A stretch of 53,964 nucleotides of DNA, from positions 1 to 53,964 of the forward strand of contig JAFWGA010000025.1 in the NCBI GenBank assembly GCA_017515325.1, read 5' to 3'. Positions 1 to 53,964 of this stretch are shown here, one piece after another. The notes below the pieces were generated by a model. The model worked only from the letters and a program-made list of their open reading frames with translations, did not search any database and had not been told where the DNA came from. The DNA comes from Blautia sp. GTDB taxonomy: Bacteria > Bacillota > Clostridia > Lachnospirales > Lachnospiraceae. Made by a program: the position numbers and the translations under genes. Each line of letters opens with the position of its first letter. Within the stretch, counting starts at the first letter, position 1.

Positions 1-123
1 GCTGCGGATCAGACCCATTTTCAGGTGATCGATCGACAGATACGGATATTTGTATTTTTCGAGCATCTTTTGTGCCAGAAGCGTTTTTCCAGTGTGAGAT
101 GCACCCGTAATCAGTATGATCAT
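1..123 (-). CDS. P-loop ATPase/kinase, N-terminal part only (runs off the window)
   Basis: An open frame starts at the ATG ending at position 123 and continues in frame to the window edge (41 codons seen). It begins with a short hydrophobic strand, MIILITG, followed by a Walker A loop (GASHTGKT, residues 7-14), so it should bind a nucleotide in the manner of a small P-loop kinase or AAA ATPase. The rest, including any Walker B or specificity motif, is outside the window, so the substrate cannot be told. It lies 25 bp downstream of the GrpB-like gene in the same direction and is probably cotranscribed with it. Confidence 0.6.
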   Translation of the reverse strand, partial: MIILITGASHTGKTLLAQKMLEKYKYPYLSIDHLKMGLIRS

Positions 124-148
124 TTTTTCCTCGTCAAGATTAAATATG

Positions 149-695
149 TCAGTATCGGTCTCCATATTCCTTTCGTGCTTCTGCCGTCCATTTGGAGATG
201 AAATCCGTCTTCGCATCTGTATATGCATCCCGGTCATGCTCATATTGTTTCCAAAGCCGGAGCTTCAAGGTTTCATATTCTTTTGCCACGGCAGGATGCG
301 CGTTCAAATAATCACGGAAGTACATTTCATCATTGTCCCCGGCGTACCGCAGATGGATATGATATACTTTATCCGCAAATCCGTTTTCAGTATATCCCTT
401 ATTAAGTGAAATCCGGTTTGCCTCGGCGTACATGACGGTAAAACCGCTCTGTTCCAATAGTTGTGCTATATCTTTCATGTCAGCGCTTTGAGGAATCTCA
501 ATCATCACATCAACAATATTTTTAGCCCATATTCCCTGAATGGCGGTGCTTCCGATATGACTGATCCGCACAACAGGCTGAGCAGCTAAAAGACCGGTCA
601 GCGTTTGCCTGATCTCATTGAAGCTATCTTTCCACCGATCATCGTGCGGCACAAGAAAGATGGGAAACAATGCCCATAACTCTTCCAAAGATAAA
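149..695 (-). pseudogene. GrpB (UPF0157) family protein lacking its own start, fused to a macrodomain remnant
   Basis: From about position 695 down to the stop at 149 the frame reads LSLEELWALFPIFLV, then PHDDRW and later HIGSTAIQGIWAKNIVDVMIEI. This is the conserved core of the GrpB/UPF0157 family, which has a nucleotidyltransferase-like fold and no firmly known role. GrpB proteins of clostridia normally have several residues before this point. Here the upstream sequence instead belongs, in another frame, to a zinc-type macrodomain protein. A first internal ATG (MEELW, ending at 688) could still start translation of 179 residues, so partial function is possible, but no good ribosome binding site is seen there. 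The rest of the domain looks intact. I call it a 5'-truncated gene created by a deletion. Confidence 0.6.
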
Positions 696-942
696 TCCCC
701 GGATCTGCGGGCGTCAACCCGGCAAGTGCCGTGACGCCCTTTCGCTTTGTTTCTTCCCGCAGGTATTCATCCTGAACACTGAGAAACTCGTCGCTGATTT
801 CACCCGGCATTCGGATGTTGAACAGGCTGCGGAGTATCCGCTTTTGCTCCGCCTCCATATGGGGTATTTTCATCCCCCGGTAACGCGGCTGCTCATCCAG
901 AAGAGAACGGATCAGGAACAGCCTTTTTTCAGTCTGGTTCAT
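684..942 (-). pseudogene. Protein-ADP-ribose hydrolase (macrodomain), N-terminal fragment
   Basis: The frame starts with MNQTEKRLFLIRSLLDEQP and runs to DPGIYLWK. This matches the N-terminal extension of the zinc-containing macrodomain protein-ADP-ribose hydrolases found in Firmicutes and often linked to sirtuin or DUF1848 genes. In the family the next residues are the start of the macrodomain itself (a GDIT motif and the ADP-ribose-binding loops). Here the frame passes directly into GrpB sequence read out of frame and ends at 598, so the whole catalytic domain is missing. The start codon is 9 bp after the DUF1848 stop, so the two were probably an operon. The product would be about 86 family residues plus 28 unrelated ones and is almost certainly non-functional. 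Confidence 0.7.
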
Positions 943-951
943 GCAATCACC

Positions 952-1899
952 TTATTTCTCTGCAAAGGAATCAAAAGGCAGACTTGTCTGCCCGTCAATC
1001 CATGACTTTTGAGGAACGTCGTGAATTTTGTCGCCATCCATATAATTGCCGATCAGGAACGGCGATCCGGGATCGTGCAGGCGGCTTTGCGCCAGCACCT
1101 TTCCTGATTCCGCGTTTGCGTAACAATATCTGCAAAGATGCCTGCAGGTGTTGTAAGCGCCGATGTCGCAGGCTAGGTAACATGCGCATTCCGCTCTCGT
1201 GCCCTTCCTCTTCGGCGCGTTCAGCCGCCTGCCGATCGCCTTTTCATAGTCGCTGATCCGCATACAGCCGCCGCAGTCGGCTCCGAAGGGTGCAAGCTCG
1301 TCACCCTCGGCGCAGGGCTTGACCGTCATTCCGTGGCCGGATGCGATCCTGATAAGCTCCTTGCCCAGCGCCAGCCGCTGTTCCTTCGTGACCTCCCGCG
1401 CTTCCGGGAAGTTTCGCCTGACCTTCGGATAAAGATCGATGAAGCTGATCACAGCGGTTTCGGTAAATCCGTCCAGTGCGGATGCGATTTGCTCGAAAGC
1501 GCGAAGATGATAGTCCATCGTGTACCGCTCCGAAACGAAGATCGGGTCGTACCGCCATCCGATGGAATTCAGGCCAACCATATCCGAAAGCCTTCTGAAA
1601 TCATCAAGGAGAAGATGCTTGTCGGGCACATTCGGTTCAATATCCCGTCCATAAGGCGTGATGGTCACGAACCAGTACTGACCGTAATCCTTCAGCAGAT
1701 CCATATGCGGAAACATTGGCGCGGGATTCTTTGTGCAAAAACCGATGACATCCACCACGGACGGATCGAGACGATAACGGCTGACCTGATTCGGATTATA
1801 GGGATTGCGGACACAGACGAAGCCTTCCTTCAGCCTGTTTGCAAACCACTCTGCGTAGAAGGCAGGGATGTCGGTCCTCTGCCCGGTATTGATAATCAT
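952..1899 (-). CDS. DUF1848 family protein (radical-SAM-like iron-sulfur protein)
   Basis: This is a 315-residue protein, close to the usual DUF1848 length. Seen directly are an N-terminal MIINTGQRTDIPAFYAEW, a TKNPAPM segment (about 55-60), and a cysteine-rich C-terminal third with CGGCM followed by a CACYLACDIGAYNTC stretch and CRHLCRYCYAN. The last motif has the CxxxCxxC spacing of radical-SAM enzymes, suggesting one or more 4Fe-4S clusters. The reaction is not established for the family. It is the first gene of a minus-strand group with the macrodomain remnant and the GrpB gene. Related pairs elsewhere suggest a link to ADP-ribose or NAD metabolism, which is inference. The gene looks intact. 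Confidence 0.8.
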   Translation of the reverse strand: MIINTGQRTDIPAFYAEWFANRLKEGFVCVRNPYNPNQVSRYRLDPSVVDVIGFCTKNPAPMFPHMDLLKDYGQYWFVTITPYGRDIEPNVPDKHLLLDDFRRLSDMVGLNSIGWRYDPIFVSERYTMDYHLRAFEQIASALDGFTETAVISFIDLYPKVRRNFPEAREVTKEQRLALGKELIRIASGHGMTVKPCAEGDELAPFGADCGGCMRISDYEKAIGRRLNAPKRKGTRAECACYLACDIGAYNTCRHLCRYCYANAESGKVLAQSRLHDPGSPFLIGNYMDGDKIHDVPQKSWIDGQTSLPFDSFAEK

Positions 1900-1928
1900 T
1901 TCATCTCACCGTCCCTGTACTGTTTCAG

Positions 1929-2033
1929 CTAAACTTTGACCACGATCTTCCCGTTGACCTTTCCCTCATCCTGGGCGGCGACGGCTTCGCGTATTCTTTC
2001 AAAATTGTACACCTGTCCACAGACCGGAGCAAG
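1929..2033 (-). pseudogene. Zinc-type alcohol dehydrogenase (MDR), C-terminal scrap
   Basis: The last 34 residues before the stop at 1929 read VYNFERIREAVAAQDEGKVN followed by GKIVVKV. This is the typical C-terminal helix and strand of zinc-type medium-chain dehydrogenases/quinone oxidoreductases. No catalytic or nucleotide-binding part exists upstream; the frame changes into a radical-SAM fragment. It is a gene relic. Confidence 0.6.
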
Positions 2034-2042
2034 ATTCTTTTT

Positions 2043-2162
2043 GTTCAGGATCTGCTTCCAGGTCATGCTGCCTGGCTTTCGGCAGGGATCGCCGGAGAAA
2101 ACATAGCAATGCTTGCCCCGCTGATCGCATTCATCCGTTATGTGCCACTGGATGGAATCAGC
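2043..2162 (-). pseudogene. Radical-SAM peptide-maturase-like N-terminal scrap
   Basis: The frame reads SIQWHITDECDQRGKHCYVF and SGDPCRKPGSMTW. It resembles the start of SPASM-type radical-SAM maturases (QWHIT-x-x-CDQR-C-KHCY). In that family the second cysteine of CxxxCxxC is essential; here it is glycine (CDQRGKHC). The fragment is followed after about 40 residues by alcohol dehydrogenase sequence and preceded by unrelated sequence, so both ends are broken and the cluster ligand is lost. Relic, not functional. Confidence 0.6.
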
Positions 2163-2243
2163 CAGAAAGTGCTTACCGACAGCCTTCGGTCGATGGAGGA
2201 GGACGGCATCATTACAAGATTCGTTGATAATCAAATGAAATAA
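2151..2243 (+). pseudogene. HxlR-family regulator scrap (winged helix)
   Basis: On the plus strand the frame reads DGISQKVLTDSLRSMEEDGI then ITRFVDNQMK and a stop. This is the recognition-helix part of HxlR/MarR-like winged-helix regulators (GISQK-L-L-x-L-E-x-DGI/L). It overlaps the end of the radical-SAM scrap on the other strand by a few bases, showing a join of unrelated gene ends. Nothing upstream in this frame looks like the rest of HxlR. Confidence 0.5.
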
Positions 2244-2322
2244 GAATGTTACCCTTCTGTACGTGTGCCCTTGCTCGTTCGCAACTTTTTTTCCGAGAAG
2301 TGGTTCAAAGGCTGTGTTATCT

Positions 2323-2328
2323 TATACT
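2323..2328 (+). promoter_or_regulatory. Possible -10 box (TATACT) for the tRNA-like RNA
   Basis: TATACT lies 13-19 bases before the 9-bp closing stem of the candidate RNA. A TGGTTC sequence 16 bases upstream (2301-2306) is only a weak -35 match. Offered as a possible promoter only. Confidence 0.25.
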
Positions 2329-2442
2329 TGCCGAAAGGCAAAAGGCACGTACAGCAATGATTATGCAGATACCTTTTAAGTATTTCGGAGCAGGTTCGAC
2401 TCCTGCGCAAGCGCGGACGCTTCCAGCAGAAAAACGTGCCTT
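2328..2442 (+). ncRNA. Candidate Y-like (YrlA-type) RNA with a tRNA-like body, upstream of the Ro-like gene
   Basis: Seen in the sequence: a GNRA-loop hairpin (TTGCC-GAAA-GGCAA, 2328-2341); then a perfect 9-bp closing stem AAGGCACGT (2342-2350) with ACGTGCCTT (2434-2442). Inside it are, in tRNA order, a small D-like arm (GCA 2354-2356/TGC 2364-2366), an anticodon-like arm with 5-bp stem GATAC/GTATT and 7-base loop CTTTTAA (2368-2384), a 5-base variable region, and a perfect T-arm GCAGG-TTCGACT-CCTGC (2390-2406) whose loop fits TTCRANY. A further hairpin AAGCG-CGGA-CGCTT (2409-2422) follows. The D-loop lacks the GG of real tRNAs and there is no CCA-bearing acceptor stem, so it is not an ordinary tRNA. 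Known biology: bacterial Ro (Rsr) genes often sit next to YrlA RNAs that mimic tRNA. The Ro-like gene starts 43 bp downstream, which supports this reading. The borders are approximate. Confidence 0.55.
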
Positions 2443-2484
2443 GTACATGAATAACGCGAGAAAACGTGGAAAGGAGAGAATATC

Positions 2485-3939
2485 ATGCTGAATTTTCTGA
2501 AGAGAACGGCGAACAGGACTTTTACCGAGAACGGCGCAGTAACGCCTCGCAGCAGCGGCTCTGACTGCCTGAACCTGTTTGCGACCATTGGAGCGTTGCG
2601 CACGCAGAGCGAAGCTGAGATCGAGAATCGTTTCCTGCGGGCTTATGCCGAGAATCCGGATCTGGCGATGAAGATTCTCTTCTATGCCCGTGATATCCGA
2701 GGCGGCTTAGGTGAGCGGTCAGTGTTCCGCACCATTCTCCGGTGGCTGGCGGAGAACGAGAAGCCCTCCCTTACGCGCAATCTGCCTTTCGTTGCGGAGT
2801 ATGGCCGATGGGACGACATTCTTGTGCTGCTGAACACACCGGCGCGCCGGGAGGCTGAGTCTGTGCTGCATCAGCAGTTTCTGGCGGACATGAAGGCACT
2901 GGAGACCGGGGAGCAGGTATCCCTGCTTGGCAAGTGGCTGCCGTCTGTGAACGCTTCCCATGCGGAGACGGTTCAACTGGCAAAGCATATCGCCCGCGCC
3001 TTCGGTATGAACGAGGCCCGGTACCGCAAGGCACTGTCTGCCCTCAGGGCGGAGATCCGCATTATTGAAAACAATCTGTGCGAGCGCGACTATACCTTCG
3101 ATTACGCGAAGCAGCCTTCCAAGGCGATGTTCAAGTACCGCCATGCTTTCATGCGCAACGACCAGGCCCGTTACCAGGCGTTCATGACGCAGGTAAAGAC
3201 CGGCGCGGCAGCCCTCCATACTGGCACGCTGATGCCGTATGAGATTGTAACGTCCACCTACCATGCGCGGGAGAATGAGCGAGAGGCCCTGGATGTAACC
3301 TGGAATGCGCTGGAGGACTTTACCGACAACGAGAACGCGCTTGTCGTGGCTGACGGCTCAGGCTCCATGTACTGGGGCAGCAATCCTCAGCCCGCAGCCG
3401 TAGCCCAGTCGCTTGCAATTTATTTTGCGGAGAGAAATCATGGCCCATTCCGTAATCACTTTATCACCTTTTCCATGTCGCCTCAGCTTGTAGAGATCAG
3501 GGGCAAGGATATTGTGGAGAAGGTCCGGTACTGCCGATCCTTCAACGAGTGTGCCAACACGAACCTGCAGGCGGTTTTTGAGCTGATCCTGCAAACTGCG
3601 TTGGAAAACCGTGTGCCGCAGAAGGATCTGCCGACTACGCTGTACATTGTTTCCGACATGGAGTTTGATTCCTGCGCACGGGATGCGTCCCTCAGCAATT
3701 TTGAAAACGCGAAGGCGCTGTATCGGAGGCACGGTTACAAGCTGCCGCGGGTTGTGTTCTGGAATGTCCAGTCGCGTAATCAGCAGCAGCCCGTGAGGAT
3801 GAATGAGCAGGGAGCCTGTCTGGTTTCCGGCTGCACTGCCAGGATTTTCTCACAGGTAATGAGCGGCGAGATGGATCCGTACACCAACATGATGAATGTC
3901 ATCGGCGGTGCGCGGTATGAGATGATCAAGGCTGGCTGA
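2485..3939 (+). CDS. Ro60-like RNA-binding ring protein (DUF2828/TROVE-like, vWA domain)
   Basis: 484 residues. The N-terminal ~240 residues are a helical-repeat region with conserved stretches FYARDIRGGLGERSVFRTIL (about 67-87), EYGRWDDIL (about 105-113) and LGKWLPSVNAS (about 152-162), as in DUF2828/TROVE-like proteins. The C-terminal half is a von Willebrand A domain with the metal-site motif DGSGSM at 290-295, later a threonine in NTNLQAVFELIL and an acidic strand YIVSDMEF. The architecture matches Ro60/Rsr proteins, which hold misfolded RNAs and Y RNAs. The start is set by AAAGGAG 8 bp before ATG. It is the only intact larger gene in a stretch of broken genes and follows a tRNA-like RNA candidate. 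No RtcB ligase or PNPase gene is adjacent. The function (RNA quality control or repair) is inferred. Confidence 0.8.
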   Translation: MLNFLKRTANRTFTENGAVTPRSSGSDCLNLFATIGALRTQSEAEIENRFLRAYAENPDLAMKILFYARDIRGGLGERSVFRTILRWLAENEKPSLTRNLPFVAEYGRWDDILVLLNTPARREAESVLHQQFLADMKALETGEQVSLLGKWLPSVNASHAETVQLAKHIARAFGMNEARYRKALSALRAEIRIIENNLCERDYTFDYAKQPSKAMFKYRHAFMRNDQARYQAFMTQVKTGAAALHTGTLMPYEIVTSTYHARENEREALDVTWNALEDFTDNENALVVADGSGSMYWGSNPQPAAVAQSLAIYFAERNHGPFRNHFITFSMSPQLVEIRGKDIVEKVRYCRSFNECANTNLQAVFELILQTALENRVPQKDLPTTLYIVSDMEFDSCARDASLSNFENAKALYRRHGYKLPRVVFWNVQSRNQQQPVRMNEQGACLVSGCTARIFSQVMSGEMDPYTNMMNVIGGARYEMIKAG

Positions 3940-3985
3940 TGTGTACAATCGCTGACGCCAGCCGAGCCAATAAGGAGTAATTGAA

Positions 3986-4231
3986 ATGTCTATCCATCAG
4001 ATGAGCGTTGGGGATGTGATCCGGTCTGGGCATTATCCCCAGAGCCACCAGGGACAGGTCATGCCAATAGAATGGCGTGTCCTGGAATGTGCATCTGGCA
4101 TTGATGAACACATTCTTTCCTTTTACTCTTTCCAAATAAAAAATGTAGTTCCTCAAAGGTATAACTGGCAGGGACAAGCTATACTCTTCTCGATTATTTC
4201 AACAGCTTTTCTTCCCACTCAGCTTCCTTGA
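3986..4231 (+). pseudogene. DUF6273 domain protein, truncated
   Basis: With a good ribosome binding site (AAGGAGT) the frame starts MSIHQMSVGDVIRSGHYPQS and reads PIEWRVLEC. This is the opening of the DUF6273 domain (GD-x-I-x-F-GHYPQ, PIEWRVL), common in clostridial cell-surface or phage-like proteins of unknown role. In intact members more than 100 further residues follow. Here the sequence loses resemblance after about residue 36 and stops at 81. The tail runs into the end of the gene on the opposite strand. Probably a remnant, though a short peptide could be made. Confidence 0.5.
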
Positions 4232-4550
4232 ACCCAGTCAACACGAAATCCTCTCCAATCAAAAGAGGTCTCTTTACAATCATTCCGTCCGTGGCCAATA
4301 AAGTAAACTGCTCATCTTCGCTCATTGCAGGCAGCTTCTTTGAAAGTTCCATATCCCTGTATATTTGCCCGCTGGTATTAAAGAATCTCTTCAGTGGGAG
4401 GCCACTCATAGAATGGTATTTCCGGAGCGTCTCTTCATCCGGATGATCTGTTTTGATATCAAGCAAACTGTACTCGATACTGTGTTCATCCAGCCATCTC
4501 AGGGCCTTCTTACAAGTGGAACATCTGCTGTAACAGTACACGTTAAGCAT
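4194..4550 (-). CDS. Spx/ArsC-like thioredoxin-fold protein (arsenate reductase family)
   Basis: 118 residues from MLNVYCYSRCSTCKKAL. The CxxC motif (CSTC) near the N-terminus, the LDIKTDHPDEETL segment and VKRPLLI near the C-terminus are typical of the ArsC/Spx/YffB group. Spx members are redox-sensing RNA polymerase partners, while ArsC members reduce arsenate; the sequence alone does not decide, and no ars genes are nearby. Start choice: an in-frame ATG lies three codons upstream (ending at 4559) but sits right on the AAGGGGG ribosome binding site, whereas the ATG ending at 4550 is 9 bp from it. The first codons overlap the stop of a broken receiver-domain gene on the same strand. Confidence 0.75.
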   Translation of the reverse strand: MLNVYCYSRCSTCKKALRWLDEHSIEYSLLDIKTDHPDEETLRKYHSMSGLPLKRFFNTSGQIYRDMELSKKLPAMSEDEQFTLLATDGMIVKRPLLIGEDFVLTGFKEAEWEEKLLK

Positions 4551-4852
4551 AGCTTTCATCCCCCTTCTGCCATTTCCGTATTATCGCGGTCATCCTGCCG
4601 TCATCAACAGGTGTGTAATAGTCGTTCAAGAGTATCCTGATGATTCCATCATAAACTCTTGAAGGGACATTGTAAAGTGATTCATGAAAGCCCTAAGAGG
4701 AGGATCAACAGTCCGCGTTTGTTGGTCTTGATATATTCAATCAGCGCTATACCTGATTTCAGGGCTGTCACACGCATATTATTCTTACTGAGGATTCGCC
4801 CGGCCATCTTAAGATTGGTAACATCATCATCTACAACAATAACCCAGTCCAT
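4543..4852 (-). pseudogene. Response-regulator receiver domain with internal deletion
   Basis: The first part (4682-4852) reads MDWVIVVDDDVTNLKMAGRI and continues to YIKTNK. It carries the acidic triad of a receiver domain and normal spacing up to where the phospho-acceptor strand (LILLD) should come. There it becomes RGLLILLLGLS and stops. A second open stretch (4543-4665) in another frame reads DYYTPVDDGRMTAIIRKWQK, which resembles the last helix of a receiver domain. The middle, including the phosphorylated aspartate and the switch threonine, is missing. It is likely the end of a former hybrid histidine kinase or a stand-alone regulator. The TAA of the second part overlaps the start codon region of the Spx-like gene. 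Confidence 0.5.
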
Positions 4853-5011
4853 GGAAAATACCTCCTGCCTGCATCCACTGTTCTTTTTGTTCAATTTCTA
4901 CGAAGACCTTGTTGACGAATCAAATAATTCATTGTAGCACAAAGTGATGGGCTATTCCAGTTCCCCAAACGGAAAAAAGAAGCATATGGCGGAATAGCAA
5001 AAAAGGGACAC

Positions 5012-5057
5012 AAAAAAAGCCTACAAATGGACAAACAGCTTCGTCCACTTGTAGGCT
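5012..5057 (-). terminator. Terminator of the rpsB-tsf operon
   Basis: A 15-bp stem with one mismatch (arms 5018-5032 and 5043-5057, 10-base loop) is followed on the minus strand by a run of T (complement of 5012-5018), 29 bp after the tsf stop. Confidence 0.85.
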
Positions 5058-5062
5058 TCTAT

Positions 5063-5092
5063 TTCAGGTATTACATCTTCAGGTATTACATC
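5063..5092. repeat. Tandem 15-bp duplication at the tsf stop codon
   Basis: TTCAGGTATTACATC occurs twice in direct succession (5063-5077 and 5078-5092). The second copy contains the tsf stop codon, so the duplication adds a second stop just downstream. Confidence 0.8.
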
Positions 5093-6024
5093 CCCATCTG
5101 CTTCGCCACTTCTTCTGCGAAGTTCTCCTGCTTCTTTTCGATGCCCTCACCGGTCTCATAGCGGACAAAGCCTCTGATCCTGATGTTGGCGTTGTTCGCC
5201 TTGGCGACCTGTTTGACATAATCGGAGACGGACTGCTTGCCGTCCTCAGCCTTTACATAGACCTGATCCAACAGGCAGATTTCCTTCAGCTCTTTGTTGA
5301 TACGGCCGTTGACGATACCCTGGATCACCTTCTCAGGCTTTGCGGATTCCTTGGGATCATTCTTGATCTGAGCCATCAGGATTTCTTTTTCATGGTCGAT
5401 GTATTCCTGGCTGATCTCGCTTCTGTCGGTATAGAGGGGCTTCAGAGCAGCGACCTGCATGGCCACGTTCTTTGCCATCTCCCTGATCTCCTCGTTGTCA
5501 ACATCAGTCTCGACGTCCACAAGGACACCGATCTTTCCGCCCATGTGGATGTAGGAAGCGATGAAGCCATGGTCTTCCTTCATCTTCTGGAAACGACGGA
5601 TATGCATGTTCTCACCGATAACGGCGATCTGGCCGGCCAGAATCTCCTGTACGGTCTTTCCGGCATCCAGCTTCCAGGGCTCGGAAAGGAAAGCGGTAAT
5701 ATCTGTGGCAAGAGTATGGAGTGCCTGCTGGGCAACCTGGGCCACATAGTTCTGGAATTTTTCATTTTTGGCGACGAAGTCGGTCTCGGCATTGACCTCA
5801 ACCACAACGGCCTCTTTGCCATCCTCGGATACGAGAGTCTTGCAAAGTCCTTCCGCAGCGATACGGCCCGCCTTCTTCTGAGCGGTGGCAAGACCTTTCT
5901 CGCGCAGGAACTCGATCGCCTTATCCATGATGCCTTCTGTAGCGGCCAGAGCCTTCTTGCAGTCCATCATGCCAGCGCCGGTCATTTCTCTAAGCTCTTT
6001 AACCTGAGCAGCTGTAATTGCCAT
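5086..6024 (-). CDS. tsf: Elongation factor Ts
   Basis: 312 residues starting MAITAAQVKELREMTGAGMM, the standard EF-Ts N-terminal UBA-like domain, followed by the TDFVAKNEKF core motif that contacts EF-Tu and a long dimerisation region. EF-Ts exchanges GDP for GTP on EF-Tu. An upstream in-frame ATG (ending 6033) directly abuts the TAGGAGG sequence, so the ATG 9 bp further on is chosen. It lies 113 bp downstream of rpsB, the usual order, and is closed by a strong terminator. Complete. Confidence 0.97.
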   Translation of the reverse strand: MAITAAQVKELREMTGAGMMDCKKALAATEGIMDKAIEFLREKGLATAQKKAGRIAAEGLCKTLVSEDGKEAVVVEVNAETDFVAKNEKFQNYVAQVAQQALHTLATDITAFLSEPWKLDAGKTVQEILAGQIAVIGENMHIRRFQKMKEDHGFIASYIHMGGKIGVLVDVETDVDNEEIREMAKNVAMQVAALKPLYTDRSEISQEYIDHEKEILMAQIKNDPKESAKPEKVIQGIVNGRINKELKEICLLDQVYVKAEDGKQSVSDYVKQVAKANNANIRIRGFVRYETGEGIEKKQENFAEEVAKQMGM

Positions 6025-6137
6025 TTCTGTCATCCTCCTATTCATCGAGCAGGCGGCAGGGGTTTTTCCTGTCTCCTGCCCATCCCGCAAGCCACCCGTC
6101 ACCGACAGGTGAACATTATATATGCAATAGAATCATC

Positions 6138-6878
6138 TTATTCTACGGGTGTAAACTCCTCAGACTCTGCCTCAAGCTCGGTATCTGCATTGGTCATACC
6201 CTGATTGGCTTCTACGCAGGCATCAGCCATCTTGGATACGATCAGCTTGACGGCACGGATGGCGTCGTCATTTCCGGGGATGACATAGTCCAGCTCCTCC
6301 GGGTCACAGTTGGTGTCACAGATGCCGATCAGCGGAATACCAAGGGTATGGGCTTCCTGGACGCAGATTCTTTCCTTCTTGGGGTCTACGATAAAGATGG
6401 CGTCCGGAAGACGCTTCATCTCTTTGATACCGCCAAGGTTCTTCTGAAGCTTCTCCTGCTCCTTTTTCAGGGCGATGACTTCCTTCTTCGGAAGAAGGCC
6501 GAAGGTACCGTCAGCTTCCATCTCTTCGATCTGCTTCAGGCGGGCAATACGGGACTTGATGGTTTCGAAATTGGTCAGCATGCCGCCCAGCCATCTCTCA
6601 TTGACATAGAACTGTCCGGAACGCTCTGCCTCGGTGCGGATGGCATCCTGAGCCTGTTTCTTGGTCCCGACAAAGAGGATGTGACCGCCGTTGGCAACAA
6701 TGTCAGCCACCGCATTGTAAGCATCGTCAACCATGCCCACAGACTGCTGCAGGTCGATGATGTAGATACCGTTTCTCTCGGTGTAGATATAGGGAGCCAT
6801 CTTGGGGTTCCATCTGCGGGTCTGATGTCCAAAGTGTACGCCAGCTTCCAGAAGCTGCTTCATAGAAATAACGCTCAT
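6138..6878 (-). CDS. rpsB: 30S ribosomal protein S2
   Basis: 246 residues with the family start [20 protein letters not shown] then RRWNPKM, the YIIDLQ motif and the FVGTKKQAQ segment. S2 is a late-assembling small-subunit protein. A ribosome binding site AAGGAG lies 6 bp before the ATG. The C-terminal tail is acidic ([13 protein letters not shown]), as in many clostridia. First gene of rpsB-tsf; its 5' leader can fold into a closed structure (see the leader entry). Confidence 0.97.
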
Positions 6879-6907
6879 GTTTTTCTCCTTTTTTCGGTTT
6901 ATTCTTC

Positions 6908-6986
6908 CGCACAGGTCACGCTCCGGCGAAACCGTCCGTGAAACAGGGCTTCACTCCCCGGCACCCTCCGCAGGAATCCCTGTGCG
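6908..6986 (-). promoter_or_regulatory. Possible structured rpsB leader (S2 autoregulation)
   Basis: In the rpsB 5' leader an 8-bp complementarity (6908-6915 with 6979-6986, CGCACAGG/CCTGTGCG) encloses about 63 bases. Many bacteria autoregulate rpsB by S2 binding to such leaders. The enclosed part has GC-rich short pairings but I cannot match it to a known model. Confidence 0.35.
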
Positions 6987-7007
6987 TGTAAAATGTACAG
7001 CCTACCT

Positions 7008-7036
7008 AAAATATCATATCATTTTCCGTTTGTAAA
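7008..7036 (-). promoter_or_regulatory. Promoter for rpsB-tsf
   Basis: On the minus strand TTTACA (complement of 7031-7036) and TATTTT (complement of 7008-7013) are 17 bp apart, about 130 bp before the rpsB start. A TATGAT overlaps the spacer as an alternative -10. Confidence 0.5.
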
Positions 7037-7049
7037 GCTTTTTTTTCGA

Positions 7050-7070
7050 CCTGTGCGGTGACCGCACAGG
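7050..7070. other. Perfect hairpin after sigH without a T-run
   Basis: CCTGTGCGGT-G-ACCGCACAGG is a near-perfect palindrome 9 bp after the sigH stop. On the minus strand it is followed by A residues, not T, so it is not a classical terminator; in the plus direction ATTTTT follows. It may slow decay of the long operon mRNA. Its CCTGTGCGG core recurs in the rpsB leader. Confidence 0.5.
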
Positions 7071-7079
7071 CCGCATTTT

Positions 7080-7682
7080 TCATTCCCGGTTTTCTTCCAG
7101 ATACTCTCGGATTTTTTTACGGATTCTCTGGATCGCATTGTCGATCGATTTTGCCGGTTTACCCATCTGCTGACCGATTTCGGCGTAGCCGGCTCCCCTC
7201 AGATATCGCTCCAGCACCTCCACCTCCATCCGGCTCAGCCGGGTCTTAATCATCTCATAGAGGAACCGGGCATTTTCCTTGCTGATGATAATGCTTTCCG
7301 GACTCTGCGCATGAATGTCCAGAGAAGCCAGCATAATATCGGTATCCTTCTCCTGGGTCAGAGGGATATAGGAATTCAGGGGAATATTTTTCTGTCGGTT
7401 TGAGTTCTGGATCGCGCTGTAAATCTGCCTTTCGATGCAAAGTCTGGCAAAGGTGACAAAGGATGTATCCCTGTCCGGCTGATAGTCTCTTACCGCTTTG
7501 AACAGCCCGATCATCCCCTCCTGGATCAGATCGTCCGTCTCGCCTCCGATCAGGTAGAAGGCTCTGGCTTTCTGTTTGACCAGGCCTTTATATTTTTCCA
7601 TCAGATAGTCGGAGACTCCCTGATCTCCCCTGCGATAGCTCTCTAAGAGACTCTCATCGCTTCTGTTATCATAATCTGTCAA
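7080..7682 (-). CDS. sigH: RNA polymerase sporulation/stationary-phase sigma factor SigH
   Basis: 200 residues. Region 2 is visible as DLIQEGMIGLFKAVRDYQPD followed by FVTFARLCIERQI, and region 4 as LSRMEVEVLERYLRGAGYAE with the helix-turn-helix GKPAKSIDNAIQRIRKK. Length and sequence fit SigH (sigma-30), which in Firmicutes directs early sporulation and related genes. It is the last gene of an eight-gene operon and overlaps rlmB by 4 bp (ATGA), in the same cysS-mrnC-rlmB-sigH order seen in Bacillus and clostridia. Whether this organism sporulates cannot be told from the window. Confidence 0.92.
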   Translation of the reverse strand: MTDYDNRSDESLLESYRRGDQGVSDYLMEKYKGLVKQKARAFYLIGGETDDLIQEGMIGLFKAVRDYQPDRDTSFVTFARLCIERQIYSAIQNSNRQKNIPLNSYIPLTQEKDTDIMLASLDIHAQSPESIIISKENARFLYEMIKTRLSRMEVEVLERYLRGAGYAEIGQQMGKPAKSIDNAIQRIRKKIREYLEENRE

Positions 7683-8410
7683 ATTCTTTGCCTCACGATC
7701 TCATATGCCAGCACACCTGCGGCAACAGATGCATTCAGGGAATCAATATTCCCCCTCATCGGAATGGCCGCCATGTAATCGCACTCTTCTCTGACCAGGC
7801 GGCTCACTCCCTTCCCCTCATTTCCGATCACCAGACCGATGGGTCCTGTCAGCTTCAGATCATACATCCGGGTTCCGGCCATATCCGCACAGACAAACCA
7901 CAGACCTCTCTTTTTCAGTTCCTCTATTGTTCTGGCCAGGTTGTTCACCTTTGCCACCCTGGTGTAATTGACGGCACCCGCAGAGGCTTTGGCTACAGTC
8001 GCTGTCAGCCCGCAGCTATGATGCTTTGTTATGATCACGCCATGGGCGCCTGCCAGGTTGGCGGTACGCAGAATAGCTCCCAGATTATGAGGATCCTCAA
8101 TCTCGTCCAGGAGAATAAGAAAGGGATCCTCATTCCGCTCTGCTGCGAGGGAGAGCATATCATCCACAGAGGCGTATTCATAGGCCGCAGCCTGAGCAAT
8201 AACCCCCTGGTGGGCTCCCGTCTCGCTCATCTGATCCAGACGCTCCCTGTCCAGGAACTTCACTATGGTATCCTGCTTTTTTGCCTCACGCAGGATCGAC
8301 CGTACCGGGCCATCCTCGCAATGCTGCAGCACAAAAAGCTTGTCCACCGGTTTTCCGGATCGGAATGCCTCCAGAACCGCGTTTCTGCCTTCAATCTGTT
8401 CTCTGCTCAT
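7679..8410 (-). CDS. rlmB: 23S rRNA (guanosine-2251-2'-O)-methyltransferase RlmB
   Basis: 243 residues. N-terminal substrate-binding domain (EGRNAVLEAFRSGKPVDKLF) and a C-terminal SpoU methyltransferase with all three motifs: DPHNLGAILRTANLAGAHGV, VIGNEGKGVS and SLNASVAAGVLAYEI. It methylates a P-loop guanosine of 23S rRNA. It lies 6 bp after mrnC and overlaps sigH, so it is translationally coupled. Complete; specificity is inferred from synteny and length. Confidence 0.92.
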   Translation of the reverse strand: MSREQIEGRNAVLEAFRSGKPVDKLFVLQHCEDGPVRSILREAKKQDTIVKFLDRERLDQMSETGAHQGVIAQAAAYEYASVDDMLSLAAERNEDPFLILLDEIEDPHNLGAILRTANLAGAHGVIITKHHSCGLTATVAKASAGAVNYTRVAKVNNLARTIEELKKRGLWFVCADMAGTRMYDLKLTGPIGLVIGNEGKGVSRLVREECDYMAAIPMRGNIDSLNASVAAGVLAYEIVRQRI

Positions 8411-8416
8411 ATTGTC

Positions 8417-8878
8417 TTATCCTTCCTGACGACCGGTGCAGGAACCTACATCTTCTTCCGGCTGTCCTATGATACCGGCGTGAATCAGCTCCAGGATTCT
8501 TTCCTCCTTCCCTTCAAGGAAAAGAAAGCCTACCAGAGCCTCGAAACCTGTCGCCCGGCGGTAATCCGCCATGGAAGCGTGCTTGGCCATAGTAGGGGAA
8601 TGGGCGTTCCTGCCCCGGCGGAATACAGCCTCCTCCTCCTGTGTCAACAGGGGTTCGATCCTGTCCATAAGCCTGGCCTGAGACCCTGCGCTTACATAGG
8701 CCAGGGCACTCTGGTGCAGCTTATTGACGGAGCAGTTGCCCCTGCCTGTCAAGAGACAACGGATGATGACCTCATAGACGGCATCTCCCAGATAAGCCAG
8801 GGTAAGCGGGGAGTAGGAGCGAAGATCCCTGTCCGTCAGCTCAAAGACCTCTTTGATTGCTTTCAGACTCTCTCCCAT
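8417..8878 (-). CDS. mrnC: Mini-ribonuclease III
   Basis: 153 residues. Motifs of the RNase III catalytic half are present (LAYLGDAVYEVIIRCLL and later KLHQSALAYVSA) without a double-stranded-RNA binding domain, which defines Mini-III. The enzyme matures the 23S rRNA ends in Firmicutes. Its start overlaps the end of cysS by 16 bp and it is followed after 6 bp by rlmB, so two 23S-processing genes are adjacent. The tail (EEDVGSCTGRQEG) is slightly longer than in Bacillus. Confidence 0.93.
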   Translation of the reverse strand: MGESLKAIKEVFELTDRDLRSYSPLTLAYLGDAVYEVIIRCLLTGRGNCSVNKLHQSALAYVSAGSQARLMDRIEPLLTQEEEAVFRRGRNAHSPTMAKHASMADYRRATGFEALVGFLFLEGKEERILELIHAGIIGQPEEDVGSCTGRQEG

Positions 8879-10293
8879 TTTACTCCCTCACGGGTATCCT
8901 TGAGCTGGATTCCTTTATCCAGCAAAATACCACGGATCTCGTCTGCCCGGGCAAAATCCTTTGCCTTACGGGCAGCCTGGCGCTCCGCAATCAGGTTCTC
9001 GATCTCCTCGTCCAGGATCTCTTCCTTCCTGTCCAGGCTAAGGCCCAGGACATCTGTCAGCTCCTCCAGTTCATGATAGAGAGCCTGGGCAAAGGCGGTG
9101 CCGGAATTTTCTGTCACATGGGTATTGGCGAATTTTGCCAGTTCAAAAACGGCTGCCAGAGCATCCGCTGTGTTAAAATCATCTTCCATGGCTTCTTCAA
9201 ATTTCGCCCGGAAGCCTTCCGCCTCTTTTACCAGCGTTTCTTCCTCAAGGGTCAGAGTCCCTTCCTCTCCTGTCTTCAGAACATCCTTCAGTCTGGCCGC
9301 AGCCTCCCGCAGCCTGGTGAGAGAGGCTTTGGAAGCCTCCATGGAATCCTTACTGGCATCCTCTGTGTCCCTGCAGAAATTCAGAGGACTTCTGTAGTGG
9401 GCATTGAGCATGAAAAAGCGCAGCACCTGCAGATCATACAGATTTCCGATATCCCGGACCGTAAAGAAATTGCCCAGAGACTTGGACATCTTCCGGTTAT
9501 CAATATTAAGGAAAGCGTTGTGCATCCAGTAGTGCGCAAAGGGCTTACCATTACAGCATTCACTCTGGGCAATCTCATTTTCGTGATGAGGGAAGATCAG
9601 GTCCTCCCCCCCTGCATGGATGTCGATCTCCTCTCCCAGGTATTTTTTGGACATGACAGAGCATTCGATATGCCAGCCAGGCCTTCCGTCGCACCAGGGT
9701 GATTTCCAGAAGGGCTCTCCCTCCTTTTTGGGTTTCCAAAGGACAAAATCCAGAGGATCTTCCTTCTGATCCTCTCCGGAAACCTTTAAGGAACGGAAGC
9801 CGGACTGCAGATCTTCCAGGTTCTTGTGCGAAAGCTTCCCATAAGAGGGATCCATTTTCACCCGGAAATAAACCGTACCGTCCTTGGCCGGATAGGCAAA
9901 GCCCTTTTCGATCAGGGTGCTGATCATCTCAATCATCCCGTCAATCTCCTGCGTAGCCTGGGGATGCACCGTTGCCGGACGGACATTCATCCCCGCCATA
10001 TCCTTTTTGCATTCCTCGATATAGCGGCGGGATACCTCCTCTGAGGAGATTCCTTCCTCCACGGCCTTGGCTATGATCTTGTCGTCCACGTCGGTAAAAT
10101 TGGAAACATAATTGACCTCATAGCCTTTATACTCAAAATACCTGCGCACCGTGTCAAAAATTATCATAGGCCTTGCGTTACCGATATGGATCAGATTGTA
10201 GACCGTAGGCCCGCAGACGTACATCTTTACCTTCCCCTCCTCAAGGGGGATGAAATCTTCCTTTTTCTTCGTCAGGGTATTATATATTTTCAT
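8863..10293 (-). CDS. cysS: Cysteinyl-tRNA synthetase
   Basis: 476 residues from MKIYNTLTKKKEDFIPLEEG. Class I signatures are present: HIGNARPM (HIGH-like), KMSKSLGN (KMSKS), the zinc-site cysteine in YVCGPTVYN and the WHIECSVMS segment. It charges tRNA-Cys. An upstream in-frame ATG overlaps the AGAGGAG ribosome binding site, so the ATG ending at 10293, 8 bp downstream of it, is chosen. It lies 16 bp after ispF and overlaps mrnC. No T-box leader is present because the gene is internal to the operon. Confidence 0.96.
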   Translation of the reverse strand: MKIYNTLTKKKEDFIPLEEGKVKMYVCGPTVYNLIHIGNARPMIIFDTVRRYFEYKGYEVNYVSNFTDVDDKIIAKAVEEGISSEEVSRRYIEECKKDMAGMNVRPATVHPQATQEIDGMIEMISTLIEKGFAYPAKDGTVYFRVKMDPSYGKLSHKNLEDLQSGFRSLKVSGEDQKEDPLDFVLWKPKKEGEPFWKSPWCDGRPGWHIECSVMSKKYLGEEIDIHAGGEDLIFPHHENEIAQSECCNGKPFAHYWMHNAFLNIDNRKMSKSLGNFFTVRDIGNLYDLQVLRFFMLNAHYRSPLNFCRDTEDASKDSMEASKASLTRLREAAARLKDVLKTGEEGTLTLEEETLVKEAEGFRAKFEEAMEDDFNTADALAAVFELAKFANTHVTENSGTAFAQALYHELEELTDVLGLSLDRKEEILDEEIENLIAERQAARKAKDFARADEIRGILLDKGIQLKDTREGVKWERV

Positions 10294-10309
10294 AAAATCA
10301 TCTCCTCTG

Positions 10310-10777
10310 TCACACCAGCAGGCACACCGCCTGGGCAGCAATCCCCAGCCCGCTCCCTGTAAAACCCAGACCTTCCTCTGTAGTAGCTTTTACACTGACG
10401 CAGCCGACATCGATCCGGAGCTGTCGTGCCATATTCTCCCTCATCTTTGGCAAATAGGCTGCCAGCTTCGGTTTCTGGGCGATAATGGTGGCATCGATAT
10501 TCCCCACGATATAGCCCTTTTCCTTCAGGAGGATCCCCACCTCCTTCAGAAGCTTGGTGCTGGCTATACCCTTATACCGAGGATCTGTATCAGGAAAATG
10601 CTGTCCGATATCACCCAGGGCTGCCGCTCCCAAAAGGGCGTCCATAACGGCATGAATCAGAACATCTGCGTCTGAATGCCCGTCAAGCCCCTTTTCCCAG
10701 GGGATATTCACGCCTCCCAGGATCAGCTCCCGGCCTTTTACCAGCTTATGTACATCGTATCCTGTCCCTATTCTCAT
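10310..10777 (-). CDS. ispF: 2-C-methyl-D-erythritol 2,4-cyclodiphosphate synthase
   Basis: 155 residues, [13 protein letters not shown] with the zinc ligands of DVH and the [20 protein letters not shown] motif, then [10 protein letters not shown] and [11 protein letters not shown]. IspF makes the cyclodiphosphate in the non-mevalonate isoprenoid pathway. The start ATG overlaps the stop of the upstream helicase (ATGA). Normal length. IspD is not adjacent in this window. Confidence 0.95.
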
Positions 10778-13188
10778 TCCTCTTCCTTCTTCCTCTTCCA
10801 GAATTCCTCCAACAGCTGTGCCTGGGTCCTGAGAGTACATATGGCCAGATCTGCCCATTCCGGGGGAAACAGTCCCTGGTTTTCCTGAAAGCAGAACCTT
10901 TCATCCAGCAAAAGGATTACTCCCTTATCCTCCATGGTCCGTATCACACGGCCTGCTGCCTGCAGCACCTTATTCATGCCGGGAATCCGATATGCATACA
11001 GGTATCCATCCTGGCCATGCCTGTCATGCCAATGGCGCAGGATTTCTCGCTGGGCGCAAAGCTGGGGAAGGCCGGTGCCTACCACGGCAGCGCCAATCAG
11101 CCGGTCTCCTGTCAGATCGATCCCCTCCGAGAAAAATCCTCCCATGATGGCAAAAGCCACAAGAGTCCCCTCTCCGACCGAGAATTCTCTCAAAAAGGCT
11201 TCCCTCTCTTTTTCATCCATGGCTGACGACTGGCTGATCAGCCTTTCCTGTCTGCCCCCAAACTCCTCCTGATAGTACTGCCTCACCTCCTGAAGCATCT
11301 GATAGGAGGGAAAAAACACAAGATAGTTTCCGGGCTTTCTTTCCGTCATCGCCCCAAGATGCCGGGCGATCAGGCGGTACTGGACTTCTCCCCTGCGCTT
11401 GTAGAGGGTGCTGACGTCCCGACCGATGAGGATCCTCCGGTTTTCTCTGGGAAAGGGGGAGGGAATGTACAGGCCAAAGGCATCCTGATCCTCGCTCAAC
11501 AGCCTGCGATAGTAGGCCATGGGATGGAGTGTGGCGGAAAAAAAGATGGTGCTGCGGCTCTTGATCAGTATACCGGCCAGGTTATGGGCCGGATTGGCGC
11601 AGTACAGGTGCAGGATGGTCTCTTCCTTTGCCGTCAGCTCTCCATAGATGACATAATGGTCATCCAGATAGGCCAGAACAGCGACCATCGTGCGCATCGC
11701 GAAATAGAAGGGCAATAGCTCCTGCAGAACACTCTCCCCTTCTTCCCTTATCTCCGGTGATCTTCCGGCGTCATGTTCCTCATAGAGGGCCTGCAGCTGA
11801 ACATAGGCCAGCTGAATTTCTTCAGCAAGCATTCCCAGGCCTTCCAGGACCTGGTATCTTGTCCCTGCCACAGCACTCTCCTGCTCCGTCAAGGCCTTTT
11901 TCAGAGGGAGAAATCCCCGGTGCAGACGGCGCAGGGATTTTTCAAGGGCAGGACTTACCCCCTGAACCAGCTTCCTCGCCCGGGCTATCTCCTCCCGACA
12001 AAGGCTGGCGCTGTACATTTCCCTGGCTCTGTCGGGCAGATTGTGGGCTTCATCCACAAGAAAAAGATAGTCTTCCTTTTTTCCCTCTGCGAAATACCGT
12101 TTCAGCGAAACATCCGGATCAAAGACGTAATTGTAATCACAAATCACCGCGTCCAGCCATACGGCAAGATCCAGGCTGAGTTCAAAGGGACATACCCGGA
12201 ATTCTTCAGCATGAGCCAAAAGCCGGTCCCGGTCGAAGGCATCCTCCTCCTGCCAAAGAGAGAATACTGCCTCATTGATCCTGTCATAATGCCCCTTTGC
12301 GTAGGGGCAGGCCTCCGGATTGCAGGACAGGCTTTCATTCAGGCAAAGCTTTTCCTTTGCGGTAATGGCAATGGTCTTCGCCTTCAGGCCCTTCTCACGC
12401 AAAAGGGAGAAGGCCTGTACAGCCGCCTCCCTGGCCGGTGTCTTCGCCGTCAGATAAAAAACCGTTTCGCACAGGCCTTCCTCCATACTGCGGACCGCAG
12501 GGTAGATCACCGACATGGTTTTGCCCACTCCGGTAGGCGCCTGGACAAAGAGCTGTTTCCCCTGCCTGATGGCATGATACACACTGCTGACCATCTTTTT
12601 CTGACCGTCCCGATAGGGAAAAGGGAATGACAGCGTTCTGATAGAATCATCTCTCTCCCGCTTTCTGGCCAGGCGGAAGGAAAGCCAGCGATGATATTCC
12701 TCTGTCAAAGAAGCAAACCAGGACAAAAGCCTGTCGGTATCGACCGTCTCCTGAAACCTTTGAACCTCTTCCGTTTCCAGATGGACATAGGTCATCTGGA
12801 TCCCCATCCTCTCCGGCTTTTCCTCTTCCGCCAGCATACAGGCATAGCACATAGCCTGCGCCTTGTGGACGGCTGCCGGCTCATGGATCAGGCTGAGACT
12901 GGTATAGGTTCCCTTGATTTCATCGATCCAGGTCAGTCCTTCCTTTTCAAATACCCCGTCAGCCCTTCCCTCTACCTGCAGGATCAGGTCATCAAATTCC
13001 ACCCTGGTCCGAAAGGCTGTCTCCGGCTTATATCCGCTGCCCATCTGTTTCTGAAGCTTTCTGTGAATCCTGGCTCCTTTGGCCATGGCTTCCGGATCCT
13101 GAACTCCCTGGCGGTAGTCCAGGTCCCCGCTTCGGAGAATAAATTCAACAAGGGTCCGTACGGAGATACGGAATACCTCTTTTTCCAT
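10774..13188 (-). CDS. DinG/XPD-type iron-sulfur DNA helicase with N-terminal PD-(D/E)XK nuclease domain
   Basis: 804 residues. The first ~180 form a PD-(D/E)XK nuclease-like domain: EGRADGVF (D77) and, ten residues on, WIDEIKGT (E90, K92). Helicase parts are Walker A APTGVGKT (217-224), four cysteines placed as in Fe-S helicases (C282, C289, C294, C333), DEAH box at 379-382, [10 protein letters not shown] and a C-terminal [14 protein letters not shown] motif VI. Such proteins unwind branched DNA 5'-3'; the nuclease fusion suggests repair or restart of damaged DNA. It sits with 1-4 bp overlaps between lysC and ispF, so it is part of the operon even though its role differs. The helicase family is well supported; the substrate is not known. 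Confidence 0.88.
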
Positions 13189-14507
13189 TACAGCTTGGTC
13201 AGGACAAAAATATCATAGATCGCTTTCACAGCAGTTTCAAAATCTCTGTCCTCCACGCCGATGATGATGTTCAGCTCGCTTGAGCCCTGATCGATCATCT
13301 TTACATTGACATTGGCATGGGCCAGCGCCGCAAAAATCCGGCCTGCCGTGCCCCGGGTGGATTTCATCCCTCTTCCCACCACGGCAATCAGAGATAAATC
13401 GGATTCCATTTCCACCACATCCGGCTGTACCAGGCGATGCAGGCCGGCAATAACCTGCTGTTCCTTCTCTTCAAATTCCGACTGATGAACATAAACTGTG
13501 AAGGTATCTATGCCGGAGGGCGTATGCTCAAAGCTGATTCCCTGATCCTCAAAAACCTGCAGAACCCGGCGGCCGAAGCCGATCTCGGAGTTCATCATGG
13601 ATTTCTCGATATTGATCGAGCAGAAACCCTTTTTCCCCGCAATACCGGTGATGATATAGGGGGATTTCTTGCAGGTGCTTTCCACGATAAAGGTACCCCT
13701 GTCCTGGGGCCTGTTGGTGTTGCGGATATTGATGGGGATCCCTTCCTGACGGACGGGGAAAATGGCGTCCTCATGCAGGACGGTAGCCCCCATATAGGAA
13801 AGCTCGCGAAGCTCACGGTAGGTTACGGTATCGATCACCTCCGGGTTCTCGACAATGCGCGGATCCGTCACCATGACGCCGGAAACATCCGTCCAGTTTT
13901 CGTACACATCCGCATGGATAGCCCGTGCGACAATGGAGCCGGTAATATCCGAACCACCGCGGGAAAAGGTTTTGATGGTTCCGTCCTCAAGGGCGCCGTA
14001 AAAGCCGGGGATGACAGCTCTGTCATATTCCTCGAAGGCCTTCTGGAGCAGGGCGTCTGTGACAGCCACATCCAGGATGCCGCCCTTCTTAAACCGGATT
14101 ACGGAAGCCGCGTCCAGAAAGGGAATGTCCAGATAGGCGGCCATAATCTTTCCGTTCAGATATTCTCCGCGGGAGGCGGCGTACTCTACCCCTATCCCTT
14201 CCGCGAAATTACGGTGGATAATCTCAAATTCCTCCTCCAGGCTCAAAGACAGCTTCAGACCTTCAAGGATCTCCTGATATCTCTCCTCAATGGCTTTCAG
14301 CTTTTCTTCGAACAGGCCGCTTCCCTTGGCGCTGCGATAGCAGTCGTAAAGCATATCCGTCACCTTGGTGTCCTTGCTGTGGCGCTTGCCTGGCGCGGAG
14401 GGAATGATATACCTGCGGGTGGCATCGCTGCGGATAATGTCACCAACCTTTTTGAACTGCTCGGCATCCGCCAGGGAGCTTCCGCCAAACTTCACTACTT
14501 TTTTCAT
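13188..14507 (-). CDS. lysC: Aspartate kinase
   Basis: 439 residues. Starts MKKVVKFGGSSLADAEQFKK (KFGGSS, phosphate binding), has FSRGGSDITGSIVARAI in the catalytic domain, and ends with two ACT domains (ITGIAGKKGFCSINIEKSMM; LSLIAVVGRGMKSTRGTAGR). It phosphorylates aspartate, the first step to lysine, threonine and methionine. Length and ACT layout resemble the monofunctional clostridial enzymes that respond to threonine or lysine, but the effector is not visible. Its start overlaps trmO (ATGA) and its stop shares a base with the helicase start (TAATG). Confidence 0.93.
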   Translation of the reverse strand: MKKVVKFGGSSLADAEQFKKVGDIIRSDATRRYIIPSAPGKRHSKDTKVTDMLYDCYRSAKGSGLFEEKLKAIEERYQEILEGLKLSLSLEEEFEIIHRNFAEGIGVEYAASRGEYLNGKIMAAYLDIPFLDAASVIRFKKGGILDVAVTDALLQKAFEEYDRAVIPGFYGALEDGTIKTFSRGGSDITGSIVARAIHADVYENWTDVSGVMVTDPRIVENPEVIDTVTYRELRELSYMGATVLHEDAIFPVRQEGIPINIRNTNRPQDRGTFIVESTCKKSPYIITGIAGKKGFCSINIEKSMMNSEIGFGRRVLQVFEDQGISFEHTPSGIDTFTVYVHQSEFEEKEQQVIAGLHRLVQPDVVEMESDLSLIAVVGRGMKSTRGTAGRIFAALAHANVNVKMIDQGSSELNIIIGVEDRDFETAVKAIYDIFVLTKL

Positions 14508-15190
14508 AATAATTCTCTCCTCCTGATGGTCAAGACATAAACCGTATCCTGCTCTACGCGAAAGCGGACATTAAAGCCGGCATAATCCATGCCATAGATC
14601 CGTTCCGGATCATCCTGGTAGCGTGGCCGCGGATCCAGGGAAAGAACACCCTCCAAGGCCTTTCGGCTTGCCTTGGGAAGCCGGTCCAACTCGTTTTGAG
14701 GGATTCTCACCGTCAGCCTTTTATCCTTTAACGATCCTGTAAAACCGGACTTTGCCTCCGGCAGGGCGTCTGAATAAGGCAGGTAGGGTTTGATGTCATA
14801 AATCGGTGTGTCATTCATCAGGTCAGCCCCACCCACGATCAGGACATTTCCCTCATCCTGCGTTTTCTCCACTGCAAGAAGAGAAACACAGGACAGACCT
14901 ATTGGGTTAGGGCGAAATGGCGACCGGGTGGCAAACACTCCCTTACGCTCGTTTCCTCCCAGGCGGGGCGGGCGGACAGTGGGGGAAAAATCTTTCCTGA
15001 CTGCCTGGGAAAACTCCCAGATCAGCCACAGATGACTGTATTCCTCGATTCCCATCAGAGCGGAGGGATCGCGGTATTCCGGTTCGAAAATGACACGGGA
15101 AATCAGATCGGGCACCAGGCCGCTCTGCCTGGGGACACCGAATTTTTCTGTATAGTCATTATGAATACGGGCTATCACCTTCCACTCCAT
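14504..15190 (-). CDS. trmO: tRNA (adenine-37-N6)-methyltransferase TrmO (TsaA/YaeB family)
   Basis: 228 residues from MEWKVIARIHNDYTEKFGVP. The TrmO beta-barrel motifs are visible: PRQSGL, RPPRLGGNERKGVFATRSPF, FRPNPIGLS and IYDIKPYLPYSD. In E. coli the enzyme N6-methylates t6A37 of some threonine tRNAs. The start is fixed by GGGAGG 10 bp before the ATG; an upstream in-frame ATG has no such site. It is the first gene of the eight-gene operon and has an extended -10 promoter upstream. Confidence 0.9.
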   Translation of the reverse strand: MEWKVIARIHNDYTEKFGVPRQSGLVPDLISRVIFEPEYRDPSALMGIEEYSHLWLIWEFSQAVRKDFSPTVRPPRLGGNERKGVFATRSPFRPNPIGLSCVSLLAVEKTQDEGNVLIVGGADLMNDTPIYDIKPYLPYSDALPEAKSGFTGSLKDKRLTVRIPQNELDRLPKASRKALEGVLSLDPRPRYQDDPERIYGMDYAGFNVRFRVEQDTVYVLTIRRRELL

Positions 15191-15230
15191 CTGTCCTGCT
15201 CCTCCCTTGGGCTTTAAGCACAATACGGGT

Positions 15231-15239
15231 ATCATATCA
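15231..15239 (-). promoter_or_regulatory. Extended -10 promoter of the trmO-sigH operon
   Basis: Minus strand reads TGA-TATGAT (complement of 15231-15239), an extended -10, about 40 bp before the trmO start. No good -35 is visible. Confidence 0.45.
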
Positions 15240-15439
15240 CATGAGGGCAAATCCTGCTATATTCTCTGAAAAAAAGTTTCGGCAAGCTGGGGCAGAAAGG
15301 GATCCCGAATGGAAGCAGGAGGATTTCGTCAATCTGTGAAAAAAGATTCACAAAATTAGTTTTATTCTGATCTTTTCTCCTCTTTTCAATCCGCAGACCT
15401 TGTGATATAATTCACATGTTCTTAAAAAAAATGTAATGA

Positions 15440-15469
15440 TTGAATTGCTTTGATTGAATTATTTATACT
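15440..15469 (+). promoter_or_regulatory. Promoter for the PAP2 gene
   Basis: TTGAAT (15440-15445) and TATACT (15464-15469) with an 18-bp spacer, about 85 bp before the ATG. A second TATACT follows at 15471-15476. Confidence 0.5.
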
Positions 15470-15553
15470 CTATACTAATTACCGGTTCGTGAGGTTCCCT
15501 GGAAGCTGTTTTCCCTTGGTTCCTTGCGTTTTTTTTGAGAAGGAGTCGTCTGA

Positions 15554-16240
15554 ATGCAGCGCTTGTCGAAATTGTCAAAGTACAGCCATTTTCTGATCAT
15601 ATTGTTGTATATGATCGTTTATCTTTCTATCTTTTATGTGCTTGAGCACAGGGAAGTCTATGCTTTTAACGTGGTTCACACGGTTCTGGATGATTATATC
15701 CCCTTTTGTGAAGCCTTCATTGTACCTTATCTTCTCTGGTTTCCTTATGTGGCGGTTGTCATCCTTTTTTTCAGCTTTGTCTGTCCGGACAAGACGGAAT
15801 ATTTCCGTTTCACCGCTAACCTGATCATGGGCATGACGATTTTCCTGATTGTGTCTTACGCCTACCCGAATATGCTGGAGCTCAGACCTGAGGTGATGCC
15901 TCGGACCAACCTCTTCACCAAGGCTGTGGAAATGCTGTACAGCTCTGATACCCCCACCAATGTTTTGCCCAGTATCCATGTTTTTAATTCGATTGCCTGC
16001 CACATTGCCGTTTCGCATTGTCCTATGCTGAAGAAGCATCCTGTGGCCAGGGGCGCTTCCATGGTTCTTGCCCTTTCGATCGTCCTGTCCACCATGTTTC
16101 TGAAGCAGCATTCGGTCGTTGATGTCTGTCTGGGGATTGCCATGGCGGGTTTTGGCTATGTTCTCTTCTATGGTGAAACCGCTCTTGAGACAGCCGGCCA
16201 GTTTGCTGTTGTCCAGAGTGGAAAAAGCGGCAATAAATAA
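15554..16240 (+). CDS. PAP2-family membrane phosphatase
   Basis: 228 residues with five to six hydrophobic segments (for example HFLIILLYMIVYLSIFYVLE near the N-terminus and YLLWFPYVAVVILFFSFVC around 60-80). The PAP2 signature is present as PSIHVFNS (middle motif) and KQHSVVDV (last motif, catalytic histidine). The first motif is reduced to the region before TNLF. Such enzymes remove phosphate from lipids such as phosphatidate or undecaprenyl diphosphate, or act in inositol lipid pathways. Ribosome binding site AAGGAG 9 bp before ATG. Monocistronic, between its own promoter and a strong terminator. Substrate unknown. Confidence 0.8.
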   Translation: MQRLSKLSKYSHFLIILLYMIVYLSIFYVLEHREVYAFNVVHTVLDDYIPFCEAFIVPYLLWFPYVAVVILFFSFVCPDKTEYFRFTANLIMGMTIFLIVSYAYPNMLELRPEVMPRTNLFTKAVEMLYSSDTPTNVLPSIHVFNSIACHIAVSHCPMLKKHPVARGASMVLALSIVLSTMFLKQHSVVDVCLGIAMAGFGYVLFYGETALETAGQFAVVQSGKSGNK

Positions 16241-16270
16241 GATTGCGTAGACCGGCAGTCCTGTGAAAAA

Positions 16271-16307
16271 GGGGACGAGGATTATATCCTCGTCCCCTTT
16301 TCTTTTT
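16271..16307 (+). terminator. Terminator of the PAP2 gene
   Basis: An 11-bp perfect stem (GGGGACGAGGA / TCCTCGTCCCC) with a 5-base loop, followed by TTTTCTTTTT. Confidence 0.95.
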
Positions 16308-16351
16308 CCCCGAGCCGTCTAATGAGTTTTTCCGACTACCGTCGCACGGCT
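16307..16351. repeat. Dispersed repeat B, copy 1 (inverted copy near 29.2 kb)
   Basis: A 23-base exact match (16322-16344, core GAGTTTTTCCGACTACCGTC) to the reverse complement of 29191-29213, with weaker similarity extending to about 38 bases. Flanking GAGCCGT and ACGGCTC can pair, giving a stem-loop. Confidence 0.7.
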
Positions 16352-16371
16352 CTCTCCCCCTACTGTGGGGT

Positions 16372-16418
16372 GCCGGTCAACGTCAGGTGACATCTTCCTT
16401 TCGGAGCCCCTGCCATAA
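16372..16418 (+). repeat. Dispersed repeat A, copy 1
   Basis: 47 bases that match 52104-52150 at 44 positions (core GTCAGGTGACATCTTCCTTT and GCCCCTGCCATAA). It lies directly beside the kdgK terminator. Confidence 0.8.
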
Positions 16419-16455
16419 AAAAAGCAGGAGCCAGGAAAGATCCCAGCTTCTGCTC
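16417..16455 (-). terminator. Terminator of eda-kdgK
   Basis: Imperfect stem GCAGAAGCTGGGA / TCCTGGCTCCTGC (minus strand) followed by seven T (complement of 16417-16423), about 70 bp after the kdgK stop. Confidence 0.75.
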
Positions 16456-16521
16456 AATTTTTCTTAGGGTAGCCTGCCAGTAGACTCGGCCAGGATCAAC
16501 ACACACCCTGACATCTCAGCC

Positions 16522-17619
16522 TTATCGTTTCACTCTGGCTCCTGCACCGCCCATGATGGCTTCCACCTCGGACTTGCTGGCCATGGTGGTATCGCCAGGA
16601 GTAGTCATGGCAAGTGCGCCGTGGGCGGCACCGTAGTTGACTGCCTTCTCCGGATCGCCTGTAGCCATGAGGCCGTAAACCAGACCGGAAGCGAAGGAGT
16701 CGCCGCCGCCTACACGATCCATGATCTCCAGTCCCTGATAGTCGTTGGCCTTGTAAATCTCCCCGTCTGCCCAGCACAATGCACTCCAGTCGTTCACGGT
16801 TGCGGTCTTGACCGTACGAAGGGTCGTTGCCACTACCTTGAAGTTGGGATAGGTCTGGGCCGCGTTGTTGATCATCTTCTTGTAGCCTTCGATGTTCAGG
16901 CTCTTAAGGTTCTCATCGTTTCCTTCGATGGCAAAGCCAAGGCAGGCAGTGAAGTCTTCTTCGTTGCCGATCATGACGTCGACATACTGCGCGATTTCCT
17001 TATTGACCTGCTGTGCCTTCTCGATACCACCGATGGCACTCCACATGGAGGGGCGGTAGTTCAGGTCGTAGGATACGATGGTGCCATACTTCTTTGCGGT
17101 CTTGATGGCGGCAATAACGGTCTCGCAGGACTGCTCGGAGAGAGCGGCATAGATCCCGCCTGTGTGCAGCCAGCGGACGCCGCATTTTCCAAAGATATAG
17201 TCAAAGTCGAAGTCCTCGGGAGTCGCCTTTGATATGGCGGTGTTTGCCCTGTCTGAGCAGCCGATGGCGCCACGGATACCGAAGCCCCTCTCGGTGAAAT
17301 TCAAGCCGTTACGGCAGGTCCTGCCCATACCATCTGTCTTCATCCACTTGATAAAACGGGTATCCACGCCGCCCTGAAGGATGAAGTCCTCCATCAGCTT
17401 TCCTACTTCATTATCCGCAAAGGCAGTAAGGACAGCCGTCCTCATGCCAAAGCATCTGCGCAGGCCGCGGACGACATTATACTCTCCGCCGCCCTCCCAG
17501 GCTCTGAACTGCCTGGCGGTACGGATCCTCCCTTCACCGGGATCGAGGCGGAGCATAACCTCTCCCAAGCTAACGGCATCAAACATACATTCTTCGGCTG
17601 GTCTAAGATTCAGATTCAT
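16522..17619 (-). CDS. kdgK: 2-keto-3-deoxygluconate kinase (PfkB family)
   Basis: 365 residues. PfkB sugar-kinase motifs: FRAWEGGGEYNVVRGLRR near the N-terminus (substrate glycines) and DRVGGGDSFASGLVYGL near the C-terminus (catalytic Asp, anion hole). KDG kinase phosphorylates 2-keto-3-deoxygluconate to KDPG. The assignment comes from the neighbour eda, 3 bp upstream, and the uxa genes. Start: GGGGG lies 7 bp before the ATG; the internal MFDAVSLGE could also serve but has no such site. It is slightly longer than typical KdgK (about 310-340). Confidence 0.88.
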   Translation of the reverse strand: MNLNLRPAEECMFDAVSLGEVMLRLDPGEGRIRTARQFRAWEGGGEYNVVRGLRRCFGMRTAVLTAFADNEVGKLMEDFILQGGVDTRFIKWMKTDGMGRTCRNGLNFTERGFGIRGAIGCSDRANTAISKATPEDFDFDYIFGKCGVRWLHTGGIYAALSEQSCETVIAAIKTAKKYGTIVSYDLNYRPSMWSAIGGIEKAQQVNKEIAQYVDVMIGNEEDFTACLGFAIEGNDENLKSLNIEGYKKMINNAAQTYPNFKVVATTLRTVKTATVNDWSALCWADGEIYKANDYQGLEIMDRVGGGDSFASGLVYGLMATGDPEKAVNYGAAHGALAMTTPGDTTMASKSEVEAIMGGAGARVKR

Positions 17620-17622
17620 TTT

Positions 17623-18261
17623 TTACCCCCTGATTTCCTTTACAATATCGGAAGCCTCGCGTACCATCGCCTCAATCTTGTCAAACTCGCCCTTGACAAT
17701 GAGGTCTTTCTTTACCATCCAGCTGCCGCCGCAGGCCACAATACGGTCGTAGGCCAGGTAGTCGCGGACATTCTTGGCATTGATGCCGCCGGTAGGCATG
17801 AAGGTCACATTTACCAGTGCTGCTGCCATAGCCTTGATCATGGGAAGGCCGCCGGCGGGTTCTGCCGGGAAAAACTTGACGGTGTCAAGGCCCAGATTCA
17901 GCGCTGTCATAACGTCGCTCGGGGTACAGGTACCGGGAGTGACAGGAATCTTCTTTTCCAGGCAGTAGCTGACAATGGCAGGATCCAAACCAGGACTGAC
18001 AATGAACTTGGCACCGGCATCAACGGCACGGTCTACCTGCTCCTTGGTAAGGACAGTACCGGCACCTACCAGCATATCCGGAAATTCCTTGCTCATGGCG
18101 CGGATACTGTCTTCAGCAGCCGCTGTACGGAAGGTAACCTCAGCGCAGGGCAGACCACCCTGGCACAACGCCTTGCCCAGGGGAAGAGCATCCTTAGCGT
18201 CATCGAGAACAACAACCGGGATGATACCGATTTTCCTGAATTGATCAATTATCGAACTCAT
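17623..18261 (-). CDS. eda: KDPG/KHG aldolase
   Basis: 212 residues from MSSIIDQFRKIGIIPVV. Visible motifs are AEVTFRTAAAEDSI (catalytic glutamate), VKFFPAEPAGG (Schiff-base lysine) and PTGGINAKN (phosphate loop). It cleaves KDPG to pyruvate and glyceraldehyde-3-phosphate, the last step of hexuronate breakdown. An upstream in-frame ATG overlaps the AGGAGG site; the ATG 9 bp after it (ending 18261) is chosen. First gene of eda-kdgK. Confidence 0.95.
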   Translation of the reverse strand: MSSIIDQFRKIGIIPVVVLDDAKDALPLGKALCQGGLPCAEVTFRTAAAEDSIRAMSKEFPDMLVGAGTVLTKEQVDRAVDAGAKFIVSPGLDPAIVSYCLEKKIPVTPGTCTPSDVMTALNLGLDTVKFFPAEPAGGLPMIKAMAAALVNVTFMPTGGINAKNVRDYLAYDRIVACGGSWMVKKDLIVKGEFDKIEAMVREASDIVKEIRG

Positions 18262-18371
18262 CTTACACATCCTCCTTGAAGTAATTTCACATACTGAACA
18301 TTGCCTTCATGTGCTGTCAGCTCCTGATGAACTCTGTGACATCAGGTGGCTTCTGCCCTTTGAATAACATT

Positions 18372-18400
18372 AGGATATAGGAAAAGGGACTGATTTGCAA
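18372..18400 (-). promoter_or_regulatory. Promoter of eda-kdgK
   Basis: Minus strand TTGCAA (18395-18400) and TATCCT (complement of 18372-18377) with a 17-bp spacer, about 110 bp before the eda start and just downstream of the candidate AraC-type box. Confidence 0.55.
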
Positions 18401-18417
18401 GACCTTTTGTCCTCAAT

Positions 18418-18438
18418 TGATGAAATTGCAAAATAATA
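18418..18438. promoter_or_regulatory. Candidate operator of the AraC regulator (eda-kdgK side)
   Basis: TGATGAAATTGCAAAA plus five AT bases, matching 19518-19538 at 19 of 21 positions. It ends 18 bp upstream of the -35 of the eda promoter, the usual place for an AraC-type activator. Confidence 0.5.
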
Positions 18439-18467
18439 AATGAATTCTGCAAATGCCGTCAAAGCCA

Positions 18468-19373
18468 TCAGCAGCAAAGGCTCTGCTTTTTCCGGTACTG
18501 TAAAGGACCTGTTCCGGCTTTTGCCTTGAATACCCGGGAGAAAGAGCTGATATTGTTATAGCCCACCTTCTGACTGATCATTTCCACGGAATAGTCTGTA
18601 TGAATCAGGAGAGATTTCGCCTGCGTGATCCTGACATGGGACAGGTAATCGCTGACTGAGAGATTCAGCACCTCCTTAAAGATATTGTAGAGCTGTGTTT
18701 TGCTCAACAGGAACTGGCGGGAGAGACATTCCACCGTCAGGTTTTCTTCATAATGGGCATCGATATACCGGCATATCTCCGAGACCAGCTGAGAGTGGGA
18801 CTGATAGGAGAGGGAACTGGGGCCTCCGTACTGGGAACGGAAAAGATCATTGACCAGGATCAGAAGCTCCCCCAGCTCCAGATCCAGATACAGCTGGTTC
18901 ATATGCAGCTGCAGCATATTTTCCTCAGGATCCAGGCTTCTGCTCAGGCTGGAGCGTTTCTCCATCTCCTCGAGCTTGTGCAGAATAAAAGGACTCTTAT
19001 TCGGATCAGGGGCAAGAATCGTTCCCGGCCTCTGAAAGCGAATAAAGCAGTCCAGAAGATTGAGCTCCGGTGTATTCAGATGAAGGGTAATGCCCGGGTC
19101 AAAATGCAGAACATAGCGGTCACAAAGCCCGTGATTGCGCACATAGTCAATGTAGTGCAGATTCATGGAATTCAAAAGCAGGATCCCGTCCTGAGGAACC
19201 ATTTCCTGAGAATCCTCGGTTCTGAAAACCAGGTTGTCCGAAATGGCGTAGACAATCTCCATGTGGGTATGAAAATGGAAGGTAGTTTTCTCTGTCTGAT
19301 CTGCCACTTTATGCTGCACATTCACCTTATCAGGGAAGATTTCCCTGTATTGGAACAAATCGGCCTTATTCAT
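18468..19373 (-). CDS. AraC-family regulator, probable hexuronate regulator
   Basis: 301 residues. The N-terminal cupin-like sensing part contains FHFHTHMEIVY (about 32-42). The C-terminal ~100 residues hold two helix-turn-helix units (LTVECLSRQFLLSKTQLYNI and SVEMISQKVGYNNISSFSRV) ending in the family FKAKAGTGPLQYR. It lies between eda-kdgK and uxaBCA and is transcribed divergently from uxaB. Two near-identical boxes at the promoters of these operons are its likely targets, so it is probably an activator responding to a uronate or KDG. The ligand is inferred only. Confidence 0.88.
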   Translation of the reverse strand: MNKADLFQYREIFPDKVNVQHKVADQTEKTTFHFHTHMEIVYAISDNLVFRTEDSQEMVPQDGILLLNSMNLHYIDYVRNHGLCDRYVLHFDPGITLHLNTPELNLLDCFIRFQRPGTILAPDPNKSPFILHKLEEMEKRSSLSRSLDPEENMLQLHMNQLYLDLELGELLILVNDLFRSQYGGPSSLSYQSHSQLVSEICRYIDAHYEENLTVECLSRQFLLSKTQLYNIFKEVLNLSVSDYLSHVRITQAKSLLIHTDYSVEMISQKVGYNNISSFSRVFKAKAGTGPLQYRKKQSLCC

Positions 19374-19517
19374 CTGTATATCCCTTTCACAACCGTCATG
19401 TGTGTTCCTTTCCCATCAAGCATGGCAATACCTCCGACATATTATATGAATTATAACCTGATTTCATTGCCTTAGCAAGGAAAGCTTGTTAATGATTTTA
19501 TCCTTTTTCCGGGAAAG

Positions 19518-19538
19518 TGATGAAACTGCAAAAAAATA
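19518..19538. promoter_or_regulatory. Candidate operator of the AraC regulator (uxa side)
   Basis: TGATGAAACTGCAAAA plus five AT bases; second copy of the box at 18418-18438. It ends 36 bp before the TATAAT at 19575, that is, just upstream of the expected -35. Confidence 0.5.
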
Positions 19539-19574
19539 GCATAAAGAAGCAAATTTTTTCTTTCCTTTTACGGG

Positions 19575-19580
19575 TATAAT
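19575..19580 (+). promoter_or_regulatory. -10 box of the uxaBCA promoter
   Basis: Perfect TATAAT 91 bp before the uxaB ATG. The -35 position (about 19552) is poor, which fits a promoter that needs an activator. Confidence 0.55.
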
Positions 19581-19670
19581 CATTTCCAGAATCCAAGGAT
19601 CATCCGGCCGGCTTTAGCCCGGCGGAATGTTTTATCCAAAAACCAACAAGTCAAAAGTGGAGGAAATAAG

Positions 19671-21161
19671 ATGGAAAAGCTGAATTATGCCGTATTGGAA
19701 AAATCAGGATATCAGGGCTACATTTTAAAGGATGCCCCGGAGAAGATCCTTCAGTTTGGAGAGGGTAATTTTCTCCGTGCCTTCGTAGACTACTGGTTCG
19801 ACGTGGCAAATGAGAAGGCTGGTTTTAATGGCAAAGCAGTGCTGGTGCAGCCGATCGCCTCTGGCCTCACTGATCTGATCAACGAGCAGGAAGGACTTTA
19901 TACCTTATATCTCCGCGGCTCGGAAAAGGGACGCAAGGTAGACGACAAGCGGGTTATCTCCTCTGTCAGCCGTGGCCTGAACCCCTATGTCAAGGAAGAC
20001 TACGATAAGGTCATGGAGATTGCCAAGTCCGACGATCTGGAGTATGTTGTCTCCAATACCACAGAGGCAGGCATCGTTTATGATCCCGCTTGCCAGCTTG
20101 ATGACTGTCCTCCGTCTTCTTTCCCAGCTAAACTGACCCAGCTTCTGTACGCCCGCTACCAGGCAGGCAAGGCTCCTCTGGTCATTCTTTCCTGCGAGCT
20201 GATTGACAACAACGGCAAAGAGCTTCAGAAGTGTGTCGGCCAATATATCGATCAATGGCAGCTCCCGGCAGAATTTAAGGCCTGGTGTGATACCTGCCTC
20301 TTCTGCTCCACCCTGGTAGACCGTATCGTTCCCGGCCGCATCCGCGACCCCAAGGAAAAGGAAGCTCTCGACGCTGCCAACGGCTATCTGGATGAACTGA
20401 TGGACGTAGGCGAATGCTTTGGCGTATGGATCATCGAAGGTCCCGCCGAGCTCGAGGACAGGCTTCCCTTCAAGAAGGCCGGCCTCAATGTCCATGTCGT
20501 TCCGGATGTCACCCCCTATAAGAAGAGAAAGGTTCGTATCCTGAACGGTGCACATACAGGCTTTGTCCTTGGCGCTTATCTTGGCGGCTTTGACATTGTC
20601 CGCGACTGTATGCATGATGATGTCGTCAAGGGCTTCATGAACCGCATGCTGAATGAAGAGATCATTCCCGGTCTTCCCCTGGACAAAAAGGATCTGACTG
20701 AGTTTGCGGCGGCAGTGGAAGACCGTTTCAACAATCCCTTTGTCAATCATGAGCTGATGAGCATCAGCCTGAACTCCACCTCCAAGTGGAAAGCCCGCAA
20801 TATGCCCTCCTTCTTTGCCTATCTTGAAAGCGAAGGAAAGCTTCCCGCCTGCCTGACGATGTCCCTGGCCGCCTATATTGCCTTCTATTCCAGCGACATC
20901 CAGGAAAGAACGGACAAGGGTCTCGTCTGCAAACGTCCTGCCGGCAATACTTATGTCGTATCCGACGATGGCTGGGTTCTTGATTTCTTCTATGACCACA
21001 GAAACGACTCTGCCAAGGATCTGGTCAATGCCGTTCTGTCCAATGAACAGATGTGGGATCAGGATCTGACCAAGATCGACGGCCTGGCAGACAAGGTTAC
21101 GGAGGATCTGGAGCTGATCCGCAGCAAGGGCGCCAAGGCCGCCTATGCCAGCTGCCTTTGA
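19671..21161 (+). CDS. uxaB: Tagaturonate reductase
   Basis: 496 residues. Member of the mannitol-dehydrogenase family: QFGEGNFLRAFVDYW near the N-terminus (nucleotide binding), VVSNTTEAGIVY, and KKRKVRILNGAHTGF with the catalytic Lys-Asn-His set. It reduces D-tagaturonate to D-altronate with NADH. Fructuronate reductase (UxuB) is the close alternative, but the length and the neighbouring uxaA (altronate dehydratase) favour UxaB. Ribosome binding site GGAGG 7 bp before the ATG. First gene of uxaB-uxaC-uxaA, with the candidate operator upstream. Confidence 0.92.
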   Translation: MEKLNYAVLEKSGYQGYILKDAPEKILQFGEGNFLRAFVDYWFDVANEKAGFNGKAVLVQPIASGLTDLINEQEGLYTLYLRGSEKGRKVDDKRVISSVSRGLNPYVKEDYDKVMEIAKSDDLEYVVSNTTEAGIVYDPACQLDDCPPSSFPAKLTQLLYARYQAGKAPLVILSCELIDNNGKELQKCVGQYIDQWQLPAEFKAWCDTCLFCSTLVDRIVPGRIRDPKEKEALDAANGYLDELMDVGECFGVWIIEGPAELEDRLPFKKAGLNVHVVPDVTPYKKRKVRILNGAHTGFVLGAYLGGFDIVRDCMHDDVVKGFMNRMLNEEIIPGLPLDKKDLTEFAAAVEDRFNNPFVNHELMSISLNSTSKWKARNMPSFFAYLESEGKLPACLTMSLAAYIAFYSSDIQERTDKGLVCKRPAGNTYVVSDDGWVLDFFYDHRNDSAKDLVNAVLSNEQMWDQDLTKIDGLADKVTEDLELIRSKGAKAAYASCL

Positions 21162-21198
21162 TCCCTTCTTCTAGCCGTTGGCGATAACAGTTCAGTCA

Positions 21199-21224
21199 GC
21201 ACCTCGCACCAGTCTGCGAGGTGC
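21199..21224 (+). other. Intercistronic hairpin between uxaB and uxaC
   Basis: Perfect 10-bp stem GCACCTCGCA / TGCGAGGTGC with a 6-base loop, no T-run. It ends 10 bp before the uxaC ribosome binding site, so it more likely protects or spaces the mRNA than terminates it. Confidence 0.7.
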
Positions 21225-21246
21225 GTATTGCTATGGAGGTTTTCCA

Positions 21247-22665
21247 ATGAAAAAATTTATGGATGAGAATTTCCTTCTGTCTACCCCCGCTGCCCAGCAG
21301 CTTTTCCACGATTACGCTGAGAAAATGCCCATTCTTGACTATCACTGCCATATCAACCCACAGGAGATTTATGAGGATCGCCGTTTTGAGACCATCACCC
21401 AGGTATGGCTGGGCGGAGACCATTACAAATGGCGTCTGATGAGATCTGCCGGTGTGGACGAGAAATATATCACCGGAGATGCTCCGGACCGTGAGAAATT
21501 CCAGAAATGGGCCGAGACCCTGGAGATGGGCATCGGCAACCCGCTCTATCACTGGAGCCATCTGGAGCTGAAGCGTTTCTTCGGCTACAAGGGCTACTTA
21601 AACGGCCGTACCGCCCAGGAGGTATGGGATCTGTGCAATGACAAGCTGCAGAATGATCCTACGATGACCGTTCGCGGTCTGATCCGCCAGTCTAATGTCA
21701 GACTGATCTGCACGACCGATGACCCTGTTGACACCCTGGAATTCCATGAGCTTATCGCGAAAGACGACAGCTTTGAGGTTCAGGTTCTCCCGGCCTGGAG
21801 GCCGGACAAGGCCATGAATCTGGAGAAGCCGGAATACCTTGATTATCTGAAAAAGCTTTCCGAGGTAAGCGGTGTATCTGTGGACAGCTTCGCAAACCTT
21901 GTGAAGGCTCTGAAGATCAGGATGGACTACTTTGCCGAGAGAGGCTGCTGCGTTTCTGACCATGCCCTGGAGTATGTCATGTATGCTCCCGCCTCAGAGG
22001 ATGAAATCGAAGCCATCTTCCGCAAGAGGCTTGCCGGAGAGGCTGTCACCCGCGAGGAAGGAATGAAGTTCCGGACTGCCTTCATGCAGCAGGTAGGGAA
22101 GGAATATCATCAGAGAGGCTGGATCATGCAGCTTCACTATGGCTGTAAGAGGGACAACAATACTCCCTATTTCAGGAAACTGGGTCCGGATACCGGCTAT
22201 GACTGCATCAACAACTATGCCCCCAGCTCGGAGATGGCGGATTTTCTGGATTCCCTCAACCGAGACGGCCAGCTTCCCAAGACGATCCTTTACTCCCTTA
22301 ATCCAAACGACAACGCCTCCATCGGAACAATCCTTGGCTGCTTCCAGGATGATTCCGCTGTGGCAAAGATCCAGCAGGGCAGTGCCTGGTGGTTCAATGA
22401 TCACAAGACCGGCATGACGGATCAGATGATTTCCCTGGCCAACCTGGGTTACCTTTCCGGATTTGTCGGAATGCTGACCGATTCCAGAAGCTTCCTGTCC
22501 TATACCCGTCATGAATATTTCCGCCGTGTCATGTGCGAGCTTCTCGGCGGCTGGGTCGAAAACGGTGAATACCCGGATGACCAGGTTGCCCTGGAGAAGA
22601 TCGTGAAGGGGATCTGCTTCAACAATGCTGTGAAATACTTTGGCTTTAAGCTTGAAACCGTCTGA
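21247..22665 (+). CDS. uxaC: Glucuronate (uronate) isomerase
   Basis: 472 residues from MKKFMDENFLLSTPAAQQLF. The amidohydrolase-type metal site DYHCHINPQEIY is near the N-terminus. It converts D-glucuronate to D-fructuronate and D-galacturonate to D-tagaturonate, so it feeds UxaB. GGAGG lies 8 bp before the ATG; an earlier in-frame ATG at 21178 has no site and would add 23 unrelated residues. Length matches the family. Confidence 0.95.
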   Translation: MKKFMDENFLLSTPAAQQLFHDYAEKMPILDYHCHINPQEIYEDRRFETITQVWLGGDHYKWRLMRSAGVDEKYITGDAPDREKFQKWAETLEMGIGNPLYHWSHLELKRFFGYKGYLNGRTAQEVWDLCNDKLQNDPTMTVRGLIRQSNVRLICTTDDPVDTLEFHELIAKDDSFEVQVLPAWRPDKAMNLEKPEYLDYLKKLSEVSGVSVDSFANLVKALKIRMDYFAERGCCVSDHALEYVMYAPASEDEIEAIFRKRLAGEAVTREEGMKFRTAFMQQVGKEYHQRGWIMQLHYGCKRDNNTPYFRKLGPDTGYDCINNYAPSSEMADFLDSLNRDGQLPKTILYSLNPNDNASIGTILGCFQDDSAVAKIQQGSAWWFNDHKTGMTDQMISLANLGYLSGFVGMLTDSRSFLSYTRHEYFRRVMCELLGGWVENGEYPDDQVALEKIVKGICFNNAVKYFGFKLETV

Positions 22666-22685
22666 TGTCATAGGAGGGCGACGAT

Positions 22686-24167
22686 ATGGATAAATGGATA
22701 CGGATCAATGAAAAGGATAACGTCGCGGTAGCCTTGTCTCCTTTGGCTAAGGGAGAGCTTGTCAGCGTTGGTGGACTTCAGGTCACGGCTCAGGAGGATA
22801 TTCCGCAAGGCCACAAGATCCTGCTGAAGGATCTGGCTGAAGGGGATGACGTCCTGAAGTACGGCTTCTCCATTGGCCATGTCATCACGGATGTAAAGGC
22901 CGGCAGCTGGGTTCATACCCACAACATGAAGACGAACCTGGAAGGTGAGATCGAATATACCTATCATCCTCAGATCGTTCCCCTCAAGGCGACTGAGCCG
23001 AAGGTCTTCCAGGGATATATGCGTAAGGACGGACGTGCCGCAGTCAGAAATGAAATCTGGATTCTGCCTACGGTTGGCTGTGTCAATGGCGTGGTGAGAG
23101 GCCTCGTTGAAAAAAACCAGGATCTGGTCACCGGAAGCATAGACGGCATCTATGCCTTTACCCACCCCTTCGGCTGTTCTCAGACCGGCGCTGACCATGC
23201 CCAAACCCGGAAGCTTTTGGCCGCCCTGGCCAATCACCCCAATGCCGGTGCGGTTCTCGTCGTCAGTCTCGGCTGTGAAAACCTTACCCATGAACAGTTT
23301 CTGACTGCTCTGGGAGATTTTGACCATGACCGTGTGAAGTTCCTGATCTGCCAGGAATCCGAGGACGAATTTGAAGACGGCCGGAAGCTTCTGAAGGAGC
23401 TTGCTGCCTTTGCCGGACAGTTCAAACGTCAGCCTGTCAGCTCGGATCATCTGGTCGTAGGGATGAAATGCGGCGGTTCGGACGGTCTTTCCGGTATCAC
23501 CGCCAATCCTACCGTAGGGGTTTTCAGTGATATTCTCTGTTCTCAGGGCGGTACCACCATTCTGACCGAGGTGCCGGAAATGTTCGGTGCGGAAGGAATG
23601 CTGATGAACCGCTGTGCCAGTACAGAAGTCTTTGATAAAGCGGTCCATATGCTGAATGGCTTCAAGCATTACTTTATCAGCCACAATGAGGTGGTATATG
23701 ACAACCCCAGTCCCGGCAATAAGCAGGGTGGCATTACCACCCTGGAGGACAAGAGCTGCGGCTGTGTGCAGAAAGGCGGCAGCGCTCCCATCATGGATGT
23801 TCTGGACTATGCGGATCAGGTAAAGACCCGGGGTCTGAACATGCTCTATGGGCCGGGCAATGACCTGGTTTCCGCTACAGCCCTGACGGCTGCCGGCTGT
23901 CATATCATCCTGTTCACTACCGGCCGGGGTACTCCCTTTGGTGCCCCGGCTCCCACCCTGAAGATCGCCACCAATTCCCAGCTCTTCGAGCGCAAGGGAA
24001 GCTGGATGGATTTCAATGCCGGCACCATTGCCCAGGGAGAGCCGATCCCCGAAACAGCCCAGCGTCTGTTCGATCTGGTTCTTGAGACCGCCAGCGGCAA
24101 ACAGACCTGGTCCGAGAAGAAGGGATATAGAGATATCTCCATCTTCAAAGATGGCGTCGTTCTGTAA
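22686..24167 (+). CDS. uxaA: Altronate dehydratase
   Basis: 493 residues. The N-terminal ~95 residues form the SAF domain (GELVSVGGLQVTAQEDIPQG, then VGS-like VKAGSWVHTHNMK) and the rest is the catalytic altronate/galactarate dehydratase domain (RAAVRNEIWILPTVGCVN, HPFGCSQTGADH, GMKCGGSDGLSGITANP). It dehydrates D-altronate to 2-keto-3-deoxygluconate using iron. Unlike the split UxaA of some bacteria, both domains are in one chain. Ribosome binding site AGGAGG 9 bp before ATG. Ends the operon before a strong terminator. Confidence 0.94.
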   Translation: MDKWIRINEKDNVAVALSPLAKGELVSVGGLQVTAQEDIPQGHKILLKDLAEGDDVLKYGFSIGHVITDVKAGSWVHTHNMKTNLEGEIEYTYHPQIVPLKATEPKVFQGYMRKDGRAAVRNEIWILPTVGCVNGVVRGLVEKNQDLVTGSIDGIYAFTHPFGCSQTGADHAQTRKLLAALANHPNAGAVLVVSLGCENLTHEQFLTALGDFDHDRVKFLICQESEDEFEDGRKLLKELAAFAGQFKRQPVSSDHLVVGMKCGGSDGLSGITANPTVGVFSDILCSQGGTTILTEVPEMFGAEGMLMNRCASTEVFDKAVHMLNGFKHYFISHNEVVYDNPSPGNKQGGITTLEDKSCGCVQKGGSAPIMDVLDYADQVKTRGLNMLYGPGNDLVSATALTAAGCHIILFTTGRGTPFGAPAPTLKIATNSQLFERKGSWMDFNAGTIAQGEPIPETAQRLFDLVLETASGKQTWSEKKGYRDISIFKDGVVL

Positions 24168-24228
24168 TCCGGCAAAACAGAAAACACCGAAGCAGCTAAC
24201 TCCCAATCGTAAGGGTGGAATAAAGGGA

Positions 24229-24265
24229 GGGAGAAAACCGCGTTAGCGCGGTTTTCTCCCTTTTC
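24229..24265 (+). terminator. Terminator of uxaBCA
   Basis: A perfect 14-bp stem GGGAGAAAACCGCG / CGCGGTTTTCTCCC with a TTAG loop, followed by TTTTC. Confidence 0.9.
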
Positions 24266-24339
24266 ATGATCAACGACAAATGTTCGACCTGCGCGATCAC
24301 TAAAGTGACCGATATCAACGTCATTCGCAAATGTGACCG

Positions 24340-24360
24340 CTCAGTACTTTATGCTTCGTA
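24340..24360. repeat. Short dispersed repeat C, copy 1
   Basis: CTCAGTACTTTATGCTTCGT matches 28977-28997 with two mismatches over 21 bases. It overlaps the last codons of the CmpB-like gene. Confidence 0.5.
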
Positions 24361-25521
24361 GTGTCGTGGATTATCATTATGTTTCAAGACCTCCTGCAGG
24401 GTTTCATCATAATCCCTGTGAATCAAATCCGGGTGATTCCTGAGCATGAAGCGCATGACCAGATGGTTCAGGTCATGCAGTCTCTGGTACCAGGAATCAC
24501 GTCTCTTTCGAAGCTCTTCTTTTTTCTCCTGAAGGACTTGCAGCTTTTCCTGCATGGCTTGCTGAGATTCTTTGACCGATTCGGCAAGCTTTTCTTTTCT
24601 CTCTTCCATCTCTTCCTTCCATTGCCGTTTTCTCTCGGCAGCGGCCTGCCCCAGCTGATGTCTCTTTTGAGCGAAGGTTTGGGCTCTCCGGCTCAATTCC
24701 GGGTGTTTTTCCTCGAAGGCTTCTTTTCTGGCCGTTAGCAAGGAGTCCTTTTCCTCTATCCACTGGTTCTTCTTCTCTTCGAACTCCTCTTTGGTCTCCA
24801 CCAGATTGGGATCTTCATCACTATCCGCATAAGGGCTATCCGCTTCGCCCATGTTCTTTGCATCCTTTAGAGCATCCTGGGCAGCAAAGGTTCCCTCGCC
24901 AATAATCATGCTCATCCTGTTGGATACGGTTCTCATGGAGGCGCGAATCTCATCCAGTTCCTTCAGCTCCTGATTCAGCTGCAGCATAACAAGCACACAC
25001 ACAATCAGATCCGCCAGATAGAAGACATAAAGGACAAGCAAAACCCACCAGCCGATACGTTCCGGCATCAGCCTCCCTGATGCTCTGTTCAATATCGGAT
25101 GCAGAAGCTTTATGACAAGGACAATCCCTGCCCCCCAGATCAGGCTGAACTTCAGGCAGATATAGCCGTGGAAATTGAAGGGCTGATTTGAATAATCCCA
25201 CCACCTCGCATGAAAAATCTTATCGAGAGCAAAGCCGCCGATCAGCTCTACCAATGTGGCCAGGACAACTCCTACCGAAAAGAGCAGGAAAAGATCCACC
25301 GGCTGATGAGAAGTCTCTGTCCTTATATTCAGGCTATTGATCGCAGCGAGAATCAGAATAACACCAAATCCATAGACAGGGCATACCGGTCCGTTCAGGA
25401 AGCCGCGATTGATCACCTTACGAAGCCGGACTGCGTGAAAAACCACTTCCACAACCCAGCCAAAGAAAGAATAGATAATAAAATAGGAGCAAATCTGATA
25501 ATACGTCATTCCAACCAGCAT
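24349..25521 (-). CDS. CmpB-like polytopic membrane protein with cytoplasmic coiled-coil tail
   Basis: 390 residues. The N-terminal ~190 contain the ABC_trans_CmpB-type motifs YFIIYSFFGWVVEVVFHA, RGFLNGPVCPVYGFG and a W-W-DYSNQPFNFHGYICLKFSL stretch with about six membrane helices. After about residue 195 comes a highly charged region rich in E, K, R and Q that should form a long coiled coil, ending in RNHPDLIHRDYDE. Despite its family name, transport activity is not shown for the family. Start chosen at MLVG because GGAGG lies close by. It is alone, between a terminator and the ABC transporter genes. Confidence 0.72.
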   Translation of the reverse strand: MLVGMTYYQICSYFIIYSFFGWVVEVVFHAVRLRKVINRGFLNGPVCPVYGFGVILILAAINSLNIRTETSHQPVDLFLLFSVGVVLATLVELIGGFALDKIFHARWWDYSNQPFNFHGYICLKFSLIWGAGIVLVIKLLHPILNRASGRLMPERIGWWVLLVLYVFYLADLIVCVLVMLQLNQELKELDEIRASMRTVSNRMSMIIGEGTFAAQDALKDAKNMGEADSPYADSDEDPNLVETKEEFEEKKNQWIEEKDSLLTARKEAFEEKHPELSRRAQTFAQKRHQLGQAAAERKRQWKEEMEERKEKLAESVKESQQAMQEKLQVLQEKKEELRKRRDSWYQRLHDLNHLVMRFMLRNHPDLIHRDYDETLQEVLKHNDNPRHYEA

Positions 25522-25617
25522 ATCTCCTCCCAAGCCGAAGTTTTGTACGTTGTCCCAATGTCTTCGGACAACAATTTGTTTTCCTTCTACGACAATCCTG
25601 CTGCTTTGAATTTCCTG

Positions 25618-26289
25618 TTACTGTCTATCGCGGTTCAGCCGCTTTTCAAGCCTTTTGGCCAGACGGGAAAGCGTCGTGATGACAATGAGATACATAAGCC
25701 CGACAATAATCCAGGTCTGAAAGGACATGAACGTGTTGGCTACTACATTTTTTGCCGTATTTACCAGCTCCGGGAACCCGATCACCGACAGAATCGACGT
25801 ATCCTTCAAGGTGATAATAAACTGGTTGATGATGCTCGGTATCATCGTACGGATGGCCTGGGGAAGAACAACCCTCTGCATAGACCGCCAGTAAGAAAGA
25901 CCAAGGCTTCTGGCCGCTTCCATCTGTCCAACATCCACAGACTGAATCCCCGCCCGGATGATCTCAGACATATATGCCCCACAGTTCAGAGCCAGGCAGA
26001 TGGTACCTGCCTGCATAGCCGTCAAGGTAACCTTCAGTCCCCCCAGCGTATTTAACCCATAGGGTAAACCAAAGTAGACAAAGTACGCCAGGACGATCAT
26101 GGGTACGCCACGGATGATGTCCACAAAAATCTGTGCGATGATATTGCAGACACGGCTGTGAAGTACGCTCATCATTCCGAAGATGATCCCCAGAATACAG
26201 GCAAAAAACAAACCATAGAGAGCAAGAAGCAAAGTATGGCCCATCGCAGACGCCAGAAGTCTCCCGTAAGATGTCAATATTCGGATCAT
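25618..26289 (-). CDS. Amino-acid ABC transporter permease (HisM/GlnP type)
   Basis: 223 residues with about five membrane helices. The EAA loop that contacts the ATPase is clear (EAARSLGLSYWRSMQRVVLP, about 126-145), followed by the MIPSIINQFIITLKDTSILS motif of polar amino-acid permeases. It should form a homodimeric channel for a polar amino acid. Preceded 108 bp upstream by the binding-protein gene with a hairpin between them. No ATP-binding subunit gene lies nearby, so it must share an ATPase encoded elsewhere. Confidence 0.9.
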   Translation of the reverse strand: MIRILTSYGRLLASAMGHTLLLALYGLFFACILGIIFGMMSVLHSRVCNIIAQIFVDIIRGVPMIVLAYFVYFGLPYGLNTLGGLKVTLTAMQAGTICLALNCGAYMSEIIRAGIQSVDVGQMEAARSLGLSYWRSMQRVVLPQAIRTMIPSIINQFIITLKDTSILSVIGFPELVNTAKNVVANTFMSFQTWIIVGLMYLIVITTLSRLAKRLEKRLNRDRQ

Positions 26290-26328
26290 GGATACCTATA
26301 TCCTCCTATATCTATGTAAAACTATGAA

Positions 26329-26367
26329 AAAAACCAGCCCTGTGGTATTTTTCCGGCAGGACTGGTT
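26329..26367 (-). terminator. Intra-operon attenuator between binding protein and permease
   Basis: Minus strand stem AAAACCAGTCCTG / CAGGGCTGGTTTT with a ~14-base loop followed by more T. It lies between the two genes and probably lowers permease mRNA relative to the binding protein. Confidence 0.65.
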
Positions 26368-26397
26368 TTCCCTTCGCTGTAAAGCTGCTGTTATGAT

Positions 26398-27195
26398 TTA
26401 GTTTTCAGCGCTACCAAAGGCCTCTACTGCAAGGGCAGCTGCTTCTTCTCCCAGGTACTTCGCGATGATCTCTTCGTACGTCCCATTCTCGATAATGGAG
26501 GCAAGGCCTGCATTGAAAAGATCGATCAGCTCCTGACCTTCCTCATTGAAAACGGCAAACCCATAAGGTGTGGCTTCATTCTCAGAGCCTTCAACAATCT
26601 GCAGAGCAAGTCCACCCTCCTGAATCGATGCCGCCATAATCGGGGTATCCTCAAAGCAGGCTGAAACCTGGCCGCCCAGGACAGCCTGATACATGATAGG
26701 TGAGTCCTCATAATATGTAATCTCGAAGCCATATTCATCCTTGAGGCTCTCGGCATAACCTGCACCCTGGGTTCCTGTCTTAACACCCACCGTCTGCCCG
26801 CTCAGATCCTCGAAGCTGCTGATTTCAGAGCCTTCCTGGACTGTCATACACTGTGTGGCATTGTAATATCCATCAGAAAAGATCCATCCGCTTTCCTTTC
26901 TCTCGTCCGTGATGGATGCACCCGCGATCATACCGTCGGCCTGTCTGGCCTGGCAGGCAGCGATAGAAGCGTCCCAGCCAAGGCTGTTGAGATCGTAGGT
27001 GAAGCCCTGATCCTCTGCGACAGCCGCAAGCAGATCAACGTCTATTCCCACGAAATTGCCCTTTTCATCTGTATATTCAAATGGCTTGAATACGGTATCT
27101 GTTGCAATGGTGAAATGCTTTTCTTCCGCCATAACCGGGACAAGAAGACTGGCAGCTGTGACAGCCGCAACAGCCCATGCTAACTGCTTTTTCAT
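26398..27195 (-). CDS. Amino-acid ABC transporter substrate-binding protein
   Basis: 265 residues from MKKQLAWAVAAVTAASLLVP. Family-3 solute-binding features: FTIATDTVFKPFEYTDEKGN, FVGIDVDLLAAVAED, GWDASIAACQARQADGMIAG and VGVKTGTQGAGYAESL. The signal peptide ends around VPVMAEE and has no lipobox cysteine, which is unusual because binding proteins of Gram-positives are normally lipoproteins. Ligand is a polar amino acid or similar; not resolvable. GGAGG lies 12 bp upstream of the start; a GTGGAGG-overlapping ATG 21 bp earlier is less likely. Transcribed ahead of the permease gene. Confidence 0.88.
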   Translation of the reverse strand: MKKQLAWAVAAVTAASLLVPVMAEEKHFTIATDTVFKPFEYTDEKGNFVGIDVDLLAAVAEDQGFTYDLNSLGWDASIAACQARQADGMIAGASITDERKESGWIFSDGYYNATQCMTVQEGSEISSFEDLSGQTVGVKTGTQGAGYAESLKDEYGFEITYYEDSPIMYQAVLGGQVSACFEDTPIMAASIQEGGLALQIVEGSENEATPYGFAVFNEEGQELIDLFNAGLASIIENGTYEEIIAKYLGEEAAALAVEAFGSAEN

Positions 27196-27262
27196 ACTGT
27201 TACTATTCCTCCACATCTAAGATATCGGTTACTGAGCAAACCTGATGCTGTGCACCCTACTA

Positions 27263-28921
27263 TTATCGAAAGAGCAGGCTGTTCGCCTTCTGTGCTTCAA
27301 TCTCGTCCTTATTGGTGATGACAGGAATCGTTACCTTCTGTCCGATATAGATGATGCCGAGATCCTCCATATTGTTCAGCTTTTTCAGCTCTTCCTTCAC
27401 TGCATGATAATCCACACCATGATCAATACAGATCTGCATAAAGGTATCGCCGGATTTTACTTCATATTCGATATAGCCGGTCTCCGGTTCGATGGGAACA
27501 ACAGAATCGACGATGGAATCGACCTTCCCGTTCACCTCTTCATAAGCCGATGAGAGGGCTGCCACGGTATCCTCCAGGGAAGAAAGCTGCTTGGCCAGCT
27601 CTTCGCTCTGCTTGGTGCTGTTGTCCGTCATGGTGCTGGTCAGGCTGTCGCTGGTATCGGAAAGCTGTGTTCCCAGGTCATTGATCATGGTCGTCAGATT
27701 GGTCATGCCCTCTGTCTGATCCAGTGCCTCGCCCATTGCCGTCAGCTGATCCGCCAGAGCGGTGAGCTGTGTGGCAACACTTGTGATCTGGGTGTTGACA
27801 TCCTTGAAGGACTCGGTTGCATCCAAGGCTGTTTCCATAGCTGTCAGCTTCTCGCTGAGGGCATCCACCTTGCCGGTTACTCCGTCAAGCTTGGCATCCA
27901 GAGCTGAGATGCTTTCTGAACTGTCAAGGCTGGTACCCAGCTCTGTCACACTCTCCGCTACGCTGTCAAGCTTGGCATCCAGGGCAGCTATGCTTTCTGA
28001 GCTGTCAAGGCTGGTACCCAGCTCTGTCACGCTCTCCGCTACGCTGTCAAGCTTGGCATCCAGGGCAGCTATACTTTCTGAACTGTCAAGACTGGTACCC
28101 AGTTCTGTCACGCTTGCTATGATACTGTCAAGCTTTGTGTCTAAGCCGGTAAAGGATGTTGTGGGATCCAGCTCAGCCTTAAAGGCTTCAAGCTTACCGG
28201 AAAGATCCGTCACCTGGCCGGTAAGAGCTTCATTCTGGCCGGAGAGGGCATCCACCTTAGTCCCGACAGCCGTAAGCTCTGTTCCGAGAGCGTCTACCTT
28301 TGTCTCCACCGGGTCAGGCTCAGCCTCAGTCTCTGTCTCCTCCGGCTGCTGAAGGGCATTGACAGACTCTGTCAGGCTGCTGACCTGCGCCAGGATATCT
28401 CCCAGCTGGGCAGATAAACCTGCTGTGTCTGTCTTGGCATCCAGGCTCTCGCCAAGGGCGGAGACAGAATCAGTCAGAGAAGTAAGCTTTTCATCAAAAG
28501 CGCTGTACTGGCCATCCATCTGTGACAGCTTCATAGCCACAGCGTCCAGCTTCCTGGAATAATCCATAAACGATGTTTCGCTGACATCCTCGGATGGCAG
28601 CTGTACGGCGGAAAGCGTTACCAGCTGAGCGCTGTCTCCGTATGTGAGGTTTCTTGCCATAGCGGCAAATGCGCCATCGACATACTGATATCTGGATGCC
28701 AAAAGGGCCATATCCGCCCTCACCTCAGCCAGCTCCTGGGTAACTGCCTCTGACCTTGCGGCCTGCTGCTTCTGGTTCTGCAAAACCGTGCCCAGGCCAA
28801 GAGCCACCATGCACACCGCCCCAACCTGCATCAATAATACTCCAGCTAAAAGCATGGAGCGGTTACGCAGTCTCCTTTCATTGCGCGGTGCCGGTTGATC
28901 TTTTTTTTCAAAATCCGACAT
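27263..28921 (-). CDS. Membrane-anchored coiled-coil protein with C-terminal LysM domain
   Basis: 552 residues. Charged N-terminus, one membrane helix at about 23-47, then a mostly helical, heptad-like region (about 50-470) with an acidic linker QQPEETETEAEPDP (191-204) and three identical-type 27-residue repeats (264-344). A LysM domain ends it (YEVKSGDTFMQICIDHG to IYIGQKVTIP, about 484-533), which binds peptidoglycan. Topology is probably N-terminus in, long stalk across the wall zone, LysM at the wall. Function unknown; it may tether or sense the cell wall. It is monocistronic and is the upstream divergent neighbour of the giant adhesin. Confidence 0.8.
   Translation of the reverse strand: MSDFEKKDQPAPRNERRLRNRSMLLAGVLLMQVGAVCMVALGLGTVLQNQKQQAARSEAVTQELAEVRADMALLASRYQYVDGAFAAMARNLTYGDSAQLVTLSAVQLPSEDVSETSFMDYSRKLDAVAMKLSQMDGQYSAFDEKLTSLTDSVSALGESLDAKTDTAGLSAQLGDILAQVSSLTESVNALQQPEETETEAEPDPVETKVDALGTELTAVGTKVDALSGQNEALTGQVTDLSGKLEAFKAELDPTTSFTGLDTKLDSIIASVTELGTSLDSSESIAALDAKLDSVAESVTELGTSLDSSESIAALDAKLDSVAESVTELGTSLDSSESISALDAKLDGVTGKVDALSEKLTAMETALDATESFKDVNTQITSVATQLTALADQLTAMGEALDQTEGMTNLTTMINDLGTQLSDTSDSLTSTMTDNSTKQSEELAKQLSSLEDTVAALSSAYEEVNGKVDSIVDSVVPIEPETGYIEYEVKSGDTFMQICIDHGVDYHAVKEELKKLNNMEDLGIIYIGQKVTIPVITNKDEIEAQKANSLLFR
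27890..28132 (-). repeat. Three 81-bp tandem repeats in the LysM protein gene
   Basis: Three direct units encoding VTELGTSLDSSESIAALDAK with a LDSVAES lead-in (residues 264-290, 291-317, 318-344). The units differ at only a few residues, implying recent duplication. Confidence 0.9.
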
Positions 28922-28976
28922 AACTCTGCTCCTTTCAGATACATGGGAAGAGAAAGCGAATGATCTTCGGTAACTA

Positions 28977-28997
28977 CTCAGTACTTTGTACTTCGTA
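28977..28997. repeat. Short dispersed repeat C, copy 2
   Basis: CTCAGTACTTTGTACTTCGT; see 24340-24360. It contains the palindrome AGTAC-TTT-GTACT. Confidence 0.5.
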
Positions 28998-29091
28998 ATT
29001 ACAGCTTCTTTTCTTTTTCATCCTCTTTGTGGTACTGTTCACGTATGGTTCCCGCAACCATCCGTGAAAATGTGCCAAGGCTGCTTCGCAC

Positions 29092-29121
29092 ATAATACAA
29101 AATTATCATACTACTGATCAA
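29092..29121 (-). promoter_or_regulatory. Promoter of the LysM gene
   Basis: Minus strand TTGATC and TATTAT with an 18-bp spacer (complements of 29116-29121 and 29092-29097), about 170 bp before the start codon. Confidence 0.45.
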
Positions 29122-29190
29122 GAAAAAAATCTACAACGATTTTTACAATTTGAAATCACATGTTCTCTTAAATAGGGTAGAGGTGCGTTC

Positions 29191-29228
29191 CGACGGTAGT
29201 CGGAAAAACTCATAACGCGGCTCTGGGA
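29191..29228. repeat. Dispersed repeat B, copy 2 (inverted)
   Basis: Reverse complement of the element at 16307-16344; 23 bases identical (29191-29213). Contains the hairpin TTCCGAC-GGTA-GTCGGAA. Confidence 0.7.
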
Positions 29229-29272
29229 TAAATGAACGAACAAAATACCAGCATTTTCTTCTATTTCTATCG

Positions 29273-29301
29273 TTTACTTGCCGTAAATTGTAGCATATAA
29301 T
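29273..29301 (+). promoter_or_regulatory. Promoter for the giant gene
   Basis: TTTACT (29273-29278) and perfect TATAAT (29296-29301) with a 17-bp spacer. A second TATAAT at 29388-29393 lacks a good -35. Confidence 0.5.
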
Positions 29302-29411
29302 GTTAGCCGCGAAACGTCCCCAAAGGTCTGAGGACCTGTGAGAGAAAACGATTGAAATACCGTACCCTATCATGTAGCTGATGCGTATATAATATTGGTA
29401 AAGGAGGTGGT

Positions 29412-29483
29412 GTGGATCAGTCATTAACAATCATGCAGCTTGATTTACGAGAAGAAGCCTGCGCCTACCCCAAAGATACATAG
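29412..29483 (+). CDS. Possible 23-residue leader peptide before the giant gene
   Basis: A perfect AAGGAGGT sequence (29401-29408) precedes a GTG-start frame VDQSLTIMQLDLREEACAYP and three more residues, ending in TAG at 29483. The strong ribosome site with no larger frame suggests a leader peptide or the remnant of a lost gene (the peptide resembles nothing I can name). It is 118 bp before the giant gene ATG. Confidence 0.3.
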   Translation: MDQSLTIMQLDLREEACAYPKDT

Positions 29484-29601
29484 ACGGTATCAGATTGGGA
29501 GGAGCCATGGCTTCGCCACACCTTTAAGCAGACCGTGCTTAGGAGAATAGTTGTTTTTAACAGCACCTGAATGATTTGGCATAAGCCAGAAAGAGGAAGT
29601 T

Positions 29602-32600
29602 ATGGAACAAAAGACAAAGAAGCTGTACAGGAGAATCCTGGCCATAGCTCTCGCCCTGTGCATGATAGCCAACGGAACCTTTGGCTATCTACCTACAGAA
29701 CAAGAGGTCTATGCCCAGGAGCTGCCAGACAGCCTGGCTGATTCAATCCCTGATGAGGATGAACCAACTGCCGATGTACCGGATTACACCGAGCCGACTG
29801 CCGATGTACCGGATTACACCGAGCCGACCGCCGATGTACCGAATTACACCGAGCCGACCGCCGATGTACCGGATTACACCGAGCCGACCGCCGATGTGCC
29901 GGATTACACCGAGCCGACCGCCGATGTGCCGGATTACACCGAGCCGACTGCCGATGTGCCGGATTACACCGAGCCGACCGCCGATGTGCCGGATTACACT
30001 GAGCCGACTGCCGATGTGCCGGATTACACCGAGCCGACCGCCGATGTGCCGGATTACACCGAGCCGACCGCCGATGTGCCGGATTATACCGAGCCGACTG
30101 CCGATGTGCCGGATTACACCGAGCCGACCGTCGATATACCGGATTACACCGAGCCGAATGCCGATGTGCCGGATTATACCGAGCCGACTGCCAATATACC
30201 GGATTACAGCGAACCGGCCAATGAGACGCCGGACTTCAATGAACCGACAGCCGAGCCCCCGCACGATGAAGCATCGGAATCGGAAACCACTGTCCAGGAG
30301 CAGGTAGATCAGGAATCTCATTCCGATGCGACAGAGCCTTCTTGGGAGGAAACCGGGACACAGAAGGATGAAACGGAAAATGCCAAGGCAGAAGCCCTCG
30401 CCGAGGAACCTGTGTCCGACCCATCGGCAGAGCCGGTTGATCATGGGGATGACCAGCAGGCTTCTCAGCCGAAATCCGATGAAGCTGAGGCAAATCAGGA
30501 AAAGACCGATCTGGACCAGGAGAGCAAAAATCAGGCGGTAGATGAGCAGGCTCCCCCAACCTCCATCCTGACCGAGGATGCAAAAGAAAAGGAAGAAACA
30601 CCGGCTGATTCTGAAAAAGAAGAGGAAGCCAAGGAAGAAAAATCAGAGGACGACAGGAAAGAGAAAGCCCAAAAAGAAATCAAGGCGGACGCCGACGTCT
30701 CTGAAGCTGCTCCTGCTTCCACAGCAGAGGCCGACGCCCCAGACATTTCTTCAAAGGAAGAAACGGCTCCGGCCGTTCAGCCGGAAACACCTTTTGATGT
30801 CACAATTTTTGCGGCATCACAGCCGGCATATACCGAGACAGTGACATCTGCTGTCCAGCCTGAGGCTGAGGAAGAAGAAGCCAAAGATACCTCCGTCAAA
30901 GCCCAGACAGGGACAGAAAACATTGCCGAAGCTGATCAAGCCGCTCCGGCCGATGAACCGTCGGACAAGGAAGCTGCCTCTATCCTGACAAAGACCGCGG
31001 CCATGGAAGAAAAGACCACCGAAGACGCCCAGGAAACCACTGCGGTCGGGGAATCAGAGGATAAGGAAGAGGATGCAAAAGACAGTGACGCCTCAGATAA
31101 GGGAGAGAATAACCGCATCAGCGCTCTGCAGCAGTTGATCAACCAAAAACTGTCCGAAATCGATCCATTAGATAAGGAAGCAACAATTGTTCTGGCCAAG
31201 AACTCCCTCTATGACGGGGATGTTACCATCGACAAGGAAAATGCCGAGAATATAGGCTCTGACTTTGTGCTCAAGCTTGTCGCCGCAGATGCTGTGACAG
31301 AGGAGGGCAAGACATACGATGCCTCTCAGTCCAGTACCACGACCATCGATGGTAATCTGAAGATTTCAGGAATGAAGGTTCTCCTTCAGGGCGTGGCCAT
31401 GGCTCTTTCCAAAACCATCAGCCTGAATCAGGCTGACCTGGATTACAAGGGCAGCAAGGCAACGGATAACCTCGAGGTTCAGGTAGGGGATGGCTCTTCC
31501 GCCTCCATTTCTACCTATGGTGGTGACGATACGATTACTATTGTGATGGATAATGGTGCAGTCAATACCATAGTCAATACCGGCGATGGTAAGAATAACG
31601 TCAATATCACTGCTTATGAAGGCTCTGTGGAGGTAGAGGGGGGAAAAGACGACGACACTCTTGCCCTTCAGACTTTTTATGGGGCAGGCTCTGTCAAAGC
31701 AGATCTGGGTGATGGAGACGATCTGGTCACTGCGGCCCTTGCCAGCGCTGACAGCATCCTGCTGGCTACAGGCGCCGGAGAAGATCAGGCGGATCTGGAT
31801 CTGATGTACGGCGTGGACGATGTGACGGTAGAGGCCGGCGAAGGAGATGATCTCATCACGGTGCGTAAGTCCGACAGTGCAGTGATAGGCAACCCCTCTG
31901 CTGTCGTCACCGTAGATTTTGGAAATGGCTCAGACCGTCTGGACGTAGACCTCTCCGTTGCCGGTTCTGTTGCCCAGGTCGAGGCCAAGAACCAGGACGA
32001 AACCGGTGACCGTATCCATGTCACGGGCAGTCTGGACAAGGAAGTGTCCGACACAGCCCGGATCGAGCAGGATGCTGCCGGAAGCTTATCCTTCAAAGCC
32101 GATGGGGGAAAGACACTGAAGGTGAAAACCGATTCATCGGCCCATATCACAGATGCCCTGGAAAACAAGCGTGAAGTGACAGTGAACAAGGATACCGTTT
32201 TTGAATCCTTTACCAACTACATCCTGGATAAAGACGCGTATTCCGTTGAAGACGATACCAAGATCATTGACGGATACACCCTGGCAGATCCTTCTGTTTC
32301 CGGTCTGGTTCTGACCAACCTGGTCGTGGACGCAGGAAAAGTCAGGATCGGAAAGATGGATGTGAAGGATTTCAACCTCCTGGTCAAGGGAAAAGAAATC
32401 ACCTTTACGGACAGGGTAGACGCGAAAGCCATCATGGCCAACGCCCGCTCCACTGCTTCCGGAAAGGAAATTCTGCAGTTTTCCGACCGGGCAAGTGTGA
32501 CCCTGGAAAAGAATGCTGCTCTTTACGCCAGGGAAGATATCGACCTAACAGCCCAGATTGAGCAGAGTGGACCCAACTCCCTCCTCTTTAAAATCATGGA

Positions 32601-35600
32601 ACCCGCCAATATCCGGGTGGGAAATGCCGAGGTGTCAGCAAAAGCAGGCTCCAAGGTTTATGCAGGCTACGATTTTATCACCCAAAAAGACGCCGCGGAC
32701 GGCTATGGTTCGGTTGCCATGAAGGCAAATGTCCTATCCAAGGGTTCGACCGGCTCCGGCGGCACTCCGGTAGGTGTGAACGTCAATATCCAAAACGCTG
32801 CCGTGACCGTCGAGAAGGATGCCGAGATCACCGCAGCCCGTGATATCACCCTTTCCAGCGAGAGCAAAATCATCATCGACGCGGTAACAAAGTCCGGTCT
32901 GGCCGGAGCTCCCTTTGCCACGTCCGTCAATGTTCTGAACAACAGTGTCAGCACCGTGGCAGACGGTACTCTCAAGGCAGGAAATGCCGTTACCCTGAGC
33001 GCAAAGGGGACTATGGAGGGAACAGCCAAGGCTTCCCGTGGGGGTCAGAAATCAATGTCCGGTATTTACATCGGTGTTCAGGTCGCCCTGCAGGATGTCC
33101 GGGCAAAAATCGGCTCCACAGCAGACATTACCGCCGGCAGCGAAGTATCCGTTCTGTCAGATTCAGAGGAAAAGATCGTTACCTCGGTTTCGGCCGGCTC
33201 TCCATCCCAGCCCAAATCCGAAGATAAGTCCGCATCCAAGGGCGATAACGATGACGATGACGACGGATCGGATGATATCAAAAAATCAGGCCTGAGTATT
33301 CTGGGCAATATCTGGAGTGCTTCCAAGGACAAGATCAAATCCCTTTGGCATAAGGCCAAGGGCGACGAGAAGGAAGTCGAAGCCAACAAGTCATTTGAGA
33401 AGCTGGATAAGCTGGTGAAATCCGTTGCCGGATCAGATTATGCCGTCCAGCTGGCCGATGAGAGCCAGACCAATGGCGAGGTACAGATCACCACAGAATC
33501 CTTCTCCAAGGATGGAGGCGGCGGAAACCAGGTCAATGTAAAGGTAGAACCGGAGTCCGGCTACAAGGTCAAGAAGGTCTGGTACCGTTACCTGGATAAT
33601 AAAGACAATAAGAATCTGGGCAGCTACGTAATCGGAGAGGCTTCCTATAACGAAAACACAGGGACCTACCATTTCCTCCAGAAAAACAGGGACATGTATG
33701 TCTATGTGGAATACGAGCCGGACGCCGAGCAAACGGCAGACAAGAGCAATACTCCTTCCAGCGTTTTTGACGATGACGGGAACGAATTCCTGATTGATGA
33801 TATCCCTGGTTCCATCAACGATATCACAGACGGCATGGACGAGGAAGAGGAAGGCTCATCGAAGAAAAACCAGGAAACCGACGACGATTTGAATCTGGGC
33901 GACCTCTTTGAAAACCGTTTCCGCTTTGCCATTGAGCCCAGCGAAAGCAAAGACGGCAAAGGCAATCCGCTAGGCGCCATCCTGACAGAGAAGTTTGAAG
34001 TGGTAACCGAGAACGGCAAGAGTATTGGAAAAAGTGTCACTCAGGCTGCTCCCAGCATGAAGATAGCCTTTGTTCCCAATGCCATGGAGGGTTATGACCT
34101 GGCAGACGGTGGTCTTACCGTCAGCTACTTTGTCTATGAAAAAGGCGAGAAGAAGGAAGTATTTGATGTCCTTGAGAAGGATTCCAAGGGCCGTTACATC
34201 TTTACTGTCCCGGATAACATCGAGGCAGAGGGCTATGGGACGGACGACGATCATAACCCCATCGGCTTCAAGGTCCATAGTACCTTCAAGGCCAAGGATG
34301 CGGAAAAAGAGGAAAACGAGCCCGACAAGACAAAAACACAGGTGGAAGGATCCATTGCTGTGGCCGTCGCCCTCAACGATAATGCCGCCCTCATCGAGGA
34401 TGGCAGCAAGGTCAAAGCCGGCGACAACCTGAACGTCAAGGCAAACGAAGCGACAAGTGTCGACACCTCCGCGGACGGTACGGCAGTCGCAAAGCCAGGC
34501 GCAGCGAAAGAAGAAGAAAAAGAAGAAGAAAACAAGGACGAAGAACCGGCGCAGAAAATGCTGAATGACCTTTACATCGTCCCTGCCTACGAGTACGCCG
34601 TGATGGTGGAAAAGGTCAAGGGCGGTACGGTTGAAGTCGACAAGACATCAGCCCATTCCTATACCTTCACGCCTAAGCAGAATGGGGAAGCGGCAGCGAA
34701 TGGCGCTACCGGATATATTACCTATTTCTCGGAAGGAAAGATGGTAAACGAGGAAATCAAGGCAGATTCTGACGGAAAATTCCGGGTAAATATCAACCAA
34801 TACAAGGCTGACAAGGGAAGCAGGGTCAGCTTTAGCTTCAGCATGGAAGGCAGTGAGGAGGAGCAGGCCGCCCAGACTATGGTGCGCAATCCCATCAATG
34901 TCAGCTACAATGCCCTGAAGCTTTCCAAAGAAGAGGATCCCTTAAATGTCGGCTCTAAAAAGATCGGTGAGGTCAATTATGTAAAGACAGAGCTGGTCAA
35001 GGACGATGAGACAGGCAAGGTTACAGACCGCAAGTACTATTTCAGCCTGAAACCGGATGAAGAAAACGGCTATACGATAGCTGCTTCTGATGACGACGGC
35101 GAAACCTCCGATACCAAGGTATTGTATGCGACCTACACGACGGGGGCAAAGAAAGAAGCAACCGTTGCCCTGCACAAGGATTCCGGAAGTAATTACTGGT
35201 ATATCCAGGAAAGCGATATGGAAGAGCTTCCGGCAGGAGCCTTGATCACGGTTCATGCCGTGTTCAGTGAGGATAAGCATGAAATTCAAAAGACGGCTCT
35301 CTCCGAGGACGGCAGAAAGAAAGAATACGATGCAGAAGAGAAGAACGGCGATCTGACCTTCAATAAATCCAGCGCGAAAGCAACAGACGTTATCACCATC
35401 ACCACAAAACCGGCAGATAACTATGTCGCCAAGAAGGTCATTGTCTCCTATAAGAATGAGGAAGACGGCGAAACCGTTAATAAGACACTGACCCCGGACG
35501 AAGAAGGAAAGGTGAATTTCGCCATTCCATCCGAGCTGGCTTCCGGAGCAAAGCTATATGTGGATGCCGAGTTTGTCACCCGCAATATAGAATTGCAGAA

Positions 35601-38600
35601 GAGCAGCACCTCCAATACCGACGATGTCGAATATCCTGACCCGGAAAGGAAATATGTTGCCGGGGAGTCCCTCGCCCTCTCGCTGAATGAGGATGCGGAA
35701 AAAGCGGGAAAGAAGATCTCCTCCGTCAAGGTTTCCTATACCAGCGAAAACGGGCAGACAAAGGAACAGACCCTTTCCTATAAAGACGGAAAGGTAACCA
35801 TCCCCAAGGATGCCAAGGACACAGAGCCCGTGGTACTCACTGTCCAGACAGCCCTCAAGGCGATTGAGCTTCCATCCGCTTCGGCAGAGCTTGAACATGG
35901 TAAGCTTACCTTTACCTCCGCCAGGGCGGATCAGGGTGAGTCGGTAACCGTAAAGGTGGAACCGGAAGCAGGCTACCGCCTGAAGAGCGGTTCAGGGAAA
36001 GCCGGCATCACTGTCGGAAGCAAGACCTGGCAGGTGAAATTCAGACGCAAGGACGATAATACCTATACCTTCGTTTTGCCCCAGGGTATCAGTGAGGAAG
36101 AGATTAACCAGGGAAAGGTCAGCATCAGCTTAAGCGGAACCTTCGAAAAAGGCTGGGCGGATTCTACCCAGGTGGATACCAGCGTAGGCGCCAGCCTGGC
36201 CGTCAACGTGGTTCTTACCGACAACAAGGCTAATATCAAGGGAGGAGACCTGACAGCGAAGGGAGTAACTGTAGCTGCCGGCTCCACTGATAACACAGCT
36301 ACTACGGCGAAGGCCGGCTACAGCAAAGGGCTTACCGGCGTAGCGGGCGGTATTGCTGTCCAGGTGGCAGACTATGACACCCAGGCTCTCATCCGTAAGG
36401 GAGGCAGCAATGCTGCTATCACCACCGACAGCCTGGACGTCAGCGCGACGGGAACCTATCAGTTCGCTGTCACCGGAGATGCCGCGGGTAAGATAGAAGC
36501 CGGAAATACCGGCGTGGGTAGCGGTATTGCGGTAGCTGTCAATGGCGCTGACGCCAAGGCGGGAATTGAAGACGGCGTCAAGGTCAATTACCTGGATGAG
36601 AAGAGCAAAACCTTGACAGCGGTTAAAGTTGACTCCAAAGCCAAGGTAACGGACAAAGTAGAAGCCAAAGCCGGTTCCGCCGGCGGGAAATCGGTTACTC
36701 CTGTAGCAGCGGTAGATGTAATCAGCAGCAGCGCAGTTTCCTATCTGGGAAAAATCGCGGTGGGCAAGGATGCAGAACAGGCTCTGCAGGTGAATGCCAC
36801 TGATGTGACAGCCAGCAACACAGCAACACATAAGGTCTCGGCGGACGCCAGCTCCACAGGCCAGTCAGTATCTCTGGGAGGCGCATTCGCCGTATCCGTG
36901 ATCAGCAACAAAGCGTTGGCAGAGCTCAACAAGAGTATTGTTTCCACCGGTACTCTCAATGTGACAGCCAGCTCCAAGACCACCGCCAATATCACCTCCA
37001 AAGCAGGAGCCAGCGGAGGAGCAAAGGGCAGCTCCGAGCAGGACGGCAGCAAGGGCGGAGCGGATCAAAAGACCGACAGCCTCCTTGGCGGTGTCGGAAA
37101 GCTTGCCGGTAAAACAGGCAAATCCGGCATGATGAAGGATGCCTCCAACCGCCAGCAGGCCCAGACCAGTGAGGGAAGTGTTTCCGCTGCAGCCGGGATG
37201 GTGGTAAACGTCCTGAAGAATTCCTCTGTTGCCCGGATTGCGGACGGCGTCCATATCCGTGACAATCAGAAGACACCGACCCTGAAGGTGAACGTGACCA
37301 GCACAAACCGGACCGAGGCCGGCATCAAGGCAGATGCCAGTGCAACCAAATCCGATATCGGAGTGGGAATCGGCGTGGCCGTAAACGTAGTCACCATCGA
37401 AAACAAGGCTTATTCAGGAAATGGCAAGATGCGTGCCGGTTCCCTGACTGTCAGTGCCCTCATGCCGGAGGCAACGGTCAAGCCCAGCACGATTGATAAG
37501 GTTGAGCCTCAAAACGTCATGGAACAGCAGATCGCCGACGCGGTAAGCGACGCTGTCAACAGCCTGACAAAGTCCATGGGCTTAAGCCAATCCGTCGTGG
37601 GAAGCATTGCCGGAACCTTTGCCGGAACCTTTACCACTTATATCTTAAACAAGACCGGTCTTCAGGAGCTGTTAGGCACAGGTTCCTTCCAGCAGAGGGT
37701 GGCAAAGGCCAGAGCCTTGCTGAACCAGAAGCTGGAAGATTTAGCGAAGCTGCCTCTGACGGTAGCAGAACCCATGCTGACTGCTTTCGAACAGCTTTCG
37801 GATACCGCCGGCATGACTGCCGAGCAATGGAAGCAGATCGTCAATACAGCCATAGGCGAGATCAAGGTAGGGCTTCCTTCCATGCTGAGCGATACCGCAG
37901 GCAAGGTGGTCGGGAAGGTCAAGAACAGCATCATTTCCAACCTGCTTGGGCTGATCAACACCAAGCTCACAGGAGAGACGGAAACAAAGAAAGAAATCGT
38001 CAAGAAGCTGAAAGAAACCGTCAAGACGGCAGCAAAGACAGAGCTGAGTCTTTTGATTGACACAGTCGTAGAGGACTCCCTGTCCAAGCTGACTGCCAGC
38101 GTTCCGGTTCTGACCAAGGAAAACATTGACCTGGTCAGGAAAGCAGTCAAGGAAGATTTTGATCAGCAGTCGGAGAAGATGGCAAACGATCTGGTCGATG
38201 CCTTCAAAGAGCAGGTATTTGACTATGAAAAGGCTCTTGAAGCGGTGCAGAACACCGATTTCAAGTCTGAAGCCGTCACTATGCTTAAAAACGCTCTCAT
38301 CGAAGCGGGAGTGGAGGCAGGAAATACAGCCATTTCCAGCGCGCTTTCCGGTGTCAGGCTGGAGTACTCTCCGGAGGATACCAGTGACAAGCATGTGATC
38401 AGCACTCAGGCTATCTCCGGTGTAGGCGCAAAGGACGTGGGCGTAGCCGGTTCTGTAGCCATTACCGTGCTGAACTCGGATACCAAGGCAGAGGTTGCCT
38501 CCGCAAGCGGATCGGACACTCTAAGCCTGTACACGGCAAGAGGCCTGAATATCGAGGCGCAGGATACCCGCAGGGTGAAAAACGTCGCTTCCGCCGCTCA

Positions 38601-41600
38601 GGATGAATTCGGCGATGCCAACGAGAACGAGGATGCAGCCGCCAAGGAACAGGCCGACGCAGGCAGCGGCGACAGCGCAGACAAGGTTCTGAACCTTTCC
38701 TCCAGCCGTAAGGTCACGGCGAAGCCGGGTGCCAACCTGGCCAGGGATGAGAAGGATCCTTGCATTGTCTGGATCACCTTGGATGAAGGCTATAAGCTTC
38801 CTGTGGGAAGCAAGGTTTCCTTCACCTTCAAAAAGGACGATGGAAAAGAAGCCGTCGGCTACCTGACGGTAAAGGGAAAAGAAGAAAACGGAACCACAAA
38901 GCTTTATATTGATCTGAGGGACAACACGGTCACAGCCTTCAATGAGACGGAAGCCCCCACAGCGGCGGTCGAACAGAAAACGCCCGCTGTATCCAACGCA
39001 GGAACCAATGACGAGTCAGGTGATCCCGCTCCCGCTGTGAGTCCCACTCAGGCTCCTAAGGACAGCGACCCCGCTCCCGCTGTGAGCCCCACTCAGACTC
39101 CCAAGGACAGCGACCCCGCTCCCGTTGTAACGACAACGCCATCTCCGACTCCCATGCCGCTCGAGGGGCTGACCATCAATGTGGTGATCGAGCCGGAGGA
39201 GGATCTCCACGATATTTTTGCCGACAAGATCGTCACAGTCTACACCGATGAAAAGGGAAAGACTGACACAGACAAGGTAGATAAGAAGGCGGTTTCCGTC
39301 ACTGTAGCAAACCGGGATCAGGAGATCAAGGATGGTAAGCTCCAGGCCAAGGCCGGCGATGAAGTCCTGATCACCCTGGACAGAACCAAGACCCCCAAGC
39401 TGGCAGTTCTGGAAGTAACCTACATGGACAACGACGGAAAGGACGGACATCTGGTGCTGAACCAGAAGTCTTCAGGCGAAAACGAGGTTGTCTATGTATT
39501 CACCATGCCCGATGGCAACGTCGATTCCATTCAGCTCCAGTTTGCTGATGACCCGGATGGGGAATCCAAAAAAGAAACAAAGGATGAGAACGGCAATTCT
39601 GTTGGCGTAGGGGCTTCCTTCTCTATGATCTACGGTAACGCAGATGTGACCGCGATCATCGGAGAACGTGAAATCAACAGCGCTTACCTGTACATGAATG
39701 CGGTTTCTGACCATAAGGAGGATGTGAATGCCGTTGCCGGCACCGATCCCTTGGCGGGAACAGCGGACAGCGAGGACAATCCTACCAAGGATTTCGCTCT
39801 TGACGCAGCAGTTGCCCTGAATATCCTGGATAATTCCGTAAAGGTAGAAAAAGGACCCAATGAGGCAGAAGACAAGATCGACCGAAACGATGGTAAACTG
39901 GTTCTGGAAACCGGTATCCCGATCACGGACAAGACGGAAGATATGAAGCTGAATTTTGGCGACGTCCAGATGACAGCCAGCGAAAACTCCATCACCGATA
40001 CCCACGCCAGCGGGTTTGCTGTGGGAAATTTCACTGCCGTAGGCGCGGCGGTAGCCGTCAACTTGTCTACGACCGATCTGGATGTAAACCTCTACAACGG
40101 AACCTATGCGGAAGGCAGCATCAGGATCAGTGCCGACAGCCATTCTGAGGACAATACAAAGGCCTTTGCTACAGCGGTTGGCGCAGACATCCAGCGTAAC
40201 CTGAACAAGATGAACAAGAAGCTGGAGGAAGGAACCGATACGGCAAACAAGGTTTTGGACGGTTCCTACTTCAATGAAAAGAAGGAAGAAGACGACAAGA
40301 ACAAAAATGCCGATAACAGCAACAATAAGACGGCATCCATGATCAACAATCGTCTGAACGAGAAGAACAGTACAAAGGAAGAAGGAAAGAAGGGCGACGA
40401 AGCCGGAAACAGCATGTCCCTTTCCACCAACGTCCTGCGCAACCAGAATGTCACTGCCGATACCGGCTCCGGCACCAAGGATGCCAAAGACGAAGCAGGA
40501 AAAGAGATCAAGGAAGCCACCGGCCAGGATATCACCGGCCAGAAGACCGAGGATGAGGACAGCAAGTTCCAGGTTGCCGCGGCGGTCGGCGTGACGGTAG
40601 CCAGCCATAAAGCCAAGGTAAAGGTGAACAACTATGTCTTTGCCGAAAAAGACATTTCCATCACCTCCGATAATACCGGCAACTTCAGCACCCTGGGTAC
40701 CGGAGCAGCCATGTCCCTGGCAAAGAACGCGAATTCCATCGCTGCCGGCGTAGCTGTCAGTGTGAATGAGAATACAGCGAAGGTTGATATTGCCAAGAAC
40801 CTGGTAGCAAAGGAAGGCGATCTCACCCTTGCCGCCAACCTGACCCAGAATATGGACGGAGACTACCGCGGAAAGCTTGCAGCCCAGGCTTTGGCAGGCT
40901 CAGTTTCCGGAGAGGATTCCAAGGCTTCCATCGCGGGAGCTGTAGCGGTTGTCGTCAGCTCTGCGGAATCCACCGTGGACATTGCGTCCGGAACAGGTAA
41001 GGAAAATACCGATACAACAGAAATCAGAGGAATCCGCGGCAAGAAGGTCTCGATCACCGCTGCAGACAAGTCTAAGCTGGCGGTACGGGCAGGCGGTGTT
41101 TCTGTTTCCAAGGGCTCCAAGGTAGGCATGGGTCTTTCCGCCGCGGCGATCAAGAGCAACAATACGGTCCGGGCCAGCATCGGTGACTATGCTCACATTA
41201 CCGCCAATGAACTGGAACTCTCCGCAAAGAAGCTTGGCGTCAGCTATGACGATTACGAGAGCCAGGTATCCTTCCAGGATCTGATCACGGATTCCAGCGA
41301 TCTGTCGGAGGAAGAGCGCTCCCAGGCTGAAACCGGCCTGATTGACCTGCATAAAGGCGAGGACGACAAGAGCTACTCCATCAATGTCAACATGAACAGC
41401 GAAGACCTGCTCAAAGGCTTTGATGCCCTGAACTTCCTTTCCTCTCAGAATTACTATGCGGAAGCGGTTTCCGGTTCCGTTATGACAGGCGGCACAGGCA
41501 AGAGCAAGCTTTCCGCTGCAGGCTCCTTTGCCGTTGTGGATTTCGGAAATGATGTGAGGGCAAGCCTGGGCGACCATGCTTTGGTAGTCCTGTCCCAGGA

Positions 41601-44600
41601 TGACCAGCATACCGGCTCCATGAACATCGATGCCTCCTCCGATAGCAACGCCCGCATCATCGCCGGCGCCTTGAGCGTGGCTCCTTCCAAATACAGCGGC
41701 GGCCTTACCGTAGCTTATTTAGGGGATGAAGACAAGGTGACGGCCAGCACCGGAGCAGACGCGGATATCTCCGTATCCGGTGATTTCAGCCAGAAGGCAA
41801 AGGCAGACGCAGATACCCAGCTCTTTACCATTGCGGCGGCAGCAGGCACCTCATCCGGCAGTAAGGCTATGGGCGGCGCTGTCAATGTCGTTGTGGCAAA
41901 GAATGAAGCACAAAGTACCATGGGCAACGGTTCCAGGGTATCCGCAACCAACAATGTGAAGATCGGAACGGACACACAGATGGATCTGACCCTCGTGTCC
42001 GTGAGCGCAAACGGTGCAGGCGGGACAGCCGCCGGCGGTACGGTGGATGTCATCGTGAACAGCGCATCCTCCCAGACAAAGCTTGGCGACAATGTGAGCC
42101 TTGATGCCGGAAAAGACGCGATCCTTACTGCCATGATGAAAGAAGACCTGATTTCCGGTATTGCCTCTGCCTCCGCAACAGTCGGTGGATCCGGCAGTGC
42201 TGTTGCCGGAACTCTCAGTACTCTGATCACCCGGTCAAAGGCAAATGTTGACGGGGGAGAAAACCTGAAGATCAAGGCAGGACGGGACGTCAGATTCCTG
42301 GCTGATTCCGATTCCAGGCTGGTCAATGCTATGCTCTCCGCTTCCGGTTCGACCGGCGGGGCGGCAGTCGGCGCTGCGGTTGGCGTCAATGTATACCGCC
42401 GCGAAGCCCAGGTCAGATTAAAGGGCAGCGAGACATTGGCAGATCAACCGGATATCCAGGCAGAAAGGGATGTTATCTCCCGGGCAAATGCCAAAGATAC
42501 CACTGTCACAGCAGGTCTGGCCGCAGCCGCGGGTACAGGAACGGGAGTATCCGGCAATATCCAGGTAACGGTAGGCAAGAGCCAGGTAAATAACACCATT
42601 GACGGCGCGACTCGGGTAAAGGCTGGCGGCAATGCAGTCTTTAGTTCAGGCCTGAAGGATTTCTTTGTGGATGCGGCCGGTTCTATTGCCGTTTCCGGAG
42701 GTTCGGCGGGTGTCGGGGCAGCCGCGGTCACCGTCGTGAAAAACAATACCGTGACTACGGATTTGGGAAGATCCTATGTCCACGCTGACGGATTGACTCC
42801 GGCCACGAAAATCCAGGGTCTCAACGTCAAGGGCATTTTTGTCGGTGCTTATGCAAAGGCTACCCAATTCATCGCGGCAGCAGGAGTAGGTGTGGGTTCC
42901 GGTTCCGGTATTACCGGTGTGGTGGTGACAGATGTTTCCAGCAATACCGTGAAAGCCATTACGACCGACGCCGTATTGGACGCATACCAAGAAGGCTCCG
43001 GGAAGGATTCAGAAGTCAGGGTAAAGGCCAAGGATGATACGAAGCAGACCCTGCTGGCAGGCGGCTTGAACGCAGGCGCTACTGCAGGAGTAGGGGCTTC
43101 TGTCGTGACCCTCGTTTCCGGCAAGACCGTGGAAGCGCTTTCCGGTGTGGCAAAAGCGACAAAGAATGTGGATGTTACCGCCGAAAACGAGGATAAGGTC
43201 ACCATGGTGGCGGTATCCGCAGGTGGTGCAGGAACAGCGGCAGTAGAGGTAGGCGCTGCGGTTCAGGTTCTCAAGAGCAAGGTAAATGCGACTCTGGCCA
43301 AGGAGGCACATGCCGGCACCGGCAGCGTGACCGTGTTTGCCAACAATTATACCAAGCTTGTGAACGCGGCAGTGACTGCGGCGGGAGCAGGCGCAGCGGC
43401 AGTGACGCCTACTGCGGCAGTGACCTACTTCAAGGGTGAGTCCAAAGCCCTGCTGGAGAACGGAACAAAGGTAGACTTCGATGCCTCTGAATCAAATCAG
43501 GGTCGGGCTCTGAATATCAGAGCGGCTTCAACAAAGGATATTGACATCTACTCCATCGGTGCGGCAGCCGGCGGCACAGCCGGTGTTTCCGGAACGGCAA
43601 ATATCCTGGTGGCAGGCGATACCACCAGCGCGGTTTCCGGCCAAGGCACGGATGTGACCATGCCCGGCGAGATTGACATGAATGTCACCGCGGACGGGAG
43701 ATACAAGGTCCGTTCCGCCAGTGCGGCAATCGGCGTAGGCGGCGTGGCAGGTGTAGCCGTGAATGCGGTGGTCAGTGTCCTCAAGGATACCGCCCTTGCC
43801 CAGCAAAACGGCAAGACAGATACCAAGGGAAAGGTCAATGTCAGTGCCAACGCAGCCCGGGATGTGATCAGCCAAGGCCTGACTCTTGCCGGCGGCGGCG
43901 TGGCTGGCGTAGGTGTTACGGTGCTGGTACTGGCTGCGGGCAGCAAGATGACTGACGATGCAGCCAATATGCTGGCTTACGGGAATTCCGGTTCGGATGA
44001 AGGTGATGACGAAAAAGATACTGTCAGGGCCGACAAGACCTTTGACGCGGATACCTTCTTAAAGCAGGCGTCGGCACAGGGAGCGGACACTTCCGATCTC
44101 GACAGCCTTAAGGACGATATCTCCGGCAACGGCCAGAAGGATTCCGAGAATTCTGTCGGTTCCGAGAAACAAAAGGACGAAGACGGGAAAGCGGTTTACG
44201 GCTTTGATGCCGACTCCGGCTACCGCAGCAATGATTTCAGCAACAACAGCTATAAGGATGAGGGAGAGAAGCAGCGCGGCGAGGATATGAAGGCATCCGA
44301 ATCCAGTGATGTCACAAAGGCCAAGAGCCTTGGCACCTATACGTATAAGGATACCTACAAGGATGCCGTGACTGCAGAGATTACCAAAACGGCGGATATC
44401 ACGGCGGGCAGCGTAGATGTGCTTGCTTCCCAGCCTACCAAGGCAGATCTCTTCGGCGCGAACGTAGCCGTCGGCGGAGTAGCCGGTGTCGGTGTTTCGA
44501 CTGCGGTTGCCGTTCTCCACAGCAATGTGTTCGCCAGCTCTGCCGGCAAACTGAATGTGGAACGCGATGTGAATATCAAGGCCAGCTCCACGTCAGAGGA

Positions 44601-47600
44601 TGTCGATGCCTCCTCCAATCAGGACGAGCAAAAGAGGATGGATGCCCTTACTCAGGGCGAGAATGGCCTGGGCAAGGATCTGACCACAAAACTCAATCCC
44701 ACCCAGCGTTCCATCCGTGCCATTGCCCTGACAGCCTCCGGCGGCTTTGTCGGCGTAGGCGTTTCCGTGGCAGTCGTGAAGCATGACAATGTCACGAAAG
44801 CAAACCTGGGCGGCACCGTTTCCCATGCAGAAAACATCCATGTGGCAGGTGAAGCGAAGTATGACAACGTCATGGCCGCGACTCTGGCGGCATCTGCCGG
44901 CGCAGTCGCGACGAATGCCTCTGTCGCCGTAACCACCGCCAATGGAGACCTTTCCTCTACCATCGACCAAACAGCCGATATCAAGGCCTTCGGTGACGAC
45001 AAGCATATCAATGTCTCTACAAACGCCAAAGTAAATGCCAACGCCATTGCCGCGACAGCAGGCGCAGGCCTGGCGGCAGTAAACGGCGGTGTTGCCGTAG
45101 CTGCCAACCGGTTAAAGCAGAATACCGAAATCTTTAAGGGAGCCAGGATTGAAAAGACCGGAAATGGAAACATTACCGTAAAGGCAGATTCCCACACCGG
45201 CTCCAACGCTTATCTGCTGGCAGTCGGAGCAGGTGGTGTGGCAGCAAATATGTCAGCGGCTGCTACCATCACGGATACACAGGTAAATACAGGCGTCGGC
45301 CTTTCCGGTTCCGGCAAGGGGTATATTATTAACAAAAATGGCAGGCTGGATGTAGGAAACAGTGTCTATTCCTATGCTGAGCCTGAGATGTATTCCTTCT
45401 CAGAAGGATTAGGCGCCGTCAACAGCTCTGTCCTGATCGCCCTGAACAATTCAAAGGCAAAGGCATCAGTGGCAGGAGCAGATCTGACCCTTGGCGATCT
45501 GGCCATCAATTCTGACCTCGCCGCCAAAGGGATCTCCAAGATTACCTCCGTCAGCGGAGGCGGATTAGCGGCCGGCATTTCTGTCAACTATGTTGATCTG
45601 AATGCCCAGAATACGGCAGAGCTGGATACGAGCGATGCCTTGATCAAGATAACCAAAGACCTTAGCGTGACTACCGGCAAAGGAAAGAATGACTACTCTT
45701 ATGCGGAGACCGAGACAAGATCGGGAACCGTAGGAATCCTGTCTGTTGGACACAATTCCGCTATTTCCAGAAACCGTACCAGTAATACGGCACAGATCAC
45801 AGGAAACAAGGAGCTTACCATAGGCGGCAGCCTGACTCTGGCGGCAAACCAGACAGCATCCTCTGAAGCAAATGTTGCCGCTTCTTCGGCGGGCTTAGGG
45901 AGTATCGCGGCTTCCACAGGCATAGCCCTGAACGAGGCGAAGGTGTATACAAGGCTGGAGCTTCCGGCTATCCATGTGGGCTCTCTGGAGATGGCAAATC
46001 TGATGAAGGCAGCCACCAACAGCACTCTGATCAACGGAACCGGCGCCCTGCTTGATGTGACAGCCAATGTAGCCGTGGCTTATGGCCGAAGCGTTTCCTC
46101 CATGGAGGCGAAGGTCACAAAAGCTTCCAAAGCAGAGAATGGCCTTTCCATGAAGAATGATGCCACCGACCTGGTCAGGGCGTCTGTCAAGGACGGAAAT
46201 ATCGTTGGCGCAAAAGGAATCAGCGCAACGGCTATGATCGCAGCCGCCTACGGCCAGGATAAATTCCTGACCTATCTGAATCTGCTTGGATCCAGGAGTA
46301 ACAAAGACGCCTTTGATACCGGAAATGGCAGCGTGGATCTGAACACCGATTACACTTCCCGGGTGGCTGCGGATGTTATGCCTTCCCTGGGCGGTGTCAG
46401 CCTTGGCTCTGTGGATGTCAACGCGGCAATTGCCAAGTCAACCGTAAACGCGGATACCATACTGACCGGCAATACCCTTCTTCGGGCAAAGGATGTCAAC
46501 GTCAGGACGCAGGGTACCAGCACCGTGGACGCAAAGGTGAACACTCCCATCGCGGAATTGAGCGCCCTGAAGGTGAACGTCAACGTGGTAAATGCCCTGC
46601 TCAAGACCAAGCAGCAGGCCAGTGTTGAGAGCTCTGACATGCTGCAGATCGACAGCACAGGTGAGGTCAATATTATCTCCCGTCTCAATGAAGATGTGGA
46701 TTATGCCGCAAAAGCTAGCCTGGGTGGCAACGGTGGCGGAACACTTTCAGCCAGCTTAGGTAAGGTAAAGGCCAACTATGCCCTTGCGGACGCGGATGCC
46801 AGTGTGATCGCAAGATCTTATGCTGTCTCGACCATGAATGATGCCAGCAGCCTGAACATCAAGACCATCGGGAAGTCCACGGCAAAGGCCAACGTCGGCT
46901 CGTCAGGCGGTGTTTCCGGTCTCAGCGTGGGCGTGAATGTGGTCAAAGCCAAGGCCAGCGGCCGCTTCCAGACTTACCTGAGCCATCCCTCCAGCTCCAA
47001 GGTTAAGAACATCAACGTCGTAACTGCTTACCAGGCTTACGCGGATGCCCTTGGCGGTGTTTCCGAAAAGGGTATAGGCAACTTCTCCGTTGGTCTTCTG
47101 ACGGTGGATGTGAATACGGCGGATGCTACAGTAAATACCGATGCCCAGGCTTACATCGACAATGAAGGCCATACCCGTACCATTGAAAGCCTGAAGGGCG
47201 ATGTATTCGTAGCGGTCAAGGGCGCGGTGGTAAGGGCAAACGCTGAAATCGGTTCAGCTAAGCTTGCCGGAGGCCTGAACGTCGTCGCCAACAAGGTGAC
47301 TGCCAGCCAGACCGCCAGCCAGACCGCTTACATTGCCGATACGGTCTTCCAAAATGCCTCTGGCAGGAACATTACCGTGAAGTCTGTCCTCAGCGAGGCA
47401 AAGGAATTCCATGAACCCAAGGTAGTACAGAAAATTGAAGACCTGAAATCAGAAGTAACTTCTTTGGAACGAAGAGCCGACAAAGAAGATGTCAGAATTG
47501 CCAAGATGGCAGCGGATGTGGATCGCCAGATTGCAGCGATTGAACAGGAAAAGGAGAAATGCCGTCAGGAACTGGCTCAGAAGGTCAACGCCATAAACAG

Positions 47601-50600
47601 TCAGATTGCCGCAAAGGAAAAGGAATATGATAAAACCAAATGGTATAACTTCGTCAAGCTGCTCAGTCTCAAGTCGGATATCAACGACCTGAAGGACGAG
47701 CGTTCCTATGTTAATTCACAGGCGAATTTGCGTATTGCCTCTCTTACCGCACAGCAGAACAGCCTGCGATCTCAGATTGATCAGGCCAAGGCCGAAAAGA
47801 ATCGCATTTTGGCCCAGAAGAACCAGGTACTGGCTCAGATCAACAAGCTGAATGCCTGGATGTCTTCGAATGAGGACAGCTTAGACGGCCTTGGTATCAG
47901 CAATGTCATGCCATCAGTCAACGAGGCAAAGGTCAAGGTAGGCGGCACCGGCGGAGCCAGCCTGATCAAAGCGGTTGCCAATATCGGTTCTGCCCTGACA
48001 AATGCTACGCTTAGCAGTCGATTCATCAGAACACAGGCAGGCGGGGCAAACGTAAACGTAGATACCCTCATGCAAAACACCAAGGCCACCGCAGAGGTAA
48101 CCAACGAAGGCGGTCTTGAACTGGCTGGTGTGGGGACAACGGAAATCTCCTCCGATGCGGCAGGTGTCCTGACCGCCGGCATAGAAGCTGGCAACACGGT
48201 GATCCAGGCTGGCGATGTCAATGTACGTACCAGCTACGATGTGGCTTCTGATTCTACCGTGAAAACTCTGGGCAACCAGATATCGGGATTCCAAACAAAG
48301 CTGAATCTGGCGGATTCCCATACCAGGGTAAAAGCTGCCTCCCGCTATTCCGCTGAAAAGGGTGAACTCCATGCCAGGAATATCAATATCACCCTAGACG
48401 GCAGCATAGACTCCCATGCAGCCGCAAAGACACCGGAGTGGAACATCGGCATAGGCAAAATTTCGGCCTCTCAGGCCAAGGCCACGGCGGATGCCACGCA
48501 GGAGGCTGGGATTTCTACCAATGGCAGCATGACAGCCACGGGCAATATCAATGTGCTCAGCACAGTGAGGAAGGCTTCCGCTCATTCTGAGGCAGGAAGC
48601 GCAGCCAAGGGCGGAGACATAGGATTTTTCTCTGCTGCCGCCAACAAGGCCGAAAGTCTGGAGGCAGTTAAGAGCCGGGCAGTCATTACCGGACTCAATA
48701 CCCCCAGCATCACAGCCGGGAACAGCCTGACGGTTGACACTCATGTGGACGGCAACGGGACAGTGGCAAAGGCGGCCACCAACGGAGCCGGCGGAAGCCT
48801 GAACATTGCTACCCTGGGCAGCTTAGAGGCGGTATCCCAGACCAAGGATGACTTTGCCGTATCTGTGGATGGCGTCAGTCTGAAGACAGAGAAGGGCGAC
48901 ATCACCCTTAACGCGAAGCTTAAGGCAGATTCCCAGGCCGTGGGAACGGCGCCGGGAGGACTTTCTGGTGCAAATGGGACTTTCTCCAATATGACAGCCT
49001 ACATCGGCACGAAAAATGGGGAAAGCCAGGTTTCCAAGGTTTTGGTGGGAAAAAATGCAACGATCAACGCGGCAGGATCTCTGACCATGAAGGCGGAGAA
49101 TCTGACCTCCGTAAAGGCTGAGCTGCAGCCGAGGAAGAGTCCTTCCCTGGCATCCGGATCGGTATCCCTTCAGGAATCCTACACCAATAAGGAAACTGAG
49201 GTCAACGTAGGAAGCAAGGCTTCCCTGAAGGCAGGCAATGATCTGCGTCTTAGCCTTACGGACAAGCTGCAGGCCACTTCCGAGGTAGAATCAGAGATCC
49301 TGTCCCTGGCTCTTGCCTTGGATAAGATGAAAGGCTTCAATAAAGCTGTCACCTCAAACAAGATTCACATTGGAAACGAAGCCAGCTTAACCTCATCCCA
49401 GGGAAATGTTGATATCCAGGCGATTTCCGATGCCACCCAGACTGCCAGTATGATTCTGGAGGGAAATTTCTCTCTCATAGGAAACGGACAGTGGGTGGAA
49501 GCAACGAATGGCCTCTCAAGGGAAAGTGAGATTGCCTTTGGGGATAAAGTCCAGGTGAAGGCCGGCAAGGGAATCTCGGTTTATAACCGGGCCGGAAATG
49601 AGGACCATATCACTACCACTACAAAGGCAGACGGGAAAGCCGTGACCACGTCAGTTGCCAAAACCAGATCGACGACGGATTACTCCTCCCTGGCAATCAT
49701 AAGGGTAGGACAGGGAGCTTCGTTTATCGCGAATGACAACCTGAAGCTCTTGAGCGAGGGTTCCATCGGTGAAATGAAGACCAGCGCTAATGCTTATAAC
49801 CTTGCTGTTTCGGTTGATCCTGAAGCTTTAGCCACTGCCAATATTAAAGACTATGCCCAGGTACTGATCAATCCGAATACCGGTTTGAAAGTAAAACTGG
49901 AGAGCTCTAAGGCAGATGTCGTCATCCACGCGAATTCCGACAAGATGCAGGTGGAAACGATGGCGGATTCCCATGGAGGGTCAATCAGAGGCTCATCCAC
50001 GGCTAAGGCCTACAATAATCTGGATATCTATAAGAAGATCTATCTGGATAACACAAATGTAACCGCAAAGAAAAACATTTCCATCCGTGCTTACAATACG
50101 GACGTAAAAGATCGGAATTCGATCAAGGCCACCTCCAATACCACCCTGACAGCGAATTACGGTGACATGTATTCGCATGCTGTCAACAGCGGTAGTGTTA
50201 AGAACGAGATCCGGTCCAAGACTGGCGAGGGCGGCTACAACGTTTCCCTGAATGCCAAGAAGAAAGTCGAAAAGAAGGCGGAGAACTACAACCAAAATAC
50301 GACCTTCCGCGGAAATGGCGAGACAGTATGGGGACCCTTATCCCTCTTTGTCAAGTCTCATGAAAAGTACGGGAATGCATTTATCAACAGCAAGCAGAAC
50401 GATTTGCTGAAGGGAAAGGATTATACAAAGAGTAAGGAAACTACAATCTTGACCTTACATATCAGTAATAAGGATTTCGCGGATTACACCTGGGAGAATA
50501 TCAAGAATGGGAAATTCCTGGAACAAATCGAAAAATCCTTTACAACCCTCGGCATGGATATGTATGAATGGGCAAAAAGTGCTATCAGCACCCTCAGTGA

Positions 50601-52065
50601 TTGGGTAAAGGAAAGCTATGGTATTGTAGCGGACTCGGTTGTTGTCGTGGTGGGTAAGACCATTCAGGTTGCCAAGCAGGTCGGCGAATATATCGTAGAT
50701 TCTGCAGGAAAAGTATGGGACGCTACAAAGGGAGCCTTTGTCAAGGCCAGTAAAACAGTGGAAAAGGCATTGAAAGAAATTGGCGGGTTTTTCTCAAGTG
50801 TGGCGGATACTATTTTAGGATGGTTCAGGGCCTCTTATGACGAAGAGGTGCGCGCATCCCTTTCCGAGATTTATCTGACAGAGATCGAAACCACCCTTGC
50901 CCAGGATGCTGTGCTTTCGCCAGAGGATCTGTCCCGTTATCTGATCTGGAATAACGCCCACACCTTCCGGGATTATCTCATTTTACCTAACGCTACACGC
51001 CTGTCCATCGGCTCCGGCAATAAGATCCACTTTGTCACTGAGGTTATGGTGGGAGATCTCCTGGACGACGGAAGAGAACGGACACTTGAAATGGTGACGG
51101 TCCTTTCGACAGCTGACGCGGCTGATCCGGTCATCGAGCTTGCGGAAGTGGCATCCCTTCATTTCAAGGATGGCAGCATCCGCTTGGCAGCGAATGCAGA
51201 CATGGATCTCTTCCTGGATGAGGTTTCCGGCCAGTGGATGAAGGAAGGCTTCGAGAAAGGTCTTCTGAATGCTGCCATCGTGGATCCTGACCGGATCAAC
51301 AGCAAGGAGGAAAGCTCTGATGAGCTGGAAGGCACAGTCATCTCCGGCATCATTCTGGAGGATGATACTCAGGCTCTCTCCTATCTGGAAAACGGTGAGG
51401 GAAAAGAAACCCAGAAGAAGGTATACTGGCTTGGCCGTACTCCTGCAGAAGCGGAAGCTTCCGATGGGGAAGACAGCCCGGTTTACGCCCTGGTCATTGA
51501 CGAGGAAACGGACGAGGTAAAGGCCTACCGTACCAGTGCCGGTATGATGGCTGACGGAACTGAACCGATTGACTCCTCTGTACTCGTCTTGCGCGACCGC
51601 AAAGCTGACCGCATGGGCGAGGTGGCCTTCCAGGTAATGTTCTACGACACAGAAGGGGCAAACGAAGAAGGCAGAAGTGAAATGAGCCTGTACAACCGCA
51701 GGCAGGACGGCAAAGAACTGGATACACCTGCTTCTCTCACGGTTCAGCTCAGAGGCTATGAGGTTGAGGGAAGTGATTATCCGGCTTACAGCATGTCCGA
51801 TCACCTGTTCATCCTCAGTGATGGAAGCGACGGAGAGGTCAATATCTGCGACGGCGCCTATACTGCCACGTTTGAAGATGATGTCTTTGAATCGGATTAC
51901 CTGAAGATCGAAGGTGTCTCCTCCGGCAGCCCAATCATCACGGTCAAAGCAGACCAGCTCATCTGGCCTGAGTTTACCAACCCGGCCAAGACTGAAGCCA
52001 TTGACTTAAACGGCACAGCATACCGCTTAACGGATGGCGAGTGGGTGACGACAGACGCACAGTAA
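29602..52065 (+). CDS. Giant secreted repeat-rich adhesin-like protein (7487 residues)
   Basis: One unbroken frame of 22.5 kb. Start set by AGAGGAAG 4-5 bp before the ATG. Parts in order: signal peptide (RRILAIALALCMIANGTFG, cleaved about VYAQE, residue 38); 16 ten-residue repeats of EPTADVPDYT type (54-213); an acidic, low-complexity E/K/A/S stretch (to about 510); RTX-like Asp/Gly-rich repeats (about 639-755); InlB/MucBP-like beta modules (about 1260-2180); a long array of Ala/Gly/Val-rich units such as GVAVSVNENTAKVDIAKN, typical of leukotoxin-LktA/filamentous-haemagglutinin-like adhesins; a helical insert (about 2640-2930); a Pro/Thr linker (about 3141-3190); a coiled coil (about 5940-6095); and an amphipathic helical and globular C-terminus. 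No LPXTG, LysM or S-layer anchor is visible. Cysteine is very rare. It is probably a long surface fibre for attachment; partner and receptor unknown. Confidence 0.85.
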   Translation: MEQKTKKLYRRILAIALALCMIANGTFGYLPTEQEVYAQELPDSLADSIPDEDEPTADVPDYTEPTADVPDYTEPTADVPNYTEPTADVPDYTEPTADVPDYTEPTADVPDYTEPTADVPDYTEPTADVPDYTEPTADVPDYTEPTADVPDYTEPTADVPDYTEPTADVPDYTEPTVDIPDYTEPNADVPDYTEPTANIPDYSEPANETPDFNEPTAEPPHDEASESETTVQEQVDQESHSDATEPSWEETGTQKDETENAKAEALAEEPVSDPSAEPVDHGDDQQASQPKSDEAEANQEKTDLDQESKNQAVDEQAPPTSILTEDAKEKEETPADSEKEEEAKEEKSEDDRKEKAQKEIKADADVSEAAPASTAEADAPDISSKEETAPAVQPETPFDVTIFAASQPAYTETVTSAVQPEAEEEEAKDTSVKAQTGTENIAEADQAAPADEPSDKEAASILTKTAAMEEKTTEDAQETTAVGESEDKEEDAKDSDASDKGENNRISALQQLINQKLSEIDPLDKEATIVLAKNSLYDGDVTIDKENAENIGSDFVLKLVAADAVTEEGKTYDASQSSTTTIDGNLKISGMKVLLQGVAMALSKTISLNQADLDYKGSKATDNLEVQVGDGSSASISTYGGDDTITIVMDNGAVNTIVNTGDGKNNVNITAYEGSVEVEGGKDDDTLALQTFYGAGSVKADLGDGDDLVTAALASADSILLATGAGEDQADLDLMYGVDDVTVEAGEGDDLITVRKSDSAVIGNPSAVVTVDFGNGSDRLDVDLSVAGSVAQVEAKNQDETGDRIHVTGSLDKEVSDTARIEQDAAGSLSFKADGGKTLKVKTDSSAHITDALENKREVTVNKDTVFESFTNYILDKDAYSVEDDTKIIDGYTLADPSVSGLVLTNLVVDAGKVRIGKMDVKDFNLLVKGKEITFTDRVDAKAIMANARSTASGKEILQFSDRASVTLEKNAALYAREDIDLTAQIEQSGPNSLLFKIMEPANIRVGNAEVSAKAGSKVYAGYDFITQKDAADGYGSVAMKANVLSKGSTGSGGTPVGVNVNIQNAAVTVEKDAEITAARDITLSSESKIIIDAVTKSGLAGAPFATSVNVLNNSVSTVADGTLKAGNAVTLSAKGTMEGTAKASRGGQKSMSGIYIGVQVALQDVRAKIGSTADITAGSEVSVLSDSEEKIVTSVSAGSPSQPKSEDKSASKGDNDDDDDGSDDIKKSGLSILGNIWSASKDKIKSLWHKAKGDEKEVEANKSFEKLDKLVKSVAGSDYAVQLADESQTNGEVQITTESFSKDGGGGNQVNVKVEPESGYKVKKVWYRYLDNKDNKNLGSYVIGEASYNENTGTYHFLQKNRDMYVYVEYEPDAEQTADKSNTPSSVFDDDGNEFLIDDIPGSINDITDGMDEEEEGSSKKNQETDDDLNLGDLFENRFRFAIEPSESKDGKGNPLGAILTEKFEVVTENGKSIGKSVTQAAPSMKIAFVPNAMEGYDLADGGLTVSYFVYEKGEKKEVFDVLEKDSKGRYIFTVPDNIEAEGYGTDDDHNPIGFKVHSTFKAKDAEKEENEPDKTKTQVEGSIAVAVALNDNAALIEDGSKVKAGDNLNVKANEATSVDTSADGTAVAKPGAAKEEEKEEENKDEEPAQKMLNDLYIVPAYEYAVMVEKVKGGTVEVDKTSAHSYTFTPKQNGEAAANGATGYITYFSEGKMVNEEIKADSDGKFRVNINQYKADKGSRVSFSFSMEGSEEEQAAQTMVRNPINVSYNALKLSKEEDPLNVGSKKIGEVNYVKTELVKDDETGKVTDRKYYFSLKPDEENGYTIAASDDDGETSDTKVLYATYTTGAKKEATVALHKDSGSNYWYIQESDMEELPAGALITVHAVFSEDKHEIQKTALSEDGRKKEYDAEEKNGDLTFNKSSAKATDVITITTKPADNYVAKKVIVSYKNEEDGETVNKTLTPDEEGKVNFAIPSELASGAKLYVDAEFVTRNIELQKSSTSNTDDVEYPDPERKYVAGESLALSLNEDAEKAGKKISSVKVSYTSENGQTKEQTLSYKDGKVTIPKDAKDTEPVVLTVQTALKAIELPSASAELEHGKLTFTSARADQGESVTVKVEPEAGYRLKSGSGKAGITVGSKTWQVKFRRKDDNTYTFVLPQGISEEEINQGKVSISLSGTFEKGWADSTQVDTSVGASLAVNVVLTDNKANIKGGDLTAKGVTVAAGSTDNTATTAKAGYSKGLTGVAGGIAVQVADYDTQALIRKGGSNAAITTDSLDVSATGTYQFAVTGDAAGKIEAGNTGVGSGIAVAVNGADAKAGIEDGVKVNYLDEKSKTLTAVKVDSKAKVTDKVEAKAGSAGGKSVTPVAAVDVISSSAVSYLGKIAVGKDAEQALQVNATDVTASNTATHKVSADASSTGQSVSLGGAFAVSVISNKALAELNKSIVSTGTLNVTASSKTTANITSKAGASGGAKGSSEQDGSKGGADQKTDSLLGGVGKLAGKTGKSGMMKDASNRQQAQTSEGSVSAAAGMVVNVLKNSSVARIADGVHIRDNQKTPTLKVNVTSTNRTEAGIKADASATKSDIGVGIGVAVNVVTIENKAYSGNGKMRAGSLTVSALMPEATVKPSTIDKVEPQNVMEQQIADAVSDAVNSLTKSMGLSQSVVGSIAGTFAGTFTTYILNKTGLQELLGTGSFQQRVAKARALLNQKLEDLAKLPLTVAEPMLTAFEQLSDTAGMTAEQWKQIVNTAIGEIKVGLPSMLSDTAGKVVGKVKNSIISNLLGLINTKLTGETETKKEIVKKLKETVKTAAKTELSLLIDTVVEDSLSKLTASVPVLTKENIDLVRKAVKEDFDQQSEKMANDLVDAFKEQVFDYEKALEAVQNTDFKSEAVTMLKNALIEAGVEAGNTAISSALSGVRLEYSPEDTSDKHVISTQAISGVGAKDVGVAGSVAITVLNSDTKAEVASASGSDTLSLYTARGLNIEAQDTRRVKNVASAAQDEFGDANENEDAAAKEQADAGSGDSADKVLNLSSSRKVTAKPGANLARDEKDPCIVWITLDEGYKLPVGSKVSFTFKKDDGKEAVGYLTVKGKEENGTTKLYIDLRDNTVTAFNETEAPTAAVEQKTPAVSNAGTNDESGDPAPAVSPTQAPKDSDPAPAVSPTQTPKDSDPAPVVTTTPSPTPMPLEGLTINVVIEPEEDLHDIFADKIVTVYTDEKGKTDTDKVDKKAVSVTVANRDQEIKDGKLQAKAGDEVLITLDRTKTPKLAVLEVTYMDNDGKDGHLVLNQKSSGENEVVYVFTMPDGNVDSIQLQFADDPDGESKKETKDENGNSVGVGASFSMIYGNADVTAIIGEREINSAYLYMNAVSDHKEDVNAVAGTDPLAGTADSEDNPTKDFALDAAVALNILDNSVKVEKGPNEAEDKIDRNDGKLVLETGIPITDKTEDMKLNFGDVQMTASENSITDTHASGFAVGNFTAVGAAVAVNLSTTDLDVNLYNGTYAEGSIRISADSHSEDNTKAFATAVGADIQRNLNKMNKKLEEGTDTANKVLDGSYFNEKKEEDDKNKNADNSNNKTASMINNRLNEKNSTKEEGKKGDEAGNSMSLSTNVLRNQNVTADTGSGTKDAKDEAGKEIKEATGQDITGQKTEDEDSKFQVAAAVGVTVASHKAKVKVNNYVFAEKDISITSDNTGNFSTLGTGAAMSLAKNANSIAAGVAVSVNENTAKVDIAKNLVAKEGDLTLAANLTQNMDGDYRGKLAAQALAGSVSGEDSKASIAGAVAVVVSSAESTVDIASGTGKENTDTTEIRGIRGKKVSITAADKSKLAVRAGGVSVSKGSKVGMGLSAAAIKSNNTVRASIGDYAHITANELELSAKKLGVSYDDYESQVSFQDLITDSSDLSEEERSQAETGLIDLHKGEDDKSYSINVNMNSEDLLKGFDALNFLSSQNYYAEAVSGSVMTGGTGKSKLSAAGSFAVVDFGNDVRASLGDHALVVLSQDDQHTGSMNIDASSDSNARIIAGALSVAPSKYSGGLTVAYLGDEDKVTASTGADADISVSGDFSQKAKADADTQLFTIAAAAGTSSGSKAMGGAVNVVVAKNEAQSTMGNGSRVSATNNVKIGTDTQMDLTLVSVSANGAGGTAAGGTVDVIVNSASSQTKLGDNVSLDAGKDAILTAMMKEDLISGIASASATVGGSGSAVAGTLSTLITRSKANVDGGENLKIKAGRDVRFLADSDSRLVNAMLSASGSTGGAAVGAAVGVNVYRREAQVRLKGSETLADQPDIQAERDVISRANAKDTTVTAGLAAAAGTGTGVSGNIQVTVGKSQVNNTIDGATRVKAGGNAVFSSGLKDFFVDAAGSIAVSGGSAGVGAAAVTVVKNNTVTTDLGRSYVHADGLTPATKIQGLNVKGIFVGAYAKATQFIAAAGVGVGSGSGITGVVVTDVSSNTVKAITTDAVLDAYQEGSGKDSEVRVKAKDDTKQTLLAGGLNAGATAGVGASVVTLVSGKTVEALSGVAKATKNVDVTAENEDKVTMVAVSAGGAGTAAVEVGAAVQVLKSKVNATLAKEAHAGTGSVTVFANNYTKLVNAAVTAAGAGAAAVTPTAAVTYFKGESKALLENGTKVDFDASESNQGRALNIRAASTKDIDIYSIGAAAGGTAGVSGTANILVAGDTTSAVSGQGTDVTMPGEIDMNVTADGRYKVRSASAAIGVGGVAGVAVNAVVSVLKDTALAQQNGKTDTKGKVNVSANAARDVISQGLTLAGGGVAGVGVTVLVLAAGSKMTDDAANMLAYGNSGSDEGDDEKDTVRADKTFDADTFLKQASAQGADTSDLDSLKDDISGNGQKDSENSVGSEKQKDEDGKAVYGFDADSGYRSNDFSNNSYKDEGEKQRGEDMKASESSDVTKAKSLGTYTYKDTYKDAVTAEITKTADITAGSVDVLASQPTKADLFGANVAVGGVAGVGVSTAVAVLHSNVFASSAGKLNVERDVNIKASSTSEDVDASSNQDEQKRMDALTQGENGLGKDLTTKLNPTQRSIRAIALTASGGFVGVGVSVAVVKHDNVTKANLGGTVSHAENIHVAGEAKYDNVMAATLAASAGAVATNASVAVTTANGDLSSTIDQTADIKAFGDDKHINVSTNAKVNANAIAATAGAGLAAVNGGVAVAANRLKQNTEIFKGARIEKTGNGNITVKADSHTGSNAYLLAVGAGGVAANMSAAATITDTQVNTGVGLSGSGKGYIINKNGRLDVGNSVYSYAEPEMYSFSEGLGAVNSSVLIALNNSKAKASVAGADLTLGDLAINSDLAAKGISKITSVSGGGLAAGISVNYVDLNAQNTAELDTSDALIKITKDLSVTTGKGKNDYSYAETETRSGTVGILSVGHNSAISRNRTSNTAQITGNKELTIGGSLTLAANQTASSEANVAASSAGLGSIAASTGIALNEAKVYTRLELPAIHVGSLEMANLMKAATNSTLINGTGALLDVTANVAVAYGRSVSSMEAKVTKASKAENGLSMKNDATDLVRASVKDGNIVGAKGISATAMIAAAYGQDKFLTYLNLLGSRSNKDAFDTGNGSVDLNTDYTSRVAADVMPSLGGVSLGSVDVNAAIAKSTVNADTILTGNTLLRAKDVNVRTQGTSTVDAKVNTPIAELSALKVNVNVVNALLKTKQQASVESSDMLQIDSTGEVNIISRLNEDVDYAAKASLGGNGGGTLSASLGKVKANYALADADASVIARSYAVSTMNDASSLNIKTIGKSTAKANVGSSGGVSGLSVGVNVVKAKASGRFQTYLSHPSSSKVKNINVVTAYQAYADALGGVSEKGIGNFSVGLLTVDVNTADATVNTDAQAYIDNEGHTRTIESLKGDVFVAVKGAVVRANAEIGSAKLAGGLNVVANKVTASQTASQTAYIADTVFQNASGRNITVKSVLSEAKEFHEPKVVQKIEDLKSEVTSLERRADKEDVRIAKMAADVDRQIAAIEQEKEKCRQELAQKVNAINSQIAAKEKEYDKTKWYNFVKLLSLKSDINDLKDERSYVNSQANLRIASLTAQQNSLRSQIDQAKAEKNRILAQKNQVLAQINKLNAWMSSNEDSLDGLGISNVMPSVNEAKVKVGGTGGASLIKAVANIGSALTNATLSSRFIRTQAGGANVNVDTLMQNTKATAEVTNEGGLELAGVGTTEISSDAAGVLTAGIEAGNTVIQAGDVNVRTSYDVASDSTVKTLGNQISGFQTKLNLADSHTRVKAASRYSAEKGELHARNINITLDGSIDSHAAAKTPEWNIGIGKISASQAKATADATQEAGISTNGSMTATGNINVLSTVRKASAHSEAGSAAKGGDIGFFSAAANKAESLEAVKSRAVITGLNTPSITAGNSLTVDTHVDGNGTVAKAATNGAGGSLNIATLGSLEAVSQTKDDFAVSVDGVSLKTEKGDITLNAKLKADSQAVGTAPGGLSGANGTFSNMTAYIGTKNGESQVSKVLVGKNATINAAGSLTMKAENLTSVKAELQPRKSPSLASGSVSLQESYTNKETEVNVGSKASLKAGNDLRLSLTDKLQATSEVESEILSLALALDKMKGFNKAVTSNKIHIGNEASLTSSQGNVDIQAISDATQTASMILEGNFSLIGNGQWVEATNGLSRESEIAFGDKVQVKAGKGISVYNRAGNEDHITTTTKADGKAVTTSVAKTRSTTDYSSLAIIRVGQGASFIANDNLKLLSEGSIGEMKTSANAYNLAVSVDPEALATANIKDYAQVLINPNTGLKVKLESSKADVVIHANSDKMQVETMADSHGGSIRGSSTAKAYNNLDIYKKIYLDNTNVTAKKNISIRAYNTDVKDRNSIKATSNTTLTANYGDMYSHAVNSGSVKNEIRSKTGEGGYNVSLNAKKKVEKKAENYNQNTTFRGNGETVWGPLSLFVKSHEKYGNAFINSKQNDLLKGKDYTKSKETTILTLHISNKDFADYTWENIKNGKFLEQIEKSFTTLGMDMYEWAKSAISTLSDWVKESYGIVADSVVVVVGKTIQVAKQVGEYIVDSAGKVWDATKGAFVKASKTVEKALKEIGGFFSSVADTILGWFRASYDEEVRASLSEIYLTEIETTLAQDAVLSPEDLSRYLIWNNAHTFRDYLILPNATRLSIGSGNKIHFVTEVMVGDLLDDGRERTLEMVTVLSTADAADPVIELAEVASLHFKDGSIRLAANADMDLFLDEVSGQWMKEGFEKGLLNAAIVDPDRINSKEESSDELEGTVISGIILEDDTQALSYLENGEGKETQKKVYWLGRTPAEAEASDGEDSPVYALVIDEETDEVKAYRTSAGMMADGTEPIDSSVLVLRDRKADRMGEVAFQVMFYDTEGANEEGRSEMSLYNRRQDGKELDTPASLTVQLRGYEVEGSDYPAYSMSDHLFILSDGSDGEVNICDGAYTATFEDDVFESDYLKIEGVSSGSPIITVKADQLIWPEFTNPAKTEAIDLNGTAYRLTDGEWVTTDAQ
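29761..30240 (+). repeat. Sixteen 30-bp tandem repeats in the giant gene
   Basis: The sequence repeats exactly every 30 bases for 16 units, encoding EPTADVPDYT (units 1-12 near-identical, 13-16 drifting to EPANETPDFN). No spacers, so not a CRISPR array. Acidic proline-rich stalk or spacer; copy number likely varies among strains. Confidence 0.97.
31516..31870 (+). other. RTX-like Asp/Gly repeat segment in the giant protein
   Basis: Successive nonamer-like turns: YGGDDTITI, NTGDGKNNVNI, EGGKDDDTLAL, DLGDGDDLVTA, ATGAGEDQADL, EAGEGDDLITV. They resemble calcium-binding beta-roll repeats (GGxGxDxux) but with GD/DG variants. Confidence 0.55.
37519..38390 (+). other. Alpha-helical insert (about 290 residues) in the giant protein
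   Basis: Between beta-repeat units the sequence becomes helix-rich, with a small hydrophobic hairpin (VVGSIAGTFAGTFTTYILNK), then amphipathic Lys/Glu helices up to LIEAGVEAGNTAISSALSG. Not part of the surrounding repeat type. Confidence 0.6.
39022..39150 (+). repeat. Pro/Thr-rich linker with 45-bp repeats in the giant gene
   Basis: DPAPAVSPTQAPKDS repeats about 2.5 times (45 bp each), then a TTTPSPTPMP tail. Typical extended linker, possibly O-glycosylated. Confidence 0.75.
47410..47895 (+). other. Coiled-coil segment in the giant protein
   Basis: About 160 residues with heptad character: VVQKIEDLKSEVTSLERRAD, QIAAIEQEKEKCRQELAQKV, SLKSDINDLKDERSYVNSQA and LTAQQNSLRSQIDQAKAEKN. One of the few cysteines of the protein lies here. 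Confidence 0.75.
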
Positions 52066-52103
52066 CACGAAGAACATGAATTTCTATTGGCAAAGTAGGG
52101 GGC

Positions 52104-52150
52104 GCCGGTCACCGTCAGGTGACATCTTCCTTTCAGCGCCCCTGCCATAA
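52104..52150 (+). repeat. Dispersed repeat A, copy 2
   Basis: 44 of 47 bases match 16372-16418. It sits between the giant gene stop and its terminator hairpin. A third, 18-base partial copy is at 52972-52989. Confidence 0.8.
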
Positions 52151-52198
52151 CAAAAGGCGCCCGTCACCGATCGGTGACGGGCGCCTTTTGCGATGGCA
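52143..52198. terminator. Terminator palindrome after the giant gene (bidirectional)
   Basis: A perfect 40-bp palindrome (52151-52190, halves of 20 bp, GGCGCCCGTCACCGA centre-left) followed by TTTTG. TGCCAT and ATGGCA extend it outward. It serves the giant gene and perhaps the CAT gene on the other strand. Confidence 0.85.
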
Positions 52199-52228
52199 TA
52201 ATGTTTTGGTCACTATCCATCACTATCC

Positions 52229-52867
52229 TTACTGTTCCATATGCAGTTTTTCTATTTCCTGATCCAGGTTGGTGTAGAACTGGGCAAGATGTTTTCCGTC
52301 AACCAACGCATGATGTGCCAGTACGGAAACAGGCATCATGATCCTGCCTGTTTCTGTTTCCTTGTATCTGCCCCAGGTAATTCTTGGATTAGATTCATCG
52401 CCACCGGCCACCGGCTGAATAAGGGCTGTGTAATGCAGCCAGGGAATGGAAGAGATAAAATACATACTCTCCACATCAGCGTCCTCTGTGATACCCTTTG
52501 ATGCGCAATTTGCTCTTGCTTTTTCTGCGAGGATAAAATAATCTGAAAGACTCATATGATGATAGAGGGTACAGTAGCAGTACGCCGAGCCCTTAGTGCG
52601 TTCTGTATGGGAAGTGGGACATTCAGAATACTCTATAATCTGATCCCCGTGAATTCTTTGCCGGAGTTCCGGGACAGCATCCGCGGCAAGGGCCGCAGCA
52701 TGAAGAATGGTCAGATAAAAAGACCTTCCCGTTTCTTTACTGAATCGATACGCTTCTGTTACATCCTGATCTACCGTTACTCCGACATAAGGATATGGCA
52801 GAGAACGAAAATAATCAAAATGCGCTTTTCTTGCATAACAGCGCATGTCTAACATGTGTGATGACAT
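52229..52867 (-). CDS. Chloramphenicol acetyltransferase-family protein (CatA-like)
   Basis: 212 residues, near the usual CAT length. The catalytic motif is present as LAHHALVDGKHLAQFYTNLD (active-site histidine in HHxxxDG) near the C-terminus, with FYLTILHAAALAADAVPELR and SIPWLHYTALIQP earlier. The family acetylates chloramphenicol, but chromosomal relatives in clostridia may have other acceptors, so resistance is not claimed. Alone on the minus strand between the giant gene terminator and the tRNA operon terminator. Start MSSHML has a loose GGGAG 12 bp upstream. Confidence 0.85.
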   Translation of the reverse strand: MSSHMLDMRCYARKAHFDYFRSLPYPYVGVTVDQDVTEAYRFSKETGRSFYLTILHAAALAADAVPELRQRIHGDQIIEYSECPTSHTERTKGSAYCYCTLYHHMSLSDYFILAEKARANCASKGITEDADVESMYFISSIPWLHYTALIQPVAGGDESNPRITWGRYKETETGRIMMPVSVLAHHALVDGKHLAQFYTNLDQEIEKLHMEQ

Positions 52868-52912
52868 TTCTCTTCACTCCCATTATTCTAATGTATGATT
52901 CGTATGATTCCA

Positions 52913-52964
52913 GTGCAAAAAGCCTGTCCCCACGGTAAGCTTGCTTGCCAGTGGGCTATTGCAC
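52913..52964. repeat. Long imperfect hairpin element
   Basis: GTGCAA...TTGCAC ends, inner pairs CCCAC/GTGGG and GGTAAGC/GCTTGCC: a 52-base imperfect inverted repeat between the CAT gene and repeat A partial copy. Perhaps a small REP- or MITE-like element. Confidence 0.45.
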
Positions 52965-52971
52965 GCCCCTT

Positions 52972-52989
52972 TTTCAGCGCCCCTGCCAT
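52972..52989 (+). repeat. Dispersed repeat A, partial copy 3
   Basis: TTTCAGCGCCCCTGCCAT, identical to the end of copy 2. Confidence 0.6.
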
Positions 52990-52990
52990 C

Positions 52991-53038
52991 AAAAAAAAGG
53001 CTTTGAACCCACAATTTAAGCAGGTTCAAAGCCTTTTT
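52991..53038 (-). terminator. Terminator of the tRNA operon (bidirectional)
   Basis: A 16-bp stem AAAAAGGCTTTGAACC / GGTTCAAAGCCTTTTT with a 13-base loop, then eight T on the minus strand, just after tRNA-Leu. Confidence 0.92.
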
Positions 53039-53040
53039 CA

Positions 53041-53126
53041 TGCCGCAGACGGGAATCGAACCCGTACGAAGTTTAACCCTCGCAGGATTTTAAGTCCTGT
53101 GCGTCTGCCTGTTCCGCCACTGCGGC
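53041..53126 (-). tRNA. tRNA-Leu (anticodon TAA)
   Basis: 86 bases. Acceptor GCCGCAG/CTGCGGC with discriminator A; anticodon arm CAGGA-CTTAAAA-TCCTG; long variable arm as expected for class II leucine tRNA; T-arm with GGTTCGATTCC. CCA is not encoded. Confidence 0.95.
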
Positions 53127-53188
53127 TGAAAGAAAAAAGAATCCTTAGAGCAAGGGAAAACCTTACCTAAAGACTCTCCTTCTGAAAA

Positions 53189-53262
53189 CGACCCAGATGA
53201 GACTCGAACTCACGACCTCCGCCGTGACAGGGCGGCGCTCTAACCAACTGAGCCACTGGGCC
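53189..53262 (-). tRNA. tRNA-Asp (anticodon GTC)
   Basis: 74 bases. Acceptor GGCCCAG/CTGGGTC, discriminator G (aspartate identity); anticodon stem CCGCC/GGCGG with loop CTGTCAC; T-loop TTCGAGT. Confidence 0.95.
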
Positions 53263-53265
53263 AAA

Positions 53266-53339
53266 TGGACCTTCAGGGACTCGAACCCCGGACTTACCGG
53301 TTATGAGCCGGTCTCTCTAACCAACTGAGATAAAGGTCC
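53266..53339 (-). tRNA. tRNA with anticodon CAT, probably tRNA-Ile2
   Basis: 74 bases. Acceptor GGACCTT/AAGGTCC, discriminator A; anticodon arm ACCGG-CTCATAA-CCGGT. The G1-C72 pair excludes initiator Met. The CTCATAA loop and GGACCTT acceptor resemble Firmicute tRNA-Ile2 (lysidine-modified C34, reads AUA) rather than elongator Met, whose loop is usually TTCATAC. Confidence 0.85.
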
Positions 53340-53344
53340 AAAAA

Positions 53345-53417
53345 AGCCGATGATCGGACTCGAACCGATAACCTGCTGATTACAAATCAGCTGCTCTGCC
53401 AATTGAGCCACATCGGC
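53345..53417 (-). tRNA. tRNA-Thr (anticodon TGT)
   Basis: 73 bases. Acceptor GCCGATG/CATCGGC, discriminator T as in many Firmicute Thr tRNAs; anticodon stem GCTGA/TCAGC with loop TTTGTAA. Confidence 0.95.
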
Positions 53418-53452
53418 ATAAACCGGAAAGTAGGGATTCACTCTCGATCCAA

Positions 53453-53524
53453 TGACTCCAAGGGGATTTGAACCCCTGTTACCGCCGTGAAAGGGCGGTG
53501 TCTTAACCGCTTGACCATGGAGCC
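53453..53524 (-). tRNA. tRNA-Glu (anticodon TTC)
   Basis: 72 bases. Acceptor GGCTCCA/TGGAGTC (one G-T pair), discriminator A; anticodon stem CCGCC/GGCGG with loop CTTTCAC; T-loop TTCAAAT. Confidence 0.95.
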
Positions 53525-53529
53525 AAAAG

Positions 53530-53602
53530 CTCCCCCTGTTGGACTCGAACCAACGACACCGCGGTTAACAGCCGCGTGCTCTACCGACTGAGCTAAGGAG
53601 GA
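53530..53602 (-). tRNA. tRNA-Asn (anticodon GTT)
   Basis: 73 bases. Acceptor TCCTCCT/AGGGGGA, discriminator G; anticodon stem CGCGG/CCGCG with loop CTGTTAA; T-loop TTCGAGT. First tRNA of the operon. Confidence 0.95.
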
Positions 53603-53619
53603 AGATTTGAACAGCACAT

Positions 53620-53648
53620 ATCATATCATAGGTTAATGAAAAAATCAA
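53620..53648 (-). promoter_or_regulatory. Promoter of the six-tRNA operon
   Basis: Minus strand TTGATT and TATGAT with exactly 17 bp between them (complements of 53643-53648 and 53620-53625), placing transcription start about 10 bp before tRNA-Asn. The -35 lies within a possible rRNA terminator hairpin. Confidence 0.75.
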
Positions 53649-53660
53649 CTCATTTTTTCA
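53637..53660 (-). terminator. Possible weak terminator after 23S rRNA
   Basis: Minus strand inverted repeat TGAAAAAAT-GAGTTG-ATTTTTTCA. AT-rich, so a weak stem; its right arm supplies a T-run. It overlaps the -35 of the tRNA promoter. Confidence 0.4.
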
Positions 53661-53786
53661 AAAATATAAATATTATGCTGTTAACAAATGATAAAAACCG
53701 TACCTTCAAAACTGCACACGTGTTTTCCTGAATCATGGCTGGAATTCTTCCCGGCAGTATCCTCTGCCCGGCAAGCCTTCCTTAAG

Positions 53787-53964
53787 GTCAAGCCCTCGAC
53801 CGATTAGTAGCAGTCAGCTTCATACATTGCTGCACTTCCACCCCTGCCCTATCTACCTCGTCGTCTTCAAGGGGTCTTACTTCTTTCGAATGGGAAATCT
53901 CATCTTGAGGGGGGCTTCACGCTTAGATGCCTTCAGCGTTTATCCCTTCCCGGCTTGGCTACCC
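53787..53964 (-). rRNA. 23S rRNA, 3' end (partial)
   Basis: Minus strand reads the conserved 23S end: GGGATAAACGCTGAAGGCAT, CTAAGCGTGAAGCC, AGACCCCTTGAAGACGACGA, GGTAGATAGG, and CTAATCGGTCGAGGGCTTGA near the 3' terminus. The gene runs off the right edge. The exact end is estimated from the family. No 5S rRNA is found between here and tRNA-Asn. Confidence 0.95.

What the first reader, a model, noticed from the sequence alone, without database searches (positions are those of the whole stretch)
2328..3939. Candidate tRNA-mimicking Y-like RNA paired with a Ro60-like vWA protein
A structured stretch of about 115 bases just before the Ro-like gene has a perfect 9-bp closing stem and, inside, arms in tRNA order, with a textbook T-arm (GCAGG-TTCGACT-CCTGC) and a 7-base anticodon-like loop. 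It lacks an acceptor/CCA and a D-loop GG, so it is not a working tRNA. Known biology: bacterial Ro (Rsr) proteins bind YrlA RNAs that mimic tRNA and steer RNases or repair enzymes. Here the protein is of the DUF2828 type, for which an RNA partner is, as far as I know, little described. It is an intact pair within a field of broken genes.
Basis: partly seen in the sequence, partly recalled or inferred. Interest (0 to 1): 0.82.

Follow-up and report, generated by a model that had tools for sequence, protein, structure and literature searches.

The report
Y-like tRNA-mimic RNA and Ro-like partner
Next to a gene for a ring-shaped RNA-binding protein (a relative of human Ro60) lies a small RNA that imitates pieces of transfer RNA; many relatives in gut bacteria and phages carry rows of such RNAs with different inserts, which look like a set of RNA decoys tied to tRNA repair.

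The parts
2280..2295 (+). Operator-like DNA word CGCAACTTTTTTTCCG, possible promoter/regulator site
   Evidence: The word (CGCA, 1-2 bases, T5-9, CCG) was found upstream in 26 of 79 searched loci, window included; in 13 of the 26 it begins 48-65 nt before the first element (window: 62), in the others farther away. Function inferred.
2323..2328 (+). -10-like box TATACT
   Evidence: Sequence; I see no good -35 at the usual distance, so activator dependence is possible (inference).
2342..2443 (+). Y-like RNA gene (element); ends AAGGCAC-GT-ACAGCAA ... ACGTGCCTT-G
   Evidence: only copy found in the genome by DNA search. Five other pattern sites in the genome: four unpaired, one an intrinsic-terminator-like hairpin.
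2342..2350 (+). 5' arm of closing stem (pairs with 2434-2442)
   Evidence: family covariation.
2351..2357 (+). ACAGCAA, presumed protein-contact motif
   Evidence: RCAGCAA at fixed spacing of 2 nt from the 7-bp core in the family; one scrambled form, with one of the two stems, gave no match in viral contigs against 85 stretches.
2369..2383 (+). Anticodon-stem-loop mimic ATAC-CTTTTAA-GTAT; loop identical to this genome's tRNA-Lys(UUU)
   Evidence: the tRNA's stem differs (CTTGA/TCAAG). Same loop in 7 of 15 window-type RNAs.
2390..2406 (+). T-arm mimic GCAGG-TTCGACT-CCTGC
   Evidence: GGTTCGA in 9 of 15 window-type RNAs, so not constant.
2409..2422 (+). Extra hairpin AAGCG-CGGA-CGCTT, not part of a tRNA
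2434..2442 (+). 3' arm of closing stem, followed by G2443
   Evidence: the base after the stem is G in 244 of 258 elements.
2485..3939 (+). DUF2828 + DUF7788 protein, 484 aa, predicted Ro60-like ring plus vWA domain with MIDAS residues (D290, S292, S294, T359, D391)
   Evidence: PHROG 850 'RNA-binding protein' 1.3e-132. MIDAS assignment recalled from vWA domains.

Best explanation
The locus is a compact Ro-type ribonucleoprotein module: promoter, one Y-like RNA, and the Ro-like ring protein that most likely binds it. Shown by comparison: the RNA family, its covarying end stem with ACAGCAA, its linkage to DUF2828, the tRNA-like inserts of a good part of its members, and the predicted Ro60 fold of the protein. 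Inferred: the protein grips the constant end (stem plus ACAGCAA) and leaves the insert exposed. The insert is the working part and is exchanged between RNAs; in this genome it displays a tRNA-Lys(UUU) anticodon loop and a T arm. The most likely job is a decoy: it holds enzymes that attack or process tRNAs, above all anticodon nucleases, away from real tRNAs. In a third of the relatives the same locus brings RtcB, which reseals cut tRNAs (and possibly cut decoys), and in three quarters WYL-type genes that could control it.
Against: No transcript, binding or nuclease data for this family were found. By my filters 156 of 261 inserts show no tRNA part, so 'tRNA decoy' does not cover all. No nuclease family was among the ten recurrent neighbour representatives scanned with Pfam. 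The window genome has no RtcB match (88% complete), and no WYL match is among the eight window proteins scanned. The mimic copies the loop of tRNA-Lys but not its stem, and only 7 of 15 window-type RNAs keep that loop. DUF2828 genes of LeBron, fjerdesal, a Staphylococcus phage, Munch and Aeh1 have no family element within 3 kb upstream (fjerdesal gave one hit without the family's features). In viral contigs 32 of 165 RNA matches have no DUF2828 in the stretch despite 3.5 kb or more of room. The PADLOC library has no clear match for the protein (best 0.003).
Confidence: 0.45

Rival explanations
1. Tether/gate model as in Deinococcus: the tRNA-like insert recruits an RNase or RNA-repair enzyme (PNPase, RtcB, tRNA modification enzymes) to the Ro-like ring, which handles damaged RNA; the inserts are docking sites, not decoys.
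For: Known for D. radiodurans Rsr, Y RNA and PNPase (as told in PMC7790460 and PMC12282133, passages). RtcB in 24 of 69 loci.
Against: Does not readily explain why one locus needs up to 9-10 RNAs with unrelated inserts, nor why short ones can show only an anticodon hairpin (27 of 99 under 75 nt).
Confidence: 0.28
2. Bait or sensor: cleavage of a displayed anticodon loop by an invading nuclease is what the system detects; the cut RNA or released ring triggers WYL-controlled induction of repair.
For: WYL-type genes in 46 of 62 loci; RtcR of the Salmonella operon senses cut tRNAs (passages of PMC7790460).
Against: No ligand or effector shown; no phage locus fell into the WYL clusters; no WYL match among the window proteins scanned.
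Confidence: 0.12
3. Leader RNA for self-control: the element is part of the 5' UTR and the protein binds it to regulate its own expression; tRNA likeness is incidental.
For: Many elements lie just 5' of the gene; in the window the gap is 41 nt.
Against: Several elements per locus, some more than 1 kb upstream, and in viral contigs 25 of 165 matches with the gene upstream of the RNA instead; true anticodon loops far above chance.
Confidence: 0.1
4. Decayed tRNA genes or chance structure.
For: Moderate single-sequence fold score; tRNA-like letters; separate tRNA genes stand near 28 of 78 loci.
Against: Covarying stem with RCAGCAA at fixed spacing, linkage to DUF2828, block conserved together with the promoter region.
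Confidence: 0.02

Closest known systems
Ro60/Rsr ribonucleoprotein with Y RNA (D. radiodurans Rsr, vertebrate Ro60)
   Same: Predicted fold over nearly the full length (helical-repeat ring plus vWA), neighbouring small RNA closed by an end stem.
   Different: No TROVE match in Pfam (DUF2828 and DUF7788 instead); end-stem motif RCAGCAA; several RNAs with different inserts in many loci.
YrlA Y RNA (Rfam RF02553)
   Same: tRNA-like module on an end stem; a minority of relatives have the permuted order T arm, capped acceptor, D arm; 45.6, 41.4 and 37.4 bits in L012 and L011.
   Different: All matches are below the 69-bit cut-off; the window RNA gives none, nor do eight array-rich loci at E up to 1. 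Where D and T arms are both seen, 21 have the normal order and 8 the permuted one.
rsr-yrlBA-rtcBA RNA-repair operon of Salmonella
   Same: Ro-like gene, Y-like RNAs and RtcB together in a third of the relatives.
   Different: WYL-type genes are the recurrent regulators seen (RtcR and RtcA were not searched for); RNA arrays; the window copy has no RtcB.
Ro-like genes of phages (mycobacteriophages such as LeBron; Listeria phage CKA15)
   Same: Same protein family (682 of 50,697 phage records); the CKA15 authors suspect Y RNAs near CKA15_055 (PMC12282133, passages and section 8).
   Different: In what I read no RNA family is defined there. Three elements of this family sit at 25,289-25,553 of the cka15 record; the authors' most transcribed region, 26,236-26,727, is instead ROOL-like.
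Phage tRNA genes that answer tRNA-cleaving defence (PMC12409363, start of abstract in a listing)
   Same: A reply to tRNA-attacking enzymes; separate tRNA genes lie near 28 of 78 loci.
   Different: These RNAs are not tRNAs and would act as decoys.

Membership tests
Ro60/Rsr-type ring protein | Helical-repeat ring followed by vWA domain, structural match over most of the length | tested here: met
Ro60/Rsr-type ring protein | MIDAS metal site residues in the vWA domain (pattern recalled) | tested here: met
   D290, S292, S294, T359, D391 invariant in 60 sequences
Ro60/Rsr-type ring protein | TROVE sequence family membership | tested here: not met
   Pfam scan at E 0.001 gives only DUF2828 and DUF7788; no Ro60 hit by sequence in the PDB
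Ro60/Rsr-type ring protein | Binds Y RNA and misfolded RNA | not testable with these tools
   needs binding assay
YrlA RNA (RF02553) | Score at or above 69 bits | tested here: not met
   window 2150-2600: no match at E<=10; relatives up to 45.6 bits
YrlA RNA (RF02553) | Permuted tRNA order: T arm, capped acceptor, D arm | tested here: not met
   window has anticodon-type hairpin then T arm; 8 of 261 relatives show T before D by a motif filter
tRNA (RF00005) | Acceptor stem and score of 29 bits or more | tested here: not met
   23.2 bits, model 9-63 of 71; ARAGORN none
rsr-yrlBA-rtcBA RNA-repair operon | RtcB encoded next to the Ro-like gene | tested here: not met
   no RtcB match in the window genome; in relatives 19 of 69 within 250 nt
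rsr-yrlBA-rtcBA RNA-repair operon | RtcA cyclase and RtcR activator | not tested
   not searched for
Anticodon-nuclease decoy | Displays a true anticodon loop | tested here: met
   CTTTTAA equals the own tRNA-Lys(UUU) loop
Anticodon-nuclease decoy | Competes with tRNA for the nuclease | not testable with these tools
   needs biochemistry

The most novel reading that the evidence does not exclude
A modular decoy library: Ro-type rings carry exchangeable Y-like RNAs, each presenting one piece of tRNA (most often an anticodon loop of tRNAs reading A- or U-first codons) or of another RNA, to soak up the tRNA-attacking enzymes of phages, rivals or the host's own defence; RtcB reseals cut decoys so that they can be used again, and WYL proteins switch the array on.
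Probability: 0.3. Interest if true: 0.95.

Novelty: new variant of a known kind. Interest (0 to 1): 0.85.

Why it matters
What bacterial Ro proteins and their Y RNAs do is still largely open. This family offers many natural variants of the RNA on one constant frame, with inserts that can in part be matched to tRNA species, so that the question 'what does the tRNA-like part catch?' becomes directly testable. It also gives a large phage protein family of unclear function (682 phage records) a candidate RNA partner, and links it to RtcB repair, WYL-type genes and, in two loci, ROOL RNA.

Tried and rejected
Plain tRNA gene or tRNA remnant: rejected. YrlA membership: rejected for the window RNA. 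Chance hairpin: rejected. The consensus fold of 15 window-type RNAs supports the end stem and the anticodon-type hairpin, but the end stem hardly varies in this close set (3 of 19 pairs with a double change in any sequence) and the T arm is not in the consensus; the wider set was needed. In one search all seven core positions are canonical by construction, as pairing was a search condition; one search is the fair test.

I expected the three heavily transcribed CKA15 regions to be these elements. Wrong for the main one: 26,236-26,727 holds no element and matches ROOL. The positions of the other two are not given in the passages read, so transcription of the elements remains open.

Rfam scan of eight array-rich loci for other mimicked RNAs found tRNA, one ROOL and weak hits. 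The 156 'other' inserts stay unexplained; one type (GAATAGGCTA...GAACCTTATC) was seen to recur by eye.

Limits of the element set: 296 elements, 261 after removing near copies, include some chance ones (one is L001 698-826). Of the 79 loci, L035 (gene at contig edge) was left out; one search used 77 of the remaining 78. L003 was dropped as a copy of L093. The loci came from a search with the window protein, the best 80 of 92. The tRNA loop set includes ARAGORN calls inside elements (21 such calls) and is partly circular, with this genome's tRNAs only, is the clean version. One search had left out five of the 149 viral loci through my numbering; one search repeats it on all 149. WYL: three clusters counted by their representatives, one of which is below the Pfam cut-off (22.3 against 23.9); a member of that cluster matches PADLOC's WYL model (1.5e-14). 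The scrambled control used one scramble and one stem.

Literature: held library only. Four papers mention DUF2828; titles and abstract starts point to plants. Searches listed, as far as titles and abstract starts show, no description of this RNA family. Chen 2014 (RNA), Burroughs and Aravind 2016 and Sim 2020 were not held, so an earlier mention there cannot be excluded.

Full report
Observation. The window holds at 2342-2443 an RNA-like element with a mismatch-free 9-bp end stem, an anticodon-type hairpin with loop CTTTTAA, a T-arm sequence and a further hairpin, 41 nt before an intact 484-aa DUF2828 gene. Rfam's tRNA model reaches 23.2 bits without the acceptor stem, below its cut-off of 29. 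In window 1-4300, blastn against L028, a relative from a sheep-abomasum Blautia assembly, finds only 2272-2449 and 2450-3941, and the gene evolves under constraint (dN/dS 0.14). So promoter region, RNA and gene form one conserved unit of about 1.7 kb.

A new RNA family. A protein search gave matches in 15 of 98 related genomes and 79 named loci, mainly gut and rumen Clostridia by their titles, some labelled Synergistales or otherwise. Upstream of most genes stand elements with the same plan: a 7-bp core stem, typically AARRYRY, two bases, RCAGCAA, an insert, and the paired arm followed by G. Counts: 124 elements in 64 of 77 loci within 1500 nt upstream, against 3 on the reverse strand, 7 downstream, 2.6 in shuffles and 0-7 with seven control motifs. 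The fair covariation test takes every NNNNNNN-NN-RCAGCAA site within 2500 nt upstream, without demand for pairing: 212 of 329 have their own exact partner within about 200 nt, 210 followed by G, with 46 different cores; swapped cores give 3.0%. Searching viral contigs for the RNA alone gave 85 and 71 stretches for two stems and 0 for one scrambled motif. Of the 149 loci fetched, 89 contain a DUF2828 gene. Of 165 matches, 75 have it downstream on the same strand within 6 kb, 1 farther, 25 upstream, 1 on the other strand; 31 have none with less than 3.5 kb of room, and 32 none despite more room. The elements also precede DUF2828 in Listeria, Campylobacter, Enterococcus and Bacillus phages and two plasmids, but no family element was seen within 3 kb in LeBron, fjerdesal, a Staphylococcus phage, Munch or Aeh1.

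What the inserts are. Bacterial loci have 0 to 10 elements by the loose count (0 in 5 of 78, one in 25, two in 19) and up to 9 in the stricter list. Within loci the 5' ends are 73% identical, the inserts 46%, near shuffled letters (44%; 385 pairs). Of 261 non-redundant inserts, simple filters see T arm only in 49, D then T in 21, T then D (permuted) in 8, D only in 3, an anticodon hairpin only in 24, and nothing known in 156. Hairpins with an anticodon loop of this genome's own tRNAs occur in 41 of 261, 0 on the reverse strand and 0.36 on average in shuffles. With all fetched tRNAs it is 72 of 261, and these favour position 36 A or U (62 of 72 against 265 of 443 tRNAs, Fisher 9e-6). The window RNA carries the loop of tRNA-Lys(UUU), CTTTTAA, with another stem; the loop is the same in 7 of 15 window-type RNAs, window included, and the T-arm word GGTTCGA is present in 9 of 15. 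Rfam's YrlA model matches elements in L012 and L011 (45.6, 41.4 and 37.4 bits, cut-off 69) and weakly in L003 (23.9); eight array-rich loci gave no YrlA match at E up to 1.

Surroundings. Recurrent neighbours of the relatives are WYL-type genes (46 of 62 loci with 3.5 kb upstream), RtcB (24 of 69 loci; 19 directly downstream) and a six-locus cluster whose representative matches RlaP. Separate tRNA genes by ARAGORN stand near 28 of 78 loci, most often Lys and Glu. A shared DNA word, CGCA-n-CTTTTTTn-CCG, occurs upstream in 26 of 79 loci including the window, in 13 of them 48-65 nt before the first element. The window genome itself shows no RtcB and one such RNA; the five other pattern sites are four unpaired ones and a terminator-like hairpin.

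Mechanism. Shown: RNA family, linkage, predicted fold, mimicry in part of the members, repair neighbourhood in part of the relatives. Inferred: the protein holds the constant end; the insert is presented; it acts as decoy for tRNA-attacking enzymes. The decoy idea has a precedent for YrlA in PMC7790460 (passages), where the tRNA-like domain is said not to be a substrate of the nuclease. Against it: most inserts are not recognisably tRNA, and no nuclease partner is known. The tether model of Deinococcus is the main rival. My odds: RNA family about 0.97, partner of the protein 0.9, decoy 0.45.

Literature seen: PMC12282133 (passages and section 8), PMC7790460 and PMC7824862 (passages); others as search listings only. 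The CKA15 paper found CKA15_055 in purified particles and suspected Y RNAs; its main transcript is ROOL-like by Rfam (90.1 bits, under the cut-off of 99.1, E 1.9e-18), and the elements lie at 25,289-25,553 behind a TTGACA/TATCAT promoter-like pair.

Noticed in passing
L197:4898-5449 (cka15 record 26,195-26,746): The most transcribed region of Listeria phage CKA15 (CKA15_059-061, unexplained in what I read of PMC12282133) matches ROOL RNA over the whole model, 90.1 bits, E 1.9e-18, below the 99.1-bit cut-off.
   Followed up: partly
L083:2794-3388: A clear ROOL RNA (287 bits) sits between the WYL-type genes and the Y-like array; ROOL beside a DUF2828 module twice.
   Followed up: no
28 of 78 bacterial loci, e.g. 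L072:7363-7877: Separate tRNA genes (ARAGORN) beside the modules, most often Lys (19) and Glu (18), then Gln, Asp, Asn, Tyr; possible replacement tRNAs.
   Followed up: partly
L051, L054, L055, L063, L072 arrays: A recurrent non-tRNA insert of type GAATAGGCTA...GAACCTTATC, seen by eye, origin unknown.
   Followed up: no
window 2280-2295 and 25 other loci: Shared DNA word CGCA-n-CTTTTTTn-CCG upstream of the RNAs, a candidate operator for the WYL-type proteins.
   Followed up: partly
window 1929-2234 and 4682-4894: Gene remnants around the unit: a 101-aa piece like a zinc dehydrogenase and a 70-aa piece like a response regulator, both below Pfam's cut-off.
   Followed up: no
L197:6429-7949: The Ro-like protein CKA15_055 was found in purified phage particles (20 peptides, PMC12282133), so the protein may travel with the virion (inference).
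   Followed up: no
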